DNA of 64,000 bases, taken from Echinarachnius parma (lineage: Eukaryota > Echinodermata > Echinoidea > Clypeasteroida > Echinarachniidae). The notes beneath the pieces were generated by a model that ran no database searches, was not told the origin of the DNA, and worked only from the letters and a program-made list of their open reading frames with translations. The DNA lies in the NCBI GenBank assembly GCA_037951105.1, contig JBAMJV010005504.1:372001-436000 (forward strand), read 5' to 3'. Shown here one piece after another: positions 1 to 64,000 of the stretch; the first letter of the stretch is position 1, and the number at the start of each line of letters is the position of its first letter. A program made the position numbers and the translations under genes.

Positions 1-530
1 GATTTCAAAATTCTGTGTAGAAGTATAGTGTACCAAAGTTAGCTCTACCATATAAAGCAAACCAAATCAAAATCGGTCGAGAAATGAGGGAGAAGAAGCA
101 TTTTTTGTGATTTTATTATTATTTTGGGAATAAATTTGCATAAACTACCATAATTAATCAATGGAGCAAAATCTCAAAATTCTGTGTAGCAGTTTAGTGT
201 ACCAAATTTAGCTCTACCAGATAAAGCAAACCAAATCAAAATCGGTCAAGAAATGAGGGAGAAGAAGCATTTTTTGTGATTTTGAATAAATTTGCATAAA
301 TTAGCATACATGTAGATAATGAATGTCACGATTCTGTGTAGAAGTTTAAATCCCCCTCCTAGAAACAATCAGAATCAAAATCGGTTGAAAAATAACGAAG
401 AAGAAGCATTTTGAAAACTATGGACGGACGGACGGAAGGACGGACGGAAAGAGGGACGGACGGACGACGGACGCCACGCCATGGTACAAGCTCATCGGGC
501 CCTTCGGGCCGGATGAGCTAAAAACTACCA
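1..530. repeat. Interspersed repeat with degenerate 150-170 bp units
   Basis: About three diverged units sharing attctgtgtagaagttta, aaatcaaaatcggt and gaataaatttgcataaa. They are followed by a GGAC microsatellite (about 422-475) and a terminal hairpin. Related units recur at 15740-16300 and 17830-18312, the last ending with the same microsatellite and hairpin. It continues off the left edge. Confidence 0.75.
489..519. repeat. Terminal hairpin of the interspersed repeat
   Basis: Near-perfect inverted repeat agctcatc / gatgagct around a GGGCCCTTCGGGCC core. The identical 31-bp sequence ends the related copy at 18282-18312. It probably marks the 3' end of the element. Confidence 0.7.
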
Positions 531-540
531 TGAAAAAAAA

Positions 541-1848
541 ATCACAGAAGTCCTCTCTTCAATGTACATGTACTACATTTCCGCCACTTGATATGTTTAG
601 CTGATTCATTGTCAGAATACAACTATGTTGAACTTATTCACAAGAAAACTGTGTATACATGTAGATCTTTACAATTTCTTATATGCATGCTACAAAATAG
701 CAATCTCAAATGAAAGAAAGAAGGAATAGATCGGAAGTTTTAAGAATGTTACAGGTCTGCATGCTGTGTAACTCACTACATGCGAAATGAAAGTCACAGA
801 CGCAGGGTTTTGATATACCCGCAATATGCGGACGTGAGAGAAATACAAGAAATGTCATCACAGACAGAGTTTAAAAACTCCTATGTTTCTAGGTAGAAGA
901 CATTTTATAGAATGGAATCTTCACAGAAGGTCTGAAATATTTTATTCTGAATTATGTGTGCAAAACCTCGAAACAATTAACCAGTTAATAAAACAAAACA
1001 TATCGGCCTACGTAATTAAAGCCTTACTAGGCATTACACTCAGCAGTAAAAGTAACAGAGAGCTAAGCGTAAACTCCCCGCCGTGACCCCATTGTGAATA
1101 TCTGCTGACGGGGTCCCCGTACTGCAGGATGCAAACTAGACCATTTGACATGCAACTAGTACAACATATTGCAAGAAATACTTAGCCCTGAATAGTAAAG
1201 CCCGACTTTTCAGCTGCATAGAGATTGTAAAGTAAAATGCTAATCCACCAACCGGTCCAGGCCGCCTCGATCACAGCAGGGCCACAGACCTCAGAGTGCG
1301 GGCGCAAAGAAATCAATTAGCACCCCGCCTAGTAGCTTACGTGAACAAATTTACAGACGGGCAAAGGATCATGAATGGGAATAAAAACAACGGTCGTCGC
1401 TTTTATTATTATTATTTCCCCTTAGAGGGCAATTCCGGGCCTGATTTAGTCATCAAAATAAGCAGAATAAGAGGCATAATTGGTGAAAATTTGATAGAAA
1501 TCAGACAAGAAACACAGGAGTTATGCTAATTTGAACATCATGTAGTAATGAGCGATCGTTTCAAAATTGCCGCCAAATGCAACATCATTGACGAGCAACT
1601 CGCCATGCCTTTAGAACATGAAAATACACTCGTTTCTCATTTTCGTTACTGCAAATAAATTTCTCTCTGCTTGTTGACATGAATATAGATGAGCCAACTT
1701 CTTTGGAATTTGTAAGCTCATAAATTTACTTTGTTATTAAGAAAATTTGAATTTTGTAAAATGTGAATGTACATGTGGCTGCAGCTCGCAAGTGACGTCA
1801 CTATCGATATCAATATTGCAAACGATACATAAAAGCAGAGCAAAGTTC
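541..1848. other. No recognised feature
   Basis: A+T-rich sequence with only short, unremarkable open frames. No repeat family shared with the rest of the window, no splice-flanked conserved peptide and no RNA gene was recognised. Confidence 0.5.
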
Positions 1849-3377
1849 CTCCTGTCATAACTTTTTTTATTGCTCGACCGTTTTGGCTCAGATTCTCGCT
1901 CATGATTCTTCATATTTACTTTATTCTATAGCAAATAACCCAAATCTAGGGTGGAATTACCCTTTAAATGTAATTTTCTTTCATATAAGACAATAATCTC
2001 ACAACTTATGAAATTTGGCTTGCAAATCGCGGATACTCCCTTTAACATTCAAGTCTCCAACTGAGCAAATTGTGATTAGGCCTGGGACGAAAACCTTTTT
2101 TGCTAATCAAATATTTGACCAGAAAGGTAATCGGATAAACCGGATATCCAAATCATTTGTAACTACTAAAAAAATTAAAAATTTAATTATGCTGCACCCT
2201 ATAGAAACAGTATAATTGTGATACCATCATTTCAGGGATCAATTAATCTAAGGACTGTTTTTTAACCAACACCTTTGTTTTCAGAGATAAATGTCATAAT
2301 CTACACTAATTGCACACAGTATTTAGCATTTCATCGGACTGACATCATCAAACAGATCTCCTGTCATAACTTTTTTTATTGCTCGACCATTTTGGCTCAG
2401 ATTCTCGCTCATGATTCTTCATATTTACTTTATTCTATAGCAAATAACCCAAATCTAGGGTGGAATTACCCTTTAAATGTAATTTTCTTTCATATAAGAC
2501 AATAATCTCACAACTTATGAAATTTGGCTTGCAAATCGCGGATACTCCCTTTAACATTCAAGTCTCCAACTGAGCAAATTGTGATTAGGCCTGGGACGAA
2601 AACCTTTTTTGCTAATCAAATATTTGACCAGAAAGGTAATCGGATAAACCGGATATCCAAATCATTTGTAACTACTAAAAAAATTAAAAATTTAATTATG
2701 CTGCACCCTATAGAAACAGTATAATTGTGATACCATCATTTCAGGGATCAATTAATCTAAGGACTGTTTTTTAACCAACACCTTTGTTTTCAGAGATAAA
2801 TGTCATAATCTACACTAATTGCACACAGTATTTAGCATTTCATCGGACTGACATCATCAAACAGATCTCCTGTCATAACTTTTTTTATTGCTCGACCGTT
2901 TTGGCTCAGATTCTCGCTCATGATTCTTCATATTTACTTTATTCTATAGCAAATAACCCAAATCTAGGGTGGAATTACCCTTTAAATGTAATTTTCTTTC
3001 ATATAAGACAATAATCTCACAACTTATGAAATTTGGCTTGCAAATCGCGGATACTCCCTTTAACATTCAAGTCTCCAACTGAGCAAATTGTGATTAGGCC
3101 TGGGACGAAAACCTTTTTTGCTAATCAAATATTTGACCAGAAAGGTAATCGGATAAACCGGATATCCAAATCATTTGTAACTACTAAAAAAATTAAAAAT
3201 TTATTTATGCTGCACCCTATAGAAACAGTATAATTGTGATACCATCATTTCAGGGATCAATTAATCTAAGGACTGTTTTTTAACCAACACCTTTGTTTTC
3301 AGAGATAAATGTCATAATCTACACTAACTGCACACAGTATTTAGCATTTCATCGGACTGACATCATCAAACAGATCT
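1849..3377. repeat. Three-copy tandem repeat, 509-bp unit
   Basis: Three consecutive units of about 509 bp, nearly identical base for base (for example the block starting cctgtcataac at about 1851, 2360 and 2869). Few substitutions separate the units, indicating recent duplication or homogenisation. Short open frames of 66 and 76 codons repeat in each unit but have no recognisable motif and are probably incidental. Confidence 0.95.
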
Positions 3378-3787
3378 GTACAATTTTCTAGAAAAGAAAG
3401 GTGAGACTGATAATCTAATGGATGCTAAAAAGCCATGTCTACAAATAACTCAATCTGGGTTGGCTTTTCACTCCAAATTACCTGTGGATGATTAGTAATA
3501 TTGGAGTGAATCCATAGCTGTAAAAGGAGTGTCTATGGGGATTCAATTTCCATGTGCATTCTGCCACAAACAGTGTAAATCACATACCCACCTATTGAAA
3601 GCCAGCCAAATGTGACCCATTCAGTAGAAAGTTGGCAGTTTGAGATGTAAAAATGTATCCAGTGATATCAGACGTTCCCTTATATTCCAATTTGTAACAT
3701 ACTTAGAAGTCTTTATTTTAACTCCTATCCCAACTTTCAATAAAAAAACATATAACTAAACATATTTCAATTGATTAAATGTTCCTA
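3378..3787. other. Single-copy intronic/3' region of the FOXJ locus
   Basis: No repeat recognised. On the minus strand a 36-bp segment (3482-3517) has an ACAG acceptor, a GTAATT donor and phase 0; it is discussed as a weak exon candidate. Nothing else stands out. Confidence 0.4.
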
Positions 3788-5091
3788 TACAGACTGTCCC
3801 AGAAAAAACAAAACCGGGTTTCATGGCAGAAATTTTATGTTATAATGAATAATTTCCTTGATGATATAAATATGTCTGAAAAGCTCTGTCTCTTCTTTCA
3901 TTTGATATACAACTTATGGCACATAATTCACGCAGGACTGAATTAGAACGATGGAAAGTAGTGTTACCAAAATTCCATTTGCACGCAGAAATTGCAAGTT
4001 TGGCCTTTGGGTGAGGTTTTGGGGTGAGTTTTAAAGGGACTTAGTAACATTGTCCAAATCCTCAAAATTAATTTTTCATTCTAGCGGTTCCCTCATACCT
4101 TGTTGTATTCATATTAACAATAAAATCATGGGACAGGTTTCGGTTTTTCAAATTTCCCTTTCGTTACAAAGATATGTACGATCGAAGTATTCAAATAAGA
4201 AAAACTCCGGGCGAGTTTTTCTTCTGTGTACAAAGTGAGTGCAGTGAGTTATTGAATATCACTTTGCATTTTCGCTCATTACTTGGCCATGCAATGTCCA
4301 TTTGACTTGAAATTTTCACACAATACCCTGTGGACATATGAGATAACAATACTATACATTGCATCAACCATTCATCACTTTTTGCACATGTCAACAAAGT
4401 TACTAGATCCCTTTAAGGGTAGTAAACTTACTTATTTTGAAAAAGGACAAACACTGCATACAAATTCATAATTTTATCTTTTATCCGACACCTCATGATT
4501 AAAAAATAAATGATTTATGCCCGAGAACGAGTACAATGAAAACATGCTTGATTCCAGCCCAAATGAGTAACTTTCCTGATCTAGCCTGTTTCCCATGTTT
4601 TCCCTGATCCCCATGTTTGTGTAAATTCACTCATGCATCAAAGTCCATTGTCAGCTGCTAAGTCAGGAAAGCTGAGCGACTTCTTACTCAACTTTCACTC
4701 ATTTGAGCAGAAATCAGGCATGTTTTCATTGTACTCGTTCTCTGGCATAAATCATTTATTGTTTGAGCATGAGGTGTCATGTAAAAGATACAAACATGAC
4801 CTTTTATGTGGTGTTTGTTCTTTTTTTAAATAAGTACATTTACAATCCTTAAAACTCACCCCAAAAAACTCACCCAAACTTAAAATTTATGCGTGCAAAT
4901 GGAATATTGGTAACACCACTTTCCATTGTTTTAATTCAGTCATGCTTGAATTATGTGCCATAAGTTGTACATCAAATGAAAGAAGAGACACAGAGCTTTT
5001 CAGACATATATATATAATCAAGGAAATTATTCATTATGACAGAAAATTTCTGCCACGAAACCCGGTTTCGTTTTATCTGGGACACGGTGTA
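3788..5091. mobile_element. Foldback element with long inverted arms
   Basis: Left arm 3788-4030 plus 4417-4550; right arm about 4710-5091 in inverted orientation. The ends read tacagactgtccca and tgggacacggtgta. Shared internal blocks include the complement of the gaacgagtacaatgaaaaca segment. The left arm is interrupted by a separate TTAA-flanked MITE. Ends resembling TACAGnnTGTCCCA suggest a mariner-like origin; no transposase is visible. Confidence 0.8.
4031..4416. mobile_element. TTAA-flanked MITE, family T1
   Basis: Bounded by TTAA at 4031-4034 and 4413-4416, with inverted ends aaagggacttagtaac / gttactagatcccttt. It is nested in the left arm of the foldback element, whose sequence resumes directly after it. 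Copies occur at 20573-20949 and about 56236-56605. TTAA duplication is the piggyBac target preference; no coding sequence is present. Confidence 0.85.
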
Positions 5092-5349
5092 TTTCAATGG
5101 CATACACAAATGTCAATGCATAGTCTATTTTAATCAAATTTACTAAATTCTTCATTTGCAACAGGTTGGTATCATATAATGGAGGTCTGCCAAATACTTC
5201 AATTTTTGGACTCCTTGCCCCAAAAATTTGCAAAAGATTGATCCTTTAGATCTTGCAACCTACCGAAATTAGCATCTGCATAGGGATCATAAGAATTTTT
5301 TTCCCCCAAAGGTCAATGACATTTTATGAGTTGGTTTCTGAATGATAAA

Positions 5350-5586
5350 GTCACCCCAGTGTACGGTACTAAATACAATATAATTGAGTACCGTACACTG
5401 GGGTGACTTTGGCCACTTTTTGAGAAGGATGTATTTTCATAAAGCCTCACTCTTTAGAACTAATTTCTGATTCTATACATTACCCTATAAGAATTTATCT
5501 GAGACAATAAGAAATTTGTTCTAAAAAGTGAGGCTTGATGAAAATACATTAGTCTCAAAAAGTGGCAAAAGTCACCCCGGTTTACG
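5350..5586. repeat. Nested hairpin plus inverted-repeat element
   Basis: A tight hairpin (gtcaccccagtgtacggtact, 5350-5370, with its complement ending at 5407) is followed by a second inverted pairing: 5391-5470 with 5490-5586. The same block gtcacccc[a/c]g is therefore used three times. It is probably a small MITE that gained an extra inverted end. Confidence 0.75.
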
Positions 5587-5935
5587 TTTTATAGTAATGG
5601 TACCTTTATAAGTTAAACAAACATAGTCCCGGCAGTTAATTATGTAGTGTGGACCAGTACAAATTTAGTGACATAACATAAATTTGCATTCAATGAGACC
5701 AACACTGACACAGATATGAATATGTGGGGCTCGGCATTTTTTAGGGGCCCCAGATTGTTGTGTACAATGTGTGAAGATAAAAGCATAATTGCATATTTTC
5801 TTTTAAATTTGTTTCACATACAGTGTAAATTTAAGAGGGTTTCATGAGATCCTTTAGATCAGAACTTGACTAGATGGATCTTCGACTGCGCGCATTCCAA
5901 AAATGCAGATTAATAAATCTATCGTTTTCATGGCC

Positions 5936-6073
5936 TCTTTTACATTTAATTGCAATATTTTACTGTCGGCCCTTCTAACGATAGACGAGACCATTGACGC
6001 CGATAGTTAGAGCCAATGGTAGTGTCTATCGTTAGAAGGGCAGACAGTAAAATATTGCAATTAAATGTAAAAG
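5936..6073. repeat. Inverted repeat with about 50-bp arms
   Basis: Arms 5936-5986 and 6023-6073 are near-perfect complements (for example tacatttaattgcaatattt) around a 36-bp spacer that includes taacgatagac and its inverse. It is non-coding, probably a foldback MITE. Confidence 0.8.
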
Positions 6074-6134
6074 ATGGATTTGTCGATCTATCGAAAATTA
6101 TCGCTATCACGCAATTTTTATATCAAGTCCAAAT

Positions 6135-6283
6135 TAACATGCGCTGAATTAATTCTGTAAATACAATTGTAATGGTGATCCCTCAACCAGATCTCGAGAC
6201 TGAAGATCGGACGTACGGATGGACGTACAGACAAACCCGAAAACATAATGCCTTCGGCCACTTCGTTGGGAGAGGCATAAAAA
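6135..6283. repeat. Short copy of the AGGCAT-ended element
   Basis: Shares acataatgcc and gttggg/cggaggcataaaaa with the longer element at 14646-15388, plus the cggacgtacggatggacg-type block. Probably an internally deleted or truncated copy. Confidence 0.6.
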
Positions 6284-6309
6284 ACATACCGTAATGTGTA
6301 TCTCCCAAG

Positions 6310-6345
6310 TACTTACATGACTGTACATTTACAAATGCTGGAGTT
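6310..6345 (-). pseudogene. Partial copy of FOXJ exon 4 3' end
   Basis: The minus strand keeps the actccagcatttg block and a GTAAGTACT donor matching the end of exon 4 (7751-7785). The match stops after about 35 bp, so it is a fragment of a duplicated exon. Whether it is ever spliced is unknown. Confidence 0.5.
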
Positions 6346-6473
6346 ATTTACATGTATACTGATGCTTGAACTTGAGTAAAATCTGCAATCTGAGCTTGAC
6401 AGATCTACTTCACAATGTTCCAATCGCATTTGTATTGGATTGTTGGGATTTCAAAGGGTTTGTTGCCAAATTC

Positions 6474-6870
6474 TTAAATGTGCAAATGCTTTGGTTACAG
6501 TCACGGCTCCACACTTACCATTTTGTCAGTGGCCCGGTCGGGCCAGTGAAATAATTTCTTCCTTTTTACTGGCCCCAAATTGTATTTGATGATTAAACTT
6601 TTTACTAAATTCAAAATATCACTCTTTCCTGGTCAAATCTGTGATAATAGATGAAGCATGAGACATAGAAGAAAACAGGATTTTTCTAATTTTGTCAATG
6701 TCAAGTTGAAAATCTGCTTGCGTGTTCGGGCCAGCAAATTATGACTTTTATACATTTTTGCTGGCCCGAACTGCAATTTTCACTGGCCTCGGGCCAGCGG
6801 GCCAGTGCGAGTGTCGAGCCCTGGGTTACTATTACACTGCAAAAAGTTCCTTGAACTGTCTACAACGAAA
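6474..6870 (-). pseudogene. Second copy of FOXJ exon 4, interrupted by a MITE
   Basis: The stretch 6474-6496 (gtgcaaatgctttggttac) and 6823-6870 (ggttactattacactgc, then aaagttccttgaactgtc) together parallel exon 4 and its acceptor side. They are separated by a 327-bp hAT-like insertion. The frame is disrupted, so the copy is non-functional as an exon. Confidence 0.55.
6497..6823. mobile_element. hAT-like MITE
   Basis: Inverted ends CAGTCACGGCTCCACACT and, on the opposite strand, CAGGGCTCGACACTCGCACT, each followed by a GGCCC-rich block (cagtggcccggtcgggcc and cctcgggccagcgggcc). The flanks share ggtta(c). CAG-starting ends are typical of hAT elements. No transposase is present. Confidence 0.7.
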
Positions 6871-6996
6871 ATCTGCATAATTTCGCGGTCCAGTGGATAA
6901 TTTAACTTATTATTATTATTGAACTCTTCAATCGTAAATATCTTTTTAACGAAAGGGAAATTTGAAAAACCAAAAACCTATCCCATGATTTTATTG

Positions 6997-7465
6997 TTAA
7001 AGATGAATAACAGTTTTGGGAAATTTATAGAAAAAATTTATAATTGATCAATATTGTTGAATAAGTATCTAAAAAGGGCTTGTGTGTTAAAATCCGAACC
7101 TAACGATGCGTTAAATGCTGAAATATCGGAAGAAATCCAATACCCGCCCGTGAAATGTATAAATCCACCGCCCGTTCGCACATGTCCGCGCCGACTGGAG
7201 ATATCGACAAGCTGGGGACAAGCCCGTATAGTGAACGCACACGGTCAAATTGCACGTAGCGTATGCGCGATTCCACGTTGGCGATATCTATCCGCAACAG
7301 ATCAATTTATAATTTTGCAAATATATCAATTAGTAGGCGGTTTCTTGGCCAAATTTGTATAATCCCATATTAGTAAAACTATATTCTTTCACATGGTTGG
7401 TAATAAGAGCGTACATTTCATTTTTGGGGGGTGGGGCGTTTCCCACTACTGTCATTCACCTTTAA
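6997..7465. mobile_element. TTAA-flanked MITE, family T4
   Basis: TTAA at 6997-7000 and 7462-7465, with inverted ends aaagatgaataacagttttgg / ctactgtcattcaccttt. It is inserted within a T1-family MITE, whose 3' half resumes at 7466 with aggtatgagggaaccgctag. Copies occur at 36219-36731 and, heavily deleted, at 32928-33040. The 102-codon open frame inside is incidental. Confidence 0.8.
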
Positions 7466-7640
7466 TACAAATACAGCAAGGTATGAGGGAACCGCTAGAA
7501 TTCCAATTGGATTTTGAGGATTTGGACAATGTTACTAAGTTACAACAGATGCTGCTCTGACCTGGCTGAGAAACTTAGAGTTGAATTTATAAAATGTGCA
7601 TATATGTCATACAAAACAAACAAACTAAGTCCCTTTAACC
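7466..7640. repeat. 3' half of an interrupted T1 MITE
   Basis: Carries the T1 block aggtatgagggaaccgctag and ggatttggacaatgttac, then an extra 75-bp segment flanked by actaagt before the gtccctttaa end. Its 5' half lies at about 6905-6996. Confidence 0.65.
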
Positions 7641-7750
7641 TTTAATCACACCAAATATATCTAAAATCATACACAACTTGGGTTTAAATGAATGTCCATG
7701 GTATTTCTTTCAGTTTTGTATTTCAAAAGGATTTTATGTTGAGTACTTAC

Positions 7751-7840
7751 TGGACCATTTGCAAATGCTGGAGTTACTATTACACTGCCCAAACTGTTGC
7801 CTGAACTTTCTAAGCTCTCCTCAGGACTATAGGGTGACAA
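7751..7840 (-). CDS. FOXJ2/3: FOXJ2/3 probable coding exon 4
   Basis: A 30-codon segment in phase 0, bounded by an ACAG acceptor and a consensus GTAAGT donor. It encodes a Ser-rich stretch including SPYSPEESLESSGNSLGS. This resembles the TPYS...DSL...SGSASPTLA region after the basic cluster in vertebrate FOXJ3, so position and composition fit residues 176-205. The upstream intron is 6.5 kb. The call rests on splice sites, phase continuity and weak similarity; no domain is present. Two damaged relatives lie downstream at 6310-6345 and 6474-6870. The remaining 3' exons, including the FOXJ3 YNFEDLSASFRSLYK-like motif, were not found in 1-7750. Confidence 0.7.
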
Positions 7841-7869
7841 CTGTTAGTGTATAAATTAGGGGAAAGAAA

Positions 7870-8426
7870 GATAAGACATGGTTAATGAATTCAATTTCAA
7901 AATCAAATCAGAACTCTTGGGATTGATTTAGATTCTTTGCAAATTAAGCATGTTTTTAATACACTCGCATACATGTATGTACATGAAATCTACCTAGTAG
8001 ACAACAACAATGGCAGGAAGACCTCAAATCTAAGATTTCCACAATGTGAACTTTCATGACAAATTGTAATTACCTACATGTACAGGTGTGTGTTCATGCA
8101 TAAACGGTAAATACCAAATTTGATAAAATATGTAGACTACATGTGTGATGCAGGAACTACAACAAAATACCAGACAAAGCTGTAAATTTTATGTACCAAT
8201 ATACGCATTGTATGCTTGTACGATTTCATAAACATGTACTAAATTCCATGTGAATTCCCACTGTGCCCTCAGGTTGATCTTGCAACAAATTACATTTGAA
8301 TAGGCATGCTCAGTCAAACAAATCATTCATAAATCCATGCAGTCAATTCTAGAAGCATCATCCAAAATGGGCCCAGTATACACTGTACAGGGTGTACTTT
8401 GTATTAGCACTGACTTGTAGTATACG
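7870..8426. other. FOXJ intron 3 sequence, no feature recognised
   Basis: A+T-rich intronic DNA without clear repeats or conserved open frames. Confidence 0.45.
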
Positions 8427-8685
8427 TATGTGACCGGCTATAGCAAAACCCTGCACTTGTTGGTAAAAATCAAAATGTAGATATTTATACCATTAGAAAG
8501 GCCTCATCACAAGCTTTCATTTGATGCTTTGTTCTCACAAATTGGTCAATACTTGGCGAGGACATGACTGTTTCAATTTTACAATCATCTAGGTCTTTTA
8601 CACACATTATGTGAACTTAAAATGACAATTTCTTCAAAACATGATATACTGACAAGTGCCGGGTTTTGCTATAGCCGGTCACATA
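8427..8685. mobile_element. MITE with TATGTGACCGG ends
   Basis: 259-bp element whose ends tatgtgaccggctatagcaa and ttgctatagccggtcacata are perfect complements, extending imperfectly to aaaccctgcacttgt. TA at both edges suggests a Tc1/mariner-type target. Confidence 0.85.
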
Positions 8686-8804
8686 TATTGGTTAATAAAA
8701 CAGTTACAAAATATTAACCAGGGTTAATTTACATTTAAGATTCTTTTACTTTTTCTTATTTACAAATTATGCCATTGCCATAAATATTATTTTAACTGAT
8801 CTCT

Positions 8805-9199
8805 TTAAAGGGGGACCACCAGGCAAAGAACAACACATAATTATATGTTTTGTGTGATATCAAATAGATACCCAACATTTTGCAAAGGGTTTTATAATTC
8901 ATGAACAATGCAATTAATTACCACCACTTATGGAACCATTATTTCATGGTTCCATACGCGCCATACCCTGCGAGTGTGCCAATTCTATTCACGCGTACGT
9001 TTGGAGACAATAGAATCACGGACGATGTGTTTGTCCTAGACAAAAGATAGTCTTCGTACGCAGACCCCTGAACACATTTGTAGTATGGTGATGCTTTTTT
9101 TTCAATAATATATTTTTTCTGAAAACCTATTTTTCTGAACTTTTTTAGTGGAATGGACTACTCAAAATATTACTTTTTTTAAAAGATTATTATTTATGC
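8805..9199. mobile_element. TTAA MITE, family T2 (right end decayed)
   Basis: Starts TTAAAGGGGGACCACCAGGC and keeps T2 internal blocks (ccaccacttatggaacc, atagtcttcgtacg). The right end, expected to read ggtggtaccctttaa, is lost. Relatives: 13780-14193, 18313-19230, 31361-31773, 59041-59435. Confidence 0.75.
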
Positions 9200-9422
9200 T
9201 TTGATGTGAACAAAAATGGTTTTGATATACAGTAAACATTTGACCTACATGTAGATGTCAGAGCTAATTCATATTTACATGCATTCAAGTTCTGTGTACT
9301 GTATCAAGGATAGCTTCTAGGCCGATATTCAATTCAAAGTTTAGATTCAGTAAGAAATTTGCTAGGCTGAGGAATGCATTCAATTTCAAATCATATTTTA
9401 GACTAAAAGTAAATCAAAAAAC

Positions 9423-9920
9423 TTAAAGGGATAGTTGAGTTTTGATATAGAGGGCGCTACACACAATACTTTTTGTGAGATAATGAAAAACTGAGTGTCA
9501 AATTTTGAAAGAGCATACAATTTTAATGGCAGAATAAACTTTATTTGATCAAAATCGGTTCAGAAACGGGTGAAATATCCATAAACATAACCATTTGTAA
9601 TAAATGTGGGGCTCCACAAGTATTTGATCATTTTGAACCAGCCGTTAAAATTCATTTAAAAATGCTTCCTCTTTTCAAAAATTTTCAAAAAAGGTTTTTA
9701 GATAGTTGTTGATTATCTCTCTATCTAATCACTATTTCAACAAAACATCACATGCACAATAATTTATTTTAAATGGTTTAAAGTGACGCCATCTTTAGTT
9801 TAAACAGTTTTTTAAAAATGATAACAGGCTTTTTACTTAGTCGTTTGTAATTTTTAAATTCCTTTTGAGCATGGTGGAGTTAGAACTATTAGTTTGTAAT
9901 GTAATGGTGCAGGTTTTGGT
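9423..9920. mobile_element. TTAA MITE, family T3 (right end truncated)
   Basis: Left end TTAAAGGGATAGTTGAGTTT and internal blocks gagggcgct and gatcaaaatcggttcagaaac shared with 12455-13012 and 61438-61985. The right inverted end is missing. Confidence 0.75.
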
Positions 9921-10893
9921 TACCGTAAAACTCTGTGTATAAGGCGCACCCCCAACTTTAAAAAAATGTCAATTGTAGCTGTCATCATATACCGGTACAT
10001 TTTTTCACATACAAAATAGTGGTTAATACAAAAATTGCACACATTGAGCAATAACACTGGTGCTCATAAATATTCATATTCATATTCATGAATATTCATA
10101 AGCACTTATACTCATTACATATAATGCAATTTTCTAACTAAATTTTCTAATTAACTAACAACTATTTTCAATTATGAGCAAGATGTATCACCACTGGTTA
10201 GATAAAGTAGTGTATATTTGATACTGGGATACAAAAACGTGACATGGACACCAAAATATTAATTGCTGTAAAAAGCAATGGAAACACATTTATTTACAAG
10301 TTTAACCACTGTCCAACTCGATCCTAAAGATAGAAGATAGTTCATTATTTCCAAGTAGTCCATTTAGCCAATTCAAATTTTATTGTTTCAGTGCTCACGT
10401 ACGTAACATGGTGTCCTCCTAATGTATGATTACATGACTAAAATACTTCATTCAAATTCATAACTGGGTAGTTTCATTTCCTACCACAACTTGTCCATAA
10501 TGAAACATGACATGAAGTTCTGACCTAGATATGGCTTATGTTGTACCACATATATTGGAGGACACCGTTACGTAACGTGAGCACTGTAGGAATATTTAAT
10601 ATAATTATCATTTCTGCATGTAATAACCAACCAAATACCCCTAATTGTTTACTTAAGATCAGTTTTCTTCTTTCATGTGTGGGTTTGTTTTAATGCATAC
10701 TTTCAAACTTGCTGACAAAATATATGTTAAAGGGCATCAAGCGTGGGGATGCTACATAGCGGGTCGCCATTCTAAACTGGGCTAGTTTGCGCGCACCGCA
10801 TGACACTGAGCTAACGTGCATTACGCACCGTGCGCATTGCGTACCCAAGATGGCGCCGCGCATCTGATTTGACGAATCTGAACTACCTTTAAA
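9921..10893. other. FOXJ intron 3, mixed low-information sequence
   Basis: Contains a ctgtgtataaggcgcaccccc fragment, a run of cattcatattcatgaatattcat (10065-10100) and a CpG-rich patch near 10770-10860. An approximate inverted pair (ctcacgtacgtaacatggtgtcctcc at about 10392 and ggaggacaccgttacgtaacgtgag at about 10556) marks a small foldback. No gene was seen. Confidence 0.45.
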
Positions 10894-11224
10894 GGCAATA
10901 TTACGTATGTAACATGGACACCAAACTATGAAAATATAAATAAATGAGTAAAATGTAGCAGGTACTTCATTTCAGTGACCCAGAGGCAAAAACTAACTTG
11001 CTCTTGCTACATTGATTTATTTTCAACACATTTTCCAGACATTTGGGTGAAAATTAATTATTCATATTTTATGCGCATATTTTAATATGTTCCTGATGTA
11101 TATTTCTATTTTAAAGGTCAGACTTTAAAAATTCAGTTCTTAAGCTTTATTTTGATACCAAAATTGAAACTATCTGACCATTTTGAAAATTTGGTGGTCA
11201 TGTCCACTTTATCGTGGAATTGCC
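10894..11224. mobile_element. GGCAAT-ended element, short copy
   Basis: Shares its right 320 bp (inverted) with the 5' part of the 1.6-kb element at 29700-31295, ending tatcgtggaattgcc. The left end is ggcaatattacg. Flanks ctttaaa and ctttata could be an imperfect duplication. Probably an internally deleted copy. Confidence 0.7.
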
Positions 11225-12128
11225 CTTTATATAACTTTTTATATTCCACATACTAAGAATCTTGCTCTACGATTGGTCAAAAGTTAATCACGTGATGAAA
11301 CATAGTTTCGCCCATCATTGATGGGAGAAGAAAACTTTGTTACACTGTGTAGATATCTTGGGCGAAAGTGCGTTGCACTCACTAGATAATTGGTAAAGTA
11401 CTATCTACACTCCGCGGTTGCATTGACTCGACTGTGGAGCTCGTGTCATGTGTGGCCACTCAAATTCCGTGTACCCCAAATGATGTGGCGTGCATGATAA
11501 CTCTACGGTATGCGCGCGAATTACAAATTTAATTTTATTTGTTGTGCATACGTAGCGCACTGCATGCACTGTACTGAAGCTGCATGCATACGCTATGCAT
11601 GTACCATATGATACGTATCGTACATTACACCGTTTGCAATTTGCTGCTTGTTCTGTTATATACTGTATGTTGTTCGACGTAAGATTTGAGCTCTAACGAA
11701 GCTGAAATGGACATTTTTTTTGCTTGAGAGTGAAAGTAAAAATACAAAGCGACAACTTAAATTCAGCCTGAAAGTGTTCCAAGATTATTTCGATGCTGGA
11801 AGCATACATTTTGACGAACTGTCTGACCGTGGACTTGGTCTTGAAAGCGCTAGACCAAGTGTTGGGGAGACTCTATTTTCGTGTTTGTTGACTTTGAACT
11901 GTTTTTTGGGGAGTTTACATTTCGCATTTTAACTTTTGAAATTTTCAAGGAGTTACAGTTGACTTTTGAACTGTTATAAAATAATGGAATTGTCATGGAG
12001 TTACCCTGTTACCGAAATTGGAATAACATTGACATTGTTGGTAAGTAGATCAAACCTAGTAACAGTACTTAGAGTTATACTAGACCTGCTTAGACTAGAC
12101 CTAGATCTAGAAGTTCGATGTCGAATAT
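11225..12128. other. FOXJ intron 3, no feature recognised
   Basis: No repeat family or conserved peptide found. A short stretch near 11500-11640 is rich in gcatgcat and catacg dinucleotide steps. Confidence 0.4.
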
Positions 12129-12301
12129 AAAGCAAATAATCACCTTTTGGTTTCAGGCGATGGCAAACTATCACTTCCTCGGCGATCTGAATGTATACGC
12201 TATCTTTCCTCAGCTTCGCTTCGGAAAGATAGCTACATCCAGCTCGCCTCGGAAGTGATAGTTTGTCCCATCACCTTCACCAACGGTAATTATTTGCTTA
12301 C
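12129..12301. repeat. Long imperfect palindrome
   Basis: Outer arms agcaaataat / attatttgct, middle arms gcaaactatcacttcctcgg / cctcggaagtgatagtttg, inner arms gctatctttcc / ggaaagatagc around a short loop near 12213-12220. The whole 170 bp can fold back. Non-coding. Confidence 0.85.
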
Positions 12302-12454
12302 TATCTTCTTGCTAAAGTGTAGGACTACCAACCCACAAAGTACTGACTTTCTATAAGTTTCTGTATGTTTTTTTTTTTTTTTTAAATAATGAAAACAAAT
12401 AGCAAAATAAAATTGTACAATATACAGGTACATGTATGTGATGATCTAAAAGCA

Positions 12455-13012
12455 TTAAAGGGATAGTTGAGTTCTGGTAAGGAGAGTACAGTTTTGGTGA
12501 AACTGAATTTTAGTAACCAAAACATGCATCATTACATTACAAACTAATAGTTATAACTAGAAAGGAACACAAAATTACAAATGACGTAGTAAAGATAATG
12601 TTATCATTCAAAAAGAGCCGTTAAAACGTAAGAGGGCGCTCTTTAAACACTCATCGGTTTGAACCATTTTGAATAAAATATTGTGCATGTGATGTTTTGT
12701 TGAAATAGTGATTAGATAGAGAAATAACCAACAACTATTTAAATACCTATTTTGTAACTTTTTGAAAAGAGGAAGCATTTTTTTGAATTTTTAACGGCTG
12801 GTTCAAAATTCTCTACTAAACCTGGGGCCCCAGCTTTATTACAAATTGTTATATTTATGGATATTTCAGCCGTCTCTGAACCGATTTTGATCAAACAAAG
12901 ATGATTTTATTATTTAAATATTCTCTTTCAAATATTACACTCGTTTTTCATTACCTCACACAAAAATAAGTAGTCTAGCGCCCTCTCTACCAAAACTCAA
13001 CTATCCCTTTAA
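12455..13012. mobile_element. TTAA-flanked MITE, family T3 (full copy)
   Basis: 558 bp from TTAA (12455) to TTAA (13012) with inverted ends aaagggatagttgagttctgg / ccaaaactcaactatcccttt. The internal sequence is partly self-complementary (gagggcgct near each end). Confidence 0.85.
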
Positions 13013-13779
13013 GTACGAGAGAATGACAACAAAGATTTATTTTTAGATTCAACCTTCTTCATGCCACATAGAATTTGACTCAAATGATTGCCCTGTACAT
13101 GTCAGAACACCTACATGACAATGCCATACTCCAACAAAAAATATGTGGGAAGTCACCATTACCATGATTTGAATAACAATAGAACACATGCTACTAAATC
13201 TTCTGCTTCTTTATCTTTCATGCTATTTATTAAACTTGTCTTATACGACCCAAGTCTCTAACTGCACAATGTATGTAAAATTACATTATGATAAAGGTTC
13301 AAAGTCATGACTTGAAAGTCTTGAATGACAATATGACCTAAATCATATTACATGTCACACTCCATTATGATTATACTACAAGTTTTTGAGTGCGTTTATG
13401 TCGATGGAACACAAGCTACTAACTCTTCTTTGAAGTTATTTCTTCCTTTTTCATTATTCTTGCTAAATTAAACTTGTCGTATATGACCCAAGTACCCTAG
13501 GTAATCAAATTATATGCAGTATGTCAAATTATACTGCTCTACATGGCAAATGTTCTATGACATTTGAATGAAAATAAACAATACAGACAGTTAATATCTT
13601 ATCTTACAAACCATTCTTATGCCGAGTTAATAAAGATTGCTTCTGGCAACATGAAAACTTGCCAAAGGTTTGCCGAACATTGTAACAATCAATGTTTGCA
13701 TGGTGGATTGCAAGTATTCCATATAAGCCAATATTTTCGCAAATGATAGAGAAACAAACATTCTGGAAAATAAAACCAT
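13013..13779. other. FOXJ intron 3, no feature recognised
   Basis: Two diverged copies of a stretch with cttgtc[t/g]tata[c/t]gacccaagt (about 13238 and 13474) suggest an old local duplication. Nothing coding was seen. Confidence 0.45.
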
Positions 13780-14193
13780 TTAAAGGGTACCACCACCCAA
13801 AAATAATATTCTTATAAATGAAAGATAACATCTTTAGTAGTCCATTCCATCAACAGGTTCAGAAAAATATGTTTCCACAAACAAATACAATTGGAAAATG
13901 CATCACCATTTTTAAGCATGCATTCATGGTTCTGCGTGTACGAAGACTACCTTTGTCCAGAGCGAACGAATCGTCCGGGATTCTATTGTCTCCAAACGTA
14001 CGCGTAGCGCACTCGAAAATGTTTGGCGCGTACGGAACCATGAAATAATACTGGTTCCGTAAGTGGTGGTAGTTAATTGCATTGTTTATGAATAACACAA
14101 TCCTTTGCAAAATGTTGGGTATCTATTTGATATCACAAAATGGTAACAAAACATATAATTATATGTTGTCCTTTGCCTGGTGGTCCCCTTTAA
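13780..14193. mobile_element. TTAA-flanked MITE, family T2 (full copy)
   Basis: 414 bp between TTAA sites, ends aaagggtaccaccaccc / gcctggtggtccccttt, with internal blocks catcaccatt, aaacgtacgcgt and tggttccgtaagtggtgg. It ends 113 bp from FOXJ exon 3. Confidence 0.85.
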
Positions 14194-14306
14194 CGCTCAT
14201 ACAGTATGTCATAAGACAAGGAACAAGTTTGTGGATTTGTCTATTGTGCAAATACAATATATGTTATAGAAAATACTTCAATGACAATGGAGCATGTGTT
14301 ACTAAC

Positions 14307-14378
14307 CCTTCTTTTTCTGAGCTTCTGTCTTTGTAAGCTGTCATCTTGTGGGTTGGTATCTATTGCCCAGTATGAGCC
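14307..14378 (-). CDS. FOXJ2/3: FOXJ2/3 coding exon 3 (wing 1 and basic end of forkhead)
   Basis: A 24-codon, phase-0 exon. It begins GSYWAIDTNP, the conserved wing-1 strand of FOXJ2/3 forkheads, and ends in a basic run (KLRKRR) where vertebrate FOXJ3 has its RPKKRAR-type cluster, a likely nuclear localisation signal. A CAG acceptor (14379-14380) and GTTAGT donor (14306-14301) flank it. It completes the forkhead domain (residues 152-175). Intron 2 upstream is 19.4 kb and is where the DIRS, foldback and 1.6-kb elements sit. A TTAA-flanked MITE (13780-14193) lies only 113 bp downstream of this exon. Confidence 0.9.
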
Positions 14379-14645
14379 CTGCAAGGAGAAATATAAGATA
14401 CAAACTCATCATGAGATAATATAAAACATCATGCCAGGCTGGAAAATAGGGTAATAGCAAACTGGGTTAAAAACTTACTGCAAACAAAAGATACACTTAT
14501 CAAATGTTCCTAGAGGTTTGCATAATTTCTGGCTCAAAGTGTTCTACACACCTCTTCAGCTTGTCAAAATGGTGAGGCTAATCATATACAAAATATAAAC
14601 TTCAAAGATAAGTAAGATTAAAACCCTAAAACATGTTTAAACTAG

Positions 14646-15388
14646 ATGCCTCCACCATTGCGCAATGTTTGTATCAAACCCTAATTAACATGCACTGAAA
14701 TGATTCTTTAAACTCAATTTTTATGGTAATCCGTCAATAAGTGTCCAATTATTGTAAATAGTAGGTCAACAACCAATCAGCATTGAGCATGGCAGCTGTT
14801 GCCATGGTAGTTACAATAATTTGACATTTACAACAATTGCAAGAGTTTATGAAATGGGCCACAGATCTTGAGATATCATAATGCCAAGCTATGTTTGCAT
14901 ATAATGAGCCATGACCTTGACTTTTGACCTAAAGACCTCAAAATCTGATTAGTTTATAAAGCCACCCAAGATACAAACAGGTACCAAGTTTGATGGTAAT
15001 TTGTCAACTGGTTCGCAATTACTAGCATTTTTTGCATGTACACATAACAAGCCGTTTGACCTTGACCTTTAACCTCCTGACCCCAAAATCTGACCAGTTT
15101 GTTGGCTCCCCAAGATACATACAGGTACCATGTTCAATGGTATTTCATCGGCCGGTGCTTGAAATATTGCGATTACAAGCTCATTTTGAATATTTAATAT
15201 TTATACCTTGGCCCTTTGACTTCATGGCCCCCAAATCTAATCAGATCATTGTCACCCCGATATGTATACACGTACCAAGTTTCAAATCGATCTGTCAACT
15301 GTTTCTCAAGATATCGCGAGAACGAAAACGAGATGGATGGACGTACGTACGGACATAATGCCTCTAGCCACTTTGTTGGCGGAGGCAT
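14646..15388. mobile_element. AGGCAT-ended repeat element
   Basis: Begins ATGCCTCC and ends GGAGGCAT. It contains three diverged internal units with ccttgac(c/t)ttt(g/a)acct, aagatacaaacaggtaccaa and gattagtttataaagcca-like strings, then a gatggacgtacgtacggac segment. The copy at 6135-6283 is shorter. Its class is not certain. Confidence 0.65.
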
Positions 15389-15737
15389 AAAAAGCCGTTT
15401 TTGTTGTTGTTGCTAAACTGGAGCTGATGAATGCACCCTGATAACCAGAACGTCAATGACGTAGCGCTCATCCGGCATCTCGCAACATCAAATATCGCAA
15501 ATTTCATGTGGTACACTTTTCAATAAAAAATTAGTATCAGGGACAAGAAAATAAATATTCAAGCCCTAAGCATTTCTTTATTATCCACTAAATGCGTAAT
15601 ATTCAAGTATAAAGCTACACTTTATTGAAAGAAGAAGAAGAAGAAATAGCCGACAAATTCACATTCGGAAGACAGTGGAGTTTACAGACACAATAATGTA
15701 CGTACAGCCGCTTTTCGAGACGGTGATCACGTCAAAA

Positions 15738-18312
15738 CCAAAACCAAATCAAAATGGGTTGAGAAATGAAGTTCTAAGCATTTTTTTTATATTTTGAATA
15801 AATTTGCATAAATTAGCATAATTAATGAAATTCAAAATTTTTTGCACAAGTTTTGAAGCCCCCAGCTAGCCCTATCAGACAAAACAAACAGAATGAAAAT
15901 CGGTAAACAAATGAGGGAGAAGCAGCAATTTTTATTATTTTTTGAATAAATTTGCATAAATTACCATAATTAATCAATGGAGCAAAATTTAAAAATTCTG
16001 TGTAGATGTTTAGTGTACCAAATTTAGCTCTACCAGATAAAGCAAACCAAATCAAAATCGGTCGAGAAATGATGACATAAATGGTACCCTGGGGTACCAA
16101 ACGAATATCCGCCATTTTGTTTAATTATTTATTTATTTTTTAGGGCTGTACCAGGGTATAGTGTGCATACAATCACGCGGTACCCCGGGGTACCGCGTGT
16201 GTCATCAAATGAAGAAGAAGTTTTTTTGTGATTTCGAATAAATTTGCATAAATTACCATAGATAATGAATTTCATGATTCTGTGTAGAAGTTTTAAATCC
16301 CCCTCCTATAGTATATCCCCTAATGTAGTACAAATAAATGTTGTGAAATTTTTTGCTATAATCTTGGAAACAGTTTTTAATTTGGTCTACATACATTACT
16401 GATGAGAAAAAGTGATGTTTCCATTTTTTATTTTTGGTCCCAGGGTGCATTTTGGCGATTTTAAAGATAATTAGCTAATTTGCATATTTGTGAAATAAGG
16501 TCAGGGGTCATTTTGTATCTAGGAATAGTGCAATATTAATAAAAACTGGTATTCTATGGTATTTTGGGGCAAGGATTCCATTTCCGGTGCTCGTTTGTAA
16601 GTGCTGTATGGGAAACGCTCTGAAATCCAAGATGGCTTCCCCTAATTTGCATATTTATGAATATTATTGATTTTCAGTGGCTACAGCCCCTAATAAGCAA
16701 TAATTCTGGATTATTATATGTCAGTTATGTTCTAAGTATGTATTTAAGATATCAAAGAAGAGTTGCCATCGTGGCAACCTCTAGCAATGCATATTATTTG
16801 CATAATTATGTATTTTACCTAATTTGCATATTCCCCCAAATAGAGTATATTGGGATCCCGACAAGTAAAAAAGATAAGTAATACCAATTTTCCAAGGTTT
16901 TGGGGGGCAGCAGATCCATTTTTGATACTTATTTACCTGTATCACCATGGCATCCATCTCAAATCCAAGATGGCTGCTCCCTAAATTACGCATGTTATGA
17001 TACACGTCTATATTATTTCGGTTATATTAGATTGATATTATAATGTTTTGACTTTTAATTATTGGAATGAGCAACTAGAATACTTGAATCACAATGTAGT
17101 TGTTTGCTTTCAGTAAACAAATCATATTTTGATAAATTAAATGCCATTAAAGTAGCAAATAGCAATATTTACTTTAAAATGACAAAGGCGGCCATCTTGG
17201 ATTTATGTTGGTTGCCGAGGTGATACAGGTAAATAAGTATCATAAATGGATTTGTTGCCCCCTAAAACCTTGGAAAAGTGGTATTACTTGTCTTTTTTAC
17301 TTGCCGGGTTCCCAATATACTCGATTTGGGGGAATATGCAAATTAGGTAAAATACATAATTATGCAAATAATATGCATTACTAGAGGTTGCCACGATGGC
17401 AACTCATCTTTGATATCTTAAATACATACTTAGAACATAACTGACAAATAATAATCCGGAATTATTGCTTATTAGGGGCTGTAGCCACTGAAAATCAATA
17501 ATATTCATAAATATGCAAATTAGGGGCAGCCATCTTGGATTTCAGAGTGTTTCCCATACAGCACTTACAAACGAGCACCGGAAATGGAATCCTTGCCCCA
17601 AAATACCATAGAATACTAGTTTTTATCAATATTGTACTATTCCTAGATAGAAAATGACCCCTGACCTTATTTCAAAAAAATGCAAATTAGCTCATTATCT
17701 TTAAAATCGCCAAAATGCACCCTGGGACCAAAAATAAAAAATGGAAACATCACTTTTTATCATCAGTAATGTATTTAGACCAAATTAAAAAGTGTTTCCA
17801 AGATTATAGCAAAAAAAATTGCTGCTTTACATAACCTGATAGACTACTAGCCCTATCTTATGAAACCTAGCCCTATTAGATAAACCAAACAGAATGAAAA
17901 TCGGTCAAGAAATGAGGGAGAAGAAGCAATTTTTGTTATTTTTGGAATAAATTTGCATAAATTACCATAATTAATTAATGGAGAAAAATTTCAAAATTCT
18001 GTGTAGAAGTTTAGTGTACTACCAAAGTTAGCTCTACCAGATAGAGCAATCCAAATCAAAATGGGTCGAGAAATGAAGCATTTTTTGTGATTTCGAATAA
18101 ATTTGCATAAATTACCATAGATAATGAATTTCACGATTCTGTGTAGAAGTTTTAAATCCCCCTCCTAGCCCTATCTTATGAAACAATCAGAATCAAAATT
18201 GGTTGAAAAATAACGAAGAAGAAGCATTTTGAAAACTGGACGGACGGACGGACGGACGGACGGACGCCACACCATGGCATAAGCTCATCGGGCCCTTCGG
18301 GCCGGATGAGCT
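15738..18312. repeat. Composite of interspersed-repeat units around a foldback
   Basis: Units like those at 1-530 flank a long foldback (16350-17816) on both sides (15738-16300 and 17830-18312). The right side ends with a GGAC microsatellite (18238-18266) and the same hairpin as 489-519. The foldback therefore appears to have inserted in a pre-existing repeat. Confidence 0.75.
16350..17816. mobile_element. Large foldback element, about 630-bp arms
   Basis: Arms 16350-16980 and 17187-17816 are inverted copies with few mismatches (for example tgccatcgtggcaacctcta / tagaggttgccacgatggca and aatccaagatggc / gccatcttggatt), around a 206-bp unique spacer. No open frame of note. Such arms could form a long hairpin RNA if transcribed with the FOXJ pre-mRNA. 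Confidence 0.9.
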
Positions 18313-19230
18313 AAAAATGTTCAATATTATTCTTATAAATGAAATGTAACATCTTTAGTAGTCCATTCCATCAACAAGTTCAGAAAAGTTCCAGAAAAAA
18401 ACAAAATAATTGGAAAACGCATCACCATTCTAAAGCATGCGTTAATGGGTCTGCATGTACGAAGACTACCGTTGTCCAGAGCTAACGAATCGTCCAGGAT
18501 TTTAATGTCTCCAAACGTACGTGTGAATAGAACTGGTGCACCTTCAAATGTTTGGCGCGTACGGAACCATGAAATAATGGTTCCGTAACTGGTGGTAATT
18601 AAAGGTACACTTGAGTATTGGTACTTCCCGAAATGCCCCTTGACTACGATGCCACTAAATTGGTTGGTTTTGATTCCATTTGAAAGTTCATTGAATAAAA
18701 CATGTGAAATGAGAATCATTCCCTTTCGAATGCTCTCATAGTTGTAAAATTTGATTTCAAAATTTATATCGTCTAGCCAAACAATATCTTGACTTTATAA
18801 AATAAAAAACATCAAATGCTTACATGTATACACTTCTTTAACAAAAAATCAAAGGTTTTTAAGTAGTTGTTGATGATATCTCTATTTGATCATTATTTAA
18901 AAAAAAACATCACATGCACATTTTTGTATGAAAAATGGTTAAAACCAATCAGTTGTAACAGCTCTATTTGAATGATAACCAGGTTTTTACTTAGTTGTTT
19001 GTAATTGTGTATACCTTTTGAGCATGGAGGAATTATAACTATTAGTTTGTACTGTAATGGTGCAGGTTTTGGTTAATAAAATTCAGTTTGACCAAAACTC
19101 AACTATCCCTTTAATTGCATTTTTTTGAATTACACAACCCTTTGCAAAATGTTGGGTATCTATTCGATATCACAAAACAGTACCAAAACATATAATTATG
19201 TATTGTTCTTTGCCTGGCGGTCCCCTTTAA
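18313..19230. mobile_element. TTAA MITE, family T2, with a nested T3 insertion
   Basis: T2 blocks run 18313-18598 and resume at 19115, ending gcctggcggtcccctttaa. The left end is truncated against the upstream hairpin. The interruption is a T3-family element. Confidence 0.75.
18599..19114. mobile_element. Nested TTAA MITE, family T3-related
   Basis: TTAA at 18599-18602 and 19111-19114. The right end ccaaaactcaactatcccttt is the T3 terminus; the left end aaaggtacacttgag differs, so the copy is recombined or diverged. The host T2 sequence is contiguous once it is removed. Confidence 0.75.
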
Positions 19231-20200
19231 ATGAAATAATGTCCTGGGAAAAAAAGTAAAATGCTAAAATAAGAAAGTAGGCATTTTCATCTCATTGGCC
19301 AGTACTCAATTTATAAGATGACAACAAATTGAACTTCTACAGGCCAATTATTTTAAACCTGCCCTACCCTGGCTTTAAAATATACAAATTTAAAAAGAAC
19401 ATTAATTTTGTCTTAATATAACAAATAATAGACATTTCAATAAACTGTGACAAACATAACATTACCATAAATTGCATAGTTTAAATAACATGCTGGACTT
19501 ATATTTCACTTTGTTGATAGTATCTCATAATCACAATAACCTACATTATTTCACACAAACTAGTTACAGTCACAGTGCAATTTCATGCAGTGGAATTTCC
19601 CCTTTATTTTCTCCTATGCAAACCATCCACAATCCATTTCCATTCAACACCCATCCCAGCATGCAGTACTGCACCACATACACACAGACGCCCCCACATA
19701 CAAACTTAAACACACAACACACACATATATTCACAAATACTTATCTCTTACAGCACACACACAGAATGTACATACACACCCAAAACGTAGCAAAGTAATA
19801 CATGTGTACATGTTCAACCTACCAAACAATCAAGTTCAAACATGTGGTTTTTCTATCAACTGATTGAACTTTGTATTTTTTCTTGGTGAATCACAATTGC
19901 ACAAGGCCATACATAGCTAGAATGGGGAATCCACAAACTTGTCTAACAAATATTGGGCTCATATCCAATGTTCACAATAACAAAATTGGAATTTCAAAGA
20001 ATATGGCATTGCGTCACGAAACAGGCATGCTATTCACTCATACCATTGTACAATGTGTAGAACTTTCAAGAACATGTGTAGGATATTTTCTTGTACCTAC
20101 TAGATCCTACATGTAGATATGAAACTTTGTAAAACCTTAGGAATTGAAACACACAATCAAATAACGCTGCAAAACCCATGTACTTCTTTAAAATGCTTAT
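19231..20200. other. Intron 2 sequence with a CA-rich patch
   Basis: 19650-19800 is rich in cacacac and acatacac (low complexity); the overlapping open frames there are artefacts of that composition. The rest has no recognised feature. Confidence 0.5.
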
Positions 20201-20204
20201 AAAT

Positions 20205-21393
20205 GCTTATGCCGCTCTCACACTGTGGCGAATATGAAAAATTAAACATTCGCTGCAAATTTGCCGACAATGATACGAACCTTACACTTAACTATCAAAT
20301 TTCTGAATTTCTTGTGAATCTTCTGCGAATGTTACGAATGCTTACGAACGCCCTTGTGATTCTTACAAATGTCTTATGATCTCTAAAAATGCCTTGCCAT
20401 CAATAAGAATGGCTTGTGATTGCTTACAATTTTGAGAAAACAATGAGAATTTGCTTTCTTTGCGAATGTTATGCTGCTCTCACACAGTGGCTTATAGCTT
20501 ACGAATACAATTCGCCACCAATTTGCAATGATCACAAGGTGTTTCCCAGACATTCGTAAGCATTAAAGGGATCTAGTAACTTTGTTGACATGTGCAAAAA
20601 GTGATGAATGGTTGATGCAATGTATATTGTTGTTATCTCATATGTCCACACTCCACAGAGTATTGTGTGAAAATAGTCAAATGGACATTGCATGGCCAAG
20701 TATTAGTAATGAGCGAAAATGCAAAGTGATAGTCACTAACTCACTTTGTACACAGTAAGAAAAACTCCACCAGAGTTTTTCTTATCTGAATACTTCGATC
20801 GTACATATCTTTGTAACGAAAGGGAAATTTGAAAAACCAAAACCTGTCCCATGATTTTATTGGTAATACGAATACAACAAGGTATGAGGGAACCGCTAGC
20901 ATTAAAATTTTATTTTGAGGATTTGGACAATGTTACTAAGTCCCTTTAATGGCAAGGCTGACAAAGTTGTTGGCAACATCTCCGACACTAGTCTCCAAGC
21001 CTTCAAAGGCCGCGGACATGTAGTTTCCTCCTTACCAAACTGTGATTGTTAATTTTGGTATTTTAAAATGTTTGTTTCTTTTATCTTATTTGAGCTGTAG
21101 TTAACCACTTGATTGGCCTTCCAGAGCTTCACCAAGACTCTGGTGGGCTACTGTTCACAAGTGCATTCTATATAAAACAAATTTAAAGGCATTTGTAGCA
21201 ATCGTAAATTTAAAGGCATTTGTAAGCATTCGTAACATTGGCCCTGGTGGTGTCGCAAGGGTAGCCAAAATGGTATAAAATACCCCATCTTCCCCAGGGC
21301 TGTCCTATTTGCCATGCATGAGTTGTGTAGTCATTTCATATGTCAAGTGTTCGCAAGCATTCACTAGATTTGTATGGGCATTCGTAAGTAACC
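20205..21393. repeat. Repeat rich in cattcgtaagcatt motifs
   Basis: Degenerate, irregular copies of cttacgaatg / cattcgtaag recur through 20270-20560 and 21180-21390, and again right of the DIRS-bearing element (27935-27985). Two blocks begin gctctcacac(t/a)gtggc (20216, 20474). A T1 MITE is inserted at 20573. Confidence 0.6.
20573..20949. mobile_element. TTAA-flanked MITE, family T1
   Basis: 377 bp between TTAA sites, ends aaagggatctagtaac / gttactaagtcccttt. Internally it has aaaaactccaccagagttttt, a small hairpin also seen in the 4031 copy. Confidence 0.85.
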
Positions 21394-21750
21394 CTGAGTC
21401 ATGTCGGATATATTCGGAACCGGGTCCCGATAAACTGTAACTGGTCGGGAACCGGTATCCCGATAAATGTTTGCCGTCGAAATAGATTTTCAGTAGTGAA
21501 AATAGTATCTGCTAAGTAGCCATACTTACCTATAACATTAAATTGCTATTCCCTTTACTACCCACATTCTACCGGCAAAGGATTTCTCCTAAGGAGAAAT
21601 AATCAAAAAGGGTCTGAGGCTAAGCCTAGCCTCCCCTGTAGCACTGCGGGGGGTCCCCCGCCAGCACTATATAACGGCGCTACACGCTTCCCATTTCCTC
21701 TTTCATTTGACGCCCCAAGACAGGGACTAACAAGGGGAGGAGGGCGGGTT

Positions 21751-21852
21751 GTTATAGGTAAGTATGGCTACTTAGCAGATACTATTTTCACTACTGAAAA
21801 TCTATATCTGCGTCAGAGTACGCCATACTTACCTATAACATTAAATTGCTAG
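21751..21852. repeat. DIRS internal complementary region (ICR)
   Basis: Bases 21751-21805 are the reverse complement of the left terminal repeat's outer end (21483-21537). Bases 21805-21852 are the reverse complement of the right terminal repeat's outer end (about 27311-27358). Read on the minus strand, the ICR spells the right end joined directly to the left end, as expected for a circle-junction template. Minus-strand 5' splice donor consensus AGGTAAGTAT occurs inside the second half and again in the left repeat. Confidence 0.9.
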
Positions 21853-21944
21853 ATTCCAACAGTATATAACTGGGAGGTGGGCAAAAGGAAGCGTAAGAAC
21901 GGCGCTGCTGACAGCAACCGCGAAATAAAGGAAATTCCGTTACC

Positions 21945-22560
21945 GGACAAATCCTATGACCAGTGACAGGAAAAGACAGCTCGTACAAATCCTGTATCTG
22001 ACTGAAAGACGTCGGTGAGGTAACACGACGTGAATGCACTGGCGTTTGACCAGTAGGCAGTCTCCAAGATATCATACATGGAAACTCCAGCAAAGAGGGC
22101 CAACGATGCCGCTAGACCTCTGGTATCATGAACTCGAACCCTTTCTGAAGGAGAGCAGAATCGCCAGCCGATTTAATGGCCGACACTATCCATCTAGAGG
22201 TCGTCGCCCATGAAACAGCTTCATGAGGTGGATGGGCACTAACGAAAAGCTGCTCGGATTGGATTGGAGATCACGAGTTCAATGCAAGTACCATTTAAGA
22301 ACCCGAACAGAACATCACAGCTCATCCTCTCACATGGACGAAAGAGAATGTATAGATGGAAAAAATCTCTAGAGCCTGCGAAGACTCGTGTTGATTCTTT
22401 GCAAGGAAACAAGCATGAGGGAGAAGCCAAACCTTGTTTATCTCCCAACGGACATGACCCTTCATCGTGTTTATAAGGGCATGAACGGAACTGCAACGTT
22501 GTCCAGATGCTGCTGTAAATAGAAAGACAGTTTCGTTACCGAAAACACCTGCCAATGGAA
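21945..22560 (-). pseudogene. DIRS tyrosine recombinase, frameshifted
   Basis: Minus-strand fragments in family order. ASGQRCSSVHAL (around the first catalytic Arg) and LLPHACFLAKNQ lie in one frame (22322-22555). TTSRWIVSAIKSAG lies in a second frame near 22180. HDTRGLAASLALF and AYWSNASAF, followed by a conserved Tyr-containing stretch, lie in a third frame near 22010-22125. These are the R, HxxR and W/Y boxes of DIRS tyrosine recombinases, which cut and rejoin the circular cDNA at the target. At least two frameshifts and several stops separate the pieces, so no intact protein is made. Confidence 0.85.
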
Positions 22561-24978
22561 CTAGTAACTACAGATCCACACACATCCATAAAGATGGCCT
22601 CAAGTGGACTAAAACAATTATAATATCGATCAGTCCTATAGCGCCTATCACAATCGATAATCATCTTTAGGCGCTTTACAACCTTTGAGATCGTGTACCC
22701 CGGAGCAATATCCTTAGGCGAAGGTACACCAGTCACCCTATAGACTCATTGTAAGTAAGTACTATAGACACTCCCCATCACGTGCAAGTGGGAGGCAACG
22801 TTCAAACCATACTTGCACAGTGTTCACCAAACAAGTGATAATATGGAACCAACAACCAATACAGTCATGGCACAGGATGTTAGGGTAAACCAACTTTAGC
22901 CACCCAGGAACACAGGGAATAATTTTCCCCTTAAAGTTGATTAATAATTTCAGCCGATGGATAAATATTTCAAATGAAATTCTGACACTACTATGGATAG
23001 TAGTCATGTATAGCACTATAGCAGTCATGCAAAAATGCACAGCAAATTGCGATGCGATACCAGGAAAATTATTCCATGGAACATATCAAAGTTTATAAAC
23101 ACTCTGATATTCATAATTAAGAACTAAAAACAACGCTGTTGATCAAACAACCCAATCCTATTGTTTGACCTCATTGCAACCCTTAGAGGTATAGTAGGTC
23201 AGACGGCCTAATAGAGATCCCCCACCCGAGAGGACTCATGTAAACATGTGCAACGAACAAACTCGGGCTGCTTGCCCATAGGATCGGGGCAGAGAAAAGG
23301 ACGCGAACTGTAACGATAGCACACCCAAGCTCGCAGGCAGTGGCCATCCGATCGCCGATAAAGAATACGGAACTTGAGAGTAAGTCGAATTCGTTACACA
23401 TGCCTATAATATCGCCAGCGCGGGAAGGGTCCGAAAATAAAATCATAGAGCCAGTGAACTAATAAAACTGGCGCTCCAAAATGAAGACAATAATATAGTC
23501 AGCGCAGGAAAGGAGCTCAAAAATGAAAACAGAGCCCGTTCCATACGCCCTGTAATATCGCCCGTCCACCGGGAAGAGTGCGATAAGGTAGCGAATTCAG
23601 GAATTAGTGACTCCAAAAATCCAAGAAGATAATGAGGCTCACACGAACACCCTATAACCGTGATCGCCTTGCCCAGAAGCTCGGCAAGGCCAATACAAAT
23701 ATGGAGCTAATAAATGAGCGATCATACAGGGCCCCAAATATGCAACTAAGTCCACTCCATACGCCCTGTGACATCCCCCGTAGGCACGGGAAAAGGGGCA
23801 GATAAATAGAAATAACCCATTCGTACATCGAACACCACCGAGCGGAGATGGAGTAACGTCGAATAGCGCTTTCAGATCCGAACATAAAAAGTACCGTACG
23901 GCGAAAGGCTATATTATAAATGTATAATATCGTTTCCCATATTACTGAATACCGATAGTTTGACGGCACAGAGCAAAACCTTAGGCTTAGAGTTAGATCC
24001 ATAAAACCAAGATAGAATTTAGAAATTATACGAGCAACTGCATAAACTCATAGAAACACATTTTTAATGTAAAACATTTTCAAGAATTTGCAAATTTTCC
24101 TCCAAATCAACTTCTTGTCAACCCATTAAGAACACAAAAATTAAGTCTCTTCACGGCGCACAATTTTGTGTTGCATCGAAATGCACGCTGCCACTGGTGC
24201 GCGGCAAGGCGTGCAACGCCTCGGGACGCTTGTTCAATTCAGGAATAGGTGGAATTGTTTACTAAGCATCCATTTATTATCCTCCATTAATGCACCAAAT
24301 TCAACTTTGAAAAAAGATTCGACAATTTTCCAGGTGAATTTGCATGTCCAATAATACAACCCGTTCAGTAATACAACTGTAGGCTACAGCCTCGATAATC
24401 TTGCATCTGACGCATAAATATCTGCCATACGTATGATGCAGTGTCCGAATATGGCCCCCCTAATAATAATAATATTTAACAACAAATATCTGAAGAAATA
24501 TCTTTGAAGAAGCCACAATTTCGTCAAGACTGAACTTCAAATAAAGATGAAACAATGTCATACCTTATTTGCCGACTGCGATCGTAAATTGTCCCGTAAT
24601 ATAATGGCGATTTGCATTTAACTACGTAAACAAAATTGCATTGAAAGAGAGTGTCGTAATATACTAATACTAGTAATAGTAATATGGCCCCCAATAAAAG
24701 GTCCATTATCCTTCATAAATGATGAACTCTTTCCAATAAAAGTGCCACCAAAAAGTTCTTAAAAACTTCAAAATTACATTTATACTCAAATAATTGTATT
24801 CATTGACAAATCTGCCGAATCGGAGCCGATTCTAAAACTATGTCAAATATTCCCCCGTGCAAACAAATTTCCCATTTGTTTGTGGTATACACTTGAATTT
24901 AATAGCGCGCAAAAGATGGGTTTTGCTTGCGCTGCTAAGTTCATAAAAGCCGTACCCCCATCAAAGGGCCCAAAACAA

Positions 24979-25260
24979 TCATGAGAGAAGACGGAAATTT
25001 ACAGGAGTCATCCTTCTTTTCCGTACCCTGATGTAATATAATGCGATGTGGTACACACTTGTTAGTTTGTTACAAAACAAGCTCACCTCGTTAGCGGCAG
25101 AGAGCGAGGTTACAACCCCCATATCAGCCCCCTGCGATATAGGCAGGATCTCGTGCCCGATATGTCGCATCCGATCCCGCCGCGAGCGCGCGGCGTGCAG
25201 AAAGCTTGGAGAACACGCGAAAACCAATCAAGGAGCTGAGGCTGTCGAATCACCCATCCG
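24979..25260 (-). pseudogene. Possible DIRS reverse transcriptase remnant
   Basis: In one minus-strand frame, a STASAPW segment is followed after about 20 residues by RHIGHEILPIS. This could be a corrupted form of the RT stretch running from L-S-T-A-P-R to Y-I-D-D-L-L. Its place between the gag-like and recombinase regions fits DIRS gene order. The Asp-Asp pair is not preserved. Similarity is weak, and the rest of RT, RNase H and methyltransferase could not be recognised in 22600-24950. Confidence 0.35.
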
Positions 25261-25899
25261 TAAGGATATGGGGAGGCCCGATGCCATTTGCCGATAAAAT
25301 ACCGATAAAATACCGAGTCGAAAAGGCAGATAATCAAGGGGGCTGTCGTATCACCCAAACGAACGGGTAAGCCCCAGTGACATACTTGTACAAAACACTC
25401 GTCAGTGTCCGACTTGCGGACCGTACGATACCATGGATGTGCTGATGTATGTACGCTAACATAACACAAGATGGCGCTATATAACTATAAGCAGAGTTAC
25501 GTGCGTACTTGATATGATAGAGAAGAATTTATTACAAAAACATTTCTATAAACATTCGTTCATAATACCACATGCGTCTAACGAACGAATTAATAAATTC
25601 GCCTAGGAATTCCGTAAAGAATATATAATTCTCCAAAATGAGGCTTTGACTAATACTGATAAAGAATCAAAACAGTTATGAAACAGCTAGGATATCCCGA
25701 TCGATAGGATGCCGTTTCTAAATTAAGAGCCATGACAAATCATCCTCTCTTAGCTTCCACTCCGATTGGGCGGAGGGTCAGCTCAATTTATTTCCCATGA
25801 AAGCTTTTAAGCTTTTGGGGAGAGAATAAAAACAAACTATAGCCCAGTATTATATCAACCCAGACTCCGCCGCCTGCACGCGGGCGAGTCTACGTCTGC

Positions 25900-27130
25900 T
25901 CAGGGCCGAGCCGTACATGACGGCGGGTTATATGGCCCGTTCATGTCCACAGAAAACTATCATTCTTCAAGTGCCATCTACCGGCCCGCCCCTACATACC
26001 GGGACCGAGTAGACGGCTAATCCCCTGGCGCAGCGGGCCCGCTGTGCTAGGAGCGCTGGGTTAGAGCGGAGGAGCGGCGATCGCTTCCCCGCGTTAGCAC
26101 TAGTCAGTGCCTAGGGGCCGAAACTACCGCTGGTGCTCGGGCAATAACAGTGGGTTCGGCACTAGCCTTTTTCGAGCTTTCTCGACGATTTAGGCTTTGG
26201 ATTTTCCCTTGTCCGTCCGTTCGAGAACTGGGGCACGGATCAACACGGGTTCAAAAAGCCACAACAAAAATTGAAGAATAGTGTACCGTATACACTCGAA
26301 AAGTGGTGTATAACTGACAACTAACTATAAAATCCAACTCGGTTGGGAAACACGACTAACTATACACGCGGCAACATGGCGTAGATATAGAAAGAAGGTT
26401 GGTGCGGCCACCACGATACAATCAAGTTTGCCTGAACCTCGATCAGCACTTGCATGATGATCGAGAATGGTATTGAAAAACCAAACATGAACCAGTCAGT
26501 TCGGGGCCGTTGATTGATCCATTATTTGCGGCCCATTACACGGAACGTTTGGCCTTCGCTCTAGTGATTCGAGCAGCGCTGGCCTGTACTTCCGCTCCCG
26601 TAGTCCCGGCGGTAACTTCGGCCTCCACTCCGGGCCGGGTGTATCGTGTCTGCGATCATGCGCACGTGCGGTAGGCACTTCGGTTTGTCTTTGTCTTTGT
26701 CTTTGACTTCTTGGTCGGGAAGAGTGTCCTTGGGTCACTACCAGCGCTCTTTCTACTCTTCCCTTTCCACTTGGTTTCGGGGTTAATTTCCGGCTTATCG
26801 AGGCATCAACCTACCGGAGAATTACCCTTCGTACCCACGGGACGACTAGCTTTATCGGGCCACAACCTCCGCTAGTGTCCTTGTTTGTTTGTAGTTTTAG
26901 TCTGCCCCCTGTCCGACTGGCCACTACCAGTCGGTTTATCAGGGAGAGACTGTCTCTTCTTTCCAATTTAAGTACAGACCGTCGTTGGCGTATTATCGTA
27001 CTTATGTTTACTTACCTTGTGATTTTCCAGAAAAATGGCAATCTCCCAATGAGATGAGGACTGTGAAAACAGTGATGAAAAATGCGGTAGAGAATCAAAA
27101 GTTTGCGGGCGCCGCACACCTGACGGTGGT
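25900..27130 (-). pseudogene. DIRS gag-like region, decayed
   Basis: G+C-rich stretch just inside the 5' (right) terminal repeat. Minus-strand frames are rich in Arg, Pro, Ser and Gln (for example RPRSQRQRQRQTEVP within 26496-26738) and interrupted by stops. Basic Pro-rich sequence in this place is typical of DIRS gag, but no conserved motif was recognised, so the call is positional. Confidence 0.4.
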
Positions 27131-27927
27131 CCCAATCAGGCGGCGGCGGCAAAGGAAAAGAGGGAATGGGAAGCGTGTAGCGCCGTTATATAGTGCTGGC
27201 GGGGGACCCCCCGCAGTGCTACAGGGGAGGCTAGGCTTAGCCTCAGACCCTTTTTGATTATTTCTCCTTAGGAGAAATCCTTTGCCGGTAGAATGTGGGT
27301 AGTAAAGGGAATAGCAATTTAATGTTATAGGTAAGTATGGCGTACTCTGACGCAGATACTCGGACCGGTAAAATCACGCAATCGTGCAAGCATCGGCAAA
27401 AATGCACTGTTTGGGGCTTTATATTGCTCTTTTCATATGCAAATAACATTACAAATATTGACGCTTTTATGGAATTACATATCAATCTTTACGGGAAAAT
27501 AGTTACAGACTATCCAAAATTAACTCACATTTCGCAAGAAAAGTATTTTTTCCGAAGTAAATTGGACCTAGAAATCGATCGATAACCCACTGAAACAAGC
27601 CGCTAAAATCGAAGGTTGAAGTTAGCAGCAAGTTTTCGGGTCCCGATATCGCGAGAAGATCGCGAGTGCATGCTATATATTCCTGTTCAATTTCTGACTG
27701 TCAAACAAAGTAACGAACCAAGAATTTCTCGAAAATAACCACTCTTTAAAGTAAATGATATCGATTGCCCCGTTTTTATTTGAATTCCGCTACATTAAGT
27801 GATAATCTTAATTTATTTAACATTTTTATATTTTTTTTTTTTTATTCGGGGCACCGTTTCCGTAAAAACGAAACCGGGTCCCGATTGAAACGGTCGGTAA
27901 CCGGTGTGATCGACCGAACCGACTCAG

Positions 27928-28603
27928 CCTTATTCGTAAGCATTTGTAAGCAATCGTAACATTCGCAAGAAATTCAGCAAATGATTGTTAAGTAATCATC
28001 AGATCGTCTGTGTAAGAGCATCATAAGGAGCATACATGTTCCTAAAATTCGCAACACCCATAAACCACCATAAATTTGAACTTCTCTCTGTTTTTTGGTG
28101 TTTTTTTTTTTGGGGGGGGGGGGGGGAAATGGGATAATTTGCAAATGCGATTAATACTGATTTCCTTTTGTTGTATTTAAGAACTGTGAATTTACTGGGA
28201 ACCACCATCAAGTACAGGAAATTTAGATATTTTGATAAAAAACAGAAATGTGGTACTGGTACAATAGAAGAAATCAAAGGTGGCATGTGCATTCAGTTGG
28301 AAGGGGTATGAATAATCTAGGGCACAACTGTACATACGGATGTACTGACAACCCCAAAACAAAATGCAACAACCATTTTGTTGCGGAGACATACAATACA
28401 AATATTAATTCCAGGATTGAATACGGATACTTTGCTAATTTTGCTGAAGTTTGCTAATCCATTATGCTACTATTACCCGTTATTTGTTTAATTACATGGT
28501 TGTTTTATTGTACTGTAAAAAACAAAACAAAACATCATAATAACACCCCATTTGGATAAGAAATTAGTTTTATACAATGTTCCATTACATGTATATTACT
28601 GGC
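27928..28603. other. Intron 2 sequence with homopolymer tract
   Basis: A T run followed by a G run lies at about 28105-28127. No gene or repeat family was recognised otherwise. Confidence 0.45.
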
Positions 28604-29642
28604 CTGAGTCATGTCGGATATATTCGGAACCGGGTCCCGATAAACTGTAACCGGTCGGGAACCGGTATCCCAATAAATTTTTGCCGTCGAAACTCGGGAC
28701 CAGTAAAATCACGCAATCGTGCAAGCATTGGCAAAAATGCACTGTTTGGGGCTTTATATTGCTCTTTTTATATGCAAATAACATTACAAATATTGACGCT
28801 TTTATGGATTTACATATCAATCTTTACGGGAAAATAGTTACAGACTATCCAGAATTAACTCACGTTTCGCAAGAAAAGTATTTTTTCCGAAGTAAATTGG
28901 ACCTAGAAATCGATCGTTTGTTCAGCATCGCGCCAAGCTGAAACAAGCCGCTAAAATCGAAGGTTGAAGTTAGCAGCAAGTTTTCGGGTCCCGATATCGC
29001 GATAAGATCGCGAGTGCATGCTATATGATATGCTAGCTAACTTCAGTTCCCGGCGCGGCACGCACGCTAACTTCAGTCGGCCAGCTAGCATTGCGGTGCA
29101 CCGCTACGATCGAAATTTCCCGATAATTTGCACACTTTTTTTCATTGTTTCGGGGCTTATTTTTTGTTCTGTTCAGCTTTCAAACGCCATAGAATCATGT
29201 AAGTAGAATATCAAAACATTTTAAAATGGTATAAAATACCCAAATACGTACTTTGAGCCACTTTTTGAATGCACTGGCTCATCAGCTAGATCATACATAC
29301 ACTCCCCGGGAGTGTTGGCCTAACTTTGTGTGATCATCTGTAGGCAATAGCGTTCAAATGACTAGCAATTTTGCGCTTCCTGTTCAATTTCTGACTGTCA
29401 AACGAAGTAACGAACCAAGAATTTCTCGAAAATAACCACACTTTAAAGTAAATGATATCGATTGCCCCGTTTTTATTTGAATTACGCTACATTAAGTGAT
29501 AATCTTAATTTCTTTTTTAACATGTTTATATATTTTGTTTTTATTCGGGGCACCGTTTCCGTAAAAACAAAACCGGGTCCCGATTGAAACGGTCGGTGAT
29601 TGAAACGGTCGGTAACCGGTGTGATCGACCGAACCGACTCAG
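28604..29642. mobile_element. CTGAGTC-ended DNA element, undivided copy
   Basis: A second, uninterrupted 1,039-bp copy of the element at 21394-27927, with the same CTGAGTC/GACTCAG ends. It has about 380 bp (near 29020-29400) missing from the split copy. It contains gtcgaaactcgg, the continuous form of the sequence the DIRS element interrupts elsewhere. No intact gene was recognised. Confidence 0.75.
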
Positions 29643-29699
29643 CCTTAGTTTACAGTCTCATTGATGATACATGTACTTGAAATAAAACAAACACACATG

Positions 29700-31295
29700 G
29701 GCAATTCCACGATAAAGTGGACATGACCACCAAATTTTCAAAATGGTCAGATAGTTTTAATTTTGGTATCAAAATAAAGCTTAAGAACTGAATTTTTAAA
29801 GTCTGACCTTTAAAATAGAAATATACATCAGGAACATATTAAAATATGCGCATAAAATATGAATAATTAATTTTCACTCAAATGTCTGGAAAACGTGTTG
29901 AAAATAAATCAATGTAGCAAGAGCAAGTAAGACAGGAGGTAAACACTTATTATATTTTCTCAGAGGTTTAGGGTTGAATGTAATAAAAAAAATCATTGAA
30001 GTTCATTTTTTTCCTTTTGATATGCTTCAATGAACAATTCATTTATGATAAAGAATATTGTCCCGGTGTTACGGTAAAAACTGATATTTTTAGCATTGTA
30101 AGAAAATTACGAACACAAAAAAAAACACTTAAATTGCCCAAATCTTGACCACACATATCTACCATAAACAAGTATCAAAATGATGATTGGACATTTCATT
30201 AATTAATTAAAAATGGTTGAATAGTGGTCCCGGTGTTACGGTCACTGTAACACCGGGACTGTAACACCGGGACTTACATTGCAATAGTACAGGGAGCATA
30301 GAGAATCACTGCATACTAAAGTGACCAGCTAGTTTCTGTCATGTTGGGGTGGTAGCTTGATGCATACATACTAAATTGTTGCTTGATCTACTACCTAAAG
30401 TAAAAATGTTTTGAGTTTTTAGTAAGACAACCCATTTTTCCATAGACTTTGTACATTACAGTCCCGGTGTTACAGTGCAATTTTGTATACTCTAGTTCAT
30501 AATTATCTTGATAATAGTTTTTTTTTACAAATAACACCCAATTATTATTATTGAGTCTCTACTACACCAAATCAACATAGCCACTTTTCAAAATGTTCAC
30601 TAACTTCACAGAGTTTTGCCAGTAAAGTAAGACAACCTGATTTTCCATAGACTTTGTACATTACAGTCCCGGTGTTACGGTACAATTTTGTATACTCTAG
30701 TTCATAATTATCTTGATAATAGATTTTTTTTACAAATAACACCCAATTATTATTATTGAGTCTCTACTTAACCAAATCGATATAGCCACATTTCAGAATA
30801 TTCACTAACTTCACAGAGTTTTGCCAGTATAGTAAGACAACCTAATTTTCCATAGACTTTGTACATGCCCTTTCAGAGGTCCCGGTGTTACGGTCATGGT
30901 GTTACGGTACAATTTTTTATATGCTAGTTCATAATTATCTTCATGATAGATTTTTTTTCCAATTAACACCTAATTATTATTATTGAGTCTCTACTAAACC
31001 AAATAAATATAGCCAAGTTTCAAAATGTTCATTAACTTCACAGAGTTTTGCCAGTATGTAAAGTGTTAAAAAAAGCATGTCCTTTTTGCGTCCCGGTGTT
31101 ACAGTAGTAATTAATGATGCGTAACTCATTAATAAATGAAAATTTTGTATTAATTTTTCTTCTTCAAAGTTGCTTGTGATAACAGTCAAAGATATACAAT
31201 AAAAGATTGTTCTCATTCTTTACACTTAGTTTGTTATTTACATTTGAAAAGTGAAAATGTGTTCTGAAGTGTCCCGGTGTTATCGTGGAATTGCC
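29700..31295. mobile_element. 1.6-kb GGCAATTCC-ended element with 6-bp duplication
   Basis: Termini GGCAATTCCACGATAA / TTATCGTGGAATTGCC are inverted and are flanked on both sides by cacatg (29694-29699 and 31296-31301). The interior is A+T-rich and carries gtcccggtgttac about seven times; from 30460 to 31091 the spacing is near 205-215 bp with repeated flanking text. No protein was recognised, so it looks non-autonomous. A shorter relative lies at 10894-11224. Confidence 0.85.
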
Positions 31296-31360
31296 CACAT
31301 GTGGATCAATGTAACAATTACACATAATGTGTATACATTATCTGGGGGATAACATATATA

Positions 31361-31773
31361 TTAAAGGGTACCACCACCCAAAAATAGTATCCTTATAAAT
31401 GAAAGGTATCGCTTTAGTATTCCATTCCATCAACAAGTTCAAAAATCAAAAATATGTGTCCAGAAAAAAATATATATAATTGGAAAACGCATCACCATTC
31501 TAAAGCATGCGTTAAGGGGTCTGTATGTACAAGACTAAGTGTGTGCAGAGCGAATGAATCGCCCGGGATTCTATTCTCTCCGAACGTACGCACTCGCAAG
31601 TGTTTGGCCCGTATGGAACCAGGAAATAGTAGTGGTTCCGTAAGTGGGGGAAATTAATTGCTTGTTTATGAATTACACGACCCTTAGCAAAATGTTGGGT
31701 ATCAAATTGATATCACAAAACGGTACCAAAGCATATAATTATATGTTGTTCTTTGCCTGGTGGTCCCCTTTAA
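31361..31773. mobile_element. TTAA-flanked MITE, family T2
   Basis: 413 bp between TTAA sites, ends aaagggtaccaccaccc / gcctggtggtccccttt, close to the 13780 copy in length and order of blocks. Confidence 0.85.
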
Positions 31774-32927
31774 GCTGCACTAGCTTGCAAAACATGTTTA
31801 CTCATTAAACATAACCTACACAACTGCTTGTTCAAGTTACACTTAAATGAAATTCATCATAGATATCTGTTGTTATGAAGATAAGAAGCTATTCAAAAAC
31901 AATAATTCAATTTGTAATTGTTAATACTCAAAAGTTTGTTTCAATCCATTTTTACACACAATTGTAAATGATCATTCAAGTATTCAACTAATGAAGAAAA
32001 AAAACTTCTGTAACTTACATAGCATTTTTTCCAAAGAAAGTCTGGGTGAACTTTGAAGTCATTTTTTTTTTTTCCTCACACTTCAGTACAAGGAATGTCC
32101 TCCAAGTTATATAATCGCACATGTAGAACACAAGCAAATATAATCGGAGTCTGATAGGAAGTGTGTAAATATAGCCTCCTTTATTTAGTGATTGTAATGA
32201 TGTATGTTGCTGTCGGATTAGGGGATTTAACCATTCAAGTTACATGTGTACATCAGAAAATGTACGTAAATTTACACAATGTAACAAATCTTACAATTTG
32301 CTACTTTTTCAAAAAGGTACAAAATAACACAAATTACAAAATCTTGCAAGCAATTCAATTTGTTTAATGTGCACCTTCATCACAATATTATCTTTCAATA
32401 TGTCCACACATAATTGTCTATCTTCATAAAAATTAACACTGGCATCTTCTCTTGTATCTTTTATAGTCTTGTATATATTTGTTCACTCTTTCATATCTTT
32501 CAGGCTAAATGTTCATGTGAACATATTCTTGATTTTGTTTACTTTTTGCATGTACAACACAGTTTGGTTGAATATGGACGAAGGGTTGCAAACTAGTAAT
32601 AAAGGAGCTTGCAAGTATTTAACTAAAGATGACCTCTGAACTGGGCTAGTAACCAATGGCCATATTACACCCCCTCCCCCCCCCCCCCCCCCACCCTAAT
32701 GTATCTATTGACCCAGTTTCCTTCCAAATAGATGAAGGGTTGTAAAATTATTAGAAATAAAGGAGCAAGTAGTGCTGCAGTGAAACGGTTATCCGTACAG
32801 TAACTAACCAAAGGTTCGGGTGGTCGCAATATTCAATTTCACTGTTTCAGTTACCCTTCAGTGCTGTGCAAGTATACTCCTACATGGAGGAGGTTCTGCA
32901 TAATACTGGAAGAAGAAAAAGTTACAT
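31774..32927. other. Intron 2, mostly unrecognised
   Basis: Includes a C run at about 32672-32691 inside a block (32625-32790) that resembles 33240-33540 (gaagggttg, gacct, ctagt motifs). No gene was seen. Confidence 0.45.
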
Positions 32928-33040
32928 TTAAAGCCAAATAACCACACAAGCCCTTTTTTATACTTCAACAATATTGATCAATTAGTTTGGCCAATATAGA
33001 AGATTTCAGTAACTTTCCCGATACTGTTATTTGGCTTTAA
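32928..33040. mobile_element. 113-bp TTAA MITE, deleted T4 copy
   Basis: TTAA at both edges, ends aagccaaataac / gttatttggctt, and the T4 internal string caatattgatcaattagttt. Most of the T4 interior is missing. Confidence 0.75.
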
Positions 33041-33239
33041 GAAGCCAGATATCTACAATAATTTAAAAGAAATAACACAACACCTGCACGTTCACCTCTG
33101 AAAATGCGGAAAATGCTCCTGGATGCAAGTTTGCGTCATTTGAAAGGGAAAAATGCCTGACTGAAGAGTAAACGTATTTCGAGCAGGAACATGATGTACT
33201 CAAGAAGGTTACCTGTTTCCTAAATTTATAACAGTTTCA

Positions 33240-33545
33240 CAACATCATTACTTGCAAGTAAACTTTTTTCTGCACAGGACCCTAATTTAAGATGACCCAT
33301 ATGACCTTTAACCTGGCCTAGTGACCTTTGGACACAATATAGCATCATGTTCACACTAATGCATCTATTGGCCAAGTTTGGTTACAAATGAATGAAGGGT
33401 TGCAAACTTAGGAAGTAGTAAACAGTAAAGTAGCTCCCAAGTAAACTCTAACATTTTTTGTGGACAGACAGAGTGACAGAAGGATGGAAGCCATTTGGAC
33501 TGCTTAGTCTCACTTCCACCTTTCGGCGGGTGCGACAATAAAACC
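33240..33545. repeat. GACCTTTAACC repeat, single unit
   Basis: Shares gacctttaacct, caagtttggttacaaa and ctccacctttcggcgggtgcgacaa-type tail with the tandem block at 35510-36150. It ends about 195 bp before the FOXJ exon 2 donor. Confidence 0.6.
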
Positions 33546-33642
33546 ATAAACTTTTTCATTATGTTGATGATATAATGTGACACACAACTTCTCAAAAATG
33601 GCTGATCATATGAAGTCAGAAACAGTCTGAAATCAACTATTA

Positions 33643-33840
<198 letters not shown>

Positions 33841-34122
33841 TCATAAATTAACACAATAATTCAAATCATGCACATCAAATTTACATTTATCGAATAAAAC
33901 AAATTTTTGCTTAATGAAAGATTGTGCCAAATGGAATTATGAAAGAGAAAGAAGATATGGACAAAAATAGTTCTCTATCACCATTTACTAATAATGTAAC
34001 TTTTTAAGTTACACTTTCATAAAAATGTCAAATGAGATAAGCACATTTGGGTTAAAAGTCACAGAAATAATTAATTTTCATTTAATTTTATTTGGGATAG
34101 ATGGTGACAATTCTGAAAAGCA

Positions 34123-34278
34123 TACCGTATTTGCTGGTGTATTAGCCGCACCTTTTTTCAACAAAAAAAAAATTCAAAAATGGGGGTGCGGTTAATACAC
34201 GGGTGCGGTTTATAGCGTATTAACCGCACTTTTTCCCCAAAAAAAGGGGGTGCGGTTTATACACCGGCAAAAACAGTA
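34123..34278. mobile_element. Small MITE with repeated GGTGCGGTT
   Basis: Inverted ends taccgtatttgctggtgtat / atacaccggcaaaaacagta, with ggtgcggtt(a/t)ata repeated in both orientations inside. About 156 bp, non-coding. Confidence 0.75.
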
Positions 34279-35505
34279 ATCCTATCTTTACAGATAAATA
34301 ACAAAACAGTTAATTACCAGAGATGCAAACTTTTGAAAACAAGAATTAGGGAGGATTTTACATCTAAGCAAAAAGTGAGCATAGCGCACATCACAAGCGC
34401 TCGTCCCTTACCGCTTAAGGGCCCTGGAAGCTCAAGGGTTCTAGATGCTCTCTGGTGCAATCTGAGCCCTAATTTTGGAGCATTTTACAGGTTTATTTAG
34501 TTCAATATTTTTCCATCTTTTTTTTACATAACAAATATTTTACAGAAAAATTATAAAATGTGCACTTTTTGGGGAACATACAAAATTGAAGGGACAAGAG
34601 ATGATATAACCAAAACTACATGCTGAAGTTAGCGCACAATATTTTGCATTCAGTTGTTGTTGTTTTAATAGCGGTAGTACGTGTGTTATATTACTCAGTG
34701 GCCAGTACAAAACTTAACTGTCGTTCTTTTTTCGGGAGGATAAGGATAGTGATCGGGAGGGCGGGAGTTGGGGTGAATTTTCGGGAGCCTCCCGATGAAA
34801 TTGGGAGGATAGCCATCTCCGTTAGTTACACGTAAGCTCTAATTCAGATTTATGACAATGATGATTGAAATAAGAAAACTTGTTTGTTGAGAATCTGTTT
34901 TCTCTCTATTTTTCTAACTTTTATATAAAAACAACTTTCATGCCAACATGTCCAACATTTACCATGTGAGCAAGGGTGGCGCATCATTCAAAATCACTCA
35001 TACTGTAGTATGGGCTAATCCCATGAGGCTGCTATTAGAGAAATAGGTAAAACCAGAAGCATCTGAAAACGCAACTCTTCCCCTTTAAATATGGTACAAA
35101 ATATGTATATTTTTATAATTACCTTCATACCTATTATTTTCCAACTATACCATTCATTCTGGGCCATACTGTAGTACTGGCAATATGAAGCTATGTTGTT
35201 TCTGTATTGAACTTATTTAAACTACAAACGAAAAAGCAATCACTTGACTTGACAAGTATGATAATACTTGGATAAGTCTCCTGTCAATTCCACTTTGAAA
35301 TAGTAAGACTAAACACCGACACCAACACTGAACTTGAAATGATTTTCATTTCAATCCCTTAGGCATTTGTGTTCTAAGGTCAATGGAGGTTTGCATGTAA
35401 ATGTAAACACTAACACAAATTTGGCTGATCAGGAGACGATGCTAAACACTGTCAGCTACCGTGTGGCACTGCAGGAAATATGTTAAAAAGGCGATAGCCG
35501 TAAAG
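34279..35505. other. Intron 1, no feature recognised
   Basis: A+T-rich sequence with no conserved exon. A patch at 34730-34800 is rich in gggagg/cgggag. Confidence 0.4.
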
Positions 35506-35509
35506 TGTC

Positions 35510-36150
35510 TCGCCCACTTGCGCGCACTTGACCTTTGACCCCAGAATATCATGGAGGCCAATATAGGGCACCTACCAATCAAGTTTGGTTACAAACGGAT
35601 GCAGGGTTGGAAAGTTATCAACCCTAATAGACTCTTGCAGGTAAAATTTCACATTGACCCCCATTTGACCTTTGACCTACTTATGTGACCTTTTACCCCA
35701 GGACAATGTAGGGCATCTACCAATCAAGTTTGGTTACAAACAGATGCAGGGTTGGAAAGTTATCAACCCTAATAGACTCTTGCAGGTAAAATTTCACATT
35801 AACCCTCATTTGACCTTTGACCTACTTATGTGACCTTTGACCCCAAATATCATGGAGGCCAATGTAGGGCATCTACCAATCAAGTTTGGTTACAAACAGA
35901 TGCAGGGTTGGAAAGTTATCAACCCTAATAGACTCTTGCAGGTAAAACTTCACATTGACCCTCATTTGACCTTTGACCTACTTATGTGACCTTTGACCCC
36001 AGAATATCATGGAGGCATCTACCAATCAAGTTTGGTTACAAACGGATGCAGGGATGGAAAGTTATTCAAATTTTTGTAAGCGTCACGGACGGACGGACGG
36101 ACGGACGGACGCAATTTGGATCCCTCCACCTACGGTGGGCTCGACAAAAA
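35510..36150. repeat. Tandem repeat, about 150-bp unit, with GACG tail
   Basis: Three to four units sharing accaatcaagtttggttaca, gatgcagggttggaaagtta and catttgacctttgacctact. It ends in a (GACG)n run at about 36087-36112 and a ccctccacctacggtgggctcgac block. Each unit holds several TGACCT half-sites by sequence. Confidence 0.85.
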
Positions 36151-36218
36151 TTAGAGGTCATACCCCAGTCCCCAGACATCAACTCATTTCAAGTACAGTG
36201 TCAAGGATACCGTTAGTG

Positions 36219-36731
36219 TTAAAGGTAAATGACAGTAGTGGGAAACGCCCCACACACAAAAAATGAAATGTACGCTCTCATTACCAACCATGTGAAAGAA
36301 TATAATTTTACTAATATGGGATTATAACAATTTGGCCAAGAAACTGCCTACTAATTTATATATTTGCAAAATTATAAAAGTGATTTACTGTAAATATATC
36401 GCCAACGCGGAATCGCGTATACGCTTAAGGCTGATACGCTACGTGCAAAAAACCATGTGGTGCACATGTGCTATCCGGTATGCCGGCTTGTCGAGATCTC
36501 CAGCCCAGCGCTAGCGGCGCGGACAGGTGCGATCGGGCAATGGATTTATACATTTCACGGGCCGCCATTGGATTTCTTCTGATGTTTCTGCATTTAACAA
36601 TGCTTAGGTTCGGATTTTACCACCCAAGCCCTTTTTAAATACTGATTCAACAATATTGATCAATTAGTTTGGCCAATATATTGGTTTTTGGTAACTTTCC
36701 CAAAACTGTATATATTTTTATTTATCTTTAA
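36219..36731. mobile_element. TTAA-flanked MITE, family T4 (full copy)
   Basis: 513 bp between TTAA sites. Internal blocks gggaaacgcccc, tttggccaagaaactgccta and caatattgatcaattag match 6997-7465 in opposite orientation. Confidence 0.8.
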
Positions 36732-38569
36732 CTAAACATTAAAAGTGATCCCTGTAAAGTGTCAGATATTGCACAAAATGACATTTGAGACTTCAATATC
36801 AATATCATTGTAAAATACAATTGAAAGATTTGTGAAAGTTTGAAAGAAAACGACCACTGTTTACCTAGGAAAAAAAACGAATATTGAGTTCATATTTTAT
36901 CACAGAATACTGATGGCCTGCCATAGATTTGTCGCAGTAATAATCGTCCGTTTGACGATATCCGCACCTGTGTATACAGATGGTACAGAATTTGCGCGCC
37001 CTCGGCTAACAGTCTGGTACATCGACTCGTTGCGCTGCCCTGTCTATCGGGAAGGTTTCCCCCACTCCGCCGGCCCGGGTCCGTGATCGCGTGGGCGCGC
37101 CGGCCGGGCGTGTTCAGCTACGTCAATTGTAATTTTTACTAAAACCGTTGGGCAACGGTTTTGAGATGATGATTTTCAATGATAATTATCTTCATACTAA
37201 AGGGACATTTGAAAAAATCTAACCCTATTTTATTCTTCTCTTACCATAAGCTAAACAACACGGCAGAAGAGAAACGAGGAAGCTCCAAGTAATTTTCGTG
37301 GAGTTAGACACTTTACTTGGATCACTTTAACATCAGTCTAACACCACCCTGAAACACACTCCATACTATTTTTACACATAGCAATAAACAAGGTCTGCCG
37401 GAAACGGAAGTTAGAATTACAGGGAAATTTGAGGTCAATCTTATAAAACCATCCCAACACCATGTCATTTCCAGTACAGCGCTGAAGCCAGTGTTTGTAC
37501 TTAATATAATAAACACTAATACCTCCCTTAATCGCAATACTTGAAATTACCCAATGTGTCTGTGTCATGAACCTTGACCCAACCATAGTTTCAGTCTTTC
37601 AGACTAACATTGCATGGTTAATTGTAGAAAACTTTAGATTTTAGGCATTGTTGTGTATTTATTCCAAACAATGTCAGGAACACTAAACATGCATTATGGA
37701 AAAATAATTGTTTGTACAAAGATTTGGACAAAAACTGCTTTGAAATTGACTAATTGAGTATTAATAGATTCCAAAATAAAACGATCGTTGTCAAAGTTCA
37801 ATTTAACCGCGTGCAAAACTGCATACATACGTTACTTGCAAAAGATTATGCTAGCGCGGTATGCCTGTATGCGGGCTACTTGTCAATATCTCCAGCCCGG
37901 TGAATTTACGCCAAACTTCGCTGGTGTTTATTGGATTTCTTCGGATATTTCTGCATTTAACGATACTAAGAATCAGATTTTACCACACAGAGCCCATTGA
38001 CATTCAGTTCGTGCAGACACAGATTATCTATTAATCACTTTGGCCTATTGAGCATCATTGTCACTGTAGTTTCAGAAGAGAAAAACTTGACTGGCATGGA
38101 AGCCTAAACATGTAAAAAACTGTTCTACTCCACATCTACATTGTCAATGGTCATACTATGGTATACATACAATATCATCGGAGCAAACAGTGACAGTCAT
38201 TCCAAGTACTGACACCCATGCACTGTCGATGCATAGCGTGGAGTAAACAACAGTATCGTAATGTCAGGTACAAGTGTTTTACTTTTTGTGTTGAGAGAGC
38301 AGCACAGTCATTCCCTAAATAACTCTATGTCATATGGTTGACTGACATAGTAAACAAGTTTGTGAGATTTGCCAAAAATGTAACAATATTTCTAGCTATA
38401 ATCTCACCAAATAAACAAATTGTGGAGGGTAACATTTGAAACTTACATGAGCCTTCTGATGTCAAAAGTACCTCCTGTAACTGCACAGTGACATTGTCAT
38501 GAAAGGATTAAGAAATGTGTACACGTCTGTGACTGTGTGAATTGACTGGCAGTCAATAGACAGACTAAA
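36732..38569. other. Intron 1, mainly unrecognised
   Basis: A CpG-rich patch lies at about 37000-37115 (gcgcgccggccgggcg). 37790-38000 shows weak T4 similarity (atttcttcggatatttctgc). No exon was recognised. Confidence 0.4.
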
Positions 38570-40629
38570 TACAGGGTGGCCCAGAAATAACGGAACTTGG
38601 TACTTGCCATAAAGAAACATACATACTAGGTTCACTGGATAGATAATCTTTTAACAAGAAATTTGATACCGAAAACAGTAATTTCTGTGTTCAAGTAGTT
38701 TTTGTTTTAGGGCGTCTTAAGTAAGCTTGGGTCGGAACGGACGGAATACTGGAATCCGTCCGGTGTGTGCGTGTTCCGGTTTTGTTTTCTCCATTCCGGT
38801 ATCACGTATGTTTTATTCAATCTTACCAAATACCAATCGTAAATGAGAGGGTCTTGGACATTTTCGTGAAGCATTGACATTGTTCATTGTTTTCCGTGAA
38901 TGGCGATTCTCGTACTCTATCTATACTGTACTAGTTTCGCATAGAGCTGAATACTGTACAAGTCTGTGGGTTACGTATTGTCTGTATTGCGCTCTGTATC
39001 TGAAGCTACTGCTATAGACCATGTAGACGGAATCGCAGCCCGCGACGCCGCTGAAAGGCACATGCAAACATATGGGTGATTGACTCAAGCGCGAAAGTCA
39101 AGAGTATTGATATTAGGGCACAGGAAGAAAGCGTACGATGAATACGTTCAAAACTCCAAGTGCATCATGTACGCGAGCGACTTTCAATAAGCGGTTGAAC
39201 AAAGCCAGCAAGTGCAAATCAGTTTGCGATCGTTGCCAATTTCTGGGCTGCGATAATATATACCATGTAGTATGCATATCATACACGTACACCATTCGCA
39301 AATTGGCAACGTGGGTGCGTGCTAGCTTCAGTTCATCAGAGGTTCGAGCGAGCTAGAAAATGTCCTAGATATAATCGGCGCATTTTTTTGCTGTTTTTGC
39401 AGGTATTTGTTCTCGTATTTGTTTTAAAAGCCAACCAAACATGTAAGTAAAATAAGAGATAGTCTAGAATGGGTGCGGTCGTAATAATCTTGCATTTTCG
39501 TTCCTTTTCGGCACTTTTTAAGAGTGCGGCTTGCGGGGTCAGGGCAGTTGAGTTGGCCTGTCTCGCGGCGCGGGGCCTGCCTGCGCTGCCGAAGCTGTGG
39601 CGGACCTTCTGGTGCGTGTTCGTTCCGTGTCATTCATTGGCAGGTTTTTTTTTTTTTTATCGGAACACCGGATTCCGACTGGCACAACACCGGCGGATTC
39701 CGGAACAAAAAAATTCTGACATGACTCAGGCTTAATGACACCATGTGAGGGTCAACTTTTTGTCACTTTCTAGAAAGTCGGTGCCTGAAAAATAACAATT
39801 CATGCCCATCATAGCATCAAGGAGTGATTAATGCATTCAGCTGTAAAACCGAGTTTTACCACACGAAGGGCCATGGTAGGGAGTGAGTAAGAAGGGGTAA
39901 CATTACCAAGGATAATGAGGGCTTGTCCTGTACGAGAATTATATTGTGCGTGTGACAGTATGATGACATTCTGATTCAACTTTACACCGGGTGGGGAAAG
40001 AAAGAGAGGGGTGGAGATGTGTGAGTGAGGAAACTTCCTGGGGGTTCTCCCCCTCTTTCTACCAGTTATTTGTGTTTCGCCTCTGTTGAGCATGTTTACT
40101 AAGAATGTACTCGTCAGATCCTGTTAAATATTGCAGGACAATGGCAGAGCACAACTAGCAGGTAGAAAGAAAGGGGGAGGGACCCCAGGAAATTGCCCCT
40201 ATCCCACATCTCAACTTCTCTCTCTTTTCCCGCCCTTAAAAGGTTAATTCAGAATCTAAATACTGTCACATGCACATTCAAGTTCCCATACAGCACACGT
40301 TGGGAATACCAAGTATCTCTGGATATGTTGCCCCTTCTTACTCACTTCCTACCATGCCCCTTCGCATAGCGACATCGGTTGTACAGCTACATGCAAATGG
40401 ATAAGATCGCTGTTTGGTACTATGAAGGGCATGAATGGCTATTTATGAGGCACCAACTTACTAGAAATTCACACAAATTTGATCCTGACATGGTGTCAAA
40501 AAAAAATTTAAAAAATAGTGTTCTTGGTATCAAATTTCTTTTTAAAAGATAATCTATGATCCAGTGAACCAAGTCTGTTTCTTCATAACGGCCAAGTACC
40601 CCGTTCCATTTTTTCTGGGCCACCCTGTA
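38570..40629. mobile_element. TACAGGGTGG-ended DNA element
   Basis: Inverted ends tacagggtggcccagaaata / tttttctgggccaccctgta, with arms of about 135-160 bp (38570-38730 and 40495-40629) that also share tggatagataatcttttaa-type text. A CTGAGTC-type element is nested inside. No transposase remains recognisable. TA at the edges suggests a Tc1/mariner-like target. Confidence 0.8.
38717..39735. mobile_element. Nested element related to the CTGAGTC family
   Basis: Ends ttaagtaagcttgggtcgga and tgacatgactcaggcttaa. The right end is the inverse of the CTGAGTCATGTC terminus. Interior blocks (cggattccg, aacatgtaagtaaaat) parallel 28604-29642. Termini are only roughly located. Confidence 0.65.
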
Positions 40630-42290
40630 TAGTGTAATGCTTTATAAGATCAACTATTCTCAAACAGGAATCTAACAAACTTTTGAATTTTGACATTGAA
40701 AGCTTTATGTAAGTCACTCATCATTGTCATACTCATGGGCTGTTATCGATACCTATTGTTGGGGGGGGGGGGGGGGGGGTGATCTATTCATTCATCCCCT
40801 GCTGAACCGGTGAAAAAAATACACGAGGGCTCGAGGCAAATTCGCTCCCCGAAATGACAAAAAGAGCCCCGGAAAACCATAAAAGAGCCCTGGAAAATTG
40901 CATCTAGAGTTCAATGCAAATCAAATACTTGAATGCTACTTTCATGCGGGCAAGTTTGAAAAGTAGCCCCCGAAAAATTAAATTAATTTTTATCCCTGTG
41001 CTGAACAATATGTATTACGTAAGGATCGATGCCCATGGTCATTCTCATACACTTACAGACATTACCATACCCGATACTGACTGTTGCGTGTCCAGAGCAG
41101 GCTGTGCTTTGACAATGCATTGTCTATGCACTCTGTGTTACTTTTTTTGTTACTTTTTTGTTAGCAAGATAACTTGAAAATGGCTCAATCAAGTGCCTTG
41201 AAATTTGGCACACATATATATAGGCATATGGACAAAGCAAAATAAGGTTTTGAACCCTGACCTTGACTGATGACGTCATCTAGGCGCCATTTTGTAAAAT
41301 GTTCTGAATATCTTCTCATGATCATATCTTCATAACGAAAAGTTGTTTCTCATTCATATTTATCATGATCAAGGTCAATATCCGTCCGGTCAATTTCAGG
41401 TCAAAAAACGCGCGCGCATGCGTACGTGCGCGCGTCAGCGCGCGCGCAAAATTTTAAAATGTTCAAAAGCGTCGCAAATTCATTTTGGATACGTTTTAGG
41501 CCATTTTAAGCATTTTACGAAAAAACGCGCACACGCGCATGCGCGCGCGTTTTCGCGCGTACTGGCATTTTGCAACATAGAATCGCCGAATTTTCTCTGT
41601 TATCATATTTAGCCCATCTTTCCAAGAATTTTGATACCTTGTTCACCTTTTTCTGACTAGTAAAAACGCAATGAGCTTCCGTTCAAGAAACATGTCCGTG
41701 CGCGCGAGCTCTTGTAATACATAGCATATATGGGCAAAAACATGCCTATACAAAATTCATTGTAACTCTTCAGAATGGATGGGAACTCCCAAGTTTTTTT
41801 TCATATTTGGATAGATTATGAGTCGGAGATATGATTTCATGTCTCATTTGACCCTCAATTAACTCATGGCGTCATCATAATGGCCTCCGAACTCAAAATT
41901 TCAATTTGCATATTATGACGTCAGCATATTTTTGGAAAATTGATTGTATCTCTGTAAATGTTGATCGATTTTCTTCCAAATTTTGATATGTTCTAGCTCA
42001 GACAATTTTCTACAAATGTAATAACCACGATTTTTCATTTTGACAAAGGCATCATGGCGTATTTTTGCGATTTAAGGAGGCATGTCATTTTTTAACATTT
42101 TGCGTGTATTCTCTATGGGACATGACTTTTTTTCAAAACTGGATTCTACATTCCCGTCTTTCGCGACCAATATCTTCTTCGTTTTAGCTTCGTTTACGCT
42201 GAACTTCGAGTATGTTGTAGCTGAGACAATAAGCTATCTCAAATGAGCCCTTGATTATGTCTTTAATTTTAGTTCGACCAGCCCACCTAT
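40630..42290. other. Intron 1 start: G-tract and CpG/CG-alternating repeat
   Basis: A G run of about 18 lies at 40761-40779, in a block related to 44770-44880. 41190-42290 holds an old interspersed repeat with tgacgtcatctaggcgccat, and strongly alternating cgcgcgcg/gtgcgcgcg tracts at 41408-41448 and 41525-41560. No exon is present before the exon 1 donor. Confidence 0.5.
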
Positions 42291-42342
42291 ACTTGTTCTA
42301 AACAAGTATTACAATTCTAGTTTTGTTTCGTTTCATACACAC

Positions 42343-42720
42343 CTTCCAGCCGTTCCCTGCATCCCTGTAATACGGGAAATTGTCGCAAATCCACTGGTAG
42401 ATTTCACTGAGAGTCATTTTCTTTTTCGGTGAGCTGTTGATCGCGAACGTGATGAGGTTCGCATAGCTGTACGGCGGCTTCCCGTCCTTCACGGGCTGCT
42501 GTTCGTCCCAAGTTGCGCTAGTATCGAGCGGGGAACTTGGCGATTTTCGCATAGGAATAGTACCTTTTGAGGGGTCCAGAGAATTATTCGAAGTTGGTCC
42601 ATTTTTGCCATTCGGTGTAGTACCAACTGGTATATTCAACTGACCCAACCAGTCCATAGAAGTTAGGCTGTTGCCTAATTCTCCTGCCTTGGCACTAGCA
42701 CTGTTTGCTGCGTCCGCCAT
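42343..42720 (-). CDS. FOXJ2/3: FOXJ2/3 forkhead transcription factor, coding exon 1
   Basis: First coding exon, 126 codons, of a nuclear DNA-binding transcription factor. The N-terminus carries SLTSMDWL (residues 18-25), a motif shared with the N-terminus of vertebrate FOXJ2/FOXJ3. A low-complexity Ser/Pro/Asn linker follows, then the first half of the forkhead winged helix from about residue 79 ([16 protein letters not shown], then [13 protein letters not shown], ending GNGWK at 126). This half covers helix 1, helix 2 and the turn before recognition helix 3. The start is the first ATG, in good context (A at -3, G at +4), and gives the expected FOXJ N-terminus. Codon 126 is followed directly by a GTGTGT donor; the open frame runs 14 codons further but is intronic. 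Exon 2 restores the domain in the same phase after an 8.5-kb intron. FOXJ2/3 rather than FOXJ1 is chosen from the N-terminal motif and helix sequence; a single pre-duplication FOXJ2/3 gene is expected in an invertebrate. Confidence 0.95.
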
Positions 42721-43070
42721 TTTGCTTGTTTAGGTGCAAGAAGAACCGCATTACACGATGCGCATAAATATTGAAAGACCCTTTCGCAATTATTCCTTGT
42801 TGTTTCAACAAAATCCGACTCAATTTCCCTATAAATCTTTCACAAATATTATAATAATTCCCTCACTGTGTGTATCGAGTGATTTTCTTCGTATTATGAA
42901 CCCGGACTTGGGTCCTAATTTTGCTGCGGAAGTACGTCAGATGTAGAGCGCCGCTTCACTACTTTTGCAGCACAGGACCCCCTGCGAAGACTGCCATGGT
43001 AGCGGCTTCCTTCTTACGTCACCGTTCGGTCCACTCGCGCGCGCGAACAGATTTCGGATTGGCGAATACT
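42721..43070 (-). promoter_or_regulatory. Candidate FOXJ2/3 promoter and 5' UTR
   Basis: The region upstream of the FOXJ start codon is richer in G+C and CpG than its surroundings and has no obvious TATA box. It holds a composite ETS/CRE-like string GCGGAAGTACGTCAG (42926-42940), a TTACGTCA CRE/ATF-like site (43014-43021) and a CpG-dense patch near 43035-43048. ETS and CRE sites are common in TATA-less CpG promoters. The transcription start is not visible. The promoter role is inferred from position and composition. Confidence 0.5.
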
Positions 43071-43735
43071 GTATTACCAAGGAGGTACAGATCATCTTGA
43101 CAGTCATTTAATAGCAAAATTTCTTTCTTGATTTATAATAAAATCGAACAATAATGTTTATTACATTTATCAATGATTTTGTATACATTTAGATGAACCC
43201 TAATAATAAACAAATATAAGCAATTTCCGAAACATACTTTCAGTGAGCAAAACCCTCCGGGATTCATTTCCGGTGCCTGGGATGGAATCTCATTGAGGTG
43301 TAGGCTACCACTTCAAGCGTGGCGGGCTGGGGGATCAAGTCAACGCAACCTACTTTTTGTATGTGGGATTAGAAATACATCACTGAAGTTTCATCAAATT
43401 AATCTCCAGTTATAGTAGTAACTGCAGGCGCGATCGTAGCCAGGGGGGGGGGGGGGGGGGGGGGTGTGCGTTGGGTGCGTACGCACCCCCCACCCCCCCC
43501 CCCCCCAACAAAAAACATCTGAAGGGTCCACTTTGAATCGGTCTAGGCCATCTAAACAAGTGGTCTCGGGCAACGATCGGTCTGGTTGACCCCCACCCGC
43601 CCCCCCCCCCCCCCCACCGTGCACACACACTCGAGTCCACAAGGTCTGGTCTTGGCCTTGAATATTTCAATGACGACGGACACCCCCCCCCCCCCCCCCA
43701 CCCCCCTTTTGAAAATCCTGACTACGAATACTGTA
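43071..43735. repeat. Upstream region with long G and C homopolymers
   Basis: Unremarkable to 43440, then G run at 43443-43464 and C runs near 43488-43507, 43600-43616 and 43683-43700, separated by short unique text. The open frames across them are composition artefacts. Confidence 0.7.
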
Positions 43736-45239
43736 GTTGTTAATGATCTCTATATTTAATCATTATTTCAACAAAACTGAAAAATTGTTGAAATCAATGC
43801 CTTTTTTTAGAGAGCGCCGTCTTGTGTTCCAGTTTGAATCATTACATTTACAGGTTTTTACTTAGTCGTTTAAAATAATTGTCTATACCTTTCGAGCATG
43901 GTGGAGTTATAACTATTAGTTTGTAATGTCATTGTGGAAGTTTTGGTTAGTAACGCTCAGCCTTACCGAAACTGTACTACCCCTTTAAAGCAAATAACAA
44001 TATTGAGAAACGCCCCCACACAAAACATGCAATTTGTTATCACCGACCATGTGAAAGAAAACAAATTTGGCCAAGAACCGCCTATAAATTGATTTAAAGC
44101 GAACCAAAATGATAGCATTTCATCTATGCTACTTCGTTTGCGACACCGAGAGCTTTAATTTGATATTACTCACAAAAAATGGCCCCACGGATGAGGCCAC
44201 ACCAATCTCGCAAAAAGACGACACAAATTATTTGTTTGCGGCGTCCCGTACTAACATGGAGACTGCCATGTTTACATTTATGTGCAGATCTCCAGCACTT
44301 CAAATCTAAAATTCCATTCATGATCATGTTAAAAGAAGAGACAATTTTGTCTTTGTTGAAACACAGGCCACAACAAAAAGTGTATAATTATAAAATAGAA
44401 GATATTAACCAACGACCATTCGAGACGGGGAAGTGTGGAAATGTGACTAAATGTGGTTATTTAGCCAATATACCATAGCTTTTTGACAGAATTGTCAGAG
44501 GTTGCCATGGTAACAATTGTGTTGGCGTAAGCGTGTACGTGCATGCACATATGATTCGTGTCGATCATGTACGATTTTCTCTAGCATGCCCCCAAAACAG
44601 CTGCGATGATTCCGAACTACGTACCAAACATTCCTTTTCTTTGATTTGGAAAGGGGTGTCATTCCTCTTTGACGTACAAAAACAAAGGCTTGTACAGTGA
44701 ATGAACTGCCTACACGTATTTCTATAGTTACAGTTTTAAGAAATGCAAGTTTGTCATTTACCCTACTATTCACGGGCGTCGATCTGTCATTGATACCCAT
44801 TGATCAGGGGGGGGATGATCCATTCATCCATCCCCCCTGATGAATGGGTATTACGTAAGTATCGACGCCCATGCTACTATTTCACCTAAACAATTGAGTT
44901 GTAGTATCGAGATGGCATTGTTTCCCTGTCTGAAGCCCCATTTAGTTGCTTTTGCAGTGATTCATATCAGAATAATAAATGCTCGTGGTATAAATTATGC
45001 TTCGCTATAGGGCGGAAATAAATGCACGACTTCTTGTATCATTATTATCTATACTAGCAAATTACCCGTCACCAGATCTTTGAGTAAGATAATGTTGTAT
45101 GTTGTATATTTGTATTTCGTTATTTTTTGTATCTATCCTGTAAAAAACATTTGGTCAATTAATGGAATCTCTGTTTGAATGGTTATGATATGATTTAATA
45201 AGTGTATAATTAAAAATACAATCTCATATTCACAGGCAT
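43736..45239. repeat. MITE fragments and unrecognised sequence
   Basis: 43736-43989 is the right part of a T3 element (ttagtttgtaatg, actaccccttta). 43990-44480 carries T4-like blocks (gagaaacgcccccac, tttagccaatata). 44773-44876 is a palindromic block with inverted cgggcgtcgat / atcgacgccc ends. The rest is unrecognised. Confidence 0.55.
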
Positions 45240-46250
45240 ATGCGTACACGGGGGGGGGTTTCAAATTTCACTTTGATGAAAAAGGGGCTGTTTTGGGGTT
45301 TCCCCCCCCCCCCTCAAAAACATATTCACGGACACCATGAACCCCCCTCACAAATTCTTCACCGACACCCCCGCCCCCTTTTGAAAGAATCTTCACCAGT
45401 ACCCCCCTCTCGAGAAAATCTTCATCGACACCCCCCTCGCGTCGAAAAATATTCACCGACAACCCCCCCCCCCCTCGAAAAATCTTCTCCTACACCCCCA
45501 CCACCCCCCTTCGAAAGAATCTTCACTGTTACTCCCTCTCAATAAAATCTTTACTGACACCCCCCTAGAAAATTCTTCACCGACAACCCCCCCCCTCAAA
45601 AAATCTTCACAGAAACCCCCCTTTCAAGATTCTTCACCGACACCCCCCCCCCCCCCCCCCCCCCGGTGGTGATTCAATCTCATATTCAAAGGCATATGGG
45701 TACCCGGGTGGGGGGGGGGGGGGGTGAGGACACCCCACCCCCCTTACAAATTCTTCACCGACACTCTCCCTCGAAAATTCTTCACCGACAGCCCCCCCCC
45801 CCTCCCCACTCGAAATACTTGACCGACACCTGACCCCTCAAAATGTTGGTTGAGGAAATAACCACCCCCCCCCCCTCAAAAAATATTCACGGACACCCAC
45901 TCCCTCACAAATTCTTCAGCGACACCGAAAGAATCTTCACTGGTACCCCCTCTCGAAAAAATCTTCACTGACACCCCCCCTCGAAAAATCCCCCACCCCC
46001 CATCGAGATTCTTCACCAACATCCCTTCCCCCCTTCGAAAATTCTTCACCGCCCCCCCCCCACGAAATATTTGACCGACACCACCCTCGAAAATTCTTCA
46101 CCGACAGCCCCCCTCGAAATACTTGACCGACACCCCCTCGAGTTACTTGACCGACACACCCCCCTCGAAATACTTGGCCACACCCAGCCCGTCGAAAATT
46201 TGGTTGACGCAATAACCCCCCTACCCCCCCCCCCCCCCCCTTGTAAAAAC
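45240..46250. repeat. C-rich minisatellite, about 25-35 bp unit
   Basis: About 30 irregular units of the form ttcaccgacaccccccctcg plus aaaa, with variable C-run length (5 to about 25) and two longer interruptions (about 45665-45720 and 45840-45880). The minus strand is correspondingly G-run-rich. Open frames of up to 203 codons in this block are products of the repeat and not genes. Confidence 0.9.
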
Positions 46251-47154
46251 CCTAGGTATGCTGCCAGCGATCACATGTCAAACAATAAATCGTTGTCAAG
46301 TAGATCAATAACCCTAATTCCTTGCTCTTCTTGTTTACACGTTATTTACAAAAAGCACACATTTTTTATACTTCAGTACAACAAAGTATGCACTTCGAGC
46401 AAACATTTACAATTAGCCTGTATTCAGAAAATTAAACCAGTGACAGAGAGAAACCTATTTTGTGAATATCGTGTTGAAAATGTGAACAAAAATCACCGAT
46501 CAAATTCAGTCATGCATATACGGACATGTACAATCACACGAATGTGTGTACAATGTAGTAGATTGTGTGTTGACAATGCACAGATGCCGGACCTACAATA
46601 TTCCGCTACTCTGTATATAGTCTATGCAAATTCACCGCCCGACGGTCGCTTTCGCTTTTGGAATGTACCGTCCGTTTCTTGATAGAAATACATATATTTC
46701 ATCAGATTTGTTTTAATTCTATTCGAAAAATCAGTCATTACAATTTTTAAATCCATATTATTTAAAAGTTTGAAAAACAACAATTCGCAAGCAAATTACG
46801 ATAGTCTTAATTCAGGCGCACACAGCGGCACACGTGTTATTTCCGATTTGACAGGCATACGATAATGTGCGTAAGTAATTTACAACGTATCGATTCCAGG
46901 CTGAACAAAGACTACATAATGAAAGGTCATTTCAGCAACACACTTTTCACGGTACTTCCGTCGCAAGCATGTGCGATGATCAGCGCTCGGACGCGACTGC
47001 ATGGCAAATGAACGTGGAATATTGGCCGATTCATAACTGACCACTGGTCAAATCAAACTGACCCCGACCTGACCCAGACCACAAACCTCTATGGGTCATC
47101 ACCAATCACTACCCAAAGTTTGATGTTGGTGCCTCAATGCACTACGAAATGCAT
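46251..47154. other. Intergenic, no feature recognised
   Basis: A 203-codon plus-strand open frame that starts in the minisatellite runs into this stretch but shows no recognisable domain. No repeat family was identified. Confidence 0.4.
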
Positions 47155-47156
47155 AG

Positions 47157-47245
47157 ATGGACAGACAGACAGACAGACATACGTAATTGGCTACTTTAGT
47201 ATAGTAGATATAGTAGATATAGTAGATATAGTAGATATAGTAGAT

Positions 47246-47276
<31 letters not shown>

Positions 47277-47290
47277 TAGTAGATATACCA
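47157..47290. repeat. ACAG and TAGTAGATA microsatellites
   Basis: A short (acag)n run is followed by about ten copies of tagtagata/tatagtaga with 7-10 bp periodicity. Confidence 0.9.
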
Positions 47291-48300
47291 TGATATTTCT
47301 AAGTATAACCAAAGGGGAAGACTGGACACTGCGCCGGTTTTGTACAGCGATCGATGAAACGCTGAATTTCGTACATGGGGAAGGGCGCCCCTAGCGTTGG
47401 GTAGGTAACCTTCTTGTTGTTTCGCGCGTAGCCATTGAAAACACAATAGGGAACTGGTAGTGAAGTATCAAATTCCTTCTTATTTTTGCTTTTTTATCTC
47501 AAAATGTACACAAATATTAAAAGGAGTTTGTTTCTAAGTTTGTCTGTTTACAGGTGAAAATTTCAAGAAATATTTAATAGTAGACATGGCAGAATCAAGT
47601 CAACATTCACGTACAAGTTTCTTTGCTTGCTGTTAAAAACGAACTCGTCATCAAGATTGTTGCAGTTACCTGTGTCATGGTTTGAAATCAAAATAGTAAC
47701 ATTTATTTAAATACCTCTTTTCTCTTTATATGAAGAATTTTGTTAACAAGAGTGTCACATCTGAAACACAAGCATTTTGTTAACTGTCACATCGGAAATG
47801 CGATGCCTCAAAAAATAGGGTAGACCCACTGGCGTACTGGTGGGGGGTCATGGGGGGGCGCTTGACCCCCAAATAAATTCAAATCATGGCTTTTATCTAA
47901 TTCGATAAAGTGATTGAAAGAAAAGAGTATTTCTTTAGACAAGAAAACTCAGATCTTACTTCATGTCAAGTCAAATTTCCTTCCAAGTATGCACCAGATT
48001 GCATAATTTCAATTAAAACATTGCAAAAGCACCTTTACCGTGCACCCACCTACCATCACACCCTCCCATCACCCTTCCCCCTCTCGGTTATCGTTTTTCG
48101 CTCCCTCGGGAATCGGTCTTGTATACGTCTGGAATACAATGTTCATGTTTTGTCATAAAATAATGCTTTTGATGCACTGTTTGAACTGAATATGTCACTT
48201 TGCGAATATTATTTTGGGGGTGCATTTTTGTTTTTCTTCACGAATCAATCATAACCTCTTCTGGCTAAGAATCATGACGATGATGACTCACTAACGCACC
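47291..48300. other. Intergenic repeat fragment
   Basis: 47310-47420 (aaggggaagactggacac, acgctgaatttcgtacatgg, gggcgcccctagcgttg) recurs inverted at 51460-51545, so both are copies of one element. The rest is unrecognised. Confidence 0.5.
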
Positions 48301-48496
48301 CCGGGGGAGGGGGGGGGGGGGTACTCACGTATATGGGATATACGGGGATGTGCCGCTGGGAAGGGTGACTTTTACAAGAAAGATCCTTAGACATGGGTCC
48401 CATTTTCATTTTAAAAATCCTTAGACATGGGTCCCTTTTTTCATTTATTCCTTTCCCCTCTTTTCTCCCTCAATGTTCCGGGATTTTGGGATTTGA
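48301..48496. repeat. G-tract and cagacatgggtcc repeat
   Basis: A G run at about 48308-48322, then atccttagacatgggtccc repeated at about 48384 and 48417; the same string recurs at 49311-49350 with a C run at 49468-49483. Confidence 0.6.
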
Positions 48497-49000
48497 CGAT
48501 GTGAAATTGCTAAAATTTTCAAGCTCGCTCCGCTCGCTCGCATACATGATATTTCACAACCTCGGGTGTTATATAACGCCATATCATAAGGAATAAAACA
48601 AATATACCCATACAATTTTGAAACAAATGACAATTTTCCGCTGTGAAATTGCTAAAATTTTCAAGCTCGCTCCGCTCGCTCGCATACATGATATTTCACA
48701 ACCTCGGGTGTTTATATGTTACCCTTCATAACGCCATATTGTAAAAGCAAAGATACCTATACAATAATATTGGAACAAAAAATGTTCCGATGTGAAATTG
48801 CTAAAAATTTCAAGCTCGCTCCGCTCGCTCGCATAAATGATATTTCACAACCTCGAGTGTTTATATATTACCCTTCATAACGCCATATCATAAGTAATAA
48901 AAACGAATATACCCATACAATAATATTGAAACAAATGGCAATTTTCTCGCTGTGAAATTGCTAAAATTTTAAAACTCGCTTCGCTCGCTCGCATTATTAA
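48497..49000. repeat. Tandem repeat, about 150-bp unit
   Basis: Three and a half units starting gatgtgaaattgctaaaatt at about 48499, 48639, 48790 and 48949, each with the small palindromic run agctcgctccgctcgctcgc and cttcataacgccatat. Units are 80-95% alike by eye. Confidence 0.9.
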
Positions 49001-50180
49001 TATTTATGCAAATTACCGCATCATAATTGAAGACTATTCACTGTTTTCAATCATTTGAAAAATTGAGAATTTCACCTCCGATATGCACCAGATAGCTCCA
49101 TTCTAGTGTAAAAATTGCCCTCCCTCCACTCGGTCGCTTCGCACCCTCAATTTTTTACACTTTCGCCCTCCCTAGGAAAATACCCTGGCGCCGGCCCTGT
49201 AGTATGGTACAGTTCACTAATAATACAAAAATGTATCCAAAAAATGCAAAATGATTGGCCATTGTATTATATTACAACTAGAAAATGTAATATTTAAAGT
49301 TCGAAATCCTCAGACATGGGTCCATTTTTCACAAAAAATCCTTAGACATGGGTCCATTTTTCAAAAAAAATCTATACACATTTACAGCAAAAGGACCCTT
49401 GGATGTGGGTAAGGGTTGGGATGTCTCAGCCGCACAACCCCGTCCGACTTTAATCTGAGTACCCCTCCCCCCCCCCCCCCCCCCGGACAACGCACATTAT
49501 ACTAAATGTCGTCAAGTCAGAATTTCCTTTCCAGGTACATGTATGGACCAGATTGCACAGTTTCAAGTCCAAAAATGCAAAAGCTCCCTACCGTGAGAGG
49601 GGGGGGGACACCCCCCTCCCACCCCCACCCCCCCGCTCAGTCGCTTCGCTCCTTCGCAGTGGCGGATCTACGGGGGGGGGGGGGGGGGGTTTAGGGGGTT
49701 TAAACCCCTCCCCTTGGGCTGCCAAGTTAAATTTGTGATGTGGAAAACATCACTTACGGGGGGTCAAAATAGCAAAAACAAATCGCGGCTCGTGGACAAT
49801 GCTCCGCATCGTCATTGGTTCAAACCCCCCTTAGCAAAAAGACATCACTTACGGGGGTTCAAAATAGCAAAAAAATCGCAGCTTCGCGCATCGTCATTGG
49901 GTCAACCCCCCCCCCCCCCCCCTTAGCAAAAAAAAAGCTAGATCCGCCCCTGCTTCGGGCTTGGTCGCTTCGCTCCCTCGCAATATCCGGTGGTGATACG
50001 GATTTGGTTCTGCCCCCCCAAAAGTTTTTGCTCATTACGCCACTGGGTAGACCTACACTCTCACAGCTAGAATTTGGGTGGAAGCAAGGGTATGGCCGCA
50101 CGGCAGCTGAAGGGGGGGGGGGGGGGGTCCCCTAGAAATCTGTTGTTTTGTTTTTGGTGTTTTTTTTTTTATAGTTAGTG
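49001..50180. repeat. Intergenic, C/G homopolymers and short duplicated blocks
   Basis: Several C and G runs (about 49468, 49605-49634, 49672-49690, 49907-49922, 50112-50127). acatcacttacgggggg and aatcgc-type strings occur twice (49750, 49844). No gene was seen. Confidence 0.6.
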
Positions 50181-50254
50181 TGCCACAGCATTTCTAGTTC
50201 TGAATTTAAAATCTCCATGTGGGAAAGCTGCCATGAAAGCTGGTCATGTTATTG

Positions 50255-50430
50255 TAGACACATACACACACAAACACATGACACATCAACATACATACAT
50301 GTACTATGTAGGCCTACAAACATACACACACATACACATACTATCACATATACATACACAAATGTATACAAACACACACACACATGCACAGACATACAAA
50401 CACAAATATACACACACACACCAACAAAAT
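50255..50430. repeat. ACAC/ACAT low-complexity tract
   Basis: Imperfect (CA)n and (CATA)n sequence. Overlapping open frames rich in His and Thr are artefacts. Confidence 0.9.
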
Positions 50431-50689
50431 AAACGATGCAATGAGATCTCAGTTTGATCTAAATTTAATTACACCTTAAATTAAATAACTGCCTTTGTTA
50501 CCTACAATTTTTAAAAATATCAAAGCTAATTTATATTATATAATGGCAAGGATTCATAAAACGTTCTGTTGATTAACTATATATATGGTCATTTTCACAA
50601 TCAATAGTATAAAAAGTGGTACAAAGGGTTACATTTTAGAATTGATAATTTGAAAATTCTTCAAAAAAGTTTCTTGGTATTGAAATTTT

Positions 50690-51190
50690 ATGGAACAATA
50701 CGTTTTGGAGCTTAATCCTATTCTGTTTTCATTCACCATGGATACATAATTGTTCGAAATAGCCCATTATATGATGCATCAAAACTGTTCAACATTCTAC
50801 CTATTCATTTACGAATTATACACGACGTTATTAAAGATATTTAAAAAGGAAATAATGAAGCTAACCATACTAGATTTATAATTCATGTGCATATTAGCTG
50901 TTCAATGATTGTTATACTCATGTACTTATGCCTTTTGGTTTCCTCGTTCATTCTGATTAATATTTGTACATTATTATTACCCCTATCTTTGTAAATATGT
51001 TTTTTCTGTTTTTTTTTCTCTTAAATAACCTGTTTGTAATGTATATTTTGTATTATTTTATGTATCTTATGTATTTCTGTATTCTTATGTTTCACGGCCC
51101 TGCTGAAAAACAGCTTGTAGCTGAAAGCGGGCATTTTATTATTGTATATACCGTGATTAAATAAAATAAACAAACAAACAAACAATAAAT
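50690..51190 (+). mobile_element. 5'-truncated LINE 3' end
   Basis: A broken frame reading Y-D-A-S-K-L-F-N-I-L-P resembles the C-terminal end of a LINE ORF2. It is followed by a 3' UTR with ggccctgctgaaaaacagct and gctgaaagcgggc, comparable to 58760-58800, and an A-rich (aaac)n tail at about 51158-51186. Strand follows tail position. Class is not determined. Confidence 0.55.
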
Positions 51191-53250
51191 GGTCATGTGT
51201 CATGAACTCGCCTCCCAAATAGGGTGGCACCGTTACATTTTGGGATTTTTTGCAAACATTTTCTTAATTTGTTTCAAAACTACAAAACCTTTCCTAACAA
51301 ATTTGGTATCATTTTAAAGAACTACCAGAATGCTATCTGTTTGCAAAGTTTCAAAGGTACACCTCTTTCCAAAATGGAGATACAGCTATTTTCGACCTGC
51401 TCGTCATTGTTCCCTATTGTGTTTTCAATGGCTACGCGCGAAAACGACAAGAAGTTTACCTACTCAACGCTAGGGGCGCCCTTACCCATGTACGAAATTC
51501 AGCGTTACACAAATTCCCCGAAGTGTCCAGTCTTCCCCTTGTAGTGTCTTTGGTATAACTATTGAATTAAAAGTAGCAAAAATATTATAATTATGGAGGA
51601 TTGCGAACGCGTACGTGCTCGTTAATATCATTCAAGTCAAAGGTCGTATGAACACCCTCGTTCTGACTAGAAAATAAGTACTATAATTTTAAACATTTGT
51701 TCGAAGTAAAAAACAAATAAAACACATACTAAATAATTTGATTCAAAATGCTAAACTATAAGCAGTGCAATGTATTTTTGTTTGATCAAAATACGGTATT
51801 TAACTAATAGTTAAAATGGCATTTGGCTAGACCAATCAACGTCAGTCCAGAAAAACGTCACGTTTCGGCGGCAAAAAAAAATCATGGCGCCACTCAGAGC
51901 ATCCATAAAGAGCCTGCGATAGCAAAACAAAAACTATGCTCACTCTTCAAAAGAAATAATGGAAGGGGTGATTCAGGGACATTTGAGATGTGTGAAAATA
52001 GGTCTTACTATACACAGTTTGCTTTGTATTATGCGTTTTGGTTCGCTTTAACTGTATTTGCAATATAGAAAAACATCTCTGGTAAAATATCAATAGCACG
52101 TAATAGCATGTAATTTAAATTGTTCATCTGCACATTATATGCAAAGCACACGCAAACCCTTCCGCGCATGGCAGCTACAATACTCAAGCCGGGGAGGACG
52201 GGCGGAACAAGCTGTGAACTTTTCGCCCAATCTATAATCGGTGGGGCGTGGAACTTTCCTTATATTTCCGCATTTTACTATTTCAACCATGTTGATCAAT
52301 TTGTTTGGCTAATAGAGTGGATTTCCGTAATTGTTTTCAATACTGCTCTATGGCTTTAAAAACCAAAGTACAGAATTGGGAAACGCCCCACACAAAAAAA
52401 AAAAAAAATGTACGCTTGATGTAATCCACATTGCTAAATTCCACCCAGGTGTGTAATTGGTATTCTGCATGTGTAAAGAATGTGTGCATTTCTAAAGTAG
52501 AAAAGGCTAGAATGATCCACAGGCAGTGGAGAGTGCTCGATAAGTGTCGGATTGATTGTGGGTGTGTATCCGATGACATTTGATTAATTGCCTCTAATGG
52601 TTTTATTTGCTGATGCAGGGCCTTTTTGGAATTGTATTTCTTTACACAAATTCTCCCCTTGTGTTTTTAAAATTGTTTTTGACAAAATACTGGCGGGGGG
52701 AATGGGTCACTGCTCCCTTGACTTCTTCAATAAAAATACCCCCAAATACAATATTCATTTAGGGAACGGTTTTCTGAAAAGTAAATGGAATTTGGTGGGT
52801 CAGTTTGAGCACTATCATCAAGCTTTTTCGAACTTTTAAACAATATTGTTTAACAGCTGCCGCTAGGTGGCGCTATTTAAAAGCAAATCAAAAAGAAATT
52901 GGTGTTTTAAATATGCGGTGTTCTACCATCGATATTACACCACTATCGATGTGTTCTATGGCTAAAAGCTGCATTTTCCAAAATTCCCTTTCATTTTCTG
53001 GATAATGTGATACAAAAATAACTTCAGATATTTCTTTCTTTTCAGTATATTTATTATAACTTCTATGCATACAGTAAAAAATAACAGTATACAAAATACA
53101 CAAAATAGTTTTTTATATTGTAAAAAAAACGTTTCATGAAAAATGGTTACCTATTAATTGATACTTTATCAGTGATTGTACATGTATTGCTCAAGTAGAA
53201 ATCCTATTTAATAATATGGAAATAATTACTCAAAGACAACAAAGACCAGT
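51191..53250. other. Intergenic, fragments only
   Basis: 51460-51545 is the inverted partner of 47310-47420. 52260-52400 carries T4-like strings (gttgatcaatttgtttggct, gggaaacgccccac). The other open frames show no recognisable motif. Confidence 0.45.
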
Positions 53251-54000
53251 GGCGTATCGACGGAGGGGGGAGGGGGGGGGGGGGGGGGGCACGTGCCCCC
53301 AAATAATTTGAAGAAAAAAATACAATAGGAAACACAAGGGGATGTTTATATTTGTTTTACAAAGAAGTCCACCACTAATTGTGCGTGCCCCCTCAATCAG
53401 TCCGACCACGCTACGGCACTGACAAAGACACTATATGCATAAGCATCTGTTGTACTGCCGCTAGCACAAAATTTAAACTGCATATCTTAACTATATATAA
53501 TGTTATTGACACACTTGGGCACTCAGTTAGCACTAGGCATAACATGTAAATTGTTGTAAAAGGTTGAACTGTGCTATGAATCTTCTTAATGCAGTATAGT
53601 TCGATTCTTTTTATCACAAACTAACCAACAAGAACTTAAAATGAAAAATGCAGTTATATAGAAAAAGAATATATCAATGTGGAAACAACTGTGCAAGAAA
53701 TTTATATAGGTATTCCCGTGCATTTCAACACCCTTTTCATTCAATTTTATAAATGTGCCAATGTCAACTTCAATTTCGTCTTTTATCGACCAGTTTTGAA
53801 ATTTATTTTTGTCATACATTATCGTCAATAACAATTCAAATTCGTCGGTTACAGTTGCTGAACACATAAAAGCGAATTTCGTCAATTTGCGTTAATTTGC
53901 ATTAGAATTCAGTTCAAATTTGTCTCATGTACTATATACGCTGCAATGTTCTGTTTTGTATTGTAATCATTTAGGGAGTAAAATACACTCGTATATACAC
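53251..54000. other. Intergenic with a G-tract
   Basis: A G run interrupted by A at about 53263-53290 lies in a block with gtggcgtatcgacgg and ccacgctacggcac. Nothing else was recognised. Confidence 0.45.
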
Positions 54001-54240
54001 GCGCACACAAACTAACACACACGCACACACAAGCACGTTTCAAGCACACTTAATACATTTTGTTTTCAAGACATAATGTGAAATAATGCATATTATACAC
54101 ATACACACACACACACACACACGCACACGCACACACGCACACACGCACAACACGCACACGCGCACACGAACACACACGCGCACACACGCACACACGCACA
54201 CACGCACACACACACCCACACACACACACACACACACATA
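54000..54240. repeat. (CA)n / (CACG)n microsatellite
   Basis: Long CA-repeat with cacg and cgca interruptions, mainly 54100-54238. Open frames on both strands here are artefacts. Confidence 0.95.
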
Positions 54241-54940
54241 CCCTCCTGTTATAGCCACCTTATACCCTCCACATATTCATCACACAGACACAGACAGGCA
54301 TATCGCTATTAATTATACCTTGTGACGAATTTGAATGAAACAAATCACGAAATTATTTGAACAAGGACGAATTTGATTTTAACATTCACCACTCGCTCAG
54401 CGGCGAAGACGAATTTCAATGAAAATCGACGATTTTGTATGATGTATTTGAAATTGATTGACAAATAACAAATTCAAATGATAATTGACGAAATTGAAGT
54501 TAGGATTTGCGCTCTGTTAGTTTGCTCGTATAGGACGAAATTGAAGTACAAATTTATAAAATTGAATGCAAAAAGTGTTAAAATGGATGGGAAATGTGAT
54601 TATGTGACAATGTTCCTGATGTGTATATAAAATACAGTACACAAAACAATTTTAGAAGAGAAGATGTTATATCAATGCGTAATATTTGTTTTATTATACA
54701 CGGTCAAACCTGCATAATAGTGACCAACTAAGAGAAACAAGAAATGTGGCCACTGTATGTGACCTATATATACACATTGCAATGTAGTGCTCTGCAAGGG
54801 ATCGCTTATAGTGATAAGCAGGTTGGCTGCTATAAACAGGTGGCCACTAAGACAGGTTTTACTGAAGTTACCCCGGTTTTTCTTATTAATTAATGTTTAT
54901 TTTTAAAATGAATTATTAAACCTACACTTGTATCAACTGT

Positions 54941-55305
54941 AAAAATATGACAATGGAGATAGCATTTTAAAATTTACACATGACGATATGAATAATAATA
55001 TCATGTGTAAATGTACACATGACGATATGAATAATATTATCATGTGTAAATGTACACATGACGATATGAATAATATTATCATGTGTAAATGTACACATGA
55101 CGATATGAATAATATTATCATGTGTAAATTTACACATGACGATAGAATAATATTAACATGTAAACATTTACACATATAAACGATATGAATAATATTTACA
55201 TGTGTAAATTTACCCATGATGATATGACATGTGTATAAATTTACATATGACGATATGAATAATATTATCATGTGTAAATTTTAAAAAATGGTATCTCCAC
55301 TGTCA
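54941..55305. mobile_element. MITE with an expanded 39-bp palindromic tandem repeat
   Basis: Outer inverted ends atatgacaatggagatagca / tggtatctccactgtcata. The interior is about seven units of 39 bp; each unit is itself near-palindromic (atcatgtgtaaatgtacaca then tgacgat). Units in the centre are almost identical, those at the edges diverge. Confidence 0.85.
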
Positions 55306-55310
55306 TATTT

Positions 55311-55608
55311 GATAAATAAAGTATATACAAATATGGAATATTTATAGAAAAGTGACAAATGCATATTATTTACACAGTGCATACATTATTATACAATTAT
55401 GGTAAAATAGTACAAAATATACTTACAGTACTTATCAAGCACAGAGATATTATACCCTGTTTCCTCGTATCACCATGTCCATTTACATATTTATAACAAC
55501 ACATTTACAACGGATCTGCTAAGAAAAATTAAATAGCAAAGTGTCACGTTACAAGATGTACAAAAATGCAATTAATACTCAACCCTTTTTGTTGACATAT
55601 TAATAATA
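55311..55608. other. Intergenic, no feature recognised
   Basis: A+T-rich sequence with no repeat or conserved frame found. Confidence 0.4.
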
Positions 55609-56055
55609 TATGTACGTACGTAAGCCTGGCGTAAAGGGCACGTAGGTTTGCTTACGGTTGCTTACTGTGTGCGCTAGCGCCGAGCAACAATGAAATAAAC
55701 GCTCGTAGGAGCCGCGAGTGTAGCCAGCCTCAAAGGATGTTTCGTTGGACTGGCGGCGTAGGGTAGAGTACTATTGCGTAGGCATGGCGTACAGTAGCGT
55801 AGTTTTGCGTAGGCATGGCGTACAGTAGCATATAGTGTTGCGTAGACTTGCGCACTTTCTGCGTCCAGTGCCTACGCCGAAAGTACGCGAAAAAAATTAA
55901 ACATGTTTAATTGTTTGCGTCCATCTCGCGTACCCTTTTGCGTCACGCAGCGTATAGTTACGTTGGCCAGCGTATAGGGCAGCGTACGCTCGGCGTAGTC
56001 GGTACGCAACACTACGCAACTCTACGTAGGGCCGGTGTGAAACTCCCTTTACGGA
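55609..56055. repeat. Element rich in GCGTA/TACGC motifs
   Basis: Dense irregular copies of ttgcgtaggcatggcgtaca (two in tandem near 55775 and 55810) and inverse tacgc strings. The edges are roughly inverted (ggcgtaaagggcacgtagg / ctacgtagggccggtgtgaa). It resembles 62482-62862 in style. Non-coding. Confidence 0.65.
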
Positions 56056-56235
56056 TTACTATTTGCTTTTACTGCAAAGTTCTTCCATAGCTACCAATAT
56101 GACCACATTCATGGTTAGGAGTTTAATGCTAAAAACCAACTCCCGACTATGTTGCAATCCGGCTTATCAGGCTTATCATCTACCGTCTGTCTAAAAAAAA
56201 ATAGTACAGTCGATTTTTTTTTAGGTTTTTTTTAA

Positions 56236-56605
56236 TTACAGGGATCTAGTAACTCTGTTGACAAGTGCAAAAAGTGATGCGTGGTTAATAAAATGTGTAT
56301 TGGTGTGATCTGATATGTCCAGAAAGTAATGTGTGAAAATTTCAAGTTAATTGGATGTTATTTGGCCGAGAAACGAGTGAAAATGCAAAGTGATATTCAC
56401 TTACTCACTGTACTTACACGGCTGAAAGGTCCCGTAGATAATTTCATATCCGAGCACTTCAATCTTGAATATCTTTTGAACGAAATGCAAATTTGAAAAA
56501 CCGAAACCTGTCCCATGCTTTTAGTGTTAATACGAATAAAACAAGGTATGAGGGAACCGCTAGAATTACAATTTGATTTTGAGGATTTGGAGCCCCTTTA
56601 AGGTA
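56236..56605. mobile_element. T1-family MITE, decayed ends
   Basis: Carries agggatctagtaactctgtt, caaggtatgagggaaccgct and ggatttgg, with a cccctttaa right edge. The left TTAA is not preserved exactly. Confidence 0.7.
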
Positions 56606-56972
56606 TGAAGGTAATTTGGAAAAATGTTGGTGTCATTTTGGAGAAGAATTAAACAGACTTTCCGATTTTCCAATTGGACGTGTCAGTCGTGAGATATGAT
56701 CGATTGTTTGCAGTACACCGAAATCTACTTTGTGTAAATTTACGTCGGTGCATGGTAGGACTTTAATACCAAAACTCAATTATTTTCAAAGCAAACTGTA
56801 CACTCTATTACGTAAGCATTCATTGGGCTAAACGTGATGATTCAAAATGTTGTTTACTTAGCCTAATTTCCATTTAAATGTTTTATCAAAATAACCAGAT
56901 TATTTTTCCTTCTTGAAATTGTCATGGCGTTCTAATTTAGGTTCACGAGTCTCTCTCTCCCCCCCTTCTCCA

Positions 56973-57689
56973 TTAAGGGGAGACTGTACCCCAAATTTGC
57001 CCAAAATGTTATTTTATGTCTAAAAAAGTATTTTTACTTAGCCATCTTCTTTGTACATTCAATTATCATCTTGCAAAGTTTGAACAGAAAATATGTATTC
57101 TAGACCCCTCAAAAAGTGATATTAATGAGACGAACGTACTTAAAATATAAAGAAAACAAAACTTTAAATGGCTCTTTCTCAGATATCGAATAATGCCAAC
57201 GTTATGGCACCGTTACCTTTCCTGACTCTCTATAGTTTCTTTAATTCACCTGAAAATTGGCACACTTGTAGAGGACACCTGTCTGAACAATCTGAACTAC
57301 ACTTATATGTGTCACATATGTATAATTTGAATAATCATATTTTAATTATCAATATCATGTTACGTAATTAATATTTATCTTTAATGCTTCATAAATCGGT
57401 TGTTATAAATGGTAATGAAATGGCTGTAGTTCAACATGTAGAGTCATGCATAATGAAGCTTTCCTCCAAATTTCAGAGCAATAGGACTATCAGGGACAAA
57501 GTTATTTGGGAAATACAAAATCGCTTTGTTTTCCTTTGTTTTATGACCTGTGACCTTGACCGTGACCTCGAGATACAAAATTACTGTTGAAATCGTCTTT
57601 TTGTCACTACAAGAACATTTCTGCCAAGTTTAAAGAGAAACAAAGGCCAAACAATGAAATTTTCAAAAAAAGGTACAGTCTCCCCTTAA
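56973..57689. mobile_element. TTAA-flanked MITE, family T5
   Basis: 717 bp from TTAA to TTAA with perfect inverted ends ggggagactgtacc / ggtacagtctcccc. The 67-68 codon open frames inside show no recognised motif. Confidence 0.85.
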
Positions 57690-58243
57690 GGTCGCACAAG
57701 CGTTTGGTCATCAATCATCAGCTATAATGAATGGCTTATATAATTATATGAGTCACTGACTGGCTAAACACAGTCACGTAATTTCAATTTTATTCACTCC
57801 ACGGAACAGCGAAATGTCTCACCCCTCAGAACCGCGATATATTGATACAGGAGAATTCAGGTTTTTACCTATATGGCAAAAATGAAAGCGATGCTATCGA
57901 TTGCAGGTGTTATGTTCCATGCTGGAAGAAATTTGTTAAAATCAAAGTTTTCGTGTACGTGCGAAATACGCGCAATCAAAGAGAGATTAATTATATTATG
58001 ACGTCACACTGACTTGTCAACATATCACATCGAAAAGCCACAATTTCTCATCGAGCTCAGAGGCTAAAAGTGTACAGATGTGTTGTACATAAACTAAGTC
58101 ATATAACATTGTTAACTTTGTTTAATATTTTACAGTATCTGGTACACATATCAACTGCATATTATTCTAAACAATTATTGTACATCATGGGACTTGTATA
58201 CAGATTTTGCGTAGTTTTCAGGGAATTTTAAAAACACATAAAG
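57690..58243. other. Intergenic, no feature recognised
   Basis: No repeat family or gene recognised. The 3' part may be decayed LINE sequence belonging to the next feature. Confidence 0.4.
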
Positions 58244-58456
58244 GTGAACACATACTTACAAGAAAAGTTTACTTTTAAAATAACTGGATATGGTTTACGA
58301 AATAAGGATAAATTGTCTCTCCCGAAACGAAACACAGATAATTGTTGGCGTACTTTCCTTTATCGTGGTAGCACACTGTACAATGATTTACCTGTGAATA
58401 ACTGTTATTTGAATTCCTTAATTTCATTCAATAAAGAAATTACAATGATTACATAA
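58244..58456 (+). pseudogene. LINE ORF2 C-terminal end
   Basis: About 70 codons encoding YGLRNKDKLSLP, then RTFLYRGSTLYNDLP and a Ser/Phe-rich end. This matches the common C-terminal pattern of non-LTR retrotransposon ORF2 proteins (Y-x-L-R-x-x-x-x-L, Y-x-G, W/Y-N-x-L-P). No reverse transcriptase catalytic motifs are present, so it is a 5'-truncated dead copy. Confidence 0.65.
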
Positions 58457-58850
58457 TTATACGACTTTAGGAGATATGGAGCTAAATAACCCAGTAACTA
58501 TTCAATATATTTTAATTTGTATATGTTTAATTATATAATTATGCAGAATTTGTATGACCCGCATTTTATAAATTGGGATTGGGTGGTTTGGGTGGGTGTT
58601 TGGGATGGGGGTCTCAGAGTGAGTTAAGGATGGGCGGGGGGGGGGGGGGGGGGAGGGGGAGGGGAGGGGGAGGGGGGAGGGGGTAGGGTAATTTAAATTG
58701 AAAAGAGAATGTGTGATTTTTAACTCTGTATGTTATAATTATGTACCATTATTTTAATAGGACCCGTGGAAGAACAGAACCATCGTGTTGATGGTTCTGA
58801 AACGGGCTATCCTCCCGATAACAATTTGTATAAACATACAAAGGAAAAGT
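58457..58850 (+). mobile_element. LINE 3' UTR with purine-rich tract
   Basis: A G-rich run (about 58632-58684, gggg with aggggg) and the gacccgtggaagaacagaac / gttctgaaacgggc hairpin block follow the LINE coding end. The same kind of block occurs at 51080-51130. Confidence 0.5.
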
Positions 58851-59040
58851 CGGTAAACAAAATTGATAAAAACATGAACAGCACTTTCATTAAAATTATC
58901 CATTTAAAGCAATATATATATATATGACTTAACATTTCAGGATCTTTACAATATTGTAAATTTATCTTACAGCAAAATCCTCTTTCAGCCTCATGTATAA
59001 CTCCTGTTTTTTCTTACATTTGCAAATCAGATAGTGGAAC

Positions 59041-59435
59041 TTAAAGGGGACCACCAGGCAAAAACAACAAATAAGTATAGGTTTTTGTAACGTTGTGTAA
59101 TATCAAATAGATGTCTAACACTTTGCAAAGGATTGTATAATTTATAAACATTATGGCCTTATCCATATAAGGCCATAATGTTTATAAATTATACAATCCT
59201 TTGCGTATGCGTCGAACGTCTGCGAGTGCGCCAATTCTATTCACGCGTACGTTTTGAGACAATAAAATCACGGACACATGATAGTCTTCGTCTTTAGTGA
59301 AATGATACGTTTTCCAATTATATGATTTTTCTGGAAACTGATTTTTCAGAACTTTTTGGTGGAATTGTTTACTAAAAATGTTACTGTTCATAATTATTAT
59401 ATAATAATACTATTTTGGGTGGTGGTACCCTTTAA
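59041..59435. mobile_element. TTAA-flanked MITE, family T2, with internal palindrome
   Basis: 395 bp between TTAA sites, ends aaaggggaccaccaggc / gggtggtggtacccttt. It ends 16 bp from the alkaline phosphatase stop codon, so it makes up the proximal 3' UTR. An internal 80-bp palindrome replaces part of the usual T2 sequence. Confidence 0.85.
59125..59204. repeat. Perfect 38-bp-arm palindrome, 4-nt loop
   Basis: Arms 59125-59162 and 59167-59204 are exact complements (starting gcaaaggattgtataattta) around ccat. The left arm is normal T2 sequence; the right arm is its inverse, so it arose by local foldback copying. Confidence 0.95.
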
Positions 59436-59451
59436 AGATGCATAACAAAGA

Positions 59452-59816
59452 CTATACCCGTGAGTTCAAAATGGAGGCAACAAAACTTATCATTAATGTG
59501 AAACACAGTCCATTTATTTGCAACAAGTTTGCCCTGCTTGTAGGGCTTTCTCCCACGACTTGTTGCGTCACGTGATCTGATGTTCTGCTGCTGCTGGTTT
59601 TCCCTCCCTCACACCAGCGCGCCTGTCCGTGTGTGCAGTGCTCCGTGTGTCCGCCTATGCACGCCGCGTAGCGTATTGCGTGCGGAATGTAGGACTGTTC
59701 TTGTACGCTGTGGAACAGATGTGCCATGGGACCGCGTGCGTACACCATGATGTCTTGTCCGCCGTGTGTTTCTTCGTCAAAAGGGACCAGGGCTTGTTGC
59801 TTGTAACCAACTTCCT
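59452..59816 (-). CDS. ALP: Alkaline phosphatase, last coding exon (GPI-anchored type)
   Basis: C-terminal exon of an alkaline phosphatase, a secreted or cell-surface zinc/magnesium metalloenzyme that hydrolyses phosphomonoesters at alkaline pH. It encodes ETHGGQDIMVYARGPMAH, whose His in E-T-H is the conserved zinc-ligand position, then PHAIRYAACIG and a further Cys, all hallmarks of the animal family. A polar Ser/Thr-rich stretch and a final hydrophobic segment (about the last 25 residues before SRV-stop) look like a GPI-attachment signal. The exon begins after a T-rich tract and ATAG acceptor; using 59816 as first base completes a split Glu codon with the upstream exon. The stop is TAG at 59452-59454. 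A MITE begins 16 bp beyond the stop. No AATAAA on the minus strand was seen close downstream. Confidence 0.93.
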
Positions 59817-60154
59817 CTATAAAAAACAAAAATACAAAACAAGTAAATACTAAATGCTGCATGGGCCTGCGTTAATGACAACATTATCAACGCCATTCTG
59901 GACAATACCTTCAAAGACTACCAAACATCGTTATTTTGATCATAAGCACTGGTTTAATGCCATGAAGCAGTTCATGGAAAACAATAAGCCTACAAACATT
60001 TGTAAATAATCGCACAATGGATTTCTTGATTTTGTTATACATGAACTCTAAATCGCAAAGTATCTCAAGTCAATTCTCTCAACATCTATATTATAACAGA
60101 ACTCAACTGTGCAGACAACAAGCAGTGATGTGAAATCTGTGTCTGACATCAATA

Positions 60155-60292
60155 AAAACCTATTCGGTTCCAGCTTTAATAAATGATGGACACGTCTTAC
60201 ATGAAGCAAGAGACATGACTGAGCTGCTGAACAACACCTTTGCTGCCCGTGCTCACCTTGACGATGTCCTAGTTCTAGTGATCTATGGTAAT
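60155..60292 (+). pseudogene. LINE-like ORF2 fragment in the phosphatase intron
   Basis: A 46-codon frame reading YSVPALINDG, then MTELLNNTFAARAHLDDV. This is similar to the linker between endonuclease and reverse transcriptase in LINE ORF2 (P-x-L-x-x-x-G, then LLN-x-x-F). It is antisense to alkaline phosphatase, within its last intron. A preceding frame (59911-60009) may belong to the same relic. Confidence 0.4.
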
Positions 60293-60619
60293 ACTCATCA
60301 ACGCCTGTTCAGCATCTAGATGAGGGTAAAGCATAGAGCTGTTATATACAGCTCTATGCGCTACAGTTCCTGAAAAGGGAACGTTTGTTCAATTTGTTTT
60401 GTCCAAAACCGACGAAGTCCTGAAAATCTGGCCCCAAAATATTCACACACAAACAAAATCGAACTTTTTCACATTTTCTTGAATATATGATGGCCTGTGA
60501 GAACCGCTCGAGTTCCGAGTACATTTTGTGGATTATGATAATGTTAAATCACATGATTCTGGATCAGCATTCTGATGGCTTGAATTTCAATGAAAGCATA
60601 CAAGTGTTGGAGCACTGAC

Positions 60620-60757
60620 CTGTATCGATACTTGTCAAGTTTTGTCTTGTGCCATGTTTATGGAACGTCTTGTTAAGGTTCCTTGCGCCCGGTCCGTTCG
60701 CATAGCTCAGAGTGGTGTAGGGCAGGTCATCATCAGCCAGATAGTTATCTTCAAGAC
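60620..60757 (-). CDS. ALP: Alkaline phosphatase, penultimate coding exon
   Basis: A 46-codon-equivalent exon, phase 1 at both ends, with a TTCACAG acceptor and GTCAGT donor. It encodes DLPYTTLSYANGPG, matching the conserved P-Y-T-x-L-x-Y-x-N-G-P-G block of animal alkaline phosphatases, followed by a variable loop. The first codon is completed by a G from the previous exon, giving the Gly-Leu expected after the family's RGN-x-I-F motif. Splicing to 59816 joins it in frame to the last exon across an 803-bp intron. That intron contains a LINE-like fragment. Earlier exons, including the catalytic serine region, were not found between 60758 and 64000 and presumably lie to the right. Confidence 0.9.
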
Positions 60758-61334
60758 CTGTGAATGTGGACAAAATACATTGGATAGTAAAAAGGCCTTT
60801 CGTACATTTTGTAAAAATATGGATATGAGTGGAATTAGTATCACTCGGTGGCAGGCGGAGCTAACATAACAATATACAAATCATAATTATAACAATTTAT
60901 TTACAAATATTGAAAATGACTGTGTGAAGAACGTAACAATACAGAACAATATGCATGGAATATTAAATCAATAAGAGCAGTATACAAGAGCTAATGTAGC
61001 TAAGTCCATGAAATATCCAAGATTAATATAACTGTATTCATTACCTCTACACTTGAGAGCGTCAAATTCATATTAAAATATCAACACTTAGGTTTCAAGG
61101 AACCACACATTGACGCACGAGCTGATAATCAGATTTCTTTTCAAATAAGTTTCTGTTAATGGGCCTATTATAACAATGTCGTAACTACATGTATATACGT
61201 ACAATTTAAAGAAATATATAGTGACTATGACACAAACAAAACAATAAAATGCATCGTGTCTGATCCTCTAAAAGCAATAAGAGTGATACTAGAAAGCGTT
61301 ATAGATGTTGAGGTTATTTTGCTTGGATAAATAA
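60758..61334. other. Alkaline phosphatase intron, no feature recognised
   Basis: A+T-rich intronic sequence. No further alkaline phosphatase exon was found. Confidence 0.45.
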
Positions 61335-62300
61335 AAGGATAGTACAGTTCTGGTCAAACTGAATTTTGATAACTAAAACTTGTCCGATATCATTAAAAAC
61401 TATTTGTTATAACTAGAATTGTAGAAAAACGGCTAGGTTAAAGGGGGAGTTCAGTTTTGGTATAGAGGGCGCTGCACAAAATACTTTTTTTGTGAGATAA
61501 TAAAAACTGAGTGTACAATTTGAAAGACCATACAATTTTAAGGGCAGAATAAACTTTATTTGATCAAAATCGGTTCAGAAACGGCTAAAATATCAATAAA
61601 TATATCCGATCGCAATAAATCTGGGGCCCAGATTAATTCGATGATTTTTTTGGTTTAATTTAAAAAATGCTTACACTTTTTCTAAAATTTTCAAAAATGG
61701 TTGTTAAATAGTTGTTGATGATCTGTCTATTCAATCCTTATTTTAAAAAAAACATATCATGCACAATTTTTGTAAATAAAAAATGGTTTAAACCTATGCG
61801 TATTTAGAGAGCACCCTCTTGTGTTTTAACAGCTCGTTTTGAATGATAACAGGCTTTTTCCTTAGTCGTTTGTAATTGTGTATACCTTTCGAGCATGGTG
61901 CAGTTATAACTATTAGTTTGTACTGTAATGGTGCAGGATTTGGTTACTAAAATTCAGTTTGACCAAAACTCAACTATCCCTTTAAAGGGCTGTTTCCATT
62001 AAAAGAGGGAGTCCTCTAGAAACCCCTTATTAAAATTGTGAACGTGATGTTGGTTAAGATTCTGATTCAATAGAGATATCATCAAAAACAATTCAATATC
62101 AACTTTTGTATATTTTGGGCTCCAACATTTATTTCAATCGGATGTATTTACATAATATATTTCAGCTGTTTCTGAACCATGCACTTTTGATCAAACAAAG
62201 TTCATTTTGCCATTAAAATCACGTGCTCTTTCAAATATTCCATAACCTCACAACTAAATTATTTGTTGAAACGCCCTCTAAACCAAAACTGTACTAAGTT
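61335..62300. mobile_element. T3-like element containing a nested T3 MITE
   Basis: Outer ends ggatagtacagttctggtca and ccaaaactgtacta. The inner element runs TTAA 61438 to TTAA 61985 with ends aaagggggagttcagttttgg / ccaaaactcaactatcccttt. After removing it, the outer sequence reads through. Confidence 0.75.
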
Positions 62301-62481
62301 GAGATGCATATTTAAATGAATGTGTAATACAAAGACAATAATAACATCCCCCACGTAATAGGAAGGGTTCCCCATTTGATTTAGATGGCCAACCATTATC
62401 AGGATGTCTTCAATGCTCTTCAACCAAACCTCTAAACATAATAGTACCGGTTTTTAAAGTTTTTTTTTTAAAGATTTAAGC

Positions 62482-62862
62482 CACGGTCTCATCCGACCCA
62501 CCTTCTACGTGGGCAAATTCTACCTGGGCGTGGGTAGTACGTGGGTGGCGCACATGTGCTAGGTGGGTGCCACGTAGCTTATATACCTTGCAACGAAGAA
62601 AATTCGCAAGTACTACCCACGTACCCCTACGCACCACCCACGCGGTAGCCGCGACAAATCATTGACAAATCATTGCAGACCAAAAATGTCCAATTTTTCT
62701 CCACGTAGGAAAATGAAGGCTACGCGGGGGTCAGGTACGGTCAGGTAGCTTGAAATTACTTGCGTAGTGCGCGCGGGCCACCCGCGGAGGGCCACGTACA
62801 ATCCCAACATTTCTACGTGGACCCCTCGCTACGCCTACGCGGGTCGGATGAGACCATGTCTT
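62482..62862. mobile_element. GGTCTCATCCGACCC-ended element
   Basis: Inverted ends cacggtctcatccgaccca / gggtcggatgagaccatg. The interior is rich in cacgtag / ctacgtgg repeats. 381 bp, no coding capacity. Confidence 0.8.
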
Positions 62863-63454
62863 TCTGGAGCCGGGGAATTGTGGCCCCCGAAATTACTATG
62901 GTAATTCCAATTTGTTTTCATCACAAACTACAAAACAAAATATTATTTCCGACTTTTTGTGGGTCGGTTTTGAGCTGGATGGTCACATAATGCATTTTAA
63001 AACGTTTTCTTTTGCAGAAAAGTTGTAATGGTCATATTATTACTAACAGCTACATTTTACTTCAAATTACAAACTTCCCTTTCATTTTCTGGATAATGAG
63101 ATACAAACATGACTAGATATTTCTTTCGTGGTATGGAATTCTTTCGTACCCATACAACAACTGATTTTGTTGTTTTATTTAATTTCTAACAATTAGGCAA
63201 CTATTTTGAGACCCAAAACAAACATGTAAAATGAAAACAAGACCAAATAATGTTGTATCTCTTTTTATGAAAATTATATTTCCGTTGGGTTTGTACACAA
63301 AGCACGAACATTATCAATTTCCGGGATGACATGTAAGGATACAAAAGGTGACGTGCATTTGGAATGGTAGCTCTGATTTTCGTAAATTTTGTATTAAAAG
63401 ATGTGCAAGACGTCAAAGGAAAAACGCCAAGAAGCGTCGGGGCGACATCTTCAC
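62863..63454. other. No recognised feature
   Basis: No repeat or exon identified. A frame at 63348-63554 encodes a Lys/Arg-rich peptide but is not supported by splice sites or a motif. Confidence 0.4.
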
Positions 63455-63948
63455 GGCCCGAATTCTCATTAATGGCTCAACTTTAGTCTGGGCTAAAAAG
63501 ATAGAAATTACTAGCAACAAGTTTAATCGTTTCACACCTGTGACATTTCACTAGCCAATTGATGGTAGTTATGTGCCACCAGAGACATTCTAATTGTTTC
63601 GTTTCATTATCCATCAATCCCTCTAGTTTTGCTTAGGCAATATAGCAAAGGATCGCTTGGAATTTGAATCATAGTGTAGCCAGTCATTAGTAATATAATG
63701 TCTTGGATCATCCAGGACATTATATTACTGGTGAGTGGTTATACTTAACTGAAATGTCAATCCACCTTTTGTCCTGATTTATAATATGAATAGAGGGATT
63801 GATGGATAAAGAAAAGAAACAATTAGACTGTCTCCGGTGGCACATGGCTAGTGAAATGTCACAGGTGTGAAACGGTTTAACATGTTGCTGATCATTTTTT
63901 ATATTTTTAGCCCAGACTAAAGTTGAGCCACTGATGAGAATTCGGGCC
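63455..63948. repeat. Large palindrome at the right end
   Basis: Arms 63455-63625 and 63785-63948 are inverted copies (ggcccgaattctcat / atgagaattcgggcc, actttagtctgggctaaaaa / tttttagcccagactaaagt) with mismatches. A central hairpin near 63690-63732 (taatataatgtc / gacattatatta) makes the structure nearly continuous. Confidence 0.85.
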
Positions 63949-64000
63949 GTTATACCCCGGCTCTATGGGTTAAGTAACAGAGAAGTATTGAATTATATTA

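Follow-up and report, generated by a model that had tools for sequence, protein, structure and literature searches.

What kind of element occupies positions 21482 to 27357 of a 64,000-nucleotide stretch of Echinarachnius parma DNA (the window, G000:C5498:372001-436000), and how could it have been copied when it encodes no intact protein of its own? The preliminary description took it for a DIRS retrotransposon inserted without duplication of target bases. From its structure and from searches of the 1.2-Gb assembly (14790 contigs), we regard it as a large non-autonomous DIRS1-like retrotransposon that moved in trans, with its inverted terminal repeats (ITRs) plus its internal complementary region (ICR) as the likely cis-acting parts, at a probability of about 0.85. 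It is a young element of the DIRS kind, which lost its protein genes, retained the ends that such elements would need and holds unrelated DNA in its middle; a fuller relative in the same genome probably assisted in its copying.

The sense strand of the element begins with ATCTGCG and ends with ATCTAT (Table 1). Repeat comparison in the window revealed that the arms 21519-21703 and 27157-27341 are complementary over 185 nt at 99%, and the divergent outer ends of the ITRs are a DIRS1-like feature. In the ICR, the complements of the left end and of the right end are joined (block I2, left end, 66 nt, 94%; block I3, right end, 47 nt, 100%), as the preliminary description had read it. Such a region at the 3' end, complementary to the joined ends, is likewise DIRS1-like. 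At such lengths and identities, the ITR, ICR and flank repeats are not due to chance.

Table 1. Features of the element and its surroundings, in window positions.
Feature	Positions	Strand	Remarks
Target-derived trinucleotide N-T-Y by 3' end	21479..21481	minus	TTC in sense
Whole element	21482..27357	minus (sense strand)	ICR at 3' end
3' inverted terminal repeat	21515..21714	minus	inverted match 21519-21703, 99%; 97.5% over 202 columns
Internal complementary region (ICR)	21751..21851	minus	two-end junction between 21805 and 21806
Broken C-terminal tyrosine-recombinase (YR) remnant	21957..22534	minus	same frame break in 5/5 copies
Interior without match to DIRS proteins or long-frame relative	22534..26389	none	3.86 kb
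Dispersed repeat in interior	22913..23078	none	80-85% to other loci
Dispersed repeat piece in interior	23920..24377	none	71-78%
Dispersed repeat in interior	24431..24932	none	74-82%
Short dispersed repeat in interior	24974..25050	none	81-90%
Short methyltransferase (MT)-side remnant	26390..26470	minus	colinear with long-frame relative, 68%, weak
Gag N-terminal remnant and upstream DNA	26511..26954	minus	58% over 59 aa, E=5.9e-7; 71% DNA identity to L025
5' inverted terminal repeat	27157..27341	minus	inverted match to 3' arm
Related repeat serving as empty site	28603..29647	plus	flank comparison

Other classes were considered and rejected. The A1-B1-A2-B2 direct repeats of the Ngaro, PAT and VIPER class are absent, and inverted repeats and an ICR are present instead; the sole direct repeat in the end region (D8, 30 nt) is sequence common to ITR and ICR. 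We also set aside a LARD-like LTR derivative, since the element has neither direct LTRs nor a target duplication. Neither Rfam nor tRNA scanning of the window gave a match. The DIRS1-like elements DIRS-1 of Dictyostelium and SkoDIRS1 resemble the window element in ITRs with a short divergent outer part, a 3' ICR of joined ends, a short junction motif, the absence of target duplication and a length of about 6 kb. SkoDIRS1 of Saccoglossus is given as 6052 bp, with an ITR of 16+202 bp and an ICR of 67-63 (PMC3266345). Unlike these elements, the window element has no intact RT, RNase H, gag, MT or YR, and about 3.86 kb of its interior is foreign.

Concerning the exact ends, the preliminary description had placed the termini at 21483 and 27358, one base off at each side; other copies and empty sites give 21482-27357. 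It had treated the empty site and the ICR as two independent lines of evidence agreeing to the base. One ambiguous A is common to both, and for this reason their agreement could not settle the exact ends. Comparison with other genomic copies, which it had proposed, shows ends at different bases, with a shift of one on each side. On the left, A precedes TAGATTTT in all 7 distinct ends, reading A/TAGATTTTC throughout (8 rows, to which the C4345 contig contributes one flank twice). On the right, 8/9 ends stop at GCAGAT, the exception being GCAGAC in C352, and the base that follows varies (A, T, T, A, A, C, C, C); C254 and C496 have one common flank, which makes 7/8 distinct right ends with GCAGAT. 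The constant A on the left and the variable base after GCAGAT indicate that the A belongs to the element and the following base to the target.

The empty sites of two other copies, C6 and C207, are compatible only with an element running from ATAGATTTT to GCAGAT, i.e. 21482-27357. At the C6 site two of three paralogues show TGACCCCAAACTTTGA over the junction and the third shows TGATCCCAATCTTTGA, while the paralogue of C207 shows TTTGATTCATTT. Ungapped scoring of the junctions favours 21482-27357 in 3/5 comparisons, those with C207 and with two C6 paralogues. These ends tie with a 1-bp duplication at 19 vs 19 of 24 in the window; in the case of the third C6 paralogue, 21483-27358 gets 15 vs 14, with both alignments at unrelated places.

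The same empty sites bear on how the element was inserted. As the preliminary description had noticed, the flanks of the window element join to a sequence, GTCGAAACTCGG, that lies uninterrupted in the nearby repeat at 28603-29647; flanks 21393-21482 and 27362-27932 match this repeat at 97-100% identity, in pieces. Its claim of insertion without duplicated bases fits all four sites that have a related empty copy (window, C6, C207 and L019, a member of a second family described below), of which C6 and C207 are decisive and the other two each carry a caveat. The window's empty paralogue differs by one G beside the junction (CTCGGGACC vs CTCGGACC), which makes this site alone compatible with a 1-bp duplication plus later deletion. 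At L019 the joined flanks read GTGGAATATGATGGGG and the paralogue GTGGAGTATGATGGGG; the target holds TATGATG, the element's terminal heptamer, so that this site alone is readable as a 7-bp duplication. L021 and L022 carry TATGATG as part of the element next to different flanks, which assigns the heptamer to the element. For C8093, C10709, C4345, L021 and L022, no empty site was found in the DNA retrieved around the loci. Duplication-free insertion is described as standard for the DIRS class (PMC3266345; PMC8969392), in line with the preliminary description.

The 3' flank reads N-T-Y in sense in 11/11 elements, 7 of the window family and 4 of the second family, a count that leaves out L020, whose relevant end is missing. 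The 5' end in sense is ATC in the window family and ATT in the second family. Comparing this end with the target trinucleotide, T plus a pyrimidine recur and the first base is the target's own, so that a trinucleotide common to circle junction and target does not hold in its strict form. Published DIRS1-like elements are reported to carry mostly NTT at start and end, and recombination with an identical trinucleotide has been proposed (PMC3266345). The window element, starting with ATC, differs from the 23/28 annotated DIRS1-like elements listed with NTT at both ends.

We then come to the coding capacity. The preliminary description had named the lack of a DIRS match in profile searches as a refutation, and formally this occurred: six-frame Pfam searches gave 0 families above the cut-off on the element; two sub-threshold matches, a Nab2-like zinc finger (E=0.052) and HtaA (E=0.16), are taken as chance. 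The longest open frames in five full-length copies of the family reach 127-171 aa, none above the 95% level of the shuffles, and their observed length was reached or exceeded by 12 to 78 of 200 mononucleotide shuffles. Most of gag is absent, as are RT and RNase H: tblastn gives only scraps of gag and of the MT side, beside the YR remnant. This remnant, a broken C-terminal piece, is all that was found of a tyrosine recombinase in the element; in the five copies it is 38-40% and 59-61% identical to the protein of L021, and in the window 60% and 78% to the relative in C4345. Lacking RT/RNase H, MT and gag coding, the element is not an autonomous DIRS1-like element. Its assignment to DIRS rests on the ITR/ICR design, on ends 95-100% identical to those of a relative bearing RT and integrase-family matches, and on the broken YR remnant. 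The earlier name thus holds for its ancestry and needs amending otherwise, as the element is non-autonomous with a foreign interior and no ordinary DIRS.

This relative, L012 in contig C4345 of the same assembly, combines the ends of the window family with frames of 1144 and 313 aa, among others. The 1144-aa frame matches RVT_1 (E=2.5e-22) and, below the cut-off, Phage_integrase (4.5e-4); the 313-aa frame matches RT_RNaseH (1.1e-7) and, below the cut-off, Dam (0.0046). The best PDB matches are RT/RNase H (4ol8) and Ty3 Gag-Pol (7q5b). RT and RNase H do not share a frame, and the contig includes a 1268-bp repeat of the element's own end (a 1.27-kb internal repeat), which may be an assembly error; we therefore do not certify L012 as intact. 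Identity between the window element and L012 is 0.95-1.00 over the first 400 bp, 0.82-0.94 on to 1052, and 0.95-1.00 over the last 146 bp. The two are colinear on the YR side (89.5% over 1059 columns), after which 3.86 kb of the window element is unmatched. Beyond this insert follow the short, weakly matching MT-side piece, a deletion of RT, RNase H and most of gag, and then the 5' end, which is 72% identical over 826 columns and 95-100% in the terminal 146 bp.

A search with 22540-27150, the only span within which 26401-27150 was covered, gave full-length matches in the five family copies alone, among 40 scored of 2790 candidates. The recurring stretches of the interior (Table 1) would be as expected for ordinary genomic DNA or nested insertions. 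No single-copy donor locus of the interior was found among 40 scored of 2790, 705 and 125 candidates, which is not proof of its absence. C254 and C496 represent other derivatives, in which a related dispersed repeat abuts gag.

The five full-length copies lie at different places and are 0.5-1.8% apart (K2P 0.0050-0.0177); the fragments C352, C8755 and C6143 are not counted among the five. Insertions interrupt the 3' ITR of the C6 copy, and part of this ITR is missing from its alignments. Since the same break and the same insert occur in all five copies at so small a distance, the decay preceded the amplification.

The same genome contains a second pair of long-frame and gutted elements. In L021 (C2089) the frames measure 933, 376, 248 and 187 aa, and their Pfam matches all stay below the cut-off (RT_RNaseH 0.022, RVT_1 0.072, Dam 0.0023); its DIRS nature follows from these matches together with its ITR/ICR and its protein matches with L012. 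Its ends are common to L019, L020, L022 and L023, and within this family good conservation of the common parts covers about 400 bp and 170 bp at the two ends. In L022, identity to L021 is 0.91-0.99 over the first 400 bp, 0.99 in the last 100 bp and 0.80 in the 100 bp preceding these, falling to 0.48-0.61 beyond. L019, L022 and L023 further have in common with L021 a stretch of ~300 bp (62-63%) and ~42-bp units near the 5' end, so the common part of the second family is not strictly ITR plus ICR. Another locus, L024, came in through a weak end match, carries a DDE_Tnp_IS1595 transposase and was set aside as unrelated.

The proteins of L021 gave nothing in tblastn against L019, L020, L022 and L023 at E up to 1, and those of L012 gave two chance-level matches only (E 0.39, 0.46). 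The longest frames of these four elements measure 157-187 aa and were reached by 18 (L019), 10 (L020), 43 (L022) and 1 (L023) of 200 shuffles; L023 may retain a residual frame. A six-frame Pfam search of the L022 interior gave 0 families. Part of the second-family interior is present in at least five loci, including the partial C6143, and it has no similarity to the window interior, bar one L020 stretch inside a dispersed repeat. The ends of the two families differ, being 58-81% alike in 50-bp steps, and each is matched by its own ICR.

Based on these comparisons, we propose the following course of events. An ancestor would have been stripped of RT, RNase H and the greater part of gag, and would have taken up ~3.86 kb of unrelated DNA between its YR and methyltransferase regions. 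Its transcript would be reverse transcribed and circularised by the proteins of a full DIRS relative, the putative helper, with the ICR serving as template for rebuilding and joining both ends. A tyrosine recombinase would then insert the presumed circle, opened at the slash in ATCTAT/ATCTGC (sense), beside a target N-T-Y without duplicating target bases. ICR-templated end repair, the circle and YR insertion are taken from the DIRS model as presented in PMC5633606 and PMC3266345.

The similarity of the ends and ICR among copies may have another source, namely recent homogenisation rather than a need in cis, which we consider unlikely though the most durable of the alternatives. In the window family, the 3' ITR plus ICR is the most conserved part (mean p-distance 0.0035, over fewer columns because the C6 copy lacks part of its 3' ITR), followed by the YR remnant (0.0076), the MT-gag remnant (0.0085), the 5' UTR (0.0096), the 5' ITR (0.0112) and the insert (0.0164); the 5' ITR is thus not more conserved than the gag remnant. 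Homogenisation would be expected if every cycle rebuilds the ends from the ICR. The two families keep different ends, each with its own ICR, and thus show no homogenisation between families.

We give still less credit to copying at the DNA level, without an RNA step, whether the copies arose through duplication or through DNA circles that the recombinase excised and reinserted. A circle excised by YR would likewise insert duplication-free. Segmental duplication is contradicted by the flanks: when joined, those of a given copy find a full-length match nowhere but at their own locus, and the remaining matches are dispersed repeats. A DNA circle would need no ICR, whereas the conservation of the 3' ITR plus ICR and the matched pairs of end and ICR in both families fit ICR-templated reverse transcription. 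That an ordinary autonomous DIRS simply decayed by mutation after insertion is highly improbable: the YR, methyltransferase-side and gag remnants do stand in the right order, but one break and one insert are common to five nearly identical copies, and the interior has no match to the RT of a relative whose adjoining YR side is 89.5% identical.

The window element can be compared with non-autonomous elements of other groups. LARD and Dasheng-type elements have a large non-coding interior between ends in common with an autonomous partner, together with LTRs, integrase and target duplication. The window element is similar to them in its large non-coding interior and partner's ends, and differs in having ITR/ICR and no duplication. 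Like the window element, SIRE, the partner of VIPER, is a non-autonomous retroelement of the tyrosine-recombinase kind built from the two ends of its partner; SIRE measures about 0.4 kb and corresponds to split-repeat parts, against 5.9 kb, ITR/ICR and a large passenger interior in the window element. The mobility of SIRE is left open by its source paper. SIRE/VIPER was the sole non-autonomous tyrosine-recombinase retroelement met in the literature searched, largely abstracts and excerpts, and no large non-autonomous DIRS derivative was found there by exact phrase or broader searches (Repbase was outside their scope).

Read as a mere restatement of DIRS insertion, the locus would be ordinary, duplication-free insertion being already known; the gutted derivative with a foreign interior is more interesting. 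Our findings lean towards the idea that DIRS have their own class of large non-autonomous derivatives, with at least two origins in this genome, holding kilobases of captured DNA and little but ITR plus ICR well kept (about 400 bp at the 3' end, 150-170 bp at the 5' end); these parts would suffice in cis, and DIRS could move passenger DNA. The replication mechanism of DIRS is said to be experimentally not fully proven, and the requirement for the ICR is named as a feasible experiment (PMC5633606). The candidate cis-acting parts are marked by the two long-frame/gutted pairs of this one genome, which also suggest that several kilobases of other DNA can stand in for the bulk of the interior, with RT, RNase H and most of gag among what is replaced. 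The question of the ICR thereby becomes testable by comparison, and a shuttling of genomic DNA by DIRS elements is suggested.

The window element is surrounded by an approximately 1-kb repeat with the ends CTGAGTC/GACTCAG (21393-27932 including the element), which also occurs at window 28603-29647 and is perhaps a non-autonomous DNA transposon. Beside the C207 copy, another member of the family, we observed a piece of this repeat at 82%. In the copy on contig C6 (L013:640-1110; L029:1307-9008), two insertions split the 3' ITR, one of which is bounded by the inverted pair TATAATAGCGTC/GACGCTATTATA.

Elsewhere in the window, a forkhead exon, FoxJ2/3-like as judged by eye, and tandem arrays were found.

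Other features of the window
Feature	Position	Strand	Detail
Exon, N-terminal part of forkhead domain	42301-42729	-	Pfam Forkhead E=2.2e-18
Tandem arrays	35529-36065 and 30421-31056		periods ~145-156 and 205 bp

The long-frame relative L012 carries a 1268-bp repeat inside its gag region (L012:2734-4001 and 7759-9024), comprising the element's 3' end and flank; this may reflect a misassembly or a template switch. Two loci of the same assembly contain further DIRS derivatives (L025:4217-5300 and L026:3539-4243). In both, gag borders on a dispersed repeat that is related to window 24381-24837, and the junction falls at roughly the same point in gag.

At L019, a member of the second gutted DIRS family, the target site (L019:355-377, with a paralogue around L019:211) holds TATGATG, which is identical to the terminus of the inserted element. 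This sequence match hints that the homology between circle and target is longer than 3 bp.
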